A DNA stretch of 48,520 bases from contig JABWCR010000023.1 in assembly GCA_013359125.1 (NCBI GenBank), positions 1 through 48,520 of the forward strand, written 5' to 3'. Shown in pieces: positions 1 through 48,520 of the stretch; positions within the stretch are counted from its first letter, which is position 1, and each line of letters starts with the position of its first letter. The notes beneath the pieces were generated by a model. The model saw only the letters and a program-made list of their open reading frames with translations, searched no databases and was not told the origin of the DNA. A program made the translations under genes and the position numbers. Source of the stretch: Armatimonadota bacterium (GTDB taxonomy: Bacteria > Armatimonadota > Fimbriimonadia > Fimbriimonadales > GBS-DC).

Positions 1-145
1 TTTTGGGCTCGCGGGGACGCTCGCCCTCCCGACGGGTCCGTTTTGGGCTCGCGGGGACGCTCGCCCTCCCGACGGGTCTTTTGGGCTCGCGGGACGCTCG
101 CCCTCCCGACGGGTCTTTTGGGCTCGCGGGGACGCTCGCCCTCCC
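1..145. repeat. Tandem repeat, four units of 37-40 bp
   Basis: Four head-to-tail copies start at 1, 41, 79 and 116. Unit 1 is 40 bp, unit 2 is 38 bp, unit 3 lacks one G (37 bp), and unit 4 loses similarity after about 145. Each unit contains an imperfect hairpin: GGGC-TC-GCG, loop GGGA, CGC-TC-GCCC, with a 2x2 internal mismatch. The array begins at the window edge and may extend to the left. It lies about 20 bases downstream of the GH5 stop codon, in intergenic sequence. There are no unique spacers, so it is not a CRISPR array. Confidence 0.9.
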
Positions 146-164
146 AATCGGGCTGCGATCCGCT

Positions 165-1118
165 TCAGTGCTGCCTGAGCAAGTTCAGCATTGCTTGATC
201 GAGTTTTTGGCCTTTGTAGTCTCGATATTGAACGTCGGAACGGTTGCTATCGAGGATGCCGAACGTGCCGCGGTAGTTCCAGAGCGCCCAGCCCCAGCCT
301 GCGGTTTTCCATCGCTTCAGCATCTCTTCCATCCAGGATAGGACCACGGCGTGAGGCGTTTTGTTGTAGCAGCCGAATTCGCCGACCATGACGCCGACGC
401 CCTTCTTTTCGAACTCGATCCAGGGGCGGTAGTAGCGATCCCATATCTCATCGGCCTGTCGGGGCTCGAACCGTTCGGGCTTAGGGAAGTTTTTGGCCAC
501 TGCTACCCATTCGGCCAGATAGTGGGTCAGTTGGAACGGCTGATAGCCTCTTGTGCTGTGCGCCACGTTCAGGGATAGAAGCTCCTCGGCGGGTACTGCC
601 CCGTAATCGCGTCCGTCGCAGATGATGAGGCGTTTATCGTCTTCTTTTCGGATCGCCTCGACGATTCGCGTCATGGCTTTTTTGTGCGGCTCGGCGCCGA
701 CGTTGGCCGGCTCGTTGAGCGGGTTGAAGCTGAGGTTAGGCCGTCCTTTGTACCGCTTGGCGAAGGCCGCCCAGTGCAGGCAGCAGACGTTGACCGCGTC
801 CTCGTCTCGCCAGAGCGATTTGGCTTCGGGCGGGACGTTGACGGTGTATCCGGGCGCTCGATGGAAGTTGAGCTGGGCATGGAGTTTGTTCCGCGCCGCC
901 CAATCGATGGCCTCGTCTATTTTTTTCAGTTCGGGTTCTAACAGGCGCGTCCAATCGCCTTTGTCGGTCCAGATTCGATAGTCCATGGGGAACCGAACGA
1001 AGTCGAATCCCCATTCGGCAATTTGGTCGAAGTCCTCTCGGCGGAACGGGCGGTTGGCGTAATCCTGATGAAAGCGATTGTCGAGATTGAAGCCGCGCCA
1101 GCGCGGCAGTTTGCTCAT
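165..1118 (-). CDS. Glycoside hydrolase family 5-like (cellulase-type) protein
   Basis: A 317-residue TIM-barrel glycosidase. The GH5 signature is clear: LNEPA, with Glu136 as the likely acid/base, and VGEFG, with Glu247 as the likely nucleophile. An Arg-containing RFPMDYR stretch near residue 42, HSTRGYQPF near 187 and the late [10 protein letters not shown] also fit the family. Substrate cannot be read from the sequence; endoglucanase, mannanase or exo-acting beta-glucosidase are all possible. There is no signal peptide, so the protein as called is cytoplasmic, which is unusual for a polysaccharide-degrading GH5. The ATG overlaps the TGA of the upstream prepilin gene by 4 nt (ATGA, 1115-1118), so translation is probably coupled. 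The tandem repeat array follows the stop. Confidence 0.9.
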
Positions 1119-1957
1119 CGGATGTACTTAAAGCATTTGCCCTGGCCGTCTTCCGAGATGATGCCTTCCAATTGGAATGGGCACGGCAGGCGATTGGCGC
1201 TGTTGCACGGTCGGCTGTACGAATCGCTGTTGATGCACCAAGGGCTTCTGACGACGGCATCTTGATTGGGGCCTTTGGGCGGGGCGTAATACTCGCAATC
1301 GGTCTGGCCGACGCGCTTGGTGCCTTTGACGACGCCCGCGTGGCCGTCCACATAATTGGCGGTGCCTTGTTCGCTATGGCGAGCGACAAACGGCGTATCG
1401 ACAAAGTTGACGCCGATTCGCGTGCAGCTGCCGGGCAGAAGCACCAGATCGCTTTCGTGGATCATGGCGGTGTCGGCGGCCAGTTCTATCTGCGCGACCG
1501 AGATGGTCGGAGGCGGATTGGGGCTGAGCGGCGTGCGTCCTTCTGGAAAGACGGCGTAGTTAAAGTTGTAGCTGACGAAGGTGTGCTTGCCGCATTCGGG
1601 CATGTTGATGGCGACCCGGAAGCCTTGATCGAGGTTGATGGCCTCTCGCTCGGACGGGCAGGTGTAAATCTCTTTGTTTTTGGAATAGGGTTCGATGGCG
1701 GTCAGCATGGTCATGGCGCAGGGCTGATTGGCCATGGCGGTGGCGTAGACGGCCATGGGGAACATTTCGTTCCAATCTTGCGTGTACAGGCTCACCGCGG
1801 CGGCCGAGTTGCGCTGGTTGCTGATGCATTGGGTCTTTCGGGCCGATTCTCGCGCTTGGGCAAAGACGGGAAAGAGGATGGCGGCGAGGATGGCGATAAT
1901 GGCGATGACGACCAGCAGTTCGATAAGGGTAAAGGCGCGGCGTTTTCGGTTGAGCAT
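1115..1957 (-). CDS. Prepilin-like protein with C-terminal H-X9-DG motif
   Basis: 280 residues. A short basic leader (MLNRKRRA) is followed by the prepilin signature [19 protein letters not shown], so cleavage and N-methylation are expected before Phe by a PilD-type peptidase. The following [15 protein letters not shown] is typical of Armatimonadota pseudopilins. Near the C-terminus, [13 protein letters not shown] matches the H-X9-DG motif found in large planctomycete and armatimonadete prepilin families. Such proteins are exported through type II/IV pilus-like machinery; their precise role is unknown. A strong Shine-Dalgarno (AGGAGGA on the minus strand, 1961-1967) sits just upstream of the ATG. 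The gene is coupled to the GH5 gene by an ATGA overlap. Confidence 0.9.
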
Positions 1958-1980
1958 AGATCCTCCTACAGATTTTCTAT

Positions 1981-1986
1981 ATGATA
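1981..1986 (-). promoter_or_regulatory. Possible -10 for the prepilin/GH5 pair
   Basis: TATCAT on the minus strand, with a predicted start near 1974 and the Shine-Dalgarno of the prepilin gene shortly after. No convincing -35 is visible. It lies between the end of the Fe-S carrier gene and the prepilin start. Confidence 0.35.
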
Positions 1987-2025
1987 CGACGCGACCGGCC
2001 TTCGATTCCTGCTATTGTTGCCGGT

Positions 2026-2397
2026 TTATCCGTTGCATCCGCACGACCCGCAACCGCTCTGTCCCTCTTCGGTTTGGAACGAACTGCCGCATCCGCACGA
2101 TCCTGTGGCGTTGGGGTTTTCGATTTTGAACCCGCCGCCGAACTGCTCTTCCAGGTAGTCGACGCTGGAGCCGTCCATGTATTGCAGGCTGCCGGGGTCG
2201 ATAAAGATTTTGACGCCGTGCGATTCGAAGATTAAGTCGTTCTCTTCGGCGTCCTGTTCGTCGATGGCCATGCCGTATTGCAGGCCGGAGCAGCCGCCTC
2301 CGGCCACCCAGACGCGCAGGGCTGCGCCTTGCTTATCGTTTTCTGCCAGCAGGTTTTTGACTTCCTGCGCGGCCTTATCGGTCAATGTGATGGGCAT
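2026..2397 (-). CDS. erpA: A-type iron-sulfur cluster carrier (IscA/ErpA family)
   Basis: 123 residues, HesB/IscA fold. Members carry Fe-S clusters from the scaffold to apoproteins in the cytoplasm. The three family cysteines are present: one in AGGGCSGLQY and two in TGSCGCGSSF. The family normally ends soon after the CGCG motif. Here about 18 residues follow, including a second cysteine cluster, SGCGSCGCNG, which is unusual. The start is supported by AAGGAG on the minus strand (2404-2409) with a 6-nt spacer before ATG, and by a -10 at 2427-2432. It seems to be transcribed alone; no isc/suf genes are in the window. Choice between ErpA, IscA and SufA names is uncertain. Confidence 0.88.
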   Translation of the reverse strand: MPITLTDKAAQEVKNLLAENDKQGAALRVWVAGGGCSGLQYGMAIDEQDAEENDLIFESHGVKIFIDPGSLQYMDGSSVDYLEEQFGGGFKIENPNATGSCGCGSSFQTEEGQSGCGSCGCNG

Positions 2398-2426
2398 GTT
2401 TGGCTCCTTGATATCCTCTTGGCTCG

Positions 2427-2432
2427 ATTCTA
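2427..2432 (-). promoter_or_regulatory. -10 element of the IscA/ErpA gene
   Basis: TAGAAT on the minus strand, directly preceded by GG, the form seen at several other promoters in the window. The predicted leader is about 22 nt and contains the AAGGAG ribosome binding site. Confidence 0.55.
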
Positions 2433-2445
2433 CCTTAGATTGTGG

Positions 2446-3826
2446 CTAGGGCTGGCAGCCTTTTCCAAAGTTTTGGAGGAGTTCTGCCAGGTCGGCTTCG
2501 TCGATGACGCCGTAGCGGTCGACGTCGTATCGGTCGCTTTCGGCGCCGAAGTTTTCGAGCAGGAGGGCGAGGTCTCGGTCGTCGACGCAGCCGTTTTGGT
2601 CCAGGTCTCCGCGCTCGACGGGCACGAACTTGGCGGTAAGGATGAACCCTCTGCCCTGTATGCTTTCGTTGCCAGCCTGAGTTTCAAAGACAACCAACCC
2701 GGTCGCGTAAACATGCCCCGCAGCGCTCGCGGCTATGGCGTTGAAACGGTCGTTCCCGTTCGCGTTGCCGTTCCATCGCCTGACGCCCACGGTGTCGTCG
2801 TCGGGCGTTTGGCCGTTGCCCGCCCAGGAGGTCGAAAGATCGCCGTTCGTATCGTACTTAAGAATCACGGCGTCGAAGTTGCGGGTCGAGTTGGTGTAGG
2901 CGCTGCCCGCAACGTAGACGTGTCCAGATGCGAGCACGGCGATCGAGGTGGGAATGTCGGTATGCTGTCCCGAACCCCATGCGCGCTTCCATTGTTGCGC
3001 GCCGGTCGAGACGCTGTGCTTGTAAGTGGCAAAGTCGCCCGCGACCTGACCCAGCACGTAGGGCGTCGTATAAGCGATATGCGCGCTCTGAAGACCGATC
3101 CCGATCGCTTTGTCGTTGGAGCCCGTTTCGTCGATCGCGATCCATTCTCAGCCTTCGACATGAGGCGTCGGGTCGTCAACTATTATGGGGCACTTTTTGG
3201 CCCGCATGACGGTTACGTCCGTAGAAGCGAACTCGCCGCCCTTGGTCGTCGCGGCCAGAAAGGCATGTCCATCGTGCGTTACCGCCAAATCGACCGCCTC
3301 GTCGTCCTGGTCGTCCCGGTCGTAGGTGATGAAAAACGGTACTGCGGCACTGCCGCAGGCCTGTTCGTCCAACCAAATGTCGCCGTCTTCTGGTTCGTAC
3401 TTGGCGAGAAAGACGTTGTGGCCTTCCCCGCTTACATGAACGAAGCCTGCAACATAGACGAACCCGGCGCCGTCAACGGCAACAGCGTTCGCCGAGGCGT
3501 TGCCGGTCGAACTCTCGATGTACTTGATCCACTTGACGCGGGTTCCCTGTCCGCATGCCTCCAATCGAACGACGAACCCTCTGTGATAGTCGCCGCCTTT
3601 GGTCTGGCCCACGACATAGACAGCGTTGTGCGGCAAGTAGGTCGCAACGTCTTTGCCCTTGTCAAACTTGCCGTTGGGGTGTTGGGTCAGTTTGTGATCC
3701 CAACAGTAAGTAAAGTCTTGATTCCTCTGGGCGTATGATCCGGAGATCATGGATGAAAACAGGGTCAGCAGGCAGAGGAGCTTACCCCCCCGCGGCAGAG
3801 CGAAGAACGTTTTGTTGCCGTTGCAT
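2446..3826 (-). pseudogene. Secreted SBBP beta-propeller/dockerin-like protein, broken by frameshift and in-frame TGA
   Basis: The original start appears to be ATG 3826-3824, preceded by GGAGGG and a 7-nt spacer. After 14 codons the frame hits TAA just past a run of seven G (plus-strand C7, 3785-3791). Removing one G joins this start to the long frame and gives a good signal peptide (KLLCLLTLFSSMISGSYAQ). The long frame then runs to an in-frame TGA at 3148-3150. Coding continues in the same frame from 3147 to 2446 with no loss of protein-like character. Several SBBP-type beta-propeller repeats lie on both sides of the stop (for example GFVYVAGF and GHVYVAGS). The C-terminus is a two-copy dockerin-like repeat (GDLDQNGCVDDRDLALLLENF and a second copy) ending FGKGCQP. 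Intact length would be about 459 residues. Sequencing error cannot be excluded. Confidence 0.75.
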
Positions 3827-3888
3827 TGCGATACCCTCCGTGTTGAATCGATGTATCGTAATACGCCGTCATCGGAAGTTTTGTTCCC

Positions 3889-5955
3889 TTACTCGCCTTC
3901 CAATACAATCTGCGTAAAGTCGGCCAGGCGGCGGTAAAGGCGGTCGGCGCAGGCGAGCAGAGTCAGGCGGTTGTCGCGCTTGCGCGCGTCCTCGTCCATC
4001 ACCATCACCGCGTCGAACAGCGCGTTGATCGGTTCTTCCAATTTTCTTAACGCTTCCCAAAGTTCTTCTGGGTCCTCCGTTTTGGGCATCGATTGGAGCG
4101 ATTCGTGCAGCGCCCGTTCGGTAGGATGTTCGAAGAGGCTATCGTCAACCTTGGTCAGGTCGGCGTCTATGGCAATGCCTTTTTTAAGGGCGGCGGACAG
4201 GATGTTGGCGGGGCGGGTGGCGGTTTGGACGCGGGCTTCGAAATCGGGACCGCCGAACGACTGGAGCGCCTCTGCCCGTTGTATGTAGTCGTTGACGGGG
4301 GCCTCATCGCCGTTCAGCACGGCGCGGGCGATGTCGTATCGGATGCCGATTTCCTGCAGGAAGGCGTCCAAACGGGCAATAAAGAGCGATTGAAGGTCGG
4401 TATAAAGTTGCTCGAAAGGTTTGAGCTCGACCCCTTGTTCTTGGTAGGCTTCGTAAGCCCAGCGCGAGAGCTGGCTCAGTACCGGAAAATCGGGATGCGC
4501 GGCCAGCAGTTCGACGCAGCCGTTTGCGGCGCGTTTGAGGCCGTAGGGATCGGTGGAGCCTTTGGGCATGAAGCCCAGACCGACATAGCCGACCAGGGCG
4601 TCGATCTTGTCGGCCACGGCCAACGTGGCGCCCAGCGCAGAATCGGGCAGAACGTCGAGGCTATAGCGAGGGCGGTAGTGCTCTTCGATCGCTTGGGCGA
4701 TTGCCGGGTCTATGCCGTCCAGCAGGGCGTATTCGCGCCCGATGGCGCCCTGCAGGTCGGGGAACTCCATGACCATTTGGGTGGCCAGGTCGGCCTTGCA
4801 GAGCGCGGCAATTCCTTGGGGCAATTGGGCAAATTGCTGGGCGATTTTTTCCATGCGCCGAACTTTGTCGGCGATGGTTCCCAATTTTTGCTGATAGAGG
4901 ATGCGCTCTAGATCGGGCAGGAAGTCGCGCAGATTGCGCTTGCGGTCTTCTTCGAAGAAGAACTTGGCGTCGTTGAATCGCGCCATCATGACCCATTCGT
5001 TGCCTTTCTTGACCGTATCTGGGTCGCCGCCGTTGGTTACGGATACGAAGTTGGGCATGAGTCTTCCCTGCCGGTCTTCGATAGGGATGAACTTTTCGTG
5101 CTTGCGCATGGCGGAGACGAGGCAGGCTCGCGGCAGGGCGAGGAACTCTCGGTCGAACTCGCAGAGGATGGGTTGCGGGTTTTCGGTGAGGTAGACGTTT
5201 TCTTCTAGCAAGTCATCGTCCAGCAAGAGGTTGCCGTTTATGCGTTCGGCGGCTTCTTTGGATGCGCGCTGGATGGTTTCCTCGCGCTGTTTCGGATCGG
5301 CGATGACGCCTTTGGTTTTGAGCTGCGCTAGGAAGTCCCTGGGCGCGGCGGCTTCGAACTCTTCGGGATGTGCAAACCGATGCCCGCGAGAGAGACGTCC
5401 GGAGCGCGCGCCCGCGATCTCGAAGTCGACGATCTGGGTGCCGAAGAGCGCGACGATCCAGCGGATTGGGCGAGCGAATCGGATATTGCCTTCGCCCCAG
5501 CGGAGGGTTTTAGGGAAGGTCATGGAGAGGATTTTGTCGGGCAGCGCTTTGGCCAAGGCTTCGATTGCAGGCAAGCCAGCGTCTTGTTTGACAGCAAAGG
5601 CGTACTCGGCGTCCCCAAGGGTTCGAAACTCGGCCTGGTCGGGTTGGATGCCCTGGCCGCGACAGAAGCCGAGGAAGGCTTGGGTGGGTTGGCCTTGAGG
5701 GTCGAAACAGGCGCTTTTGGCCGGGCCGCGGGTTTCTTTGGTGGTCGGCGCTTGGTTGGTCGCGACCTGGTTGCCGATGGCGATTAGGCGGCGCGGTGTG
5801 CCGTATGTGTCAACTCGCTCGCAGCTTAGGCGCAGTTCCAGGAGGGTTTGTACGATCAGTTCTTGGAACTGCTCTAAGGCGCCCGCCATGAATCCTGCGG
5901 GGATCTCCTCGCATCCTAGCTCGATCAGAAGGTCGTCGCGTCCTTGCTCCGTCAT
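3889..5955 (-). CDS. glyS: Glycyl-tRNA synthetase beta subunit
   Basis: 688 residues, matching the usual length (about 689). The beta subunit binds tRNA-Gly and is needed by the alpha2-beta2 form of the enzyme. The start DLLIELGCEEIPAGF and the internal FPKTLRWGEGNIRFARPIRW, VNVTNGG-like and FNDAKFFFEEDR stretches are diagnostic; a C-terminal DALR-like region ends FDAVMVMDEDARKRDNRL. The reading frame extends 124 codons upstream, but that part is antisense to the HDOD gene. I place the start at ATG 5955 because homologous sequence begins there and a TATAAT box lies 7 nt upstream, implying a leaderless message. The alpha subunit gene glyQ, often adjacent, is not in the window. Confidence 0.95.
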   Translation of the reverse strand: MTEQGRDDLLIELGCEEIPAGFMAGALEQFQELIVQTLLELRLSCERVDTYGTPRRLIAIGNQVATNQAPTTKETRGPAKSACFDPQGQPTQAFLGFCRGQGIQPDQAEFRTLGDAEYAFAVKQDAGLPAIEALAKALPDKILSMTFPKTLRWGEGNIRFARPIRWIVALFGTQIVDFEIAGARSGRLSRGHRFAHPEEFEAAAPRDFLAQLKTKGVIADPKQREETIQRASKEAAERINGNLLLDDDLLEENVYLTENPQPILCEFDREFLALPRACLVSAMRKHEKFIPIEDRQGRLMPNFVSVTNGGDPDTVKKGNEWVMMARFNDAKFFFEEDRKRNLRDFLPDLERILYQQKLGTIADKVRRMEKIAQQFAQLPQGIAALCKADLATQMVMEFPDLQGAIGREYALLDGIDPAIAQAIEEHYRPRYSLDVLPDSALGATLAVADKIDALVGYVGLGFMPKGSTDPYGLKRAANGCVELLAAHPDFPVLSQLSRWAYEAYQEQGVELKPFEQLYTDLQSLFIARLDAFLQEIGIRYDIARAVLNGDEAPVNDYIQRAEALQSFGGPDFEARVQTATRPANILSAALKKGIAIDADLTKVDDSLFEHPTERALHESLQSMPKTEDPEELWEALRKLEEPINALFDAVMVMDEDARKRDNRLTLLACADRLYRRLADFTQIVLEGE

Positions 5956-5962
5956 ATCGGCA

Positions 5963-5968
5963 ATTATA
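5963..5968 (-). promoter_or_regulatory. -10 element of glyS, leaderless arrangement
   Basis: A perfect TATAAT on the minus strand ends 7 nt before the glyS ATG, so transcription should start at or within one base of the start codon. No Shine-Dalgarno is present. A weak -35 (TTATTC) lies 17 nt upstream. Confidence 0.6.
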
Positions 5969-6087
5969 GCCGAGCGTTCGATGTGGAATAACCCCTCGGC
6001 GCGAGAAAACGGGAGTCGAAAGTCCTTGCCCGCGCCTCGCTTTCGGTCATGACGCCGAGAGTAAGAAACCTTTATAAGGAGCGTACT

Positions 6088-6963
6088 GTGCAAAGAATGG
6101 CTGCTTCTAATGCTTTGAAAATGGACGACATTTTGTCGAAATTGCAGGATTTGCCGAGTTTGCCTCACGTGGTGCTTAAGGTGTATCAGTTGGCGGACGA
6201 TCCTCAGACCAACGCCGCGCAGTTGAGCCTGATCATCGGCAAGGACCACGGCTTTGCGGCAAGGTTGCTGCGAATGGCCAATTCGCCTTATTACGGCATG
6301 TCGCGCCGGATCGGCAGCATCGACCAAGCGGTTATGGTGTTGGGGTGCCGCACGGTCAAGAGTCTTTCGCTATTGGCCGGGACTTTTCCTTTTCTATCCA
6401 AAACGCTGCCGGGCTATACGGTGGAGCCGAGCGCGCTTTGGCGACACTCGTTAGCGACGGCGATTATCGCTCAAGGGCTTTGTTCGAAGGTAGGCGCCAA
6501 TCCCGATGAGACGTTTGCGGCGGCTTTGCTGCACGATATGGGCAAGCTCGTGATCGCGGCCTATGCGCCCAAGGCAGGGGAAGAGGCTTGCAAAAAGGCG
6601 ATTAAGGAAGGCGTCTCGTTCCATCAAGCGGAAAAGACGCTGTGGGGCTTTACTCATGCCGAGTTGGGCGAGGCGGTCTGCAAGATGTGGGCTTTGCCGG
6701 ACACTATACAAGACGCCGTTGGGATGCACCACGAACCGAGCGCGCCGCCCTCCCCTATCGTGGCGATCGTTCATGTGAGCGACTGGTTGGCGACGAAGTG
6801 CGGATTTCCTTTGAACGAGCAGGAGCCAATCGACGAAGAGCCGATCGAACGTTGCATGGCTGTGCTCGGCCTGACCAATGCGAACCTGGCAGAAGCGCTG
6901 GAATCGGCGTCGGCCCGGATCGCCGAGTCGGACGATCTTTTCTTCGAGGACGAGGCAGCGTAG
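6088..6963 (+). CDS. HDOD domain protein
   Basis: About 291 residues covering one HDOD domain, a relative of HD phosphohydrolases found in bacterial signalling proteins. LPSLPHVVLKVYQL near the start is the typical HDOD opening, followed by ANSPYYGMSRRIGSIDQAVMVLG. LLHDMGKL keeps an HD pair, and GMHHEPS follows. HDOD proteins often act in c-di-GMP or chemosensory signalling without known catalysis; this one has no attached receiver or kinase domain. I choose GTG 6088 because AAGGAG (6076-6081) sits 6 nt before it; ATG 6097 is the alternative. Divergent from glyS. The C-terminus is acidic (DDLFFEDEAA). Confidence 0.88.
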   Translation: MQRMAASNALKMDDILSKLQDLPSLPHVVLKVYQLADDPQTNAAQLSLIIGKDHGFAARLLRMANSPYYGMSRRIGSIDQAVMVLGCRTVKSLSLLAGTFPFLSKTLPGYTVEPSALWRHSLATAIIAQGLCSKVGANPDETFAAALLHDMGKLVIAAYAPKAGEEACKKAIKEGVSFHQAEKTLWGFTHAELGEAVCKMWALPDTIQDAVGMHHEPSAPPSPIVAIVHVSDWLATKCGFPLNEQEPIDEEPIERCMAVLGLTNANLAEALESASARIAESDDLFFEDEAA

Positions 6964-7018
6964 GATTAGCGGCCCCTTTTGATATTGGTTACAAGCCTCG
7001 GATAGGCTAGATTCGGGG

Positions 7019-7024
7019 TAGAAT
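7019..7024 (+). promoter_or_regulatory. -10 element for the lamin-tail/dockerin gene
   Basis: TAGAAT preceded by GGGG. The predicted start near 7031 gives a leader of about 28 nt that includes an AAAGGGGG ribosome binding site before ATG 7059. No clear -35. Confidence 0.5.
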
Positions 7025-7058
7025 TGTAGAGAACCAAAATCGAAAGGGGGTTTCCGCA

Positions 7059-8564
7059 ATGAAGCGTTTCGCATTTGCGTCGCTGGCCGGCGCGCTGCTG
7101 GTCGGGACGTGCTTTGCTCAGGGTCGCATCGTGATCAACGAGTTTCAGTACGACGACTCGGGCACGGACGATAAGGAGTTTGTCGAGCTTTACAACGCTG
7201 GCGATCAGCCGGTTGACATTTCTGGCTGGGTCTTGGCAGCGGGCGATCTGGCCACATTGACCGATAACAACGCCGACTACACGATACCGGGCGGCACCAC
7301 ACTTCAGCCTGGCCAGTATTACGTGCTGGGTTCGGCGGTCGTGCCCAACGTCAACCAGATTGTTGGCGTCAACAATCTGTGGGAGAACGACAACGAGTGG
7401 CTGGCGCTAAAGGACACGGCCGGCAATATTATCGATGCCCTGGCTTACGAGACGAACAAGGGATCGAACTTCCCTGCCGGGCACTTTGAGGGTCTTGGGC
7501 TCTGGGGCAATTTCACCAGTATCGACGGCGATGCGGCCGGAACCGATCTGACTTTTCAGAGCCTGTCTCGATGGGAAGACGGCTACGACACCAACAACAA
7601 TGGGCGCGACTTTGCTCTGAAGATATGGACGCCCGGCTCGAACAACAATCCGACCGCGGCGCCCAGCTTGCCTCGATCGTACGATTTCGACGATAACTTC
7701 ATGGGCGCGATGGTGCCGGACTTCACCGGTTCGTTCCGCAATCCGCGATACATCGATCCGACGGCGATGGACGATTTCGTGCTGTACAACCCGAATATCA
7801 TTCCGGCTTCGCCCCAGGGCGGCAACGCGATGTGCATGTGGGACTGGGCCGGCGGCGGCAACGCGGCGGCGACCGACTTCCACTTTACGGGCGCGCTTGG
7901 CGCTGAGATGTGGGTTTACTTGGACACGGCGCTCCATGCCGGTACCGACTTGGAATCTTGGGCGGTAGGCATCTTGGGCACGACCGAGACTTTCTTTAAT
8001 CTGCCCTTTGTCAATCCGGCCAGCGCCTGTGCGATCACTGGGTTGGCTTGGGTGTGGAGGAAATCGGCCACCGAGAACTCGCTGCGCCTGGTAGACGCCA
8101 AGAACGGCGGCAACTCGGGCGACACGGGCACCGTTTGGAACGTGCTCGGCACTATCGACCTGACCTCGATGGCTTCTGGATGGTACCGATTACGGATCGA
8201 AGCTCAGGGCAGTGTGGTTCGCGGCATCTTCGGCGGCACGTACGGGTCTAAGACAGATGGCACGTCCTTCTGCGGCGTCGTTGACGATGTATCCAATCGC
8301 CGCGGTCAGTTCTACCTCGGCTTCCGCGAGGCGGTCGGCAGCAACCTGGCCACCAACCCGCCGCGCATCGACCGGCTGACGCTGTACGCGCCTGCCGCGG
8401 GCACGGGCGACGTGAACGGCGACGGCTGTATCGACGACACCGACTTGGCGATCGTTCTGACTGCGTTCGGCAGCAACGACTGCACCGCCGACGTGAACAG
8501 CGACGGTATTGTCGACGATACGGACCTGGCTATCGTGCTTGGCACGTTCGGCGACGGCTGCTAA
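7059..8564 (+). CDS. Secreted lamin-tail domain protein with C-terminal dockerin-like repeats
   Basis: 501 residues. Residues 1-20 form a signal peptide (MKRFAFASLAGALLVGTCFA). Residues 22-130 match a lamin tail domain (IVINEFQYDDSGTDDKEFVELYN, then ISGWVL and YYVLGS), an Ig-like fold common in secreted bacterial proteins. The middle, 200-440, looks like a beta-sandwich domain without motifs I can name. The last 50 residues hold two EF-hand-like calcium loops, DVNGDGCIDDTDLAIVL and DVNSDGIVDDTDLAIVL, in a dockerin type I arrangement ending FGDGC. No cohesin is seen in the window, so the tail may be a sorting or anchoring element. A terminator follows immediately. Confidence 0.87.
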   Translation: MKRFAFASLAGALLVGTCFAQGRIVINEFQYDDSGTDDKEFVELYNAGDQPVDISGWVLAAGDLATLTDNNADYTIPGGTTLQPGQYYVLGSAVVPNVNQIVGVNNLWENDNEWLALKDTAGNIIDALAYETNKGSNFPAGHFEGLGLWGNFTSIDGDAAGTDLTFQSLSRWEDGYDTNNNGRDFALKIWTPGSNNNPTAAPSLPRSYDFDDNFMGAMVPDFTGSFRNPRYIDPTAMDDFVLYNPNIIPASPQGGNAMCMWDWAGGGNAAATDFHFTGALGAEMWVYLDTALHAGTDLESWAVGILGTTETFFNLPFVNPASACAITGLAWVWRKSATENSLRLVDAKNGGNSGDTGTVWNVLGTIDLTSMASGWYRLRIEAQGSVVRGIFGGTYGSKTDGTSFCGVVDDVSNRRGQFYLGFREAVGSNLATNPPRIDRLTLYAPAAGTGDVNGDGCIDDTDLAIVLTAFGSNDCTADVNSDGIVDDTDLAIVLGTFGDGC

Positions 8565-8575
8565 ATCTGTAATCT

Positions 8576-8612
8576 GTCCCGCCGCTCTCTTGGCGGCGGG
8601 ACGCTTTCCTTT
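8576..8612 (+). terminator. Rho-independent terminator
   Basis: A perfect 10-bp stem, GTCCCGCCGC (8576-8585) with GCGGCGGGAC (8593-8602), a 7-nt loop and a T-rich tail (CTTTCCTTT). It closes the lamin-tail gene. The acpS start codon begins directly after the T-rich tail. Confidence 0.88.
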
Positions 8613-8963
8613 ATGTTGCTGGGATTGGGCATCGATATCGTTGAGGTTGATCGAATTGCCCGGTTGGTACAGCGCAAGCCCGAGTTTCCCGAGAGAATCT
8701 TGACGCCGTCCGAGTTCGAGTTTTACGTTCGCTCGCTTCGGCACGATGCTTTTTTGGCCGGTCGATGGGCGGCCAAAGAGGCCGCGATCAAGGCTTGGGG
8801 CGCGCCTTTGAGCTTTCAAGAGATTTCGATCTTGCCGGATGGCAACGGTCGTCCGTGCTTAGCTTTCTCCGGTCGTGCGGAGGGAGCGGCGGGCCAGATT
8901 TCGATCTCTCACGATGCTCGGACGGCGGTCGCCGTTTGCATTCTGACCGCACGGCAGGATTGA
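8613..8963 (+). CDS. acpS: Holo-[acyl-carrier-protein] synthase
   Basis: 116 residues, the normal AcpS length. It transfers 4'-phosphopantetheine from CoA to a Ser of apo-ACP, activating fatty-acid synthesis. The Mg-binding Asp is in GIDIVEVDRI (Asp8) and the second signature is GRWAAKEAAIKAWG (Glu56); the C-terminal ISISHD is also typical. The ATG sits immediately behind the terminator of the previous gene and has no Shine-Dalgarno, so expression may depend on terminator read-through or on a promoter I cannot see. purN follows 27 nt downstream. Confidence 0.94.
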   Translation: MLLGLGIDIVEVDRIARLVQRKPEFPERILTPSEFEFYVRSLRHDAFLAGRWAAKEAAIKAWGAPLSFQEISILPDGNGRPCLAFSGRAEGAAGQISISHDARTAVAVCILTARQD

Positions 8964-8990
8964 CGGACGTTGCGCCGAAAAGAGCGTCTG

Positions 8991-9626
8991 ATGATTCGCA
9001 TTGCCGTGCTGGTCTCGGGCAAGGCGCGGGGCAGCACGCTCGGCGCGTTGATGGATGCTTGCCGGCAACGGGAGATCGACGGCGAGATCGCCTTGGTGAT
9101 CGGCACGAAGCCGGAGACTCCAGCCCTTTCGAGGTCGAATAGGTCGCTAGTGATCGAGCCTGGAGAGAATGAGGAGGAGTATGGCGCCGCCTTGTTGCAG
9201 GCTTTGGCCAAAGCGCGAATCGACCTTGTCTGCCTGGCCGGATATCTAAGAAAGCTGCCCAGCGCGGTCGTTGCGGCCTATCAAGGTCGGATTATGAACA
9301 GCCACCCCTCTTTATTACCGGCTTTTGGGGGTCGGGGCATGTATGGCGACAGGGTTCATCGCGCCGTCGTCGAATCGGGCGTGAAGGTTTCGGGCTGCAC
9401 GGTGCATTTTGTGGACGAGGAGTACGACGCTGGGCCGATCATCCTGCAGTTGCCCGTGCTGACCGATCCGTCGGAGAGCGCCGAGCAATGGGCGCAGCGG
9501 CTGTTGCCGTTCGAGCACGACGCCTATATCGCGTCGGTACGATTGTTTGCAGAAAAGAAATTGCGATTGGAGGGTCGGCGCGTCTTACTGGACGATCGGC
9601 CCGGTTTGGAGGCTTCAACGACATGA
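8991..9626 (+). CDS. purN: Phosphoribosylglycinamide formyltransferase (GART)
   Basis: 211 residues. It transfers the formyl group of 10-formyl-tetrahydrofolate to GAR in purine synthesis. IRIAVLVSGKARGSTLGALMDAC is a variant of the N-terminal substrate loop, the catalytic Asn-His pair lies in RIMNSHPSLLPAF, and the folate-site Asp in VDEEYDAGPII. ATG 8991 gives the family start; a TTG at 8970 in the same frame is less likely. The substrate loop has KARGST where GRGSN is usual, so the Asn of GSN is a Thr. The stop overlaps the pilT start (ATGA, 9623-9626). No other pur genes are present. Confidence 0.92.
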   Translation: MIRIAVLVSGKARGSTLGALMDACRQREIDGEIALVIGTKPETPALSRSNRSLVIEPGENEEEYGAALLQALAKARIDLVCLAGYLRKLPSAVVAAYQGRIMNSHPSLLPAFGGRGMYGDRVHRAVVESGVKVSGCTVHFVDEEYDAGPIILQLPVLTDPSESAEQWAQRLLPFEHDAYIASVRLFAEKKLRLEGRRVLLDDRPGLEASTT

Positions 9627-10738
9627 GGACATACGCCAGCGCGGACGAACTGTTGCAGATTTGCTACGAGCGAGACGCATCGGACATTCACATCGTTTCG
9701 CACGAGCCACCGACGCTTCGGCTTTACGGGCGATTGGTGCGGCTTGAAGAGGAGTTTGGCGAACTGAGCCCTCAAGACACCGAGCGGCTGTTTAGAGAGG
9801 TGGCGCCGACCAAGGCCATCCACGAGTTGGAGCGCGTGCGGACGGCGGACTTTGGGTACACGCACAAGAACGCTCGATTCCGAGTTGCCGCCTATTATCA
9901 GAAGGGCGCGGTAGCGATAAACTTCCGATTGATTCCTTATAAGCTTCGCAGTTTTGAGGACATCGGGCTGCCCGATCATCTTAAGCAGCTGCTCTGGCGA
10001 CCGAGAGGTTTGGTACTGATCACCGGTCCGACAGGATCGGGCAAGACTACCACGCTAGCGACGATGACGGACTACATCAACACCAACCGCGATACGCACA
10101 TCATCACCATCGAGGACCCAATCGAGTATTACCACGAGCCAAAGGCATCGGTTGTGAGCCAGCGCGAGGTGGGGACCGACGTGCCGACGTTCGACGAAGG
10201 CGTGGTGCGGGCGTTGCGAATGGACCCGGACGTGATATTGGTGGGCGAGATGCGCGACCTGAAGACGATCGAAGCCGCCATCCGCGCCGCAGAGACCGGA
10301 CACTTGGTTTTCTCGACCGTCCACACCACGGGAGCGGCGCGAACGGTCGAACGCATTGTAGACGTTTTCCCTACGGAACAACAAGAGCAGATTCGCGTTC
10401 AGCTGAGCACGAACCTGGTCGCCATCATCTCGCAGCTTCTGCTGCCTCGGATCGACCGGCCGGGTCGAGTATCGGCTTATGAGATTATGATCAGCAACCC
10501 TGCTATCGGCCATATGATTCGAGACCGCAAGATTCACTCGATCGTCTCGGCCATTCAGACCGGTCAGCAGCTGGGCATGATGACTCTCGACCACCACCTC
10601 CAGTTTCTCTATCAGCACAAGATCATCTCGCGCGAGGAGATGTACCGCGTGGCGCAGGAACCGGAGGAGCTGGCCAACAAGTTGGGCGAGCCGATCGGCG
10701 ATCTGAATCAGATTAAGGGCGTAAGCCTGGGCGTTTAA
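9623..10738 (+). CDS. pilT: Type IV pilus retraction ATPase
   Basis: 371 residues. PilT hexamers power pilus retraction and twitching motility from the cytoplasmic side. An N-terminal PAS-like region (SADELLQICYERDASDIHI) precedes the ATPase core: Walker A GPTGSGKTT, Asp box ITIEDPIEY, Walker B VILVGEMRD and His box TGHLVFSTVHT. The C-terminal motif MIRDRKIHSI corresponds to the PilT AIRNLIREGK region. The frame extends 45 codons upstream inside purN; I choose ATG 9623 because homology starts there and it overlaps the purN TGA. The TAA overlaps, tail to tail, the TAA of the capsid operon's last gene (TTAA, 10735-10738). Confidence 0.94.
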   Translation: MRTYASADELLQICYERDASDIHIVSHEPPTLRLYGRLVRLEEEFGELSPQDTERLFREVAPTKAIHELERVRTADFGYTHKNARFRVAAYYQKGAVAINFRLIPYKLRSFEDIGLPDHLKQLLWRPRGLVLITGPTGSGKTTTLATMTDYINTNRDTHIITIEDPIEYYHEPKASVVSQREVGTDVPTFDEGVVRALRMDPDVILVGEMRDLKTIEAAIRAAETGHLVFSTVHTTGAARTVERIVDVFPTEQQEQIRVQLSTNLVAIISQLLLPRIDRPGRVSAYEIMISNPAIGHMIRDRKIHSIVSAIQTGQQLGMMTLDHHLQFLYQHKIISREEMYRVAQEPEELANKLGEPIGDLNQIKGVSLGV

Positions 10739-11046
10739 GGTTTGTCCGGCTCCAACAGTACGGCTTGATAGATCGGCACATCGCGCGATCTGACCTCGTA
10801 TTGCTTGAGCGCTGTGTAGTTGGCGCCGCGCCATGCGATGGTTTGGCCTTCTTCGATGACCGGCGATGCTTTGAAGAAGAGCGCGAACAGCGGCCGAACG
10901 AGCAGATCCTGCTCTGGGAAGCTATAGAACATCCGGATTAGATCGGCCGGAGCGGGCTGGAACAGTCCCATGTGCTCGTTCGACTGATACTCGAACGCCT
11001 CGCCGTATCGAGCCAGCCAACGATCGAGCCATCGGACGGGCGTCAT
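10735..11046 (-). CDS. Small phage protein, putative head-closure/head-tail joining protein
   Basis: 103 residues, last gene of the capsid operon. Its start overlaps the stop of the connector gene (ATGA, 11043-11046). I do not recognise a specific family. Size, position after a gp6-like connector and a predicted beta-rich C-terminal half (EEGQTIAWRGANYTALKQYE) resemble head-closure proteins of siphophages. Sequence alone does not prove it. A Trp- and Arg-rich start (VRWLDRWLARYGEAFEY) could bind a neighbouring ring. No tail gene follows; the next gene is pilT on the other strand. Confidence 0.6.
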   Translation of the reverse strand: MTPVRWLDRWLARYGEAFEYQSNEHMGLFQPAPADLIRMFYSFPEQDLLVRPLFALFFKASPVIEEGQTIAWRGANYTALKQYEVRSRDVPIYQAVLLEPDKP

Positions 11047-11459
11047 GATTGGTCGTCCTCGAGCACGAACACTCGCTCGTTCGATCTTGCTGTGAGCTTT
11101 TGTGCGGCGCGAAGGTAGGGGCGCAGCCTGCGCCAGCCTTGCGATTTGAGGCCGAACGGGTCGTTAAAATTCAGATCGCGACCGCCTAGGGGCTGAGTTC
11201 GCAGCCAGCCCAATTGGAAGGGCACGATGGCGCCTTCCTCGTAAAGCAGGCTGGCCAAAAATTCGCCGGAGACGATCTCCAAGGCGGCTAGATCGAGCGT
11301 CGCCACAAGGCCGGGCGTCGAATCGTTCAGGACGACCGGATCGATCGCGTACTCGATAACGGGCACCGTTTCGTCGATCAGCGCGTCGATTTCCGAATCG
11401 TAGGCCGTGCCGGATACTCTGGCCTTTCGCTTCACATCGTTTCTGGTTACCGTAATCAA
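11043..11459 (-). CDS. gp6-like phage head-tail connector
   Basis: 138 residues from a TTG start whose codon overlaps the preceding TGA (TTGA, 11456-11459). The opening ITVTRNDVKRKARVSGTAYDSEIDALIDETVPVIE is cut here by rule, but its first 20 residues already resemble HK97 gp6-type adaptors, which dock below the portal. The frame runs further upstream, but there it is antisense or out of phase with the coiled-coil gene. GGGAG lies 9-10 nt before the TTG. The C-terminal half (LRPYLRAAQKLTARSNE) is helical and basic. Assigned by family resemblance plus operon position. Confidence 0.58.
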   Translation of the reverse strand: MITVTRNDVKRKARVSGTAYDSEIDALIDETVPVIEYAIDPVVLNDSTPGLVATLDLAALEIVSGEFLASLLYEEGAIVPFQLGWLRTQPLGGRDLNFNDPFGLKSQGWRRLRPYLRAAQKLTARSNERVFVLEDDQS

Positions 11460-11749
11460 GAGCGGATCTCCCGCGAGTTTCTCTTGGCGGCCGGCTTGAC
11501 TTCCAACTTTGCAGTGAGCGTGGCCAGAGCAGCCTCCACTCCGTACAGAGCGCGCTTGAGTTCGAGCGTCGAATCTTCTGCGCGCTCCAAGGCTGCCTGC
11601 AGAAAGTCGATAAACCGTTCTGTGATCTCCTCTTGTCTTTCTTGCGCTTCTCGCGCATATCGGTCGATCCTGAGCGCTGCTTGGCGCGCCGCAACGAGCG
11701 ACCATCCGACCAACAGGCTCGTGATGCCTGCGACTTCCGTCCAATCCAT
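11456..11749 (-). CDS. Membrane-anchored coiled-coil protein in the capsid operon
   Basis: 97 residues. One N-terminal hydrophobic segment (VAGITSLLVGWSLVAARQAA, about residues 5-24) is followed by a long charged helix (RIDRYAREAQERQEEITERF and LERAEDSTLELKRALYGVEA) likely to form a coiled coil, and a basic tail ending AAKRNSREIRS. The AAGGAG Shine-Dalgarno (11756-11761, minus strand) fixes ATG 11749. I do not recognise a family. In phage maps this slot between capsid and connector normally holds head genes; a membrane anchor is not standard, although small holin-like or spanin-like proteins do exist in phages. Confidence 0.72.
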   Translation of the reverse strand: MDWTEVAGITSLLVGWSLVAARQAALRIDRYAREAQERQEEITERFIDFLQAALERAEDSTLELKRALYGVEAALATLTAKLEVKPAAKRNSREIRS

Positions 11750-11774
11750 GCTTTTCTCCTTTTGATCGAGGGTT

Positions 11775-11796
11775 GGCCGCTCGAAATCGAGCGGCC
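11775..11796 (-). terminator. Hairpin directly behind the major capsid gene
   Basis: A perfect 9-bp inverted repeat (GGCCGCTCG/CGAGCGGCC, 4-nt loop) starts 7 nt after the capsid stop. On the minus strand no T-run follows, so it may be an mRNA-stabilising or partial terminator hairpin that raises capsid transcript over the downstream genes. On the plus strand it is followed by GTTGTTTTA, so it could also stop antisense transcripts. Confidence 0.6.
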
Positions 11797-11802
11797 GTTG
11801 TT

Positions 11803-12735
11803 TTAGTTGATGCCGGCGTAGGCGGTCTGCCACAGTCCGTATCCGCAACCGTAGCGGGATCGGGCGCCGAAGAGGTAGCGATCTCGCATGAAGGCGCTGT
11901 CGCTGTTGGCCGCGTCCAGGGCTAAGAACTCGATCGGCACGTCGCGCCGTTCTTGAACGATGATCGCGCGCATCTCTCGGCTGGTATCCAGTAGAAACCA
12001 GTAGTTCTGCGCCGATCCGATCAGGTAGGGCGCGACGATCAGGCGGAACTTGCCTTGCAGCACGTTCTTGTAGGGCGAGTATTGCGTTCCCGCGCCTTTG
12101 ACGACGACCACTTCCGATTCGACCAATTCGCGCGCGGTCCATTGCAGCGCTGGACCGACTACCAGCGTATCGGGACGGATGCCCATGATGGCGCCTCGGT
12201 CGTCTTTGAACTGCATCATGGCCGAGGCGGCGTCCTGCAAGGCGCTGGCGGACAGGGCGGCCGAAGCGCGATTGGATTGCGTGCCGCTGTCGCCCTCGCT
12301 GTGGGTCGTGTCGAACAGTTGTTTGCCGTCGTAGCCGATACCGGCCGAGGTTGTGCCCGTTACCAGGGTTTCGATCACTGTCTGTTCGCGATGGCGAGCG
12401 GCCTCTCGGGCCAAATCTCGCGCTCGCATACGGATCATGCCGTATTGGTCGTCCTCTAGCGCCTTGCGGTCCACCGCGATGGTCGCCTCGAAGGTTTTGT
12501 CGCTGATCGAGTAGTTGGCGCTGCGCAAGCCAGCGGGCAGGCGCTCGTCGATGAACTCGCGCATGAGCGGCGCGCTGCCCAGCCAGCCGTACTTTTGCGT
12601 CGGCAGCGTGGTCTGTACGACCGTCGCGATCTGGCCGACCAGGCCTTCATCCGAGCGACGGCGATAAGCGTTCATAAAGTCGACGCGAAGCCCTGCTTCG
12701 AGCAGGGGCATCACGTCCGAGCGTACAATTGGCAA
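11803..12735 (-). CDS. Major capsid protein, Mu gpT-like
   Basis: 310 residues. It matches the Mu-like major head subunit gpT family of HK97-fold capsid proteins: an N-terminal DVMPLLEAGLRVDFMNAY, the loop LFDTTHSEGD, GIRPDTLVVGPALQ, the YWFLLDTSREM strand and the C-terminal GCGYGLWQTAYAG. The start is TTG at 12735, with AGGAGG 9 nt upstream; no ATG fits the family better. The frame is intact and has no sign of decay. Neighbours are the cement protein (16 nt upstream) and a membrane coiled-coil protein downstream. In Mu the same order of protease, decoration and gpT is found. Confidence 0.88.
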   Translation of the reverse strand: MPIVRSDVMPLLEAGLRVDFMNAYRRRSDEGLVGQIATVVQTTLPTQKYGWLGSAPLMREFIDERLPAGLRSANYSISDKTFEATIAVDRKALEDDQYGMIRMRARDLAREAARHREQTVIETLVTGTTSAGIGYDGKQLFDTTHSEGDSGTQSNRASAALSASALQDAASAMMQFKDDRGAIMGIRPDTLVVGPALQWTARELVESEVVVVKGAGTQYSPYKNVLQGKFRLIVAPYLIGSAQNYWFLLDTSREMRAIIVQERRDVPIEFLALDAANSDSAFMRDRYLFGARSRYGCGYGLWQTAYAGIN

Positions 12736-12750
12736 TTCAGATCGCCTCCT

Positions 12751-13164
12751 TTATAGGGTGTAGTTGTCGATGCGGATGCGCACGACGCCGGTTGCGGGCA
12801 GCTCGACGACTGTGCCCACGTTGATGTTGTTCGTGCTGGTCTTGGCGACTTCGTTGTCGGTTACCGCCTTGACGACGACGCCGACATCCGCCTGGGTATA
12901 GGAGCCCGAGCGATTGAACACGAAAGTTCCGCGCTTCATGATTCGGCATCTGAGCGCGCCGTCCGCGCCGCCCGTGTTGTCGGCGGTCTCGTAGGCGACG
13001 CCCACAAACTTGTGGCCGGAGGTATCGGCAGCCGGCACCGCATATCCCGCGGAATCGATGCTGACCAGCGCGCCTTTCCAGATCTTGGCGTTCGCCTTAA
13101 GCGGATAGGCTATCAGCAAGCCGTCCTTTTCGTGCGTCTCGTGGGCTTGGGTCAATGCCGGCAT
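12751..13164 (-). CDS. Capsid decoration/cement protein (DUF2190-like)
   Basis: 137 residues. The layout MPALTQAHETHEKDGLLIAY, then ANAKIWKGALVSIDSAGYAV, GHKFVGVAYET and a closing VVELPATGVVRIRI fits DUF2190-type small beta-barrel proteins found between protease and major capsid genes in many phages; they stabilise the shell from outside. The start ATG has AAGGAGG with a 6-nt spacer and lies inside the end of the protease gene (13-nt overlap), so the two are translationally coupled. Assignment is from pattern and position. Confidence 0.75.
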   Translation of the reverse strand: MPALTQAHETHEKDGLLIAYPLKANAKIWKGALVSIDSAGYAVPAADTSGHKFVGVAYETADNTGGADGALRCRIMKRGTFVFNRSGSYTQADVGVVVKAVTDNEVAKTSTNNINVGTVVELPATGVVRIRIDNYTL

Positions 13165-13913
13165 GTCAGTCCTCCTTTTTCGGTCAGTTCGTTCAGCTCG
13201 ATGTCGGGGAAATGCTCTTGCAGGAACTGGGCGGCCTCTGGATCGAGGCTTTGGGCGGTCTGCGCAGGCGCCAGTTCTCCAAAGAGCGGTCTTTTGGGCA
13301 ACGCGTTGACGAATTGGACGAACGTCTCGGCGATGGACTGCTCGCCGTCGCTAAAGCGCAAGGTGGGCTCGGTCTGCAAGATGCGCAGCGCGAACGGGAT
13401 TGCGCCTGGCGTAACGCGGCCTTCCGTGAGCCATGCTTGGACTTGGCGCTCGGCTTCGACTTGCCGAAGCTTGGTTTCGAGTTCGGCAGCCTTTTGCTGC
13501 CAGTCTGGGTTGTTCAGTTTTTTCACCTCCAATAGTTGCGCGCTAAAGCGGCGCAGGTTGAAAAGTCGAGCGTCCGCGATGCGGGGATTGCCCGTAATGG
13601 AGACCTCGACGATGCTGGAAAGGTCGGATGCGAGGCCGACGCTGAGCGACGCGATGCCCAATCGGTCGAGCAGGTCGTTGGCCTCTTGCATGAGGCGCAG
13701 GCTGCCGAAGAGTTCGGCTCCTTTGCGCCAGACTCGGTCGAGCCAGCCTAGTTTGAACGGCGACGGGGCGTGCTCCACATAGATGGGCGCCGGTTCGTCG
13801 AACGCATCGGCCAGGCGTTGAAGGTCGTTTTGATCGATGACGACCCCTTTGTCGGGATAGTCGCCCGCCTCTAAGAGCTTGGCTTCCCGATTGATCCAGT
13901 TTTCTTTGTCCAC
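13152..13913 (-). CDS. Phage capsid protease/scaffold (Mu gpI-like)
   Basis: 253 residues from GTG 13913, which has AGGAG 5 nt upstream; a TTG at 13928 lies ahead of the Shine-Dalgarno and is unlikely. Residues 1-115 resemble Mu-like head-maturation proteases: IYVEHAPSPFKLGWL (His48 is the candidate catalytic His), LFGSLRL, then RLGIASLSVGL (Ser89 or Ser91 the candidate nucleophile) and ITGNPRIADARLF. Residues 125-155 form a coiled coil (QQKAAELETKLRQVEAERQV), as expected of a scaffold that is digested during maturation. First gene of the capsid operon; I see no clear promoter in front of it. Confidence 0.72.
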   Translation of the reverse strand: MDKENWINREAKLLEAGDYPDKGVVIDQNDLQRLADAFDEPAPIYVEHAPSPFKLGWLDRVWRKGAELFGSLRLMQEANDLLDRLGIASLSVGLASDLSSIVEVSITGNPRIADARLFNLRRFSAQLLEVKKLNNPDWQQKAAELETKLRQVEAERQVQAWLTEGRVTPGAIPFALRILQTEPTLRFSDGEQSIAETFVQFVNALPKRPLFGELAPAQTAQSLDPEAAQFLQEHFPDIELNELTEKGGLTCRH

Positions 13914-14160
13914 TTTTTCTCCTCGCAATGAGTTGGATGCGAGGAGAGGGTTGGTAAACCAGAGGATTGGCCGGGGTATGTGGGCGGCCTTGCCAGCGAG
14001 GACGCTGGCGGTACATCGACGGCCTGATTCGTTCGCTTTTGCCGGGCAGTTGAACTAGAGGTCGTGCAACCCGGCAGAAAGAAGAAGGAATCGCTTCGGT
14101 TTCTATCGAAATAGATAGATAGGCGGGCTTTCCGCCAACAACTGAACGGAGGATTCCAAG
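13914..14160. other. 247-bp divergent intergenic region between the capsid operon and a secreted-protein gene
   Basis: Holds the ribosome binding site of the protease gene (minus), the palindromic hairpin at 13992-14009, a short TAGA-type repeat near 14110-14121, a small GGCGG/CCGCC hairpin near 14122-14136 and the GGAGG of the 14161 gene. No strong promoter hexamers could be assigned for either side. Confidence 0.6.
13992..14009. repeat. Palindromic hairpin, REP-like
   Basis: GCCAGCG, loop AGGA, CGCTGGC: a perfect 7-bp stem with a 4-nt loop. Its core GCG-AGGA-CGC is the same as the core of the tandem repeat at 1-145 (GCG-GGGA-CGC), which suggests related interspersed elements. Confidence 0.6.
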
Positions 14161-15066
14161 ATGAGACGAGTCCTATTGCTTTCTCTCGCGACTGCCGGAC
14201 TGATCGGAGCCGCCTTCGGCCAAGTGTTGTGGGATAACGGGCCGTTACGCACTGGAACCGGCAACGGTTTCAACGGCGCGGACACCAGCGTTCTCGAAGC
14301 CTGTACTAACTTGTTTGGTTCCAACAACAACATCAATGCGCCGATCGCCAATCGACCGGCCGGCGAGCCGATGTATCGAATCGCCGACGACTTTACCTTG
14401 ACCCGCTGCTCGGATCTGTCCGAATTAGAGTGGTTCACATACCAGACTGGTTCGACGACGGTCAGCACGATCACCGGGATCTTTGTTCAGATTTGGGACG
14501 GCCGTCCGGGCGACACGGGATCGAACGTGGTAGCGGGCGATCTGACGACTAATCTGATGACTGCTACCAACTGGACGGGCATGTACCGAGTTACGGGAAC
14601 GGCACTGACTGGCAACACTCGGCCGATCATGCGCGTGCTTGCGAATCTGGCGGGAATTCAGTTAGAAGCCGGTACTTACTGGATCGAAGTGGGCGTTACG
14701 GGCACCCTCGCGTCCGGTCCTTGGGTTCCGCCGGTTACGCCCTCTCGTGCGACAGACAACGCTCGACACTTCATCTTCACCGCGCCCGGCGGCACCACGC
14801 TCGACTGGAACAACAGGCGATGGGCCAACCTAGGGGAAGGCACGTCGACCTGTGCCAACCTGTTGGATGCTCCGTTCATTCTGAGGGGCACGGCGATGGC
14901 TGGCGACGTTAATGGCGATTGCTGCGTGGACGATACCGATCTGGCTATCGTGCTCGAGGCGTTCGGCGATACCGGCGCAGGTCTGCCTGCAGACTTGAAC
15001 GACGACGGAGTCGTCGATGACATCGACCTGGCCATTGTGCTGGAAGAGTTCGGCAACGGCTGTTAG
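14161..15066 (+). CDS. Secreted protein with C-terminal dockerin-like repeats
   Basis: 301 residues. Signal peptide at 1-20 (MRRVLLLSLATAGLIGAAFG). Residues 22-240 look like a beta-sandwich domain that I cannot assign, with RIADDFTL, SELEWFTYQTG, IFVQIWDGRPGD and TYWIEVGV, a pattern seen in secreted proteins of planctomycetes and armatimonadetes. The C-terminus carries two dockerin-type loops, DVNGDCCVDDTDLAIVLEAF and DLNDDGVVDDIDLAIVLEEF, ending FGNGC. GGAGG stands before the ATG and a UUCG-loop terminator follows, so it is a single-gene unit. Confidence 0.85.
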   Translation: MRRVLLLSLATAGLIGAAFGQVLWDNGPLRTGTGNGFNGADTSVLEACTNLFGSNNNINAPIANRPAGEPMYRIADDFTLTRCSDLSELEWFTYQTGSTTVSTITGIFVQIWDGRPGDTGSNVVAGDLTTNLMTATNWTGMYRVTGTALTGNTRPIMRVLANLAGIQLEAGTYWIEVGVTGTLASGPWVPPVTPSRATDNARHFIFTAPGGTTLDWNNRRWANLGEGTSTCANLLDAPFILRGTAMAGDVNGDCCVDDTDLAIVLEAFGDTGAGLPADLNDDGVVDDIDLAIVLEEFGNGC

Positions 15067-15092
15067 TCGATCGTCGTTCGATGAGTCTATCG

Positions 15093-15117
15093 GGGGCGGC
15101 TTCGGCCGCCCCTTTCT
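15093..15117 (+). terminator. Rho-independent terminator with UUCG loop
   Basis: GGGGCGGC (15093-15100), loop TTCG, GCCGCCCC (15105-15112), then TTTCT. It separates the secreted dockerin-like gene from the polysaccharide cluster. Confidence 0.9.
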
Positions 15118-15140
15118 ACATCCGCATCTGGGATACCGGG

Positions 15141-15146
15141 TACCAT
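15141..15146 (+). promoter_or_regulatory. Possible -10 of the polysaccharide operon
   Basis: TACCAT preceded by GGG, a weaker form of the GG-preceded -10 seen elsewhere in the window. It would give a leader of about 28 nt containing GAGGAAA before ATG 15181. No clear -35. Confidence 0.35.
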
Positions 15147-15180
15147 ATCTGCGTTGTTACTTTAACTCGCGAGGAAAGCA

Positions 15181-16305
15181 ATGGAAGGCAAAATTCCCCT
15201 TTTAGATATGACCCCAGAGATCGAATCGATCTGGACGCCGCTGATGGCCGCCATCGAGGGCGCCGTGCGGGGCGGTCGGTTTATCATGGGTCCCAACGTC
15301 AAGGCATTTGAAGAAGAGATCGCCGCCTATTTGGGCGTCAAGCATGCGGTCGGCTGTAACTCCGGCACGGACGCACTGGTACTGGCCATGCGCGCGCTGA
15401 ACCTGGGGCCGGGGGATGAGGTTATCACCACGCCGTTCACCTTTTTTGCCACGGCGGAGTGCGTCAGCCATGTCGGCGCAACGCCGGTGTTCGTCGATAT
15501 CGATCCGGTCTCGTTCAACATCGATCCGAGCCTGATAGAGGCCAAGATTACCCCGCGCACCAAGGCGATCATCCCTGTGCATCTTTATGGCCACTCGTGC
15601 GATATGGACGCGATCATGGCGATTGCCGAGCAGCACGGTTTGAAGGTGATCGAGGACGTGGCGCAGGCGTTTGGCGCTCGCTACAGTGGTCGAAAGGTTG
15701 CGGCTATCGGCCATGCGGGGGCGTTGTCGTTCTTCCCTTCTAAGAACTTGGGCGCGTTTGGCGACGGCGGGATGCTGGTAACGAACGACGACGAGATCGC
15801 GGCGGCTGCGCGCATGTTGAGAGTGCACGGCGCCAAAAAGAAATATTTTAACGAGACGGTGGGCTACAACTCGCGATTGGACGAACTTCAGGCGGCGATC
15901 TTGAGGGTGAAGCTGCCTCATTTGGACGAGTGGAACGCCGGTCGGCGCCGCGCCGCAGAGATTTACAACGAACTCCTAAGAGATGTTGACGGCATCGTAA
16001 CCCCAGAATCGGCGGTCTACACCGACCACGTTTTCCATCAATATACGGTTCGGATTGCGAACGGTCGTCGCGACGAGGTGCAACAGCGATTGAAAGAGGC
16101 GGGCATCGACACGATGGTCTATTATCCGGTCTGCCTGCATCGGTTGCCGCTTTACGAATCGATGGGCGTTTCGTTGCCGTTGGCCGAGCGGGCCAGCGCC
16201 GAGGCGCTTAGTTTGCCGATTTGGCCTACTATCGAGCGCGGCATTCAGGAGCGCGTCGTCGAGGCGCTGAAGAGCGCATTGGGCGCAGAACTGGCCATGG
16301 CCTAA
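15181..16305 (+). CDS. DegT/DnrJ/EryC1/StrS sugar aminotransferase
   Basis: 374 residues. PLP-dependent enzyme that aminates a keto-sugar nucleotide. Lys188 in FFPSKNLGAFGDGG is the Schiff-base lysine and Asp159 in VIEDVAQAFGA contacts the PLP ring nitrogen; GCNSGTDAL holds the phosphate site. The overall pattern, starting IPLLDMTPEIE, is closest to enzymes that aminate 3-keto sugars such as WbpE, but the substrate is not fixed by sequence. First gene of the cluster, with GAGGAAA ahead of the ATG and the FAD oxidase 4 nt downstream. Confidence 0.9.
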   Translation: MEGKIPLLDMTPEIESIWTPLMAAIEGAVRGGRFIMGPNVKAFEEEIAAYLGVKHAVGCNSGTDALVLAMRALNLGPGDEVITTPFTFFATAECVSHVGATPVFVDIDPVSFNIDPSLIEAKITPRTKAIIPVHLYGHSCDMDAIMAIAEQHGLKVIEDVAQAFGARYSGRKVAAIGHAGALSFFPSKNLGAFGDGGMLVTNDDEIAAAARMLRVHGAKKKYFNETVGYNSRLDELQAAILRVKLPHLDEWNAGRRRAAEIYNELLRDVDGIVTPESAVYTDHVFHQYTVRIANGRRDEVQQRLKEAGIDTMVYYPVCLHRLPLYESMGVSLPLAERASAEALSLPIWPTIERGIQERVVEALKSALGAELAMA

Positions 16306-16309
16306 GAGC

Positions 16310-17524
16310 ATGAACTTCGACTATGCGATCGTTGGCGGCGGCATCGTCGGCTTGTCCGTTGCACGGGAGCTGACCCATCGCGCGCCGAAGGCCAAGATCG
16401 CCCTATTCGAAAAAGAGCCGGAGATCGGGCTTCATGCCAGCGGTCGAAACAGCGGGGTTCTGCACTCCGGCATCTACTATTCGCCGGGATCGCTGAAGGC
16501 GCGTTTTTGCGCAGAGGGGGCTCGGGTCTGGAAAGGGTATTGCCGAGAGCGCGGACTGCCGTTGAAGGAGACCGGGAAGATCGTTCTACCGGTTTCGGCA
16601 GACCAGGATACGGCATTGGACTTGCTTTTTGAGCGCGGCAGGGCCAACGGCGCCGAGCCGGAGTTGATCGATGGGAAGTCTTTGGCAGATATGGAGCCGG
16701 AAGCACGGACTGCGACCGGTCGGGCGCTTTGGGTTCGGCAAACGGCGGTTATCGATTCTAGGGAGATTCTACGATCTTTGCGCGACGATTTATCAGATGT
16801 TGAGTTCATCCATGGCCAGACGAAACTTGAGAATCGCGCTGTCGTCGTCCAAGGCCAGCGGTATGAGTTTGGCGAGTTGATCAACTGTGCGGGATTGTGG
16901 GCCGACAAGGTCGCTCAAGCGTATGGCGCGGGAGACGGCTACACGATGCTGCCGATTCGCGGTCGCTATTTCAAGCACGTTGGCGATTTGGCATTGCGGC
17001 ATCAGATCTATCCCGTGCCCGATCTCAACGTGCCGTTTTTGGGCGTTCACTTTACGCTGGGCATCGATGACGCGGTTTACCTGGGGCCGAGCGCCCTGCC
17101 TGCGCTGGGTCGAGAGCACTATCGCGGCTTATCGGGTGCGACGCTCAGATCGGCGGGATCCAACATTGCCCGGATTGCACGGCTGTTTATGGCAAATCGG
17201 AACGGCTTTCGAACATATTTTTGGCGGGAGAGTCGCCGAGCGATTAGGAGCCAGTTTGCTAGGGAGGCGCGGCAAATGGTTCCTCGACTTCGCACTGGCG
17301 ATCTACAAGCCTGCGAAAAGGTCGGTATTCGAGCGCAGTTAGTCGATTTGAAGACCCAATCGCTGGCTATGGATTTTGTGATCGAAAGAGGCGAGCGGTC
17401 GTTGCACGTGTTGAACGCCGTTTCGCCCGGGTTCACTTGCGCGCCCAGTTTTGCACGGCACATCGTCGATCGACTACTTGAATCGAAGGAGAAGGCATGG
17501 ACATACGCGGAAAGCGCTTCTTAG
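16310..17524 (+). CDS. lhgO: FAD-dependent oxidoreductase, L-2-hydroxyglutarate oxidase (LhgO) family
   Basis: 404 residues. The N-terminal dinucleotide fold is DYAIVGGGIVGLSVARELT, followed by the DAO-family HASGRNSGVLHSGIYY and LPIRGRYF; the C-terminal VSPGFTCAPSFA is typical of LhgO. Known members oxidise L-2-hydroxyglutarate and feed electrons to the respiratory chain. Why it is inside a sugar cluster is unclear: it may make a keto intermediate, or it may be a hitch-hiker. The 3' end overlaps the next gene by 28 nt. Confidence 0.85.
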   Translation: MNFDYAIVGGGIVGLSVARELTHRAPKAKIALFEKEPEIGLHASGRNSGVLHSGIYYSPGSLKARFCAEGARVWKGYCRERGLPLKETGKIVLPVSADQDTALDLLFERGRANGAEPELIDGKSLADMEPEARTATGRALWVRQTAVIDSREILRSLRDDLSDVEFIHGQTKLENRAVVVQGQRYEFGELINCAGLWADKVAQAYGAGDGYTMLPIRGRYFKHVGDLALRHQIYPVPDLNVPFLGVHFTLGIDDAVYLGPSALPALGREHYRGLSGATLRSAGSNIARIARLFMANRNGFRTYFWRESRRAIRSQFAREARQMVPRLRTGDLQACEKVGIRAQLVDLKTQSLAMDFVIERGERSLHVLNAVSPGFTCAPSFARHIVDRLLESKEKAWTYAESAS

Positions 17525-18513
17525 CCATCGGGGGCGCAGGGCTGATCGGCTCGCACACAGTCGACCGGTTGCTGAAGGAGGACGTGAAGGAGGTCGTTGT
17601 CTACGACAACTTTGCGAGAGGGAGTTTAGAGAATCTATCGGGCGCGTTGCGCGATCCTCGCTGCAAGATATTTGAGGCGGGGGGCGACTTGCTCCACGCC
17701 GACATTCTAAACGCGGCGTGCCAAGGAATGGACGGCGTATTTCACTTTGCCGCGCTTTGGCTGCTGCAGTGCTGGGAGTATCCTCGCGCAGCGTTCGACG
17801 TGAATATCCGAGGCACGTTCAATGTGTTGGAAGCCTGCATCGATTCGGGCGTCAAGAGGCTGGTCTACTCCTCTTCGGCGTCGGTCTATGGCGATGCGGT
17901 CGAAGAGCCGATGAGCGAGGATCATCCCTACAATAACACCAATTTTTATGGCGCGACCAAGGTCGCAGGCGAGCAGATGTGCCGAGCGCTCTATCATCGA
18001 TACAAAGGTACGGCGAAGGCGTTCGACTATGCGGGGCTGCGCTACATGAACGTGTATGGCCCGCGCCAGGATTACCACGGCGCTTATGTCTCCGTCATTA
18101 TGAAGATGCTGGACCGGCTGGATAAGGGTCAACCTCCGGTGGTGTTCGGGGACGGTTCGCAGGCCTACGATTTTATCTATGTGGAGGATTGTGCGGCGGC
18201 CAACGTCTGCGCGATGAAGGCCGATGCGACCGACCGATTTTACAACGTCGGCATGGGCGTCAAGACCACGATCAAAGAGCTAGCGCAACTGCTTTTGAGG
18301 CTGACCGACTCGAGCCTTGAGATACAGTACGAACCGGCTGGTCAGACTTTTGTGAAGAACCGCATAGGGAGCACTCTTCGTGCGGAGGCGGAGATCGGAT
18401 TCAAGGCGCAGACGCCGCTGACAGAAGGTTTGATGCGTTTGATCCAATGGCGCAATTCGCACATCGAGGAAGTCGAAGCGAGACGCCGAAAGGCAGGTCT
18501 GTCGGATGGTTAA
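17497..18513 (+). CDS. NAD-dependent sugar epimerase/dehydratase (SDR)
   Basis: 338 residues, extended SDR family. NAD-binding motif AIGGAGLIGSHTVDRLL, catalytic Ser in VYSSSASVYG and the Tyr-Lys pair in NFYGATKVAGEQ. It resembles GalE/WbpP-type UDP-hexose 4-epimerases, but dehydratases and reductases share these motifs. AAGGAG (17486-17491) with a 5-nt spacer fixes ATG 17497, inside the oxidase gene. Overlaps the methyltransferase by 8 nt. Confidence 0.88.
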   Translation: MDIRGKRFLAIGGAGLIGSHTVDRLLKEDVKEVVVYDNFARGSLENLSGALRDPRCKIFEAGGDLLHADILNAACQGMDGVFHFAALWLLQCWEYPRAAFDVNIRGTFNVLEACIDSGVKRLVYSSSASVYGDAVEEPMSEDHPYNNTNFYGATKVAGEQMCRALYHRYKGTAKAFDYAGLRYMNVYGPRQDYHGAYVSVIMKMLDRLDKGQPPVVFGDGSQAYDFIYVEDCAAANVCAMKADATDRFYNVGMGVKTTIKELAQLLLRLTDSSLEIQYEPAGQTFVKNRIGSTLRAEAEIGFKAQTPLTEGLMRLIQWRNSHIEEVEARRRKAGLSDG

Positions 18514-19378
18514 GGAAGCGGTCGCGCTGGAGCTTTTGCTGGTCTGTCCCGTCTGCCAGGGCCAACTGCATCGCAAGAACGACGAGAGCGTTTGCGAGAA
18601 CTGCGGGCGCGAGTATCGTTGGCACGACGGCATTCTGGACGCGACGCCCGCGCCTCCGCCCGACCAGGATGTGGCCGAAAAGTGGGGGTTATGGGAGCAG
18701 TTGCAGGCGAATGGCGAAGTGAGCTACACCGAAGCGCCCGATCTGAATCTCTCGATCGGCAAGCGAGAGGACGCGAAGTTTTTTGGAGATTTTGCCGATC
18801 TCAGCGGATTGACCCTGGACATCGGCTGCGGACCGCAAGAGCTGCCTTCCTACGGCGCTGGCGTTAAAGGCAGTTTGGTCGGGATCGATCCGCTTATGGG
18901 CCGACAGCCAAGAGATTTTGCGTTTGTGAAGGGGATCGGAGAGTATCTTCCCTTTGCCGACAATACGTTCGATCGAGCGCTGTTCGCCACTTCGCTCGAT
19001 CATATGCTGAGCCCGGTTCGCGCACTGAAGGAGGCGGCAAGGGTGGTCAAGCCGGGCGGCGGAGTCGCCGTTTGGTACGGCGAGGTTCATGATCATCAGG
19101 ACGAACCTAAAGGCTCCTACTTTACAAAGGCGGCGGCCATGCTCAAGCGCGGAGATATTGCTGGGCTTGCAAAGGCCGTTGCGGCAAAAACCGGATTGTC
19201 TCGCAACCGAAGGGCGTATATGGAGCGGCTGCAGCAGCCAGAGGGCGCGGTAGACATTTATCACTTCTTTCACGTAGAAGACGAAGCGCTGAGGGAGTGG
19301 ATCGCTCAAGTTGGGCTGACCGTTGCCCGAGAAGGCGGTCTCGGCGCAAACCGATTTGTGTACGCCGTGAAAGGATAA
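18506..19378 (+). CDS. SAM-dependent methyltransferase with N-terminal zinc ribbon
   Basis: 290 residues. A Trm112-like zinc ribbon at the start has two CxxC pairs (CPVC near 14 and CENC near 30). A class I methyltransferase domain follows: LTLDIGCGPQELPS (motif I), LVGIDPL, GIGEYLPFADNTFDRALF and RVVKPGGGVAVW. Probably methylates a sugar or glycan; target unknown. Start overlaps the epimerase gene by 8 nt and its TAA shares one base with the ATG of the AsnB gene. Confidence 0.85.
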   Translation: MVKEAVALELLLVCPVCQGQLHRKNDESVCENCGREYRWHDGILDATPAPPPDQDVAEKWGLWEQLQANGEVSYTEAPDLNLSIGKREDAKFFGDFADLSGLTLDIGCGPQELPSYGAGVKGSLVGIDPLMGRQPRDFAFVKGIGEYLPFADNTFDRALFATSLDHMLSPVRALKEAARVVKPGGGVAVWYGEVHDHQDEPKGSYFTKAAAMLKRGDIAGLAKAVAAKTGLSRNRRAYMERLQQPEGAVDIYHFFHVEDEALREWIAQVGLTVAREGGLGANRFVYAVKG

Positions 19379-21243
19379 TGTGCGGAATCGTCGCCGTCGC
19401 TAACTTAGATCGAACGGCCGCATCGCCCGCTACTCTGAGAGGCATGACGGAGGCGGTCAAGCATCGGGGTCCGGACGGCGAAGGCGAATATCTCAACGGC
19501 TTTGTCGCATTGGGCCATCGCAGGCTGGCCATTATCGACCTCTCGCCAGCCGGACACCAGCCCATCTCGAACGAAAGCGGCGACGTTATCCTGACCTACA
19601 ACGGCGAGCTGTTCAACTTTCAGACTTTGCGCGTCGAGTTAGAAGCAAAAGGCCATCGATTTCACTCGAAGACCGATTCCGAGGTCGTCGCTCACGCCTA
19701 CGAAGAGTGGGGGCCGGATTGCGTTTTGCGATTCAACGGCCAGTTTGCTTTTGTGATATTGGACAAGGCTAATCGAAAGTTGTTCGCAGCGCGAGATCGG
19801 TTTGGGGTCAAGCCGCTTTACTATGGACAGTTCGGCGATTCGCTGATCTTTGCCAGCGAGATCAAGTCGATCTTGCAGCATCCTGACGCCAAGGCTCGGA
19901 TTTGCTTTCCAGCGCTGGCGCAGTATCTCACTTTTCAGAACACCTTTGGCGATCTGACGCTTTTCGAGGGCATTCGATTGATGCCGCCCGCCAGCCGAAC
20001 ATTGATCGATCTGGATCGGCCGGGAGACCTGCGAATCGAGACCTACTGGGACTACGACTTTAGCCAGGCCGAGATCAAGGCGAGCGAAGAGGAGGCCGCG
20101 GACGAACTGTATCGGCTGTTCGTACAGGCCGTCTCAAGGCAATTAGTGAGCGATGCGCCGATCGGCTCCTACTTGAGCGGCGGGATGGATTCGGGTTCGA
20201 TCACCGCGATCGCGGCGCGCAGCCTGCCGCGTTTGGCTACGTTCACTTGCGGATTTGATTTGAGCTCGGCTACGGGGATGGAACTCAGCTTTGACGAGCG
20301 TCCCGTTGCAGAGGCAATGGCAAACTGGCTGAAGACCGAACACTACGAAGTGGTGCTCCATGCGGGCGACATGGAGCACGTTTTGCCCGATCTGATCTGG
20401 TATCAAGAAGACTTACGCGTCGGCCAGTGCTATCCCAATTACTATGTGGCGCGCTTGGCGTCCAAGTTTGTAAAGGTTGTGCTGGCGGGCACGGGAGGCG
20501 ATGAACTTTTCGGCGGATACCCGTGGCGATATTATCGAAGCGCCGGCTGCGCCAATCGTGACGAGTTTTACTCGCGATACTACGATTTTTGGCAGCGACT
20601 GGTACCGGACGATCATCGAACTTCGCTCTTTAACGAAGCAACCCTTAGAGACATTGGCAGCGCGCAGCCTTTTGACGCCTTTCGAAGCGTCTTTGATGGC
20701 TACAAGGGCGAACTGATCTGTCCTGAAGACTTTATCAACGCCTCACTCTACTTTGAACTCAAGACCTTTTTGCCAGGTCTGTTGGTGGTCGAGGATAAGC
20801 TGAGCATGGCGCATTCGCTGGAAACGCGAGTGCCGTTTTTGGACAACGATTTGGTCGATTTCGCTCTGCGCGTGCCGGTGCGATATAAACTGAGCAACCT
20901 GGATCAGGCGATCCAGATGGACGAAAACGTGCCTTGGAAACGACGGGCGACCGCCGACGGCAAGGCCGTTTTGCGCTCCGCCATGAGCCGTATTATCCCG
21001 AAGGAAGTTACCGAACGCAATAAGCAAGGCTTCAGCGCCCCCGATGCCAGTTGGTTTAGGGGCGAGAGCATCGACTATATCAACCGCCTGCTTCGGTCGC
21101 CGCGAGCAAGAATCTATGACCTGCTGCAGCCTGCTTATGTTGAATCCGCTCTCGATCAGCACACCAGCGGACAGGCCAACCGAAGGCTCTTCATTTGGTC
21201 GTTGCTGAGCCTGGAGCATTGGTTGAGGAGGTTTGTGCCATGA
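19378..21243 (+). CDS. asnB: Asparagine synthetase (glutamine-hydrolysing), copy 1
   Basis: 621 residues. Cys2 (MCGIVAV) is the class II glutaminase nucleophile, with KHRGPDG and YNGELFNF in the same domain. The synthetase domain has the PP-loop SYLSGGMDSGS and GTGGDELFGGYPW. Members make asparagine or, in sugar clusters, amidate uronic acids or other carboxylates with glutamine nitrogen. The ATG overlaps the previous TAA (TAATG); the frame's upstream extension lies inside the methyltransferase gene. A second AsnB paralogue is 3.6 kb downstream, so at least one is probably specialised for the polysaccharide. Confidence 0.92.
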   Translation: MCGIVAVANLDRTAASPATLRGMTEAVKHRGPDGEGEYLNGFVALGHRRLAIIDLSPAGHQPISNESGDVILTYNGELFNFQTLRVELEAKGHRFHSKTDSEVVAHAYEEWGPDCVLRFNGQFAFVILDKANRKLFAARDRFGVKPLYYGQFGDSLIFASEIKSILQHPDAKARICFPALAQYLTFQNTFGDLTLFEGIRLMPPASRTLIDLDRPGDLRIETYWDYDFSQAEIKASEEEAADELYRLFVQAVSRQLVSDAPIGSYLSGGMDSGSITAIAARSLPRLATFTCGFDLSSATGMELSFDERPVAEAMANWLKTEHYEVVLHAGDMEHVLPDLIWYQEDLRVGQCYPNYYVARLASKFVKVVLAGTGGDELFGGYPWRYYRSAGCANRDEFYSRYYDFWQRLVPDDHRTSLFNEATLRDIGSAQPFDAFRSVFDGYKGELICPEDFINASLYFELKTFLPGLLVVEDKLSMAHSLETRVPFLDNDLVDFALRVPVRYKLSNLDQAIQMDENVPWKRRATADGKAVLRSAMSRIIPKEVTERNKQGFSAPDASWFRGESIDYINRLLRSPRARIYDLLQPAYVESALDQHTSGQANRRLFIWSLLSLEHWLRRFVP

Positions 21244-22136
21244 GCGAGCGCGAGAGCGCGCTGATAACGGGGGCGACTGGTCTCATCGGATCGCATCTGA
21301 CGCGCCGATTGGCCAAGAAGATGAACGTCTTTGCCACCGCCCGGCGCCCTGAAGCTCCCGAATTGGTCCATGCCGGGGCGACTTACATACCGCTCGATAT
21401 GTCGAAGGAATGGTCCCAGCGCGCCCTTCCTGACGGCGTAAGCACGGTGATCCATTTGGCCCAATCGGAGCATTTTCGGGACTTTCCCAAGAATGTCGGG
21501 CATGTGCTGCAGGTCAACACTCACAGCACGGTCAAACTGTTGGATTATGCGCGACGCATGGGGGCGCGGACATTTATCCTGGCCTCCACGGGCGGCGTTT
21601 ATGGCTGGGGCGACCGGCCTTTGACCGAAACGCAGCCCATGAGCGAGTATATGGGTTTTTATGCGGCATCCAAATATGCCGCGGAGACGCTTGCCGACGC
21701 CTATCGAGGATACTTTCACGTCATTACGCTTCGTTTCTTTTTCGTCTACGGCGTCGGACAGGCCAAACATATGCTGATTCCGCGGCTGATCGCCAATATT
21801 CGCGAGAACAAGACGGTTACCTTGGCGGGCGAGAACGGCATTCGCATCAACCCTATTCATGTCGAAGATTCGGTCGATGCGATCGTGGGGGCGATGCGCT
21901 TGGAGCAGAGCGCAAAGATCAACATCGGTGGCCCTGAGGCGCTGAACTTGAGGCAGATCGCCAACGCGATCGGTCAGGCGGTCGGCAAACCTCCGGCATT
22001 TGACGTCCATAAAGAGGCCGAGCAGCGGCACCTTGTCGGGGACATTCGGCGGATGATCGAACTGCTTTCCGCGCCCAAGACCAAGTTTCGAGACGGCATT
22101 TTGCAGGTCGTTCAGGAAGAGTGGTCTGCCCAGTGA
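21240..22136 (+). CDS. NAD-dependent epimerase/dehydratase (SDR)
   Basis: 298 residues. Nucleotide motif ALITGATGLIGSHLTRRL; catalytic Ser in LASTGGVYGWG and the Tyr-Lys pair in GFYAASKYAAE. LRFFFVYGVGQ and INPIHVEDSVDAI agree with extended SDR sugar-nucleotide enzymes. Exact reaction unknown. ATG 21240 overlaps the AsnB stop (ATGA); 15 codons of in-frame sequence ahead of it are inside asnB and are discarded. Confidence 0.88.
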   Translation: MSERESALITGATGLIGSHLTRRLAKKMNVFATARRPEAPELVHAGATYIPLDMSKEWSQRALPDGVSTVIHLAQSEHFRDFPKNVGHVLQVNTHSTVKLLDYARRMGARTFILASTGGVYGWGDRPLTETQPMSEYMGFYAASKYAAETLADAYRGYFHVITLRFFFVYGVGQAKHMLIPRLIANIRENKTVTLAGENGIRINPIHVEDSVDAIVGAMRLEQSAKINIGGPEALNLRQIANAIGQAVGKPPAFDVHKEAEQRHLVGDIRRMIELLSAPKTKFRDGILQVVQEEWSAQ

Positions 22137-23422
22137 AGCGACGAGCCAGGGTATTTCTGGGTTTAACGGAAATCGCTGGCTATTATGCCGGGTTGCGCCG
22201 GGGTTTTGAAGCGCTCGGCTGCCCGGTCTCTTTCGTCAACCTCTCCATCCACCCTTTTCAATATGGCGGTGAGACGGAAAACTGGATCATCCGCGCTACC
22301 ATACGATCGAGGGCGAGACGCCTGCACAGCGGCCGGTTGCTCAAACCTGTCTGGTTCGCGCTGGAGTCGATCTCGATGCTCGGGCTCTTTTGTTGGGCGG
22401 CGGCCCAGCACGATCTTTTTGTCTTTGGTTTCAATTCGACATTCTTTCGATTCTACGAACTTCCTATCTTGCGATTGTTAGGAAAGAAGATCATCTATCA
22501 ATATCACGGCAGCGATTCTCGTCCTCCCTACTTGGATCGAAAGGCGATCAACGATTTAGGAGGCGCATCGAGCGAGCCGTTTATGCGCGAAGTCAAACGC
22601 CGCAAGCGATTTGTCTCGCGAGCAGAGCGATACGCGACGGCGACGGTCAACATTCAACCGCAAGGGCACTTTCACGAGAAGCCGTTTTATCAATGGATGC
22701 GCGTCGGATTGCCCTCTCGGCCTTCTCGGACGCCCGACCAAATTAAGTACGATCCGAGCGCAAACAGCAAGGTCGTCATTCTCCACTCGCCCTCGAACCC
22801 GGAGGCCAAAGGCACCGACCGAATCCGCAAATCGATCGAAGAACTCATCGATTCGGGACTGCCGATCGAGTACGTCGAGATCACCGGCAAGCCGAACAGC
22901 GAAGTTCAGGCCGCGCTTGAACAGTGCGATCTGGTCGTCGATCAGATGTTTGCAGATTATGGGATGCCAGGGCTTGCGACCGAGGCCTCCTGGTTCGGCA
23001 GGCCAACGGTGATCGCCGGATATGCGGCCGAGTTTTGGCCAAGGGAATTGCCCGGAGACGCATTGCCGCCGACCTACTATTGCCTGCCGGGCGATTTTTC
23101 CGACGCCGTTCGACGCTTGGTTGGCGATGGCGAGCTACGCAAGCAACTCGGAGCCAAGGCGCGCTGCTTTGTCGAGACGCAATGGGCGCCTGAGCGCGTC
23201 GCCGAGCGCTACCTTATGATCGCATACGGAGACGCGCCGGAAGAGTGGCTGGTCAATCCGTGCGACATCCGTTACGTGCACGGCTGCGGGCTGATCGAGA
23301 AGGATGTCCGGGCAACGGTGAGGGAATTGATCGAAGCGCACGGCGTCGAAGCATTGATGCTGAGCGACAAGCCCGCCTTGGAGCGTCGTTTTGTCGAATT
23401 TGCGGCAGAGGGCAAGTCGTAA
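22133..23422 (+). CDS. Glycosyltransferase, GT4-like
   Basis: 429 residues with a GT-B-like layout. The N-terminal half (RVFLGLTEIAGYYAGLRRGF) resembles a glycan acceptor domain with a hydrophobic patch near FCWAAAQHDLFVFGFNS; the C-terminal half carries VVILHSPSNPEAKGTDRI, a QCDLVVDQMFADYG and GLATEASWFGRPTV nucleotide-sugar region. Donor and acceptor are unknown. GTG 22133 overlaps the previous TGA (GTGA) and gives the natural start; GTG 22121 is an alternative. An unassigned region of about 70 residues follows the GT domain. Confidence 0.75.
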   Translation: MKRRARVFLGLTEIAGYYAGLRRGFEALGCPVSFVNLSIHPFQYGGETENWIIRATIRSRARRLHSGRLLKPVWFALESISMLGLFCWAAAQHDLFVFGFNSTFFRFYELPILRLLGKKIIYQYHGSDSRPPYLDRKAINDLGGASSEPFMREVKRRKRFVSRAERYATATVNIQPQGHFHEKPFYQWMRVGLPSRPSRTPDQIKYDPSANSKVVILHSPSNPEAKGTDRIRKSIEELIDSGLPIEYVEITGKPNSEVQAALEQCDLVVDQMFADYGMPGLATEASWFGRPTVIAGYAAEFWPRELPGDALPPTYYCLPGDFSDAVRRLVGDGELRKQLGAKARCFVETQWAPERVAERYLMIAYGDAPEEWLVNPCDIRYVHGCGLIEKDVRATVRELIEAHGVEALMLSDKPALERRFVEFAAEGKS

Positions 23423-24861
23423 TGGTCCGGCAGTGGCTGAAAGATAGCGTCATCTACGGCGCGACGACCATCGTTACGCGCGGCGTGGCCGTGGTGATGC
23501 TGCCCTTCTACACTCGGCTGTTGACCCGCGGCGAGTATGGCGCCATTGACATTCTGACGGTGGTCGGTTCCATTCTGAACATCTTGTTGACTATGGAGAT
23601 TGCCCAGGGCGTGGCGAGGCGCTTTACCGATGCCGAAACGGACGAAGAGAAGCAAGCCTATGCATCGACCGCTTGGTGGTTCGGCGTGGCGCTCTACAGC
23701 CTCTTCGTCATTATAGGGATTCTCTTTGCAAATCCTATCGCCTCTCTGGTTTTGAACTCTGCGGAACAGGCCGGGCTGTTCCGCATCGCTTGCTGGGCGA
23801 TCGCGCTGAATGGTTTGTTCTATCTGGCTCAAAATCAGCTTCGTTGGCAATTGATGCCCTCGGCTTTTGCTTCAGCGAGTCTCGTCTATACCGTGCTCGC
23901 CGCTGTCGTCAGTCTTGCGCTGATGGCCGGTTTCGACATGGGGATCCGCGGCTTCTTCTTTGGTCAGATGGTTGCAGCGGTCGTTGCAACGACTCTGTCG
24001 ATCGCCTTTGCCCGAGCCTATATCGGGCCGCGATTCGATGGGGCGTTTCTTAAGCGGATGCTTGCTTTTTCCGCTCCATTGGCGCCTGCCTCTATAGCGG
24101 CGCTTGCCATTGGTTTTGTGGATCGTTTCTTGATCTTGAAGCTGATGGGGGTCGAGGCTAACGGTCTTTACAGCGCCGCATTTCGGATCGGATCGCTCGT
24201 GCTGTTGGCGGTCGCGGGCGCTCAGTCTGCCGTAACGCCTCTCATCTGGAGTCGATACCGCGATCCGGACGCGCCGGCGCGTATAGAGCCGATCTTGCGC
24301 GCATATGCTTTTGGAGCGCTCTCCCTTTTGCTCGGGCTGGCGCTTTTCGCTCAGCCGATCGCGCTGTTGCTGACCGGTCCGGACTTTCAGGCCTGCTATC
24401 CCTATGCTCTGCCCTTGGCGGCCAGTCTCACCATCATCAGCCTAACTCCCTTTGCGCCCGGGCTGCACCTGACGAATAAGACTCACCTTTTTGCACTGAT
24501 CAACATCGCGGGCGCCGGGTTGAGCGCGCTGCTGTGCTACTTTCTGATCGGTCGTTTTGGTCTTACGGGCGCGGCCATGGGGACATTGATCGCATCGACG
24601 GTCTCTGTTTCGTCTCTATTCGTCATCAGCCAGCGATACTATCCGATCCCCTATCGGTGGGGTACACTTTGCGCCGCGCTTGCCGTTGCGACCGTCTTTG
24701 GACTTGTAGGGCGTTATTTCGAAACGCTCATCCTTGATGGTTGGGTTTTGCTCGCTATCCGAACGCTCGTTCTTCTATTCTCCGTGCTGGTTTTGGCCCG
24801 GCTGCTTGTCGGCGAGATCAGGGCGGGCGTAACGCGAATCATCGCCGGGAGGGCGGGATAA
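23422..24861 (+). CDS. wzx: Polysaccharide flippase, Wzx/MATE-like
   Basis: 479 residues with about 12-14 hydrophobic segments. It starts with the family pattern LKDSVIYGATTIVTRGVAVV and LPFYTRLLTRGEYG, and has an internal repeat-like segment near ALAIGFVDRFLILKLMGVEA. Wzx proteins flip undecaprenyl-PP-linked repeat units across the inner membrane. ATG 23422 overlaps the preceding TAA (TAATG); the frame's upstream part is inside the GT gene. Together with the polymerase candidate at 29893 and the initiating transferase at 34361 it points to a Wzx/Wzy pathway. Confidence 0.87.
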   Translation: MVRQWLKDSVIYGATTIVTRGVAVVMLPFYTRLLTRGEYGAIDILTVVGSILNILLTMEIAQGVARRFTDAETDEEKQAYASTAWWFGVALYSLFVIIGILFANPIASLVLNSAEQAGLFRIACWAIALNGLFYLAQNQLRWQLMPSAFASASLVYTVLAAVVSLALMAGFDMGIRGFFFGQMVAAVVATTLSIAFARAYIGPRFDGAFLKRMLAFSAPLAPASIAALAIGFVDRFLILKLMGVEANGLYSAAFRIGSLVLLAVAGAQSAVTPLIWSRYRDPDAPARIEPILRAYAFGALSLLLGLALFAQPIALLLTGPDFQACYPYALPLAASLTIISLTPFAPGLHLTNKTHLFALINIAGAGLSALLCYFLIGRFGLTGAAMGTLIASTVSVSSLFVISQRYYPIPYRWGTLCAALAVATVFGLVGRYFETLILDGWVLLAIRTLVLLFSVLVLARLLVGEIRAGVTRIIAGRAG

Positions 24862-24862
24862 G

Positions 24863-26743
24863 ATGTGCGGCATTGCTGGGATCGTCCAGGAAGGCTTCGA
24901 TGCAGTTCAACTAAGACGACTGTCTTGCGCTCTAGACCACCGAGGGCCGGACGACCACGGCTACCTGATTTGGGACGGCCGATCCGAGCCGCAACTGATG
25001 CAGACGCCGAGCGGCAGGGGTCATATCGGCCTTGCGCACCGCCGGCTTTCGATTCTCGACCTTTCTGAGAATGGCCGCCAGCCAATGTTCGATGCGACCG
25101 GTCGATACGCCATTGTCTACAACGGCGAGGTGTACAACTACTTGGAACTGTCGGAGGAGCTTAAAAGCCATTGCTTCCGCAGCCGTACCGACACCGAAGT
25201 CATGCTGGCCGCCTGGTCCGAATATGGCGCCGAAGCGCTCAATCGCTTTACAGGGATGTTTGCATTCGCACTGATCGACTTTCAGGAGCGCAAACTCCAT
25301 TTGGCGCGCGATCCCTTTGGCATCAAACCGCTCTACTATGCTCAGTGCGACGGGCGCTTTGCCTTCGCGTCGGAGATCGCCTCTTTGCTCGAGTTAGAGT
25401 GGGTCAGTCGCCGAGCCAACCTGGACCGAGCAGGACGTTACTTAGCATCAGGCGTTACGGATTATGGCGATCAGACGTTCTTTCAGGACGTTTGCCAGCT
25501 TCCAGCAGGCGCGATGCTAACACTGGATATCGATTCGGCCAAGATTGTCGCGCTCGATCGATATTTTCGCCTTGAGGACAAGGTGGATGCCTCGCTATCG
25601 ATGGAGGAAGCCGCGGACCGCCTTCGCAAAGCGTTCTTGCAAAGCGTAAAGCTCCATCTTCGCAGCGATGTGCCGATCGGCGCCTGCCTTTCGGGCGGGA
25701 TCGATTCGTCCTCCATCGTGATGGCCATGCGCTACCTGGAAGGCAAGGACTTGAAGATTCACTCCTTCAGTTTCGTGCCGGTGTCAGACGCCATTAGCGA
25801 ACTCAAGTGGATCAACGTAGTGGGCGAGGCGGCCGAACTGCAGGGACATCTGGTGCGCCCCAGCGCAGACGAACTTGCCTCAGATTTGCCTGCGCTGGTT
25901 CGAGCCCAGCAGGAGCCGTTTAGCAGCACGTCGGTCTATGCGCAGTACCGCGTGTTCAAAGCGGCCCAAGAAGCCGGCATCAAAGTAATGATCGACGGGC
26001 AAGGCGCGGACGAACTATTTGCCGGATATCTGAACTATGTTCGGCCGGCGGTCGCTGAACGCGCAAGGGCCTTTCGATTCCGATCTGCTTTCAATTTGAT
26101 CAATTCGGCAGCGCGCATTAACCCCAATCAAAGCCGAACCTTGCTCGGGCTTGCGTCGCTTCTTATCGCCCTGCCCGATTGGATGAAGCGCCCCCTCCTT
26201 CGTCGCCTTGAGAAGTCGAAGACACCTCCTTGGCTCAGCGCGCAGGACGCCTCGCTCTATCAGCATCAAACTTTTCGAGCCTACTTAAAGAGCGACGTTA
26301 CCACAACCAGCCTGCCTATGCTCCTTCGTTTTGAGGATCGAAACTCGATGGCCTTCTCGATCGAAAGCCGAGTGCCGTTCGTTACGCCCGCGCTTGCCCA
26401 GATCGCGTTTTCTCTTCGAAGCGAACTGCTTCTGAGCGATTCGGCTGTAACCAAAGCCGTCTTGCGCGAGGCGATGCGCCCCATAGTGCCCGACCCTATC
26501 TTGGATCGACGCGACAAGATCGGCTTTGCCACCGACGAAGGCCAGTGGATGCGATCTTTGGAACCGACGATTCGAGAAGCCATCGAGCGCGGCGCTTTCG
26601 GCGGTCTGCCCTTTATCGATTCGCGCAAGCTTGCTGCCGAATACGATCTGGTCTTTGCAGGCAAAACGCCGTTGCAGTCGGCTCATTGGAGGGCGCTGAA
26701 CCTGGCGCTATGGTCGGAGATTTTCGATATCCAGTATTCTTAA
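24863..26743 (+). CDS. asnB: Asparagine synthetase (glutamine-hydrolysing), copy 2
   Basis: 626 residues, same architecture as the gene at 19378 but clearly diverged. Cys2 glutaminase (MCGIAGIV), HRGPDDHGY, YNGEVYNY, PP-loop ACLSGGIDSSS and QGADELFAGY. It begins 1 nt after the flippase stop. Two AsnB-type amidotransferases in a polysaccharide cluster suggest amidation of carboxyl groups on sugars, but neither has an assigned substrate here, and free asparagine synthesis is possible for either. Confidence 0.92.
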   Translation: MCGIAGIVQEGFDAVQLRRLSCALDHRGPDDHGYLIWDGRSEPQLMQTPSGRGHIGLAHRRLSILDLSENGRQPMFDATGRYAIVYNGEVYNYLELSEELKSHCFRSRTDTEVMLAAWSEYGAEALNRFTGMFAFALIDFQERKLHLARDPFGIKPLYYAQCDGRFAFASEIASLLELEWVSRRANLDRAGRYLASGVTDYGDQTFFQDVCQLPAGAMLTLDIDSAKIVALDRYFRLEDKVDASLSMEEAADRLRKAFLQSVKLHLRSDVPIGACLSGGIDSSSIVMAMRYLEGKDLKIHSFSFVPVSDAISELKWINVVGEAAELQGHLVRPSADELASDLPALVRAQQEPFSSTSVYAQYRVFKAAQEAGIKVMIDGQGADELFAGYLNYVRPAVAERARAFRFRSAFNLINSAARINPNQSRTLLGLASLLIALPDWMKRPLLRRLEKSKTPPWLSAQDASLYQHQTFRAYLKSDVTTTSLPMLLRFEDRNSMAFSIESRVPFVTPALAQIAFSLRSELLLSDSAVTKAVLREAMRPIVPDPILDRRDKIGFATDEGQWMRSLEPTIREAIERGAFGGLPFIDSRKLAAEYDLVFAGKTPLQSAHWRALNLALWSEIFDIQYS

Positions 26744-26747
26744 GGGC

Positions 26748-27815
26748 ATGAAGATCGCGACGGTGGTCGGCGCGCGGCCCCAGTTTGTCAAAGCGGCAGT
26801 CGTCTCTCGCGCCCTGGAGGGTCGTTGCGACGAGTCCATCATCCACACCGGCCAGCACTATGACCCCGAGATGAGCGAGCGATTCTTCGAGGAGCTCCGC
26901 ATCCCGGCGCCGGCCATCAACCTCTCGATCGGGTCTGGTCCGCACGGCGCGCAGACCGGCCGCATGTTGGAAGGGCTGGAGCGCGTTTTACAGGAGTTAG
27001 AGCCGGACTGGACGCTGGTCTATGGAGACACCAACTCGACCTTGGCCGGAGCGCTGGCGTCGGTCAAGCTGGGCATCCCGGTGGCGCATGTGGAGGCCGG
27101 TCTGCGATCGTACAATCGCAAAATGCCCGAAGAGATCAACCGAGCGCTGACCGACCATGCCTCGTCGCTGTTGTTTGCGCCTACCGAAAATGCCAGGAGA
27201 ACGCTTTTGGGAGAAGGCCTGTCAGACGAGCGGATCCGACTAGTTGGCGATGTTATGTATGACGCCGCTCTGGATGCGGCGGACCGAGCGGGCGACGAAC
27301 CGCTTCGCAAGTACGAACTTATTGCCGGCGAATACATCGTAGCGACGATTCATAGGGCCGAGAACACGGACGACCCGGATCGCCTTTCGGCCATTTTTCA
27401 AGGCCTGGCGCGGGCGGAGTTGCCTGTGCTGTGCCCGCTTCATCCTCGGACCAAGAGCGCGCTGGGATCGTTCGAGGCTCCGAATCTCCGCTTGATCAAT
27501 CCGGTCGGCTACTTTGAGATGGCCTCGCTGATTCGCCATGCGCGGTTGGTCGTTACCGATTCGGGCGGTCTTCAGAAGGAAGCTTACTTTCATCGAACGC
27601 CTTGTCTGACTCTGCGCAGCGAGACGGAATGGGTCGAACTGGTCGAGATGGGTTGGAACCGCGTGCACGATCCCATCTCGCCCGAGCTGGCAGCCGAGGC
27701 GATTCGGGACGCGATCAACGCCGATCTGCCCAAGGACGCGCCCAATCCTTATGGCGACGGTCAAGCGGGGCGCAAGATCGCTGAAATCCTGACAACGATG
27801 GAGCCGCGTCTGTGA
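26748..27815 (+). CDS. wecB: UDP-N-acetylglucosamine 2-epimerase (non-hydrolysing) family
   Basis: 355 residues, normal length. It starts MKIATVVGARPQFVKAAVVS and has the family motifs VYGDTNSTLAGAL, VAHVEAGLRS, MPEEINRALTDH, TIHRAENTD and VTDSGGLQKEAY. Known reaction: UDP-GlcNAc to UDP-ManNAc; WbpI-like relatives act on diacetamido-uronic acids, which fits the WbpE-like aminotransferase in this cluster. The ribosome binding site is poor (AAGGG almost touching the ATG). The stop overlaps the next start (GTGA, 27812-27815). Confidence 0.93.
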   Translation: MKIATVVGARPQFVKAAVVSRALEGRCDESIIHTGQHYDPEMSERFFEELRIPAPAINLSIGSGPHGAQTGRMLEGLERVLQELEPDWTLVYGDTNSTLAGALASVKLGIPVAHVEAGLRSYNRKMPEEINRALTDHASSLLFAPTENARRTLLGEGLSDERIRLVGDVMYDAALDAADRAGDEPLRKYELIAGEYIVATIHRAENTDDPDRLSAIFQGLARAELPVLCPLHPRTKSALGSFEAPNLRLINPVGYFEMASLIRHARLVVTDSGGLQKEAYFHRTPCLTLRSETEWVELVEMGWNRVHDPISPELAAEAIRDAINADLPKDAPNPYGDGQAGRKIAEILTTMEPRL

Positions 27816-29926
27816 GAATCGCCTATCTGCTCCACTGGATGGGCGGATCGGAAAGCGGCGTTTTTAGAAAAGTGGACGCGCAAGCGCGAGCGTGGCAAGC
27901 GGCCGGTTGCGATGCGAGTCTCTTTCTGTTGCGAGCGCAGGGCAGCCCTTTGCCATCGACCGAGCTACCTCTTCGTTCGGTCGAGTACGACGGATTTCGC
28001 GGTCGCTTTGCCGCCGTAGCGTCTCTGGTCGAACAGATCAACGACTGGTCGCCGGACATCGTCTATCTGCGCCAAGACCTGTACTATCCTGCGCTTTCTG
28101 GGTTGCGATCGCCGATCGTGATCGAGGTCAATTCGCACGACTTGAAGGAGTACGCCGCCGGACCGCGCGGACGCTATTTTTATCACCGTCTTACTCGAGG
28201 CCGATTGTTCGGGCTGGCGTCGGGCATCGTCTATGTGGCTCACGGCTTGGCCCTGGATCGGGATTTTCGCGCTCTGTGCCGTCCGGGCATCGTCATCCCG
28301 AACGGCATCGACCTGAACCGTTATGAGTCATTGCCATTGCCTTCGAACGCTCGTCCGCGATTGGCGTTTATGGGCACGCCCGGCCAGCGCTGGCACGGGG
28401 CCGACAAGATTGCAAGGTTGGCCGCCGAGACGCCAGACTGGGATTACATTTTAATCGGTCCTAACGCCGACGAGGCTCCGGCCTCGCCGCCCAACGTCAA
28501 AGCCTTGGGCTATTTGAAAGAACAGGATTATCGACAGGCGCTGGGCGAGTGCAATGCCGCGATCGGCTCGCTGGCGATGGATCGGGCGGGCGTTGCAGAA
28601 GGTTCGCCGTTAAAAGTCCGCGAGTACCTGGCATTGGGACTGCCGACGCTGATCGCCTATCGGGACAGCGACTTTTTGGGCGGGGCGGAGTTCCTCTTAG
28701 AATTGCCTTTAGGTTCCGAGCCGATCGATCACCTACCCAAGATTCGAAGATTTGTAGAGGATTGGCAAGGCCGAAGGGTCGAGCGATGCCAGATTCAACA
28801 TCTTGATTGGGCGGAAAAGGAGGAACGACGTCTTGCCTTCTTCCGATCGCTCTCATCGCCGAAGAAGATTCTGTTCGTTTCGACCGGACTGGACGTAGGG
28901 GGCGCGGAGACGCAATTGTTCAGCCTGGCCACAGGGCTCAAGCAGCGGGGATGGTCGCCTTGGGTCGTCTCATTGCTGCCTCCTGGCCCCATTGGCTCAA
29001 AACTCTTGCGCGAAGATGTGCCGGTCGCCTCGTTGGAGATGCGACGGCGGTTGCCCGACCCTCGCGCCATTGCGCGCCTTGCTCGTTGCGTCCGATCCTG
29101 GCGGCCTAATATCGCCCATTCTCATCAAATTCATGCCAATCTGCTGTCCCGCATCGCTCGTGTCTTTGCTCGACAGGGTCGATTGGTCTGTACGGCTCAC
29201 AGCATGAACGAAGGCGGTCGCCTGCGAATGGCGGCCTATCGATTGACCGAGCGGCTATGCGACGTTACGACCATCATCAGCCAGGCCGCCGCCGCCGCCA
29301 TGATCGACAAAGGCGGAGCGAGCGCGGGCAAGCTCCGAGTCATCCCGAACGGCGTCGATACCGAGCGATTTGGACCAATCGATAGGCCACCGAACGACGA
29401 TTTCGTATGGGTCGCCTTATGTCGGTTAGATGCTGCAAAGGACATTCCAACCATGCTCAAAGCCGCACGCATCGCCCTCTCTGATAAGGGGCGGCTTCTG
29501 ATCGCTGGGGATGGGCCGCTAAAGGCAGAGCTCGTAACCATGGCCATAGGGATGGGCGCAAAGGTACAATTCGTCGGTACGGTGTCCGACAGCGCAAATT
29601 TTTTGCAAGCGGCGGACGGGTTCTTGATGTCGTCTGCTTGGGAAGGGTTGCCAATGTCGCTGTTAGAAGCGGCGGCAACCGGCCTGCCTATCGCATCGAC
29701 CAGCGTTGGCGGCATTCCCGAGGTTGTGGAAGACGGCTTGTCGGGATTGCTCTGTTCGGCTGGCGATGCGGAAGCTTTGGCGGCAAACATGACAAGGGTG
29801 ATGGCGATGGCGCCAACCGAGCGCGAGGCCATGGGCAAAGCCGCCCGCAAACGGGTCATCGAAAAGTTCTCGCTGTGCGCCGTGCTTGATCAATGGGAAG
29901 CCCTATTCGACGAAATCGGCTCATAA
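27812..29926 (+). CDS. Fused tandem glycosyltransferase (two GT4-type domains)
   Basis: 704 residues. Domain 1 (about 1-345) is GT-B-like, with VIPNGIDLNRY and a late GSPLKVREYLALGLPTL region. Domain 2 (about 350-704) is a GT4 with KKILFVSTGLDVGGAETQLF, VIPNGVDTERFGP, ALCRLDAAKDIPTMLKAA and SAWEGLPMSLLEAAATGLPI. Each domain probably adds one sugar, so the fusion would act on two successive steps of the repeat unit. GTG 27812 overlaps the previous TGA. The frame is continuous; I see no stop or shift between the domains. Confidence 0.85.
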   Translation: MRIAYLLHWMGGSESGVFRKVDAQARAWQAAGCDASLFLLRAQGSPLPSTELPLRSVEYDGFRGRFAAVASLVEQINDWSPDIVYLRQDLYYPALSGLRSPIVIEVNSHDLKEYAAGPRGRYFYHRLTRGRLFGLASGIVYVAHGLALDRDFRALCRPGIVIPNGIDLNRYESLPLPSNARPRLAFMGTPGQRWHGADKIARLAAETPDWDYILIGPNADEAPASPPNVKALGYLKEQDYRQALGECNAAIGSLAMDRAGVAEGSPLKVREYLALGLPTLIAYRDSDFLGGAEFLLELPLGSEPIDHLPKIRRFVEDWQGRRVERCQIQHLDWAEKEERRLAFFRSLSSPKKILFVSTGLDVGGAETQLFSLATGLKQRGWSPWVVSLLPPGPIGSKLLREDVPVASLEMRRRLPDPRAIARLARCVRSWRPNIAHSHQIHANLLSRIARVFARQGRLVCTAHSMNEGGRLRMAAYRLTERLCDVTTIISQAAAAAMIDKGGASAGKLRVIPNGVDTERFGPIDRPPNDDFVWVALCRLDAAKDIPTMLKAARIALSDKGRLLIAGDGPLKAELVTMAIGMGAKVQFVGTVSDSANFLQAADGFLMSSAWEGLPMSLLEAAATGLPIASTSVGGIPEVVEDGLSGLLCSAGDAEALAANMTRVMAMAPTEREAMGKAARKRVIEKFSLCAVLDQWEALFDEIGS

Positions 29927-31224
29927 TCGGCGGCCTGTTGGTCGGGTGCGCAGCCTTTGCGCTGGCCACCTGGCTCGAAAGCGGCCTGGCGGTCGTTTTA
30001 CTGCTAACGCCCTGGCTCTCTTTATTCTTTGTGCCTCAGCAACATTGGCGTCTGGTTAGCGTTCTGCTGTTTGTCAAGTTGGCGATGGTTGGAGTCGTAA
30101 CGGTGCTCACCAATGCGGTCTGGGGTTCTCCACTGATCCCTGTCAATCCCGATCAGGCCTTCTACTTGAGCACGGCCGAGCGCATTCGATCCGACTTATC
30201 TCAAGGCATCGAGCCGGATTACCAGTCGATCATCATGTTGCACAACCGACTTTACAACATCCTCATCGGCTGGCTCGCATACTTTAATGGATCGTCCGAT
30301 CCGTTCATGTTTCGCTTGTTAAACATGAACATAACGGTGATTACCGCGCTTGGGATATTTTGGCTGGCGCGGCGAGTCTATCCCTCGAACGAGCTTGCTC
30401 ATACTGTCGCGCTCATCGGCGGCCTGCTCCTTCCATCGGCCAACGTCTATGCGATGTTCGTCCTGCGCGATGTGATGATCGCAATGTCCGTCGTGCTTTT
30501 TAGCCTGGCATTGGTTCGTAAGGACCTCTTGCTCGGCGGCATTGTGATGTTCGTCAGTTATCACCTTCGCTTTCAATTGCCTTTTGTAATGGCGGGCACA
30601 GCGATCGTCTATCTATGGGTCAGCCTCTTCTATCAAAAGAAGCAGCCTAGTCGCGCTATCGTCTTGGCCTCGTTTGCTGGTTTTGCAGCGATCGGATTTG
30701 TTGCGGCAAAGGCGGTGCTGCCGCAGGTTGCCTATGTCGATGCAGCGCTTTCGCTCGACAATGTCGGCGCCTTTCTTGTACGCATGATCCCGTCTGTGCT
30801 GGGTTTGGACTTCTTTTTTGCAGACACTTCTCGAAGCGAGGTCAGCGCGAGTTTTGCCACCGCGATGAGTTGGCCGATGGCGCTGGCCACCCGCATTGTG
30901 ATGCCCGATAGCTTCATCGTCCCGCTGCTCTTTGTCTGGCACACGGTGGCCAACAAGCGCGGGATGGCTAATCGAACCGCGTTCCTGCTGGCTTGGTCGC
31001 TCTGGTTCTTCATCGGCATTTATGCCTTTGGCTATTGGATCGAGTATCAAGCACAATTCCTGCGATTGGTGCTGCCGTTCTATCCGCCGATGCTCGCGCT
31101 GGTTTCGCCCTATATCGCCGCTTTTATCGAGCAACGACAGAAACGAGACGAGCCGGCGCCCGCTCCAAAACCTGCTTTTGGCCTGGCCGTAACCGAAGTC
31201 CGCAACCGTGAGGCGTTGCGCTAA
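29893..31224 (+). CDS. Polytopic membrane protein, candidate O-antigen polymerase Wzy
   Basis: 443 residues, about 10-11 transmembrane segments and a charged C-terminal tail rich in Pro. A candidate large periplasmic loop lies near NPDQAFYLSTAERIRSDLSQ. Wzy proteins share little sequence, so this call rests on topology and position between glycosyltransferases. A GT-C-type transferase is the main alternative. ATG 29893 lies 34 nt inside the tandem GT gene; no other early ATG exists in the frame. The stop shares a base with the next ATG (TAATG). Confidence 0.65.
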   Translation: MGSPIRRNRLIIGGLLVGCAAFALATWLESGLAVVLLLTPWLSLFFVPQQHWRLVSVLLFVKLAMVGVVTVLTNAVWGSPLIPVNPDQAFYLSTAERIRSDLSQGIEPDYQSIIMLHNRLYNILIGWLAYFNGSSDPFMFRLLNMNITVITALGIFWLARRVYPSNELAHTVALIGGLLLPSANVYAMFVLRDVMIAMSVVLFSLALVRKDLLLGGIVMFVSYHLRFQLPFVMAGTAIVYLWVSLFYQKKQPSRAIVLASFAGFAAIGFVAAKAVLPQVAYVDAALSLDNVGAFLVRMIPSVLGLDFFFADTSRSEVSASFATAMSWPMALATRIVMPDSFIVPLLFVWHTVANKRGMANRTAFLLAWSLWFFIGIYAFGYWIEYQAQFLRLVLPFYPPMLALVSPYIAAFIEQRQKRDEPAPAPKPAFGLAVTEVRNREALR

Positions 31225-32339
31225 TGCCCGTTCGAACGCTTCACGCGATAGGCGATTCGAAGTTTGGCGGCGGATCGGTAATCATCTTACGACTAATGGA
31301 ACTTGGCCTTCAGATGGGACATCAGGTCGAAGTTTTGGCAACGGACGACCGATTCTGTGCGGAATCTGAGGCGATTGGGGTTCGCTGCGTTCGATTAGAT
31401 GTGATTCGGCGCGAGATTCGACCGATCTTCGACTGGCGCGGAACCCAGGCGCTTGCGCGCTATCTTCGTGAGAACCGATACGATCTCGTGCACACGCACA
31501 CATCAAAGGCTGGGTTCATTGGTCGCAGGGCGGCTTGGATGGCTGGATGCCCGCGCATACTCCACACCGTGCACGGATTCGCGTTTCACGAACGGTCCAA
31601 TCCTGTCTCGATGCGTCTTTTTGTCGCGCTGGAGCGCATGGCTGCCCGATGGTGCCACCGTTTGGTAACGGTGAGCGAGTTCCATAGAGATTGGGCCGTT
31701 CGATTGGGCATCGCCCCGCCCGAAAAGATCGTCGCCATCCCAAATGGCATCTCGCCTGAGCGGGTTAAGCCTGCGCGCACACCCGACGATGTTCGGCGCG
31801 AACTAGGAATAGGGCCCGATCAATTCGTAATTGCTTCGATCGGCCGCCTGGCCAAAGGTAAGGGGCTAGAGGAACTGGTCTCAATCTTGCCCGACATACG
31901 CCTTGCAAAGCCCGGCGCCGTGCTGTTGCTACCGGGAGAAGGCAATCTGAAGTTCGAAGGCGAAGGCATCATTGCTCCGGGCTTTCGAACCGACATTGGC
32001 GACCTGCTGAACATCGCCGACCTGGTCGCGTTGCCGTCTCATCGCGAGGGCCTTTCGATCGCGCTACTAGAGGCGATGGCCGCCGGAAAGCCTATAGTTG
32101 CATCAGATTTGGCCAGTAACATTGAAGCGGCGGAAGGCGCTGCCGAATTTGTATCCGTCGGCGATAAAGCACAGCTTTGCCGGACAATTCTTCAACTTAT
32201 CTCTCATTCTGATCGCGCGCAGCAACTTGGGCAAGCGGCCAAACAGCGCTTTGAAGAACGCTATACCGAACGGCGCATGATCGAACAGTATCGCGATCTT
32301 TATCAATTTATGCTCGGCGCAGAATTGGCGGTCCGATGA
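31224..32339 (+). CDS. Glycosyltransferase family 4
   Basis: 371 residues. GT-B fold: N-terminal GDSKFGGGSVIILRLMELGL, a DLVHTHTSKAGFIGR acceptor-side segment, then VAIPNGISPERVKP, IASIGRLAKGKGLEELVS and the donor-binding ALPSHREGLSIALLEAMAAG with the family E-x7-E. It resembles PglA/WbnH-type GalNAc or hexose transferases, but donor identity cannot be read. Overlaps neighbours by 1 nt upstream and 4 nt (ATGA) downstream. Confidence 0.9.
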   Translation: MPVRTLHAIGDSKFGGGSVIILRLMELGLQMGHQVEVLATDDRFCAESEAIGVRCVRLDVIRREIRPIFDWRGTQALARYLRENRYDLVHTHTSKAGFIGRRAAWMAGCPRILHTVHGFAFHERSNPVSMRLFVALERMAARWCHRLVTVSEFHRDWAVRLGIAPPEKIVAIPNGISPERVKPARTPDDVRRELGIGPDQFVIASIGRLAKGKGLEELVSILPDIRLAKPGAVLLLPGEGNLKFEGEGIIAPGFRTDIGDLLNIADLVALPSHREGLSIALLEAMAAGKPIVASDLASNIEAAEGAAEFVSVGDKAQLCRTILQLISHSDRAQQLGQAAKQRFEERYTERRMIEQYRDLYQFMLGAELAVR

Positions 32340-33121
32340 CCCAGATCGTCCTGCTGACCAACGGCAACTACTTTGCCGCAAAGATTGCGAAACCGCTCTT
32401 CTCTCACCCAGCAATCGAACTGGCCGGAATCGTGATCGTAACGGGCGACTACAAAGGGAAATCGGGGCTTGCCTCCTACAAAGAGCTTCTCAAAGCGACC
32501 GCGCTGCCCTACCTTATCTACAAGGTCGCCTCAACCTTGGGCTTGTCGTTCTTAAGCCGCATGTTAGGCAAGAAACCGCTCACCGTCCGGAGATTGGCTC
32601 AAGAGTTTCAGGTTCCTGCATTCGAAACCGTCAAGGTCAACAGCCCTGAATCGGTCGCGTTTGTCGAAGCGCACCAGCCCGACATTCTCCTCTCCATCAG
32701 TTGCCCCCAGCGAATTCGAAAGAAGCTGCTCTCCATCCCAAAGAAGACCTCCATCAACATCCATAGCTCGTTGCTGCCTGCCTATGCCGGTTTAGCGCCC
32801 TACTTTTGGGTTCTGGCCAACGGCGAAACGCGCACCGGGACGACCGTACACGAGATGATCGAAGAGATCGACAAGGGTCGTATCCTTGCACAGCGGGAGA
32901 CCAAGATTCCGAAAGGAATCAGCGCCTTCTCTCTGTTTCAAACGCTTGCCGATAAAGGATCGGAAGCCTTAGTCGAAGCGATTCTTAATCCTGCATCCAT
33001 GGGAGCAAAAGAGCCCGCGTCCTACTATTCGCACCCTACCAAAGGGGCCTATCGCGCCCTAAGGCGAAATGGACACTGTTTAGTGCGACTTAGCGAGCTG
33101 ATAAAAGCCGCCAAGGGCTGA
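32336..33121 (+). CDS. Formyltransferase-like protein, putative sugar N-formyltransferase
   Basis: 261 residues of the methionyl-tRNA formyltransferase superfamily. The catalytic triad region is visible: Asn-His in INIHSSLLPAYAG and the Asp in EEIDKGRILAQ. Instead of a tRNA-binding C-terminal domain it ends with a short basic tail. In polysaccharide loci such enzymes use N10-formyl-THF to formylate amino sugars, and the two aminotransferases here could supply the amino sugar. Last gene of the first long transcription unit; ATG overlaps the previous stop (ATGA). Confidence 0.78.
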   Translation: MTQIVLLTNGNYFAAKIAKPLFSHPAIELAGIVIVTGDYKGKSGLASYKELLKATALPYLIYKVASTLGLSFLSRMLGKKPLTVRRLAQEFQVPAFETVKVNSPESVAFVEAHQPDILLSISCPQRIRKKLLSIPKKTSINIHSSLLPAYAGLAPYFWVLANGETRTGTTVHEMIEEIDKGRILAQRETKIPKGISAFSLFQTLADKGSEALVEAILNPASMGAKEPASYYSHPTKGAYRALRRNGHCLVRLSELIKAAKG

Positions 33122-33128
33122 GAGCGGG

Positions 33129-33134
33129 TATAAT
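33129..33134 (+). promoter_or_regulatory. -10 element in front of the 33180 aminotransferase
   Basis: TATAAT preceded by GGG, 8 nt after the formyltransferase stop. Predicted start near 33141 gives a leader of about 40 nt with a hairpin and an AGGAGG site. It would let the last two genes of the cluster be expressed apart from the first fourteen. Confidence 0.6.
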
Positions 33135-33136
33135 TG

Positions 33137-33168
33137 CCTGCAAGCTCGGCTAGGAAAGCCGATGCAGG
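33137..33168 (+). promoter_or_regulatory. Leader hairpin partly covering the ribosome binding site
   Basis: Outer stem CCTGCA (33137-33142) with TGCAGG (33163-33168), a 3-nt bulge, inner stem TCGGCT (33146-33151) with AGCCGA (33157-33162), loop AGGAA. The 3' strand takes in the first three bases of AGGAGG (33166-33171) ahead of GTG 33180. If the TATAAT at 33129 is used, part of the outer 5' strand is not transcribed, and only the inner stem would form. Confidence 0.5.
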
Positions 33169-33179
33169 AGGGCTGACAA

Positions 33180-34361
33180 GTGGTCGCATCGGAGGCGACG
33201 TGGCGGGCAAAGCCAACCAGAACGACTCACCTGCCGTATTGCCTACCGTTCATCGGTCAAGAAGAGATCGATGAGGTTGTCGCCGTGCTCCAATCTGGCT
33301 GGCTCACCACGGGCGCCCGCGTTCAACAATTCGAACGCGAGTTCGCCGATTATGTAAACGCCCCTCATGCCGTCGCCGTCAACTCCTGCACTGCTGCTAT
33401 GCACGTCGTCTTGGCCGCATGGGGCATTGGGCCGGGAGACGAGGTTATCACAACTCCGATCACCTTTTGCGCCACGATCGAAGCGATCGAATACGTCGGC
33501 GCGACGCCGGTATTGGTCGATATAGACCCTCAAACTGGCAACATCGACCCCAATCTGATCGAAAGGGCTATTACGCCTAATACCAAGGTCGTTATTCCCG
33601 TCCATTTGGCCGGTCTGCCGTGCGACATGGACGAAATAATGGCTCTTGCCGACGGACACGGCCTCAAAGTTATGGAAGACGCCGCGCACGCCGTCGGCGC
33701 GGAGTACAAAGGTCGAAAGATCGGCAATATCTCCCACGCGACCGCCTTCAGCTTCTACGCCACCAAAAATCTCTCGACCGGCGAGGGCGGCATGATAACG
33801 ACGCACGACGAAGCATTGGCCGCAAAGTGCCGACAGCTGGCGCTGCACGGCATCAGTCGAGACGCCTGGAAGCGCTACACGGCTGCAGGCTCCTGGTTCT
33901 ATCAGGTCGAGACGCTTGGCTACAAGTACAATATGCCCGACCTGTTGGCCGCGCTCGGTATTTGGCAATTGCGAAAGTTGGACGCTATGAACGAACGCCG
34001 CCGCCAGATCGCCGATCAATACCATCGAGCCTTTGCCGAGATGCCCTTTATCGATCTGTTCCCGCGCCACATGCCGACCGACCGCACTCATCCTTGGCAC
34101 CTCTATATCGCGCTGATCAAGGAGCGACGAGACGAGTTTGCGGAGGCGATGAAGAATCGCAACATCGGCATCAGCGTCCACTTTATCCCGATCCATTACC
34201 ACCCCCACTACGAGCGTTACGGTTGGCAGCGCGGCGACTATCCTCATGCCGAAGCCTACTTCGCCCAAGCGCTCTCGCTGCCGCTCTATCCCGGCATGAC
34301 CGATGACGACATCGAAGACGTGATCGCCGCCGTGTGGCAGGTCGGCCAGGAGTTGGCATAG
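33180..34361 (+). CDS. DegT/DnrJ/EryC1/StrS sugar aminotransferase
   Basis: 393 residues. PLP lysine Lys196 in FYATKNLSTGEGG, Asp167 in VMEDAAHAVGAEY, phosphate site in AVNSCTAAMHV. The opening LPYCLPFIGQEEIDEVV and the GWLTTG motif are those of 4-amino-4,6-dideoxy-sugar aminotransferases such as PseC, ArnB and PglE. The 4-keto substrate would need a dehydratase that is not in the window. GTG 33180 has AGGAGG 8 nt upstream. The TAG shares a base with the GTG of the next gene. Confidence 0.9.
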   Translation: MVASEATWRAKPTRTTHLPYCLPFIGQEEIDEVVAVLQSGWLTTGARVQQFEREFADYVNAPHAVAVNSCTAAMHVVLAAWGIGPGDEVITTPITFCATIEAIEYVGATPVLVDIDPQTGNIDPNLIERAITPNTKVVIPVHLAGLPCDMDEIMALADGHGLKVMEDAAHAVGAEYKGRKIGNISHATAFSFYATKNLSTGEGGMITTHDEALAAKCRQLALHGISRDAWKRYTAAGSWFYQVETLGYKYNMPDLLAALGIWQLRKLDAMNERRRQIADQYHRAFAEMPFIDLFPRHMPTDRTHPWHLYIALIKERRDEFAEAMKNRNIGISVHFIPIHYHPHYERYGWQRGDYPHAEAYFAQALSLPLYPGMTDDDIEDVIAAVWQVGQELA

Positions 34362-35053
34362 TGCTGAACAACCTGATCAAGAGGACGCTGGACGTTGCAT
34401 TGTCAACCCTTGGGATCGTGGTTCTCTCGCCTTTCTTCCTTTTGATCAGCCTTGGCGTGAAACTGACTTCGCCTGGTCCGATCTTTTATGGACACGCTCG
34501 AGTAGGTCGTTTTGGCAAGCCCTTCAAGGCGCTCAAGTTTCGCACGATGGTGAACGATGCGGATAAGATCGGCGGCCCGGTTACTATCGCTAAAGATCCG
34601 CGCATCACGCGCTTTGGACAGTTCTTGCGCACGACCAAACTGGACGAACTGCCTCAGTTATGGAACGTGCTGATTGGCGAGATGAGCCTGGTCGGTCCGC
34701 GACCAGAGGTCGAGCAGTTCGTGGACAAATATCCCGATGAGGCGCGCCGAGCGATCCTCAGCGTGCGGCCTGGCATCACCGGTCTGACCCAGATCGAACT
34801 TCGATACGAGGCCGAGGTGCTGGCAAACGAAGAAGACCCCGAAGAGTTTTATGAGCGCGCGCTGTTGCCCAGAAAAATCGCGTCCGACCTTCGATACATC
34901 GAGAATCGCTCGCTACTGATGGATCTGTCGCTGCTCTTTAGAACGTTTGGTGCAATCTTCAGTCGTCCGCCGGATTCGGCGCGCTCGGCTCCGATCCATA
35001 AGACAGCGCTGACGACTCCGCCGGCGGCGCCTCCAAGTGAGACGCATCGTTAA
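34361..35053 (+). CDS. Initiating sugar-phosphate transferase (PglC/WcaJ-type)
   Basis: 230 residues. One N-terminal membrane segment (VALSTLGIVVLSPFFLLISL) and the bacterial sugar transferase domain: SPGPIFYGHARVGRFGKPF, FRTM, TRFGQFLRTTKLDELPQLWN, GEMSLVGPRPE and RPGITGLTQ. It moves a sugar-1-phosphate from UDP-sugar to undecaprenyl phosphate, the first membrane step. Length fits the minimal PglC class rather than long WbaP. GTG 34361 overlaps the previous TAG, with AGGAG 8 nt upstream. Its last 95 nt overlap, convergently, the histidine phosphatase gene. Confidence 0.92.
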   Translation: MLNNLIKRTLDVALSTLGIVVLSPFFLLISLGVKLTSPGPIFYGHARVGRFGKPFKALKFRTMVNDADKIGGPVTIAKDPRITRFGQFLRTTKLDELPQLWNVLIGEMSLVGPRPEVEQFVDKYPDEARRAILSVRPGITGLTQIELRYEAEVLANEEDPEEFYERALLPRKIASDLRYIENRSLLMDLSLLFRTFGAIFSRPPDSARSAPIHKTALTTPPAAPPSETHR

Positions 35054-35624
35054 ACAACAGCAGCGTTCGGCGCTGGGCGCCTATTTCAATAATCGAGATC
35101 GCCCCGTTGTCCGATCGTAGGCCGTAATAAAGCGGCAATCCTCCGCCTAAAAGTTGCGCCGCACAAGCCCGCACGCTGCCCCCATGTCCGACCCAGATCG
35201 CATCGCGTCGCAGGTCCTGGCTTTCGATAAACCGCTCTATTCGCGCCCAAAAGGCCTCGACCGTTTCTGCGCTACTGGGCCTTTGGGTCGGATCCGCAGA
35301 GTAACGCGCATACTCGTCCGGAAACCGAATCTTGATCTCTTCGCGGCTCAAACCCTCCCAATCGCCCCACTGCATCTCGCGCAGGCGAGAATCAGAAACC
35401 GGCTCAGCGCCCAGCGCGATCCCGATCGCTTCGGCTGTGCGCCATGCGCGCGCCAAATCGCTGGAGACAAGTTGAGAACCTTTCGCGATCCGCGCTAACC
35501 GGCGCGCTACGGCATCAGCCTGAGCCAAACCCGTAGAATCGAGCGGCTCATCGAGCCAGCCCTGAATGCGGCCAACGACGTTGGCGTTCGTCTGGCCGTG
35601 TCGAACGAGGAAAATGCGCGCCAA
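34959..35624 (-). CDS. Histidine phosphatase superfamily protein (phosphoglycerate-mutase-like)
   Basis: 221 residues. Catalytic RHG motif at the start (IFLVRHGQTNAN), QGWLDEPLDSTG, the acid Glu in LREMQWGDWEGLS and the second His in IWVGHGGSVRA. These enzymes are phosphatases or phosphomutases acting through a phospho-His; the substrate is not evident (CobC- and GpmB-like proteins look alike). The start is TTG 35624, immediately after the TGA of the small membrane protein. The C-terminal 30 residues, low in complexity, are encoded opposite the end of the sugar transferase gene. Confidence 0.86.
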   Translation of the reverse strand: MARIFLVRHGQTNANVVGRIQGWLDEPLDSTGLAQADAVARRLARIAKGSQLVSSDLARAWRTAEAIGIALGAEPVSDSRLREMQWGDWEGLSREEIKIRFPDEYARYSADPTQRPSSAETVEAFWARIERFIESQDLRRDAIWVGHGGSVRACAAQLLGGGLPLYYGLRSDNGAISIIEIGAQRRTLLLFNDASHLEAPPAESSALSYGSEPSAPNPADD

Positions 35625-35867
35625 TCAGTTACCGGTCATGCCGGCGGCCTGAGGCATCACGGGCATTCGTCCGGCCGCCTGAGTCACCTCGGGCAAGGCA
35701 TTGCCCAGAGCGCCGACGATCTGCTGCCGGGCGCTGTCCACCTCGGCCGGCGTTACGGTCGGCAACGGCGCAGGCATCCGATTATTGCCCACATACCAGA
35801 TGATCCCAGTGAAGATCACACCGGCGGCGATTATTCCCCAAAAGACGGCGTCAATGTTGTTCTGCAT
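35625..35867 (-). CDS. Small single-pass membrane protein, unknown function
   Basis: 80 residues. One transmembrane helix (VFWGIIAAGVIFTGIIWYVG) and a Pro/Ala/Met-rich soluble tail. I do not recognise a family. It is supported as a gene by a TATAAT box 21 nt upstream, GAGGGA before the ATG, and direct abutment with the phosphatase gene, with which it probably forms a two-gene operon. Confidence 0.65.
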   Translation of the reverse strand: MQNNIDAVFWGIIAAGVIFTGIIWYVGNNRMPAPLPTVTPAEVDSARQQIVGALGNALPEVTQAAGRMPVMPQAAGMTGN

Positions 35868-35888
35868 GTTCGAGGTCCCTCAATACTT

Positions 35889-35894
35889 ATTATA
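35889..35894 (-). promoter_or_regulatory. -10 element for the small membrane protein/phosphatase pair
   Basis: A perfect TATAAT on the minus strand, preceded by GGGC. The predicted leader is about 15 nt and contains GAGGGA before ATG 35867. Confidence 0.55.
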
Positions 35895-35948
35895 GCCCAA
35901 AGTTCGGCGCGGCTTTCCCCTCTCCTGCATTGTGTCAAAATGGCCGCC

Positions 35949-36476
35949 ATGAAAGAGGTTCAAATCGCCTCGCGCCGCATTCACGAAGGGCGGGTGATTA
36001 ACTTGCGCGTGGACGAGGTGGAACTGAGCGACGGCCGCCGAGCCGTGCGCGAAGTGATCGAACATCCCGGGGCCGTGGTCATCGCGCCGATTCTTGACGA
36101 CCGAACCGTGGTGATGGTGCGGCAATACCGCTACCCGACGGGCAAGACGCTATTGGAACTGCCCGCCGGATCGCTGTCCGCGGGCGAGCCGCCCGACGAC
36201 TGCGCCCAAAGAGAACTGGCCGAGGAGACCGGCTATCGCGCAGGCCGTATGGAGCGACTGGGACAGTTCTACTCTGCGCCCGGATTTTGCAGCGAACTAC
36301 TGGTCGCCTACCTCGCTATGGATCTGTCGCCTCACGCGGCCCAAGGCGACGAGGACGAGGTCATCGAAGTGGAGAGGGTCGATCTAAACGGTCTGATCGA
36401 ACACATCCGCAAAGGCGAAATAGAAGACGCCAAGAGCATCGCTTGCCTTTGGCTGGCTTTGGAGCGGTTGAGGTAA
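35949..36476 (+). CDS. Nudix hydrolase, ADP-ribose pyrophosphatase-like
   Basis: 175 residues. Nudix box [20 protein letters not shown] follows the G-x5-E-x7-REUxEE rule and TGYRAG completes it. The N-terminal [20 protein letters not shown] and the [20 protein letters not shown] loop are typical of ADP-ribose pyrophosphatases (NudF-like), which split ADP-ribose to AMP and ribose 5-phosphate. ATG 35949 matches the family start; ATG 35940 two codons upstream is also possible. No Shine-Dalgarno is visible. The B12-binding gene follows 14 nt after the stop. Confidence 0.9.
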
Positions 36477-36479
36477 GAT
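36474..36479 (+). promoter_or_regulatory. Possible -10 for the B12-binding protein gene
   Basis: TAAGAT preceded by GG, overlapping the stop of the Nudix gene. It ends 11 nt before ATG 36491, which would give a leader of only about 5 nt. Confidence 0.35.
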
Positions 36480-36490
36480 TGAAGCCAGAA

Positions 36491-36886
36491 ATGGGCAAGA
36501 TTCCGCGCGTAGTGGTGGCAAAAGTCGGCCTGGACGGGCACGATCGCGGCGCAAAGGTGGTGGCACGGGCGCTGCGCGACGCCGGCTTCGAGGTGATCTA
36601 TACCGGCCTCCAGCGCACGCCCGAAGAGGTGGTCGATGTCGCCATCCAAGAAGACGCGGACATGATCGCGGTCTCTATGCTCTCCGGCGCGCACATGACC
36701 TTGCTGCCCAAAATCGCGCAACTGCTGAAGGACAAAGACGCCGAGGATATCGCGCTGGTGGCGGGCGGCACCATCCCCAACGACGATGCCGAGGAACTGA
36801 AGCGCATGGGCGTGCGCGCTGTCTTTGCTCCCGGCACGCTGACGGACGTGTTCGTATTGGAACTGAAGGCGATTTTGGGAGTTTAG
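36491..36886 (+). CDS. Cobalamin-binding domain protein, methylmalonyl-CoA mutase C-terminal type
   Basis: 131 residues. It holds only the B12-binding Rossmann domain of methylmalonyl-CoA mutase: [18 protein letters not shown] carries the DxHxxG motif whose His replaces the cobalt lower ligand, followed by [10 protein letters not shown] and [10 protein letters not shown]. Such stand-alone small subunits pair with a separate catalytic (large) subunit, which is not in the window. Upstream extension of the frame lies in the Nudix gene. Encoded 14 nt behind the Nudix gene, with which it could be cotranscribed. Confidence 0.9.
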
Positions 36887-36916
36887 GCGCCCATTCGTCC
36901 AAAGCATTGAGAAGGG

Positions 36917-36922
36917 TAGAAT
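36917..36922 (+). promoter_or_regulatory. -10 element of the transglutaminase-like gene, leaderless arrangement
   Basis: TAGAAT preceded by GGG and ending 6 nt before the GTG start at 36929, so the transcript would begin at about the start codon. Confidence 0.5.
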
Positions 36923-36928
36923 AACGTT

Positions 36929-37831
36929 GTGAAGCTAATACTGGCCATCTTCCTAGTGTTGTCTCAACTTTCTGACGGTGGGTTTCGAACAGTCAACGTG
37001 GTGCACACCACTCGCGTCACTATTCCTGACGGAGCCACGGAAGTGCGGATTTGGCACGCAAAACCATTGCACCGTCCATGGATGCTTGCCGGCGTCCAGC
37101 ACGTTCGCGATATCCGGCTGACCCCAAGCACGGGTTAGCTTGAACCCTGGAAGAACGGCGAAGCATGGACGTGGGAAGCAAAAGCGAACGGCAGGCGCGA
37201 ACTCGTTTTTATTAGTTCGTTCGCACTGTCGACTTCAGACCGGAGGCTACCAAGCGGGCCAGGACCTGTTTGGAGCGAATTGCAGGAAAAAACAGTCGTC
37301 GAAATGGTTTCGAAGAAGCCGCTGCCTGAAGGAGCCAAGGCTGAAGTCGAGGAAATTGTCAAACTCTTGAAGGCAAGCTCCCCTCGCATCGACGAAGCCA
37401 TCGCTCAGATGGGCGAGTGGCTTATGGCCCCCCCTTGGGCCTATGACGGGAAAGCCAATTACAAGTTCAACGATTTAGTCAGTTTCCTGAAGTATAAGCG
37501 CGGGTGGTGCGGGCATTTTCAAACTCTGTTTCTAGCGGTTTGCCAGGCTGCCGGCATTCCAGCGCGGCCCATTCACGGATTTGCCCTTTACAACAAGAAG
37601 GGAGAGCTCTTTCAGGGATTTACCGATTACAATAGACACGGATGGGTCGAGGTCTATCTTCCTAACAAGGGCTGGGTGGAAGTAGAACCTCGTTCAAAAG
37701 ATCCATTCCGCATCCCTTGGCAGTACGTAGCTACTCCAGAATCTTTACAGAGTTGCCAAGTCCAGGTCAAGATTGGGGACCAGTGGACGTCTCACCTTGG
37801 CTACGTGGACACCGTTGTAACGAGGCCATAA
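36929..37831 (+). pseudogene. Secreted transglutaminase-like protein interrupted by an in-frame TAG
   Basis: The frame starts at GTG 36929 with a signal-peptide-like stretch (MKLILAIFLVLSQLSDGG), reaches TAG at 37136-37138 after 69 codons and continues in the same frame, uninterrupted, to 37831. The second part holds a transglutaminase core: catalytic Cys in KRGWCGHFQTLFLAVCQAAG, His in RHGWVEVYLPNKGWVEVEP. The third position of the triad, usually Asp in a VDP motif, reads VEP here. Intact length would be about 300 residues. A restart downstream of the TAG (for example near 37280) would yield a protein without a signal peptide. One base change explains the break; error and true decay are both possible. 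Confidence 0.75.
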
Positions 37832-37868
37832 TGGGCATTGTTAGCCCCGCCTGACGCGTCTCCAAAGG

Positions 37869-37874
37869 TATACT
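37869..37874 (+). promoter_or_regulatory. -10 element of pdxST
   Basis: TATACT preceded by GG. Predicted start near 37881; a short leader with AGGGTGA precedes ATG 37892. Confidence 0.5.
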
Positions 37875-37891
37875 CAGCATAGGGTGATACT

Positions 37892-38797
37892 ATGGCCAAG
37901 AACGGCAATTCCGATACCAATAAATCGACCTGGCTGACCAAGGTCGGCCTGGCAGAAATGCTCAAAGGCGGCGTCATTATGGACGTGGTGGACGCCGAAC
38001 AGGCCGCCATCGCCGAAGAAGCCGGAGCCGCCGCCGTCATGGCGCTGGAGCGCGTGCCGGCCGACATCCGGCGAGACGGCGGCGTAGCACGCATGTCCGA
38101 CCCCCAGATGATTGTCGAGATCAAGCGCGCGGTTTCCATCCCCGTGATGGCCAAGTGCCGCATTGGGCACTTTGTAGAGGCCGAGATTCTTCAAGCGCTG
38201 GAGATCGACTTTGTGGACGAGAGCGAGGTGCTGACCCCGGCGGACGAGGAGCACCACGTCGATAAGCACGCCTTTCGCGTACCGTTCGTCTGCGGCGCTC
38301 GAAACTTGGGCGAAGCGCTTCGACGCATCGGCGAGGGCGCAGCTATGATCCGCACCAAAGGCGAAGCGGGTACCGGCGACGTGGTAGAGGCCGTGCGACA
38401 CATGCGGACGATCATGCGCGAGATACGGCGCATTCACTCCGCCCGAGCGGACGAGCTGATGACGATCGCCAAAGACCTGCAGGCGCCCTACGAACTGGTC
38501 AAACTGGTGCGCGAGACCGGTCGTCTGCCCGTGCCGAACTTCTCGGCGGGCGGCATCGCGACGCCTGCCGACGCCGCACTGATGATGCGGTTGGGCGCCG
38601 AGGCCGTCTTTGTCGGTTCGGGCATTTTCAAGTCCGAAAATCCTAAGGCGCGCGCCAAAGCGATCGTCGATGCAGTAACCTATTATCAAGACCCGGTCGT
38701 GCTGGCAGAGGTCAGCCGCGGATTGGGGCAGCCGATGGTCAGCCGAGAGGCGTCCAAGCTGGCGCAAGAAGAGACCTTGGCCGGGCGTGGCTGGTAG
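37892..38797 (+). CDS. pdxS: Pyridoxal 5'-phosphate synthase, PdxS subunit
   Basis: 301 residues, expected length. PdxS builds PLP from ribose 5-phosphate, glyceraldehyde 3-phosphate and ammonia supplied by PdxT. Family sequence is strong throughout: [42 protein letters not shown] (catalytic Lys), [28 protein letters not shown] (second Lys) and [16 protein letters not shown]. The 3' end overlaps pdxT by 11 nt. PLP from this pair is the cofactor of the two sugar aminotransferases upstream, though no direct regulatory link is seen. Confidence 0.97.
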
Positions 38798-39350
38798 GTT
38801 TGGCGTCCTTGCGCTTCAGGGCGATTTTGCCAAGCATATCGAGACGCTGACGAGCCTGGGAGCGCAGGCAATTGAGGTTCGCCGCCCCTCCGACTTGGAC
38901 GACCTGGAGGGGCTGATCATCCCGGGCGGCGAGAGCACCGTGATGGGCAAACTGATGGCGCGATACGGCATCGATGAGGCCCTCCATCGTCGGGCGGAAC
39001 AGGGGATGAGAGTATTGGGCACCTGTGCTGGGCTGATTCTGCTGGCCAAACGCATCGAGGAGTCCGACCAACCGCGGTTGGGGCTGTTGGACGTTACCGT
39101 GCGCCGCAACGCCTATGGCCGACAGATCGAGAGCTTTGAGGCGATGGTCGATGTTGCGCCGCTAAAGGCGCGAGTGAAAGGCGTCTTTATACGAGCCCCG
39201 ATCATCACCGAGGCAGGCGCGGAGGCCGAGCCGATCGCTACGTTGGACGGAGCCATCGTCGGCGCGAGGCAAGGCGCTATCACGGGCATCGCGTTTCACC
39301 CTGAATTGACCGATGACCGGCGATTCCACAAATGGTGGGTCAGAGGCTGA
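38787..39350 (+). CDS. pdxT: Pyridoxal 5'-phosphate synthase, glutaminase subunit PdxT
   Basis: 187 residues. Class I-like glutaminase that feeds ammonia to Pdx[15 protein letters not shown] at the start, the IIPGGEST oxyanion motif, nucleophile Cys in [12 protein letters not shown] and the His-Glu pair in [10 protein letters not shown]. It starts at GTG 38787 inside the pdxS 3' end. The 3' end overlaps, convergently, the galactose-oxidase-like gene by 11 nt. Confidence 0.95.
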
Positions 39351-41616
39351 ACCCTTCGCCAGGAACAAAAAGCATCTCTTTCGTCAAGCCGTTCGCCTCG
39401 ATTTTGTAAACGCCTTTCGGCAGAGACGTTCGCATTCGACCGCACGCGCCAAAAGCATCGAAGCCGTCTGAAGGCGCATCGTACTGTCGCAGCATCAGGC
39501 CGCTTGCCGGATCATAGAAGCGTATCTTGATGCCCTTGCCCCCGCTGCCAGAGACCGACCAAGGCGTAAAGTCGGCCGGCACATCGAGGCGCACCCACTG
39601 CGCCATGCTCGGGATGATCTTGCCGTCCGACATTCGCTTGACGTTCACAAACAGCATGTACCAGCCGGGCGGCGCCGTGTTCGGGCTCCAGGGCATGGTT
39701 GCCTCGATCTTCGCCTGTTGCGGCGATTGGCTGGTTATCTCGAACTTGCAACGCACCAATCGTTGCTCAAAGTTCACGGCATGGGTCGATGAGCCTGGCC
39801 GCATCAAGGCAATAGAAGAAACCTCGAACTTCTCGCCCAGCGGCCCTGGCAGGCCGACGCTCATCACGATCGTCTCGCCATAATCCAATGGATCGGTGCG
39901 GCTGATGGACTGAATGGTCGGTCGCGGCTCTGGCTGGCCGCCGTCTTTAAGCAAATAGGGCGGGTCAAAGAGAGTTGGAAATCGATTGACCACAGTGCAG
40001 GAGTCGGAGCCGGGGGCTTTCATTTCGGTGCCGCTGGACAACACTCGACCGTCCGGCAGCAACAGCGCCGAGGAGTGGTGGCCGCGCGCGCCGTCCTTGG
40101 TCAGATAGCCCCGGTCGCACTGCGTCTCGCTACCGCTACAGAATATATTGCACCCATCGCGATCCAGTTCGTCCATTCGCGCCGCCGGTCTAAAAGAGCC
40201 GTTCGATGCGCCCGACGCTGGAGGCGTGTAAAGCCAAGTGTCGAACAAGATATTGTCGCGGCTCCATTGGCAGCTTCCAAAGTAGCTCCGGTTCAGTCCG
40301 CCCAGGATGTAAATCTCACCGGTGGGCAACAGCACGCCGTCTGCGTCGAGCCTTGGCCCTGGCAGATCGAAAACGCGCCGATGCGGCGTATCGCCTTGGC
40401 TGAAGTCGAGAATCTCCGCCGTATCGGTGCTGACGATCGTGCACTGGTCGTATCCACCAAAGCACAGGATCTGATTGAGCGCCTGTTCTTGCGGAGTCTG
40501 CGGGTTCAGAACGGGATTAGGCAACAGCGCGGCGCTCCCCCAAATTCGCACCTTGCGCTGAGCGTTTCCCAACGGCGTCCGCCTTGTCCATCCGCCGCTC
40601 AGATTGTACGGATCGAGCGTATAGACCGGCTCGCGCTGCCCGGCGTAGACGATCCGAGCAAACTCGTCCTGGCCGTTAAAGCGCGAGGTGAGGAACACCC
40701 ACGGATAGCCGTCGCCTAGAAAGCGCCGCTGATCTTCGGGATGCCACCAGTTCCCCACGCACGATTCGGCGCGCAACGGATAGGCGATGTACCGATTGGT
40801 CGCGGCGTCATAGAGTTCGTAGGTCGAGGTGAATCGAAACGCGCCCGTACAGTTTTGCGTGCTGTGGTTGTCGATCGTGCCGCCCACCACCAGCACATTG
40901 CCGTCCGGCATGGCCAGCGCGCTGGGATAGCGCCGCGCCTCATTGGTCAGCACGGGCACTGTCTCGGGATCGTTCGAGTTATAGGGCAAGCCATTGCGGG
41001 TCAACAATCGCCACGGACTGGCCAGTGCGCTGGTCGGCGGCACAAAGGGATCGAACCGCGCCGGATCAAAAAGATAGGTCGAGCGCAAACCGTCCGAGGC
41101 AAAATTCAAATCCGCTCGAAACCAACAGCCCCCCACAACGAAGAGGCGTCCGTCCGGCAGGCGAACGTGGCCGCCGGTGTGGATGTTTGCGTCGATGGTC
41201 GGTTGACCTTCGCCCGGCAAGCCCGGCTGGGGATCGCGATTGTGTCGGACGAAGCCTCTCCGGCCCCGCTCTGTCTGATCGAAAGGATTCCAGAGCAGGG
41301 TTGGAGAGTAGCCGGTACGGAGGTTTGAGTTAGAAAAGTTTTGAGTTCCCGCGCCCCAAAAGACGACCCAGTTGGTGTGCAAAAGCGCAGAATCGATGCC
41401 AAAAGTCTGACGAAAGTCCGTACTGATCCCGTGCGGCGAGGTCTCGTCGTACCACGGTGCGGCGGTAAAGCCCGGCGCGTTGTTATAGTCCGTACGCCAG
41501 CGCAAGGGCTGGCCGGCATCGCTGTTGACAAAGCTCCAACGGCCCAACTGCCCCTCTTGCTGAGCCTGAGCCACAGCGCACCAGACGGCAATCAGCGCGA
41601 CCCATCGTCTCATCAT
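39340..41616 (-). CDS. Secreted galactose-oxidase-like kelch protein
   Basis: 758 residues. Signal peptide (MMRRWVALIAVWCAVAQA), a kelch beta-propeller over about 100-540 with repeated LPDGRLFVVGG-type strands, then a DUF1929-like early-set domain (SSTHAVNFEQRLVRCKFEI). Copper-site positions known from galactose oxidase can be compared: the Tyr in RRYPSALAMPDG and the His in GSSTHAVN are kept, the axial Tyr-His pair reads HH in RGHHSSALLLPDG, and the Cys that forms the Cys-Tyr cofactor aligns with Thr in IHTGGHVRLPDG. It may therefore lack classical oxidase activity. About 65 C-terminal residues form an extra domain. The second ATG (41613) suits leaderless initiation better. Confidence 0.85.
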   Translation of the reverse strand: MMRRWVALIAVWCAVAQAQQEGQLGRWSFVNSDAGQPLRWRTDYNNAPGFTAAPWYDETSPHGISTDFRQTFGIDSALLHTNWVVFWGAGTQNFSNSNLRTGYSPTLLWNPFDQTERGRRGFVRHNRDPQPGLPGEGQPTIDANIHTGGHVRLPDGRLFVVGGCWFRADLNFASDGLRSTYLFDPARFDPFVPPTSALASPWRLLTRNGLPYNSNDPETVPVLTNEARRYPSALAMPDGNVLVVGGTIDNHSTQNCTGAFRFTSTYELYDAATNRYIAYPLRAESCVGNWWHPEDQRRFLGDGYPWVFLTSRFNGQDEFARIVYAGQREPVYTLDPYNLSGGWTRRTPLGNAQRKVRIWGSAALLPNPVLNPQTPQEQALNQILCFGGYDQCTIVSTDTAEILDFSQGDTPHRRVFDLPGPRLDADGVLLPTGEIYILGGLNRSYFGSCQWSRDNILFDTWLYTPPASGASNGSFRPAARMDELDRDGCNIFCSGSETQCDRGYLTKDGARGHHSSALLLPDGRVLSSGTEMKAPGSDSCTVVNRFPTLFDPPYLLKDGGQPEPRPTIQSISRTDPLDYGETIVMSVGLPGPLGEKFEVSSIALMRPGSSTHAVNFEQRLVRCKFEITSQSPQQAKIEATMPWSPNTAPPGWYMLFVNVKRMSDGKIIPSMAQWVRLDVPADFTPWSVSGSGGKGIKIRFYDPASGLMLRQYDAPSDGFDAFGACGRMRTSLPKGVYKIEANGLTKEMLFVPGEGFSL

Positions 41617-41620
41617 GCTT

Positions 41621-41626
41621 ATTATA
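41621..41626 (-). promoter_or_regulatory. -10 element of the galactose-oxidase-like gene, leaderless arrangement
   Basis: A perfect TATAAT on the minus strand ends 4 nt before the first ATG and 7 nt before the second ATG, so transcription should begin at or near the second start codon. Confidence 0.55.
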
Positions 41627-41654
41627 AGGCCCGGAACCGCGCCCTGGGTTCCCG

Positions 41655-43268
41655 CTATTCGTCGCTAAAGTCGTGCTTGGTTACCTGGATCGGCCAGTGG
41701 TTCCGAGTGGGCGTCAGATAGAACATGTCCGAGTTTCGCCAAAGCATGGGCATGTTCTCCTGCCACTTTGTAATCGCCTCTTCGGCTTTTTCCTGCCATG
41801 CGGCAATTGTCGGGTAACCCGCCGCGCGCAATACAGAGCCGTTCAAACTGTGATCCCAGACGATAATCCTTCTCTTCTCTGCGCGAGCTTTCTCCATCAA
41901 ACGCTCTATCATCGCTAACGGGTCTTCCTCGCGATGCGGCATGTAGAGTTCGGCCGTCGGATTGTAATAGAGCGACCAGAAGGCCGGCTTTAAGTTCGAG
42001 ACGATGATGTCGTTCGGTCTGGAATCGCCCTTCATCGCGATCACCAGGTCTCGCTCCGGATCCCACTTTTTGTCCGTCAGCGTCGCCCCTTTCTGCAGGC
42101 TGAACAGTATCAGGACGATAGACAGCGGCGCCAAACCCATCCCAAACTGCGCCTGATTCTCCTCAGTAAACTGTGCCAGCCAGATGCCTGCCAAAAGCGT
42201 CAGATGGAGGATCAGCCAATAGAACAGACCCAAAGTAGCGCCTTGCCAAACGATGACCAGGGGCAGAAGGAGCAGAAACGAAATGCCCAGAGCCTTGAAG
42301 GTCGGCGGCCATCCGCGGCTCAATCGCTGTTGTTCTCGACCGCGAATTGCAAAGAGCATCACCAAAGGAACCCAAACGACGATCAGAAACATGCCTTTCA
42401 GCAACTTGTTCAAATTGCCTGAGGCATGATATTGGAAGATGTCCTGTGAGCGCAACATGTCCGGTCCCAGCGGCAAGATCGCGTTGATCGAACGCTCCAA
42501 CATCGTAATCGGCGCGGCAATGCTAAGAGGAGACATGGTCGGGCTCTCGTTCGCTTCGGTCGCCAATATCCAATCGACAAAGCCAGGCTTGCCCTGAGGC
42601 CCGCCCGCGAACAGGGCAAAACTCCCGCCGTAGATCAGAAGCGTTAGGCCGAGAAGCGAAGCCCAGTACGATCCCATGCCCGCCGCTTGCCGGCCGGCCA
42701 ACAGTCGCCCAATGACGATGGCGGGCACGATCATCAGCATGTGCAGCCCCGTCATCAGCCCGGCGATAAGCCCTAGAGAGGAAGCGTTAGGCTCTTTCTG
42801 TCGGAACAACTTGCCGACGGCGCCCCAAAAGATCACGACCAGCAAGCCGTTTACCATAAACTGGCCGCCCATCGTCGCAGCGCACAGCGTCGCATTGGCC
42901 CCCATAAAGAACAGCAACAGAACAACGTTTCCGCGAGACAATCCCCATTGAGACATCCACTTATACAGCAACAACAGGGTCAGCGTAAAGCAAACCGCCG
43001 CGATCATGCGCATCGCATCGAGCGGCTCCATGCCGCCCAACGGGATCGAAAAGAGCTTGTAAAGCAAGGCGAGCGGCGCCATCCCTAACGGATGCCAGCC
43101 GTGGAAGAACCACTCGTCGGAGCGATCGAAGAACCGGAGCGCAGAGATCGCGTCCCGAAGTTCGTCTTGATCGATGTAAAAGGATCGAATCGCGTAATAA
43201 AGCAGTCCAAAAATGATGGAAAGGAGCCAGACGCCGATCGGGGCGTCCCAAATTCGCTTTTTGAGCAT
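41655..43268 (-). CDS. Polytopic membrane protein, GT-C/GT39-like glycosyltransferase candidate
   Basis: 537 residues with about 11-12 transmembrane segments and a soluble C-terminal domain of about 120 residues. The first extracytoplasmic loop has [20 protein letters not shown], an acidic pair where GT-C enzymes keep their catalytic residues, and [13 protein letters not shown] follows. GT-C enzymes use lipid-linked sugars to glycosylate proteins or lipids in the periplasm. Family membership is inferred; acceptor unknown. The galactose-oxidase-like gene is 38 nt downstream, but that gene has its own TATAAT box. Confidence 0.72.
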
Positions 43269-43342
43269 ACGCGAACTATTTTCGGCTAAGCGGGGCGAAT
43301 CCCTGCAAGAACTACCAGGCTTTGCGGGGCCTAGCGCCCAGG

Positions 43343-43348
43343 TATACT
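43343..43348 (+). promoter_or_regulatory. -10 element of the R3H ATPase-tmk-darA-holB operon
   Basis: TATACT preceded by GG. Predicted start near 43355 and leader of about 42 nt before ATG 43397; AAGG lies close to the ATG. Confidence 0.5.
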
Positions 43349-43396
43349 ACTCGCGGGACTGCGCAACGGCGGTTCTCCAATCGATACAAGCAAGGT

Positions 43397-44992
43397 ATGT
43401 CTTCCACTAACCTTCCTAATCAGACCGGCGATGCGTCGTCCGACCTGGCCGAGTTGTTGGAGATTCTGCCTATCCAGATAAGGCAGTCTCTGCAGACCGA
43501 ACCCCAGATCGACGACCTGTTGGAGGTTGTGCTCGACCTGGGCCGCGTGCCCGAGGCGCGATTTGTCGGTCGCGTCGTCCGGTGGGAAGAGGCGATTGTC
43601 GAAGAGCACGACATCAAGTACGTCGTGGAGCGAATCGGCGAGTTCGGCAAAGACAATCGAGCCGGCATTCCCCGCACGCTGCATCGCATTTCGGCCATAC
43701 GCAATCGGCACGATCGCATCATCGGCCTTACGTGCCGAGTGGGACGCGCCGTCTATGGCACCATCGACATTATCCGCGACTTAGTCGAAAGCGGACACAG
43801 CATTTTAATGCTGGGGCGCCCCGGTATCGGCAAGACGACCAAACTGAGAGAAATGGCGCGCGTGCTGGCCGACGAGTTCGACAAGCGGGTCATCATCGTC
43901 GATACCTCGAACGAGATCGCGGGGGATGGCGACATCCCTCATCCGGGCATCGGGCGCGCGCGCCGGATGCAGGTGCCCGAGCCCAATTTGCAGCACAACG
44001 TGATGATCGAGGCGGTCGAAAATCACATGCCCGAGGTGATCGTGATCGACGAGATCGGCACCGAACTCGAGACCTACGCCGCCCGCACTATCGCAGAGCG
44101 CGGCGTGCAACTGATCGGCACCGCCCACGGCACGAGCCTGGAGAATCTGCTTCAGAATCCAACCCTCTCCGACCTGGTCGGCGGGATTGGCACCGTAACG
44201 CTTTCGGACGAAGAAGCGCGCCGCCGCGGCACTCAAAAGACCGTCCAGGAGCGCAAAGCCCCGCCCACTTTTGACGTGCTGATCGAGATTCTCGACTTCG
44301 AAAAGTTGGCCGCGCATTTAGACGTAGCCCAAACCGTCGATCGGATTTTGCGCGGCATCCCGCCACGGCCCGAAATCCGAGTGCGCACCGAGACCGGCGA
44401 GATCGAGATTCTTCAAAAGAGCGATGGCAGGTCCCGTCCGTTGCGAGAGGACGAACCGCTGGACCGCGTAGACGAACCGCCGATCGAATTCTTGCCTCCT
44501 AAGCGGAAACCAAACGACCCGGTGCGAATATTCCCATACGGCGTCAGCCGCAGTCGGTTGGAAAAAGCGCTCAGAGACCTCCGCATTCCGTCCTACATTG
44601 TGCGCGAGCCGAGAGAGGCCGATGTGGTCGTCGCTATCAAATCCACCTTTCAGCGCCGCCCGCCCAAGGTGCGCGATGCAATTTCCAAGCACATCCCGAT
44701 CGTGGTCGTCCGAAGCAACACTTATGCCCAGATCGCAGCCGCCCTGCGAGACATCCAACCGAACGGCGCCGCCGACGCGGAAGAGCGCGCGCTGAACGAA
44801 GCCGAGCTAGGCATCGAACAGGTGATGAACACCGCCCAACCGCTCGAACTGAGCCCGCAGAACAGTTATCTCCGACGCCTTCAGCATCAGTTGATCGAAA
44901 AGTACAGGCTGCTGTCCGAGAGCATCGGCGACGAACCGCAGCGCCGAGTGCGCATCCTGCCCATCTATTCGGACGAGCCGTTGGACGGTTAG
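43397..44992 (+). CDS. R3H-domain AAA-type ATPase (Ycf45/SpoIIIAA-like)
   Basis: 531 residues from ATG 43397; upstream in-frame codons overlap the promoter and are discarded. The ATPase core has Walker [11 protein letters not shown] (about 139-148), Walker [12 protein letters not shown] and the sensor-like [13 protein letters not shown]. The C-terminus carries an R3H nucleic-acid-binding motif ([17 protein letters not shown], then [10 protein letters not shown]). Related proteins in cyanobacteria and plastids (Ycf45) and a sporulation relative (SpoIIIAA) are known by sequence, but their roles are poorly defined. tmk follows 2 nt after the stop, implying a link to replication or nucleic-acid maintenance. 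Confidence 0.88.
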
Positions 44993-44994
44993 AC

Positions 44995-45594
44995 GTGCGC
45001 TTCGTCTCGTTCGAGGGGGTCGAAGGCTCCGGCAAAACCTCGCTCAGCATTTGGCTGGTCGAGCAGCTTCAAAATCGAGGAGACGAGGCCCATTGGACGC
45101 GAGAACCGGGAGGCGGCGACCCCGACATCCGCCAACGGCTGCTCGACATCGCCCATCTAGACGACGAGACCGAACTGAAGCTCTTTCTGGAAGACCGCCG
45201 CTTGCATGTGCAAAACAAGATCGGGCCTTGGCTCAAGTCGGGCGCTTGGGTCGTCTGCGACCGATTTGCCGACTCGACCGTCGCCTATCAAGGCTATGCG
45301 CGAGGCAAGTCTCCGCAACTCTTGCGCAAACTGAACGCAGAGGCGACCGGAGGTTTGATGCCGACCGTTACCTTTCTGATCGATCTGCCCGCAGGCATCG
45401 GCCTTCGCCGACAATCCGAGCGCAATCGGTTCGAACTAGAAAGCGCGGCCTTTCACGAAAGGGTCCGAACCGGCTACCTGACAGAAGCCGCCCTCGCGCC
45501 CGACCGATTTGTTCTCCTAAACGGCTGTCTCGACCCGGAAGCGCTCCAAAAGCAGGTATGGACGGTTATCGCGCAGAAATGGAGCCTACGATGA
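44995..45594 (+). CDS. tmk: Thymidylate kinase
   Basis: 199 residues. It phosphorylates dTMP to dTDP. P-loop FEGVEGSGKTS, the WTREPGG motif, DR-box VCDRFADSTVAYQGYARG and the LIDLPAGIGLRRQ lid region are all present. GTG 44995 begins 2 nt behind the R3H ATPase. The stop overlaps the darA start (ATGA, 45591-45594). Confidence 0.95.
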   Translation: MRFVSFEGVEGSGKTSLSIWLVEQLQNRGDEAHWTREPGGGDPDIRQRLLDIAHLDDETELKLFLEDRRLHVQNKIGPWLKSGAWVVCDRFADSTVAYQGYARGKSPQLLRKLNAEATGGLMPTVTFLIDLPAGIGLRRQSERNRFELESAAFHERVRTGYLTEAALAPDRFVLLNGCLDPEALQKQVWTVIAQKWSLR

Positions 45595-45920
45595 AACTGT
45601 TGATGGCCATCGTGCACAGCAAGGATCGCAACCGCGTTACGGGCGCGCTGCTGACCAATCAGTTCAAGTTCACCCAAATCGGAAGCTCGGGCGGATTTTT
45701 GCGCGAAGGCAACGCCACCTACCTGATCGGCCTCGAAGACGACCAAGTGGACGAAGCGCTAAAGATCATCGATGAGAATTGCCGCACGCGCGAACAGTAC
45801 GTCAACGTGCTGCCTCCCGACGCCTCGCCTTTGGGAAGTTTTTATCCGACTCCGGTTAAAGTGCAAGTGGGCGGCGCGGTGGTCTTTGTGATCGATGTCG
45901 AGAGGTCCGAACGGTTTTGA
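45591..45920 (+). CDS. darA: Cyclic-di-AMP receptor (DarA/PstA family)
   Basis: 109 residues, PII-like trimeric fold. MKLLMAIVHSKDRNRVTGAL, the FTQIGSSGGFLREGNATYLI loop and the EQYVNVLPPDAS segment are those of the YaaQ/DarA/PstA c-di-AMP-binding proteins. Its position between tmk and holB is the conserved arrangement in Bacillus. No di-adenylate cyclase is in the window. Start overlaps the tmk stop. Confidence 0.92.
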   Translation: MKLLMAIVHSKDRNRVTGALLTNQFKFTQIGSSGGFLREGNATYLIGLEDDQVDEALKIIDENCRTREQYVNVLPPDASPLGSFYPTPVKVQVGGAVVFVIDVERSERF

Positions 45921-46933
45921 AGAGCATCATAGGCCACGCCGCCATTGTCGACCAACTGCTTAGTTCGCTTGCGGGCGAATCGCCCCCCAGCGCGCTGATG
46001 CTGGCAGGCGACGAAAGTCTAGGCAAGTACACGCTCGCACTCACCTATGCCGGAGCTTGGCTCTGCCTGTCCAATGTCAAACCGTGCTATGAGTGCGAAT
46101 CGTGCGCTAAGCTTTTCGGAACGGGCGAAACGCCACTGCCGCGAAACCTGCAGTTCGCGCTGACCGACGGCCCTACCAATCATCCCGACGTGCTCATCGT
46201 CGCCCCATCGCCCGATCAGATCAAAATCGAACAAACCCGCAACGCCCGGCAATGGGCCTCGTTTCACGCCGTCATGGGGCGCGGGCGCTTCATCATCATC
46301 AAGCGAGCTCAAATGATGAACCTATCCGCCGCCAACGCCTTGCTGAAGACGCTGGAGGAGCCGCCACCGGGATACACGTTTTTGCTGACAGCCGATTCGA
46401 CCGACGGCATGCTGCCCACCATTCTATCGCGCTGCCGAATCATTCGGCTGGGACCCTTGACCGCGAACGAGATCGCCAACGGCCTGACCGCTTTAATCGG
46501 GACCGATCCAGAGCGAGCCATGAGACTCGGCTCGCTGGCTCGGGGCCGCGTTGGCAGGGCTATCCGATGGGCGATTTCTGACGAAAGCCCTTCGCTTTCG
46601 GCCATGGAAGAGCTGGATCAGATCGTGATGGAGGGTCTTTCGGGCCGACCGATCGGCGCGTTGCTTCGGGCCGAACGATTTCGGGCCGCCTGCGCCGGAT
46701 TCGAAGCCGAAACGGGCGGAAGCCGACAGGCGATCGCGCGAGGGTTCGAGTTCGTCGCCGAGCGATTGCGCGACGCCTTGGAAGAGCGACTGATCGAAGG
46801 CAGGCACGAGGGCGCCGACCGGCTTAAACGATTGATCGCCGAGGCCATGGCGGCCAAAGCAGCCGCGCTGGGCAATGCCAACGCTCAGATCAGTTCCGAA
46901 CGTCTCTTTGTCGAAATGGCGCTCGCCCGATAG
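45917..46933 (+). CDS. holB: DNA polymerase III subunit delta'
   Basis: 338 residues. Part of the clamp loader that opens the sliding clamp. The degenerate P-loop AGDESLGKYTLAL, with Tyr where Thr or Ser binds nucleotide, is normal for delta'. The zinc module CYECESCAKL, the sensor segment SAANALLKTLEEPPPG and the SRC motif in LSRCRIIRLG are clear. The TTG start at 45917 overlaps the darA TGA (TTGA), the same style of overlap as in the capsid operon. Last gene of the operon. Confidence 0.92.
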   Translation: MKSIIGHAAIVDQLLSSLAGESPPSALMLAGDESLGKYTLALTYAGAWLCLSNVKPCYECESCAKLFGTGETPLPRNLQFALTDGPTNHPDVLIVAPSPDQIKIEQTRNARQWASFHAVMGRGRFIIIKRAQMMNLSAANALLKTLEEPPPGYTFLLTADSTDGMLPTILSRCRIIRLGPLTANEIANGLTALIGTDPERAMRLGSLARGRVGRAIRWAISDESPSLSAMEELDQIVMEGLSGRPIGALLRAERFRAACAGFEAETGGSRQAIARGFEFVAERLRDALEERLIEGRHEGADRLKRLIAEAMAAKAAALGNANAQISSERLFVEMALAR

Positions 46934-46961
46934 CCACCACCCGTTGCGATGACTTCTGGAC

Positions 46962-46970
46962 TTATCCACA
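46962..46970 (+). promoter_or_regulatory. Perfect DnaA box (TTATCCACA)
   Basis: Exact 9-mer in the 90-bp gap between holB and the next gene, followed by ACCTGTGCAGG, which holds a degenerate inverted copy. A single exact 9-mer in 48.5 kb on either strand is expected by chance about 0.4 times, so this is only suggestive. Confidence 0.4.
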
Positions 46971-47011
46971 ACCTGTGCAGGAGATTCGTCCGCCCTCGTA
47001 GAACTTTTAGG

Positions 47012-47017
47012 TAGAAT
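47012..47017 (+). promoter_or_regulatory. -10 element of the 47024 gene, leaderless arrangement
   Basis: TAGAAT preceded by GG, ending 6 nt before ATG 47024. No Shine-Dalgarno lies between them. Confidence 0.55.
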
Positions 47018-47023
47018 CCCATC

Positions 47024-47494
47024 ATGTCGTTCGTGCGCTCGATTCGGCTTGGAGGAAGAGAGATCAACCTGAAAGAGACGGTCCTTGAAGCGTTGGGCAA
47101 GCCCGCGCCCGTCGATTGGCAGCTCCAAAGACAACTTCTGGCGGAGTTCTATCAGGACTTTGAACGGCTCTCCGATCTGATTTGCGATGCCGCCCGATGT
47201 GGCAACGGCGAACCCTTCCAAGCCGCCTATTCGGAAGTTCGGGCCGACCTAATGCATCAATTTCCGGCCATTCAGCCTTATCTGATCGCCCACATCGATT
47301 GCGATCCGACCGATGTTGAGATCGGCATGCAGTTTGCCGGGCGCCCGACCGACGCCGTGGAGGCGCTCTTTGCGCCCGAAAACTTGCAAGACGTGATCGA
47401 TTCGGACGGAGGAGGCCTGATGAACCGCCTGATCCGTGCACGAAGCGGCCTGTTTCGATATGGCGACCACCTTCGATCTTTGACCGATGATTGA
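47024..47494 (+). CDS. Conserved-looking protein of unknown function
   Basis: 156 residues, soluble, mostly helical by appearance (LLAEFYQDFERLSDLICDAA, AVEALFAPENLQDVIDSD). I do not recognise a family. It is supported as a gene by a leaderless promoter and an 8-nt overlap with the following acetyltransferase gene, with which it probably forms an operon. Two Cys (in LICDAARCG) and one in HIDCDPTD show no metal-site spacing. Confidence 0.75.
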   Translation: MSFVRSIRLGGREINLKETVLEALGKPAPVDWQLQRQLLAEFYQDFERLSDLICDAARCGNGEPFQAAYSEVRADLMHQFPAIQPYLIAHIDCDPTDVEIGMQFAGRPTDAVEALFAPENLQDVIDSDGGGLMNRLIRARSGLFRYGDHLRSLTDD

Positions 47495-48347
47495 GAAGAT
47501 CCAGTCGATTTGGAACGCAAGCTACGGCGAGTTGTTTCCGATCGACGAACGCCTCATCCGCCGCAATCTCTTAGAGTGCGAGGCGCCCGTCGATTGGGTT
47601 CAAGCTGACGGTTGCCTCGCTCTGTTGCGCCGTCCAAAGCCGTTGTGGCCGGAGCTTGACCAAAACACGTGCTGGATTGCGGCCTTTGCCGGCGATGCGG
47701 CGGCATTGGCGGCTGTAATCGATCAGGCGCGGGCACAGGGGTACAAGAAGCTTTCGTTCGGCGCCGACCCGTTTCACCTGTGGCCGGGCGTTCCGAAGGA
47801 GTATTCCGAGCTGATCCGGCTTTTGGAAGACCACGGATTTGAGATGGGAGGCGAGGCCTTCGACCTGAGCGCCGACCTGGGTCAGATCGCCTTGCCCAGC
47901 GTCGATCTGCCTTCTGGCTATCGTATTGCGATGCTGGACGAGCCGTCGCAGCTTCTTGACTTTTTAAGCACAGAATTCCCCGGCCGATGGCATTACGACA
48001 CGGCCAATCGCCTGAAGCAAGAGACGTACGGCCTTGTGCTGTTATGGCGAGGCGATCGGGTGGTCGGTTTCAGTCATATCTTTGACGAGACGAGCGCCGA
48101 CCTTGGTGGCAGCGTCTTTTGGCGGGCGGCGATGGGCCGGCATTGGGGCGGCTTGGGGCCGATCGGCATCGGTAAGAGCGAGCGCGGCAAGGGCTTGGGC
48201 ATGGCGCTGCTTATTGGCGCGCTGAGGGTTCTTCAATCGCACGGCGCGCGCCAATGCGTTATCGATTGGACGGATCTGGCGAACTTCTACGGCAAACTGG
48301 GCTTCAAGCCCTGGCGCACCTATCTCAGGGCATGGAAGGCGCTATAA
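47487..48347 (+). CDS. GNAT-family N-acetyltransferase
   Basis: 286 residues, apparently two GNAT folds. The C-terminal copy has the acetyl-CoA motif IGIGKSERGKGLGMALLIGA (R-G-x-G-L-G) followed by the motif B-like FYGKLGFKPW. The N-terminal copy (about 1-125, GCLALLRRPKPLW and YKKLSFGADPFHLW) is weaker and may be degenerate. Substrate unknown. Start lies 8 nt inside the preceding unknown gene. Confidence 0.82.
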   Translation: MIEKIQSIWNASYGELFPIDERLIRRNLLECEAPVDWVQADGCLALLRRPKPLWPELDQNTCWIAAFAGDAAALAAVIDQARAQGYKKLSFGADPFHLWPGVPKEYSELIRLLEDHGFEMGGEAFDLSADLGQIALPSVDLPSGYRIAMLDEPSQLLDFLSTEFPGRWHYDTANRLKQETYGLVLLWRGDRVVGFSHIFDETSADLGGSVFWRAAMGRHWGGLGPIGIGKSERGKGLGMALLIGALRVLQSHGARQCVIDWTDLANFYGKLGFKPWRTYLRAWKAL

Positions 48348-48520
48348 GAATGAGATTCCACTCAGAACTCCTTTCCGCTTTCGCTCCCTGAACAGGTCGC
48401 AGTTTGCCAGTTCAGGGTTGAGATTCGTACTCAAAATTGTGCTACATTCTCGCAAAAGGCCGTTTGCTGACGGTGCATCATCGTATACGCTAGATCCTCC
48501 GCACCCGTCGTTTGGTGCGG
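48348..48520. other. Terminal intergenic region with two hairpins and a weak promoter candidate
   Basis: Holds an 8-bp stem at 48386-48417 (CCCTGAAC/GTTCAGGG, 16-nt loop, no T-run), a possible TTGAGA (48418-48423) and TACATT (48443-48448) pair with a 19-nt spacer, and a perfect 7-bp hairpin at the very edge, CCGCACC (48499-48505) with GGTGCGG (48514-48520). The last may belong to a leader of a gene outside the window. No open frame of note. Confidence 0.5.

Follow-up and report, generated by a model that had tools for sequence, protein, structure and literature searches.

A six-gene phage head operon in an Armatimonadota genome is probably the head module of a dispersed, gene-transfer-agent-like system

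We analyzed a 48,520-nucleotide stretch of DNA from an Armatimonadota bacterium (the window; contig JABWCR010000023.1) and conclude that a phage head operon within it is probably the head module of a domesticated, dispersed, gene transfer agent (GTA)-like system, derived from a phage ancestor with a Mu gpT-type capsid and a Mu gp29-type portal. Open reading frame (ORF) calls on the window placed six coupled, intact phage head genes on the minus strand at positions 10735-13913, as a preliminary description had reported, and profile matches bore out its naming of the protease, cement and Mu gpT capsid genes. The operon and the element before it are listed below.

13935-13960, minus strand: putative promoter element GGTTTAC-N15-ATCC, a form of GGTTGNC-N15, 47 nt before the protease start
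13152-13913, minus strand: head maturation protease, Mu I-like; GTG start behind GAGGAG; phrog_976 (E 1.7e-9), PF10123 (weak)
12751-13164, minus strand: cement/decoration protein; start behind AAAGGAGGA; phrog_1731 (E 1.1e-30), PF09956 (E 1.3e-4)
11803-12735, minus strand: major capsid protein, Mu gpT type; TTG start behind AAAGGAGG; PF10124 Mu-like_gpT (E 2.9e-62), phrog_371 (E 1.6e-65)
11456-11749, minus strand: coiled-coil protein with an N-terminal transmembrane segment, as read from the sequence; ATG start
11043-11459, minus strand: CON1, candidate adaptor (portal-stopper connector) by position; TTG start overlapping the preceding stop (TTGA)
10735-11046, minus strand: CON2, neck stopper/head-completion protein by predicted fold; ATGA overlap

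The protease and cement genes overlap by 13 nt, and the 4-nt start overlaps described earlier are present at the adaptor candidate and the stopper. Protease residues His48 and Ser91 are invariant among the 10 homologues compared. The coiled-coil protein matched no phage family among PHROG and Pfam profiles and is a possible holin/lysis or membrane-associated protein; in families f7 and f2 its gene again follows that of the capsid, and in several g3 genomes it lies ahead of CON1. The g3 genomes additionally carry a 105- to 148-amino-acid ORF ahead of the coiled-coil/CON1 genes, with only a weak match to phrog_2498, which we take to resemble Mu gp35. The CON1 and CON2 sequences matched no phage family, and their profiles gave nothing convincing against the sequences of solved structures. 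The AlphaFold2 model of CON2 (pLDDT 82.6, pTM 0.72) folds like an SPP1 gp16-type stopper, with the SPP1 connector complex 7z4w as the top Foldseek match (E 9.6e-4), followed by weaker matches to the Pam3 neck, SPP1 gp16 (2kca) and the lambda neck. Because the CON1 model is poor (pLDDT 40.9), its adaptor role is assigned from position; CON1 is present in 18/18 genomes of the window's family, and CON2 follows it wherever both were mapped.

The flanks are ordinary chromosomal genes, as previously described. The pilT gene (PF00437) converges on the 3' end of the operon, with the gene ends overlapping by 4 nt, and a divergent gene upstream encodes a secreted dockerin-type protein. The G+C content of the operon is no different from that of the flanks. 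Neither the ORF list nor Pfam scans of ten further genes in the window revealed another phage gene, and the parts of the window checked held no packaging or tail gene, again in agreement with the preliminary description.

That description had read the operon as capsid-only and shell-forming without packaging, a reading it had made dependent on the absence of a matching terminase and portal elsewhere in the genome. We found both in the same genome and abandon that reading in favor of the GTA analogy that it had also raised, which the portal, the large terminase (TerL) and their co-inheritance with the operon support. A Mu-type portal (PF06074) is present in 18/18 genomes of the window's family, TerL in 17/18 and a capsid orthologue in 15/18. 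A peptide-pattern search of genome contigs for close capsid relatives gave two distant matches only. Portal and TerL genes are mostly single copy, each solitary amid unrelated host genes. The ATPase and nuclease motifs of TerL are conserved, and its profile matches solved phage terminase structures, T4 gp17 among them, across both domains. The system occupies three loci in the window's genome and four in the complete genome G006, where the CON1 module is the fourth and the portal lies 178 kb from the capsid gene and 1.04 Mb from TerL. Similarly, portal/TerL are 1.03 Mb from the capsid gene in G102, and the arrangement is compact (3 kb) in G098. GTA genomes are described as fully endogenised, often across multiple loci (PMC9662315), and this is the organization that we observed. 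Many of the compared genomes are draft assemblies; G017 had no detectable TerL, G252, G217 and G208 had partial sets, and G011 had frameshifts in its capsid, portal and CON1 genes that stem from either assembly error or loss.

The unlinked loci have a promoter-like sequence in common. We first spotted the element by eye and then scored it against host gene starts that were assigned mechanically. GGTTG[ACT]C occurs at -39 to -54 before all 10 head operons displayed and at -45 to -52 before 13/15 TerL genes, compared with 1/474 host genes. Portals, which were left out of matrix building, scored above background (p 2e-5), with 5/12 under the 95th percentile of the background. At the window's own site, the position weight matrix score is low (0.5); the equivalent position in the window's genome holds GGTTTAC before TerL and GGTTGAC before the portal, and the element was found in 0/64 other genes of the loci fetched from that genome. 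Before the fourth locus, the CON1 module, the strict motif is absent in nearly all cases, with weaker variants only. These results suggest that a putative promoter, GGTTGNC, is common to the head operon, TerL and, more weakly, the portal.

Across the phylum, capsid, portal and TerL were all present in 74/251 genomes, and their co-occurrence was strong (Fisher p 4e-36 to 4e-50, uncorrected for shared ancestry). Other families carry a compact cluster of about 9 to 10 kb that runs TerS-TerL-portal-protease-cement-MCP-CON1-CON2-holin-like-endolysin with host genes on both sides. This arrangement is ancestor-like, and it comes apart step by step in the direction of the window's family. A small terminase gene (terS) precedes terL in other families and is not beside it in the f1, f2, f4 and f7 loci of the window's order, which fits encapsidation of mostly random host DNA but is suggestive only. 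The compact clusters might fit one particle; in the dispersed forms, with loci up to 1 Mb apart, it is impossible for the whole gene set to enter one.

The gene trees follow the hosts, for which taxonomy labels rather than a host marker tree served as the reference. Families f1, f2, f4, f7, f37 and f38 are each monophyletic in the capsid, portal and TerL trees, and in the TerL tree the window's order and every host family tested form clades. This pattern corresponds to the mostly vertical inheritance and codiversification with the host that characterize GTAs (PMC9662315). Median dN/dS was 0.06 for the capsid, 0.09 for the portal, 0.10 for cement, 0.12 for CON1, 0.15 for TerL, 0.19 for the protease and 0.25 for the stopper; the capsid and protease values supply the estimate that the preliminary description had proposed as a check. 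The head, portal and TerL genes are thus under purifying selection. Together with conservation in family and phylum, mostly single copies and the common element, these data uphold the domestication that it had suggested. Related capsid genes also occur in tailed phages, two of which (L203 and L224) fall among host lineages in the capsid tree; domestication could thus have happened on more than one occasion or at differing depths.

Its main alternative, a recently broken and decaying prophage, is the least probable of the explanations that we weighed: the window fragment holds only head genes and the G011 copies are frameshifted, but orthologues with open frames extend across the family and phylum, dN/dS is far below 1, the trees are host congruent and the promoter element is common to the loci. 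Nor do the loci represent a Mu-like prophage, contiguous and with transposase and tail genes, since host genes flank them and the tail families were not found in f1. Encapsulins derive from HK97-fold capsids, and the presence of head genes only in the window would suit a DNA-free protein shell or another nontransfer use of the capsid genes. We regard this as very unlikely, because the portal, a TerL with intact catalytic motifs, the adaptor and the stopper are co-inherited and constrained, and a shell needs none of them; the co-inherited portal and TerL rule out an encapsulin-type compartment, which lacks both. A capsid-forming phage satellite, which makes its own heads and uses helper-phage tails, has an equal repertoire of terminases, portal, protease, capsid and connectors without a tail (PMC10690885). 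It is a touch less probable again, given vertical inheritance with host families, usually as a single copy, no sign of an integrase among the genes listed for the parts examined, and an endolysin of its own in some clusters; moreover, distances of up to a megabase between the genes leave no unit that could be packaged. A mobile, contiguous capsid-forming phage-inducible chromosomal island (PICI) is likewise excluded by the scattering of the loci and their vertical inheritance.

More serious, although still unlikely, is a conventional tailed GTA with tail genes that are likewise scattered and have diverged beyond the reach of the families searched. The adaptor and stopper, the usual docking proteins for tails, are retained, related phages have tails, the other genes are dispersed and tail genes could be as well, and accounts of known GTAs depict a tailed, filled capsid (PMC11841831). 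Against this, the tape measure PF10145 and sheath PF04984 were found in 0/18 genomes of the window's family and PF05709 and PF04865 in 0/9 f1 genomes, in searches of imperfect sensitivity (Sipho_tail was detected in 1/14 controls only), and we saw no tail gene next to the compact clusters, which extend from TerS through endolysin. These results suggest that the particle is probably tail-less, in which case recipients would need another DNA uptake route.

We propose that one promoter class, as judged from the element, would turn on the head operon together with unlinked terL and portal. From their families, the capsid, cement and protease proteins would build a prohead on the portal, into which TerL would pump DNA. 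Because the genes sit on separate contigs or as much as a megabase apart and terS is not by terL, the particle would be unable to transport its own gene set and would be expected to package DNA of the host. The adaptor and the predicted stopper would close the filled head, and release would occur through lysis, to judge from the holin-like and endolysin genes that end the compact clusters, in other families only. The product would be a DNA-filled head without a tail, whose DNA recipients, we speculate, would take up by a route such as competence. More tentatively, and with somewhat less than even confidence, we extend this proposal to a phylum-wide class of tail-less GTAs: an ancient Mu-head-derived packager that lost its tail and, apparently in one order, its small terminase, with scattered genes united by a common promoter, stopper-sealed DNA heads and uptake by, e.g., competence.

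GTAs are expected to build virion-like particles from caudoviricete-type proteins (PMC9662315); here, homology to such proteins covers capsid, protease, cement, portal, TerL and stopper, with tail genes not found. The closest parallel is RcGTA and its relatives (Rhodogtaviriformidae), which also have phage-derived head and packaging genes that are vertical, codiversify with hosts and occupy several loci, five in Rhodobacter capsulatus (PMC9662315). Unlike RcGTA, the present system has a Mu gpT-type capsid, a Mu-type portal, solitary terL and portal genes and no tail gene found, and it belongs to a different bacterial phylum. BaGTA (Bartogtaviriformidae) and BhGTA (Brachygtaviriformidae) are domesticated packaging particles, as we propose for the present system. 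The BhGTA "genome" is likewise believed to be spread across several loci, and BhGTA is tailed, while reports on BaGTA vary (PMC9662315). Mu-like transposable phages share the capsid (gpT), portal (gp29) and protease (I) families but have the transposase, MuB and tail genes that were not found in our system; G006 also contains such an ordinary prophage (L058), with transposase, MuB and tail genes and a capsid only ~34% identical. Capsid-forming PICIs share the head and packaging gene set without tail genes and differ from our system, in which mobility genes were not seen, inheritance is vertical, loci are dispersed and compact forms carry an endolysin.

GTAs are hard to recognize outside the alphaproteobacteria, a problem that reviews regard as open: they resemble remnant prophages, and their loci may comprise just one or two genes, with hundreds of kilobases between them (PMC11841831). 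Searches of an open-access literature subset revealed, by title and abstract, nothing relevant on GTAs or capsids in Armatimonadota or on tail-less GTAs. The system described here is a very dispersed GTA candidate that can be traced across a phylum through a compact-to-scattered series and host-congruent trees, and its common promoter offers a handle for locating the rest of the genes. Should tail-less particles form, head, packaging and stopper genes alone would be a selectable unit, and the question of how the DNA enters would arise.

All six of the tightly coupled phage genes claimed in the preliminary description were found intact, and the G+C content of the operon equals that of its flanks.

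Head operon of the window and profile matches of its products
10735-13913, minus strand: protease, cement, capsid, coiled-coil, adaptor candidate and stopper genes, in this order
Protease: phrog_976, E 1.7e-9
Cement protein: phrog_1731, E 1.1e-30
Major capsid protein: Mu gpT family, PF10124 (E 2.9e-62) and phrog_371 (E 1.6e-65)

For the product of the last gene, a neck stopper fold is predicted: its AlphaFold2 model (pLDDT 82.6) matched the SPP1 gp6/gp15/gp16 connector complex best in Foldseek (E 9.6e-4), and other phage necks less strongly. From its position only, the preceding gene would encode the adaptor; its fold model is poor. On either side of the operon neighborhood, at 7059-8564 and 14161-15066, lies a gene for a secreted protein whose C terminus carries dockerin type I repeats (PF00404).

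The proposal that this was a capsid-only operon without packaging genes did not hold. A Mu-type portal gene is present in all 18 family genomes searched and a large terminase (TerL) gene in 17 of them, and the search of the rest of the window's genome that the preliminary description had asked for found both, on contigs C29 and C39, with the head operon on C23. Capsid orthologues occur in 15/18 family genomes with 60 to 64% identity, and the closest GenBank phage record in the collection has 37%. Within the family, portal and TerL genes are each mostly solitary, with unrelated host genes on either side. The complete genome G006 carries the portal at ~1.23 Mb, head genes at ~1.41 Mb, TerL at ~2.27 Mb and the adaptor-stopper pair at ~2.56 Mb. 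Dispersal is not total, as TerL lies <2 kb from the capsid gene on a single contig of G014 and 17 kb separate portal and capsid in G007. The capsid, portal and adaptor genes of G011 (L057, L100 and L158) have one frameshift each, with both halves highly conserved; either the assembly is wrong here or this genome lost the system very recently.

Four other families (f20, f37, f38 and f39) have a compact cluster, TerS-TerL-portal-protease-cement-capsid-(small beta protein)-adaptor-stopper-holin-like-endolysin, flanked at both ends by host genes and containing no tail gene; the endolysin is Amidase_3, M15 or M23 in the clusters where one was scanned. In family f9, TerS-TerL stands apart; f7 has a separate TerL and a portal placed behind the connector genes. 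Families f2 and f4 keep a TerL-portal pair at one locus and head genes at another, and the window's genome has three loci, with TerL and portal each apart from the head operon of six genes. In genus g3 even the head operon is split, into protease-cement-capsid and coiled-coil-adaptor-stopper. TerS adjoining TerL was not found in f2, f4, f7 or the window's family. This series is a stepwise break-up of the cluster. In f20 genomes (L122, L127 and L139), a gene for what appears to be an aquaporin-like membrane protein (250 to 257 aa) lies between TerL and portal. The IMG/VR "viral" contigs L204, L205/L275 and L215 resemble compact-cluster fragments, running from TerL or portal to endolysin with no tail, and are probably bacterial DNA classed as virus.

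Among 251 sampled genomes of the phylum, capsid, portal and TerL genes were found in 92, 91 and 80, respectively (E-value limits up to 1e-40, 1e-50 and 1e-90), and all three together in 74 (Fisher p 4e-36 to 4e-50, in a test that ignores shared ancestry). Among the 70 genomes listed for the window's order, part of a larger sample of it, 41 had all three, at least 25 had none and 4 had a partial set. Host families were recovered in the capsid, portal and TerL trees, and every tested family and the order itself formed clades in the TerL tree. Tailed-phage relatives from IMG/VR (L203 and L224) branch deep within the capsid tree, so domestication may have occurred more than once. Five genomes of genus g8 (G134, G160, G170, G186 and G205) are without capsid and portal and have a more distant TerL homologue (E ~1e-66 to 1e-73).

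The scattered loci share a putative promoter element, first spotted by eye. GGTTG[ACT]C lies 39 to 54 nt upstream of the protease start in all 10 head operons listed for the window's family and 45 to 52 nt upstream of TerL in 13/15, against 1/474 host genes of the same loci (at -60 to -25). When a matrix derived from the head and TerL sites was applied to portal regions, these scored above background (Mann-Whitney p 2e-5), with 7/12 exceeding the background 95th percentile and 0/12 its maximum. In f2, f4 and f7, GTTGAC stands at the same distance before many TerL and protease genes (background 2/99 and 0/23). The window's genome has a GGTTTAC form before the head operon (13960, minus strand) and TerL, and GGTTGAC upstream of a portal TTG start that has a ribosome site and lies further in than the mechanical start. 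The head operon site has a low matrix score, so the evidence for the element in the window's genome is its position together with the family pattern. Ahead of the protease gene in f7, and likewise at L044 (G016), the promoter region is TTGACAAATGTC, in which an inverted repeat, GACA-AA-TGTC, overlaps the -35-like part and may serve a shared regulator as operator.

The preliminary description had proposed estimating dN/dS of capsid and protease, and the genes are under purifying selection, with Nei-Gojobori medians of 0.06 and 0.19 for these two among g3 genomes; those of the other genes were 0.09 (portal), 0.10 (cement), 0.12 (adaptor), 0.15 (TerL) and 0.25 (stopper). All eight aligned TerL sequences have both Walker motifs (A, CGRRWGK[TS]E; B, VDEAA) together with the putative nuclease aspartates, and the TerL profile matches both the ATPase and nuclease domains of solved TerL structures.

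Searches for tail families gave no match to PF10145 or PF04984 in the 18 family genomes or to PF05709 or PF04865 in the nine family genomes within the phylum sample. All four match in control genomes, PF05709 in just 1/14, which limits the sensitivity of the search. A tail-less set is the likelier reading. A locus in G006 (L058, G006:C1:668501-688500), with transposase-, ATPase-, terminase-, capsid- and tape-measure-like genes, is apparently an ordinary Mu-like prophage; its capsid is only ~34% identical to the domesticated one.

The proteins of the set are phage derived. Criteria for gene transfer agents include endogenization over several loci and vertical descent with the host (PMC9662315), and we find the set at several endogenized loci and descending vertically with its host. 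By these two genomic criteria, the set would be a candidate gene transfer agent.
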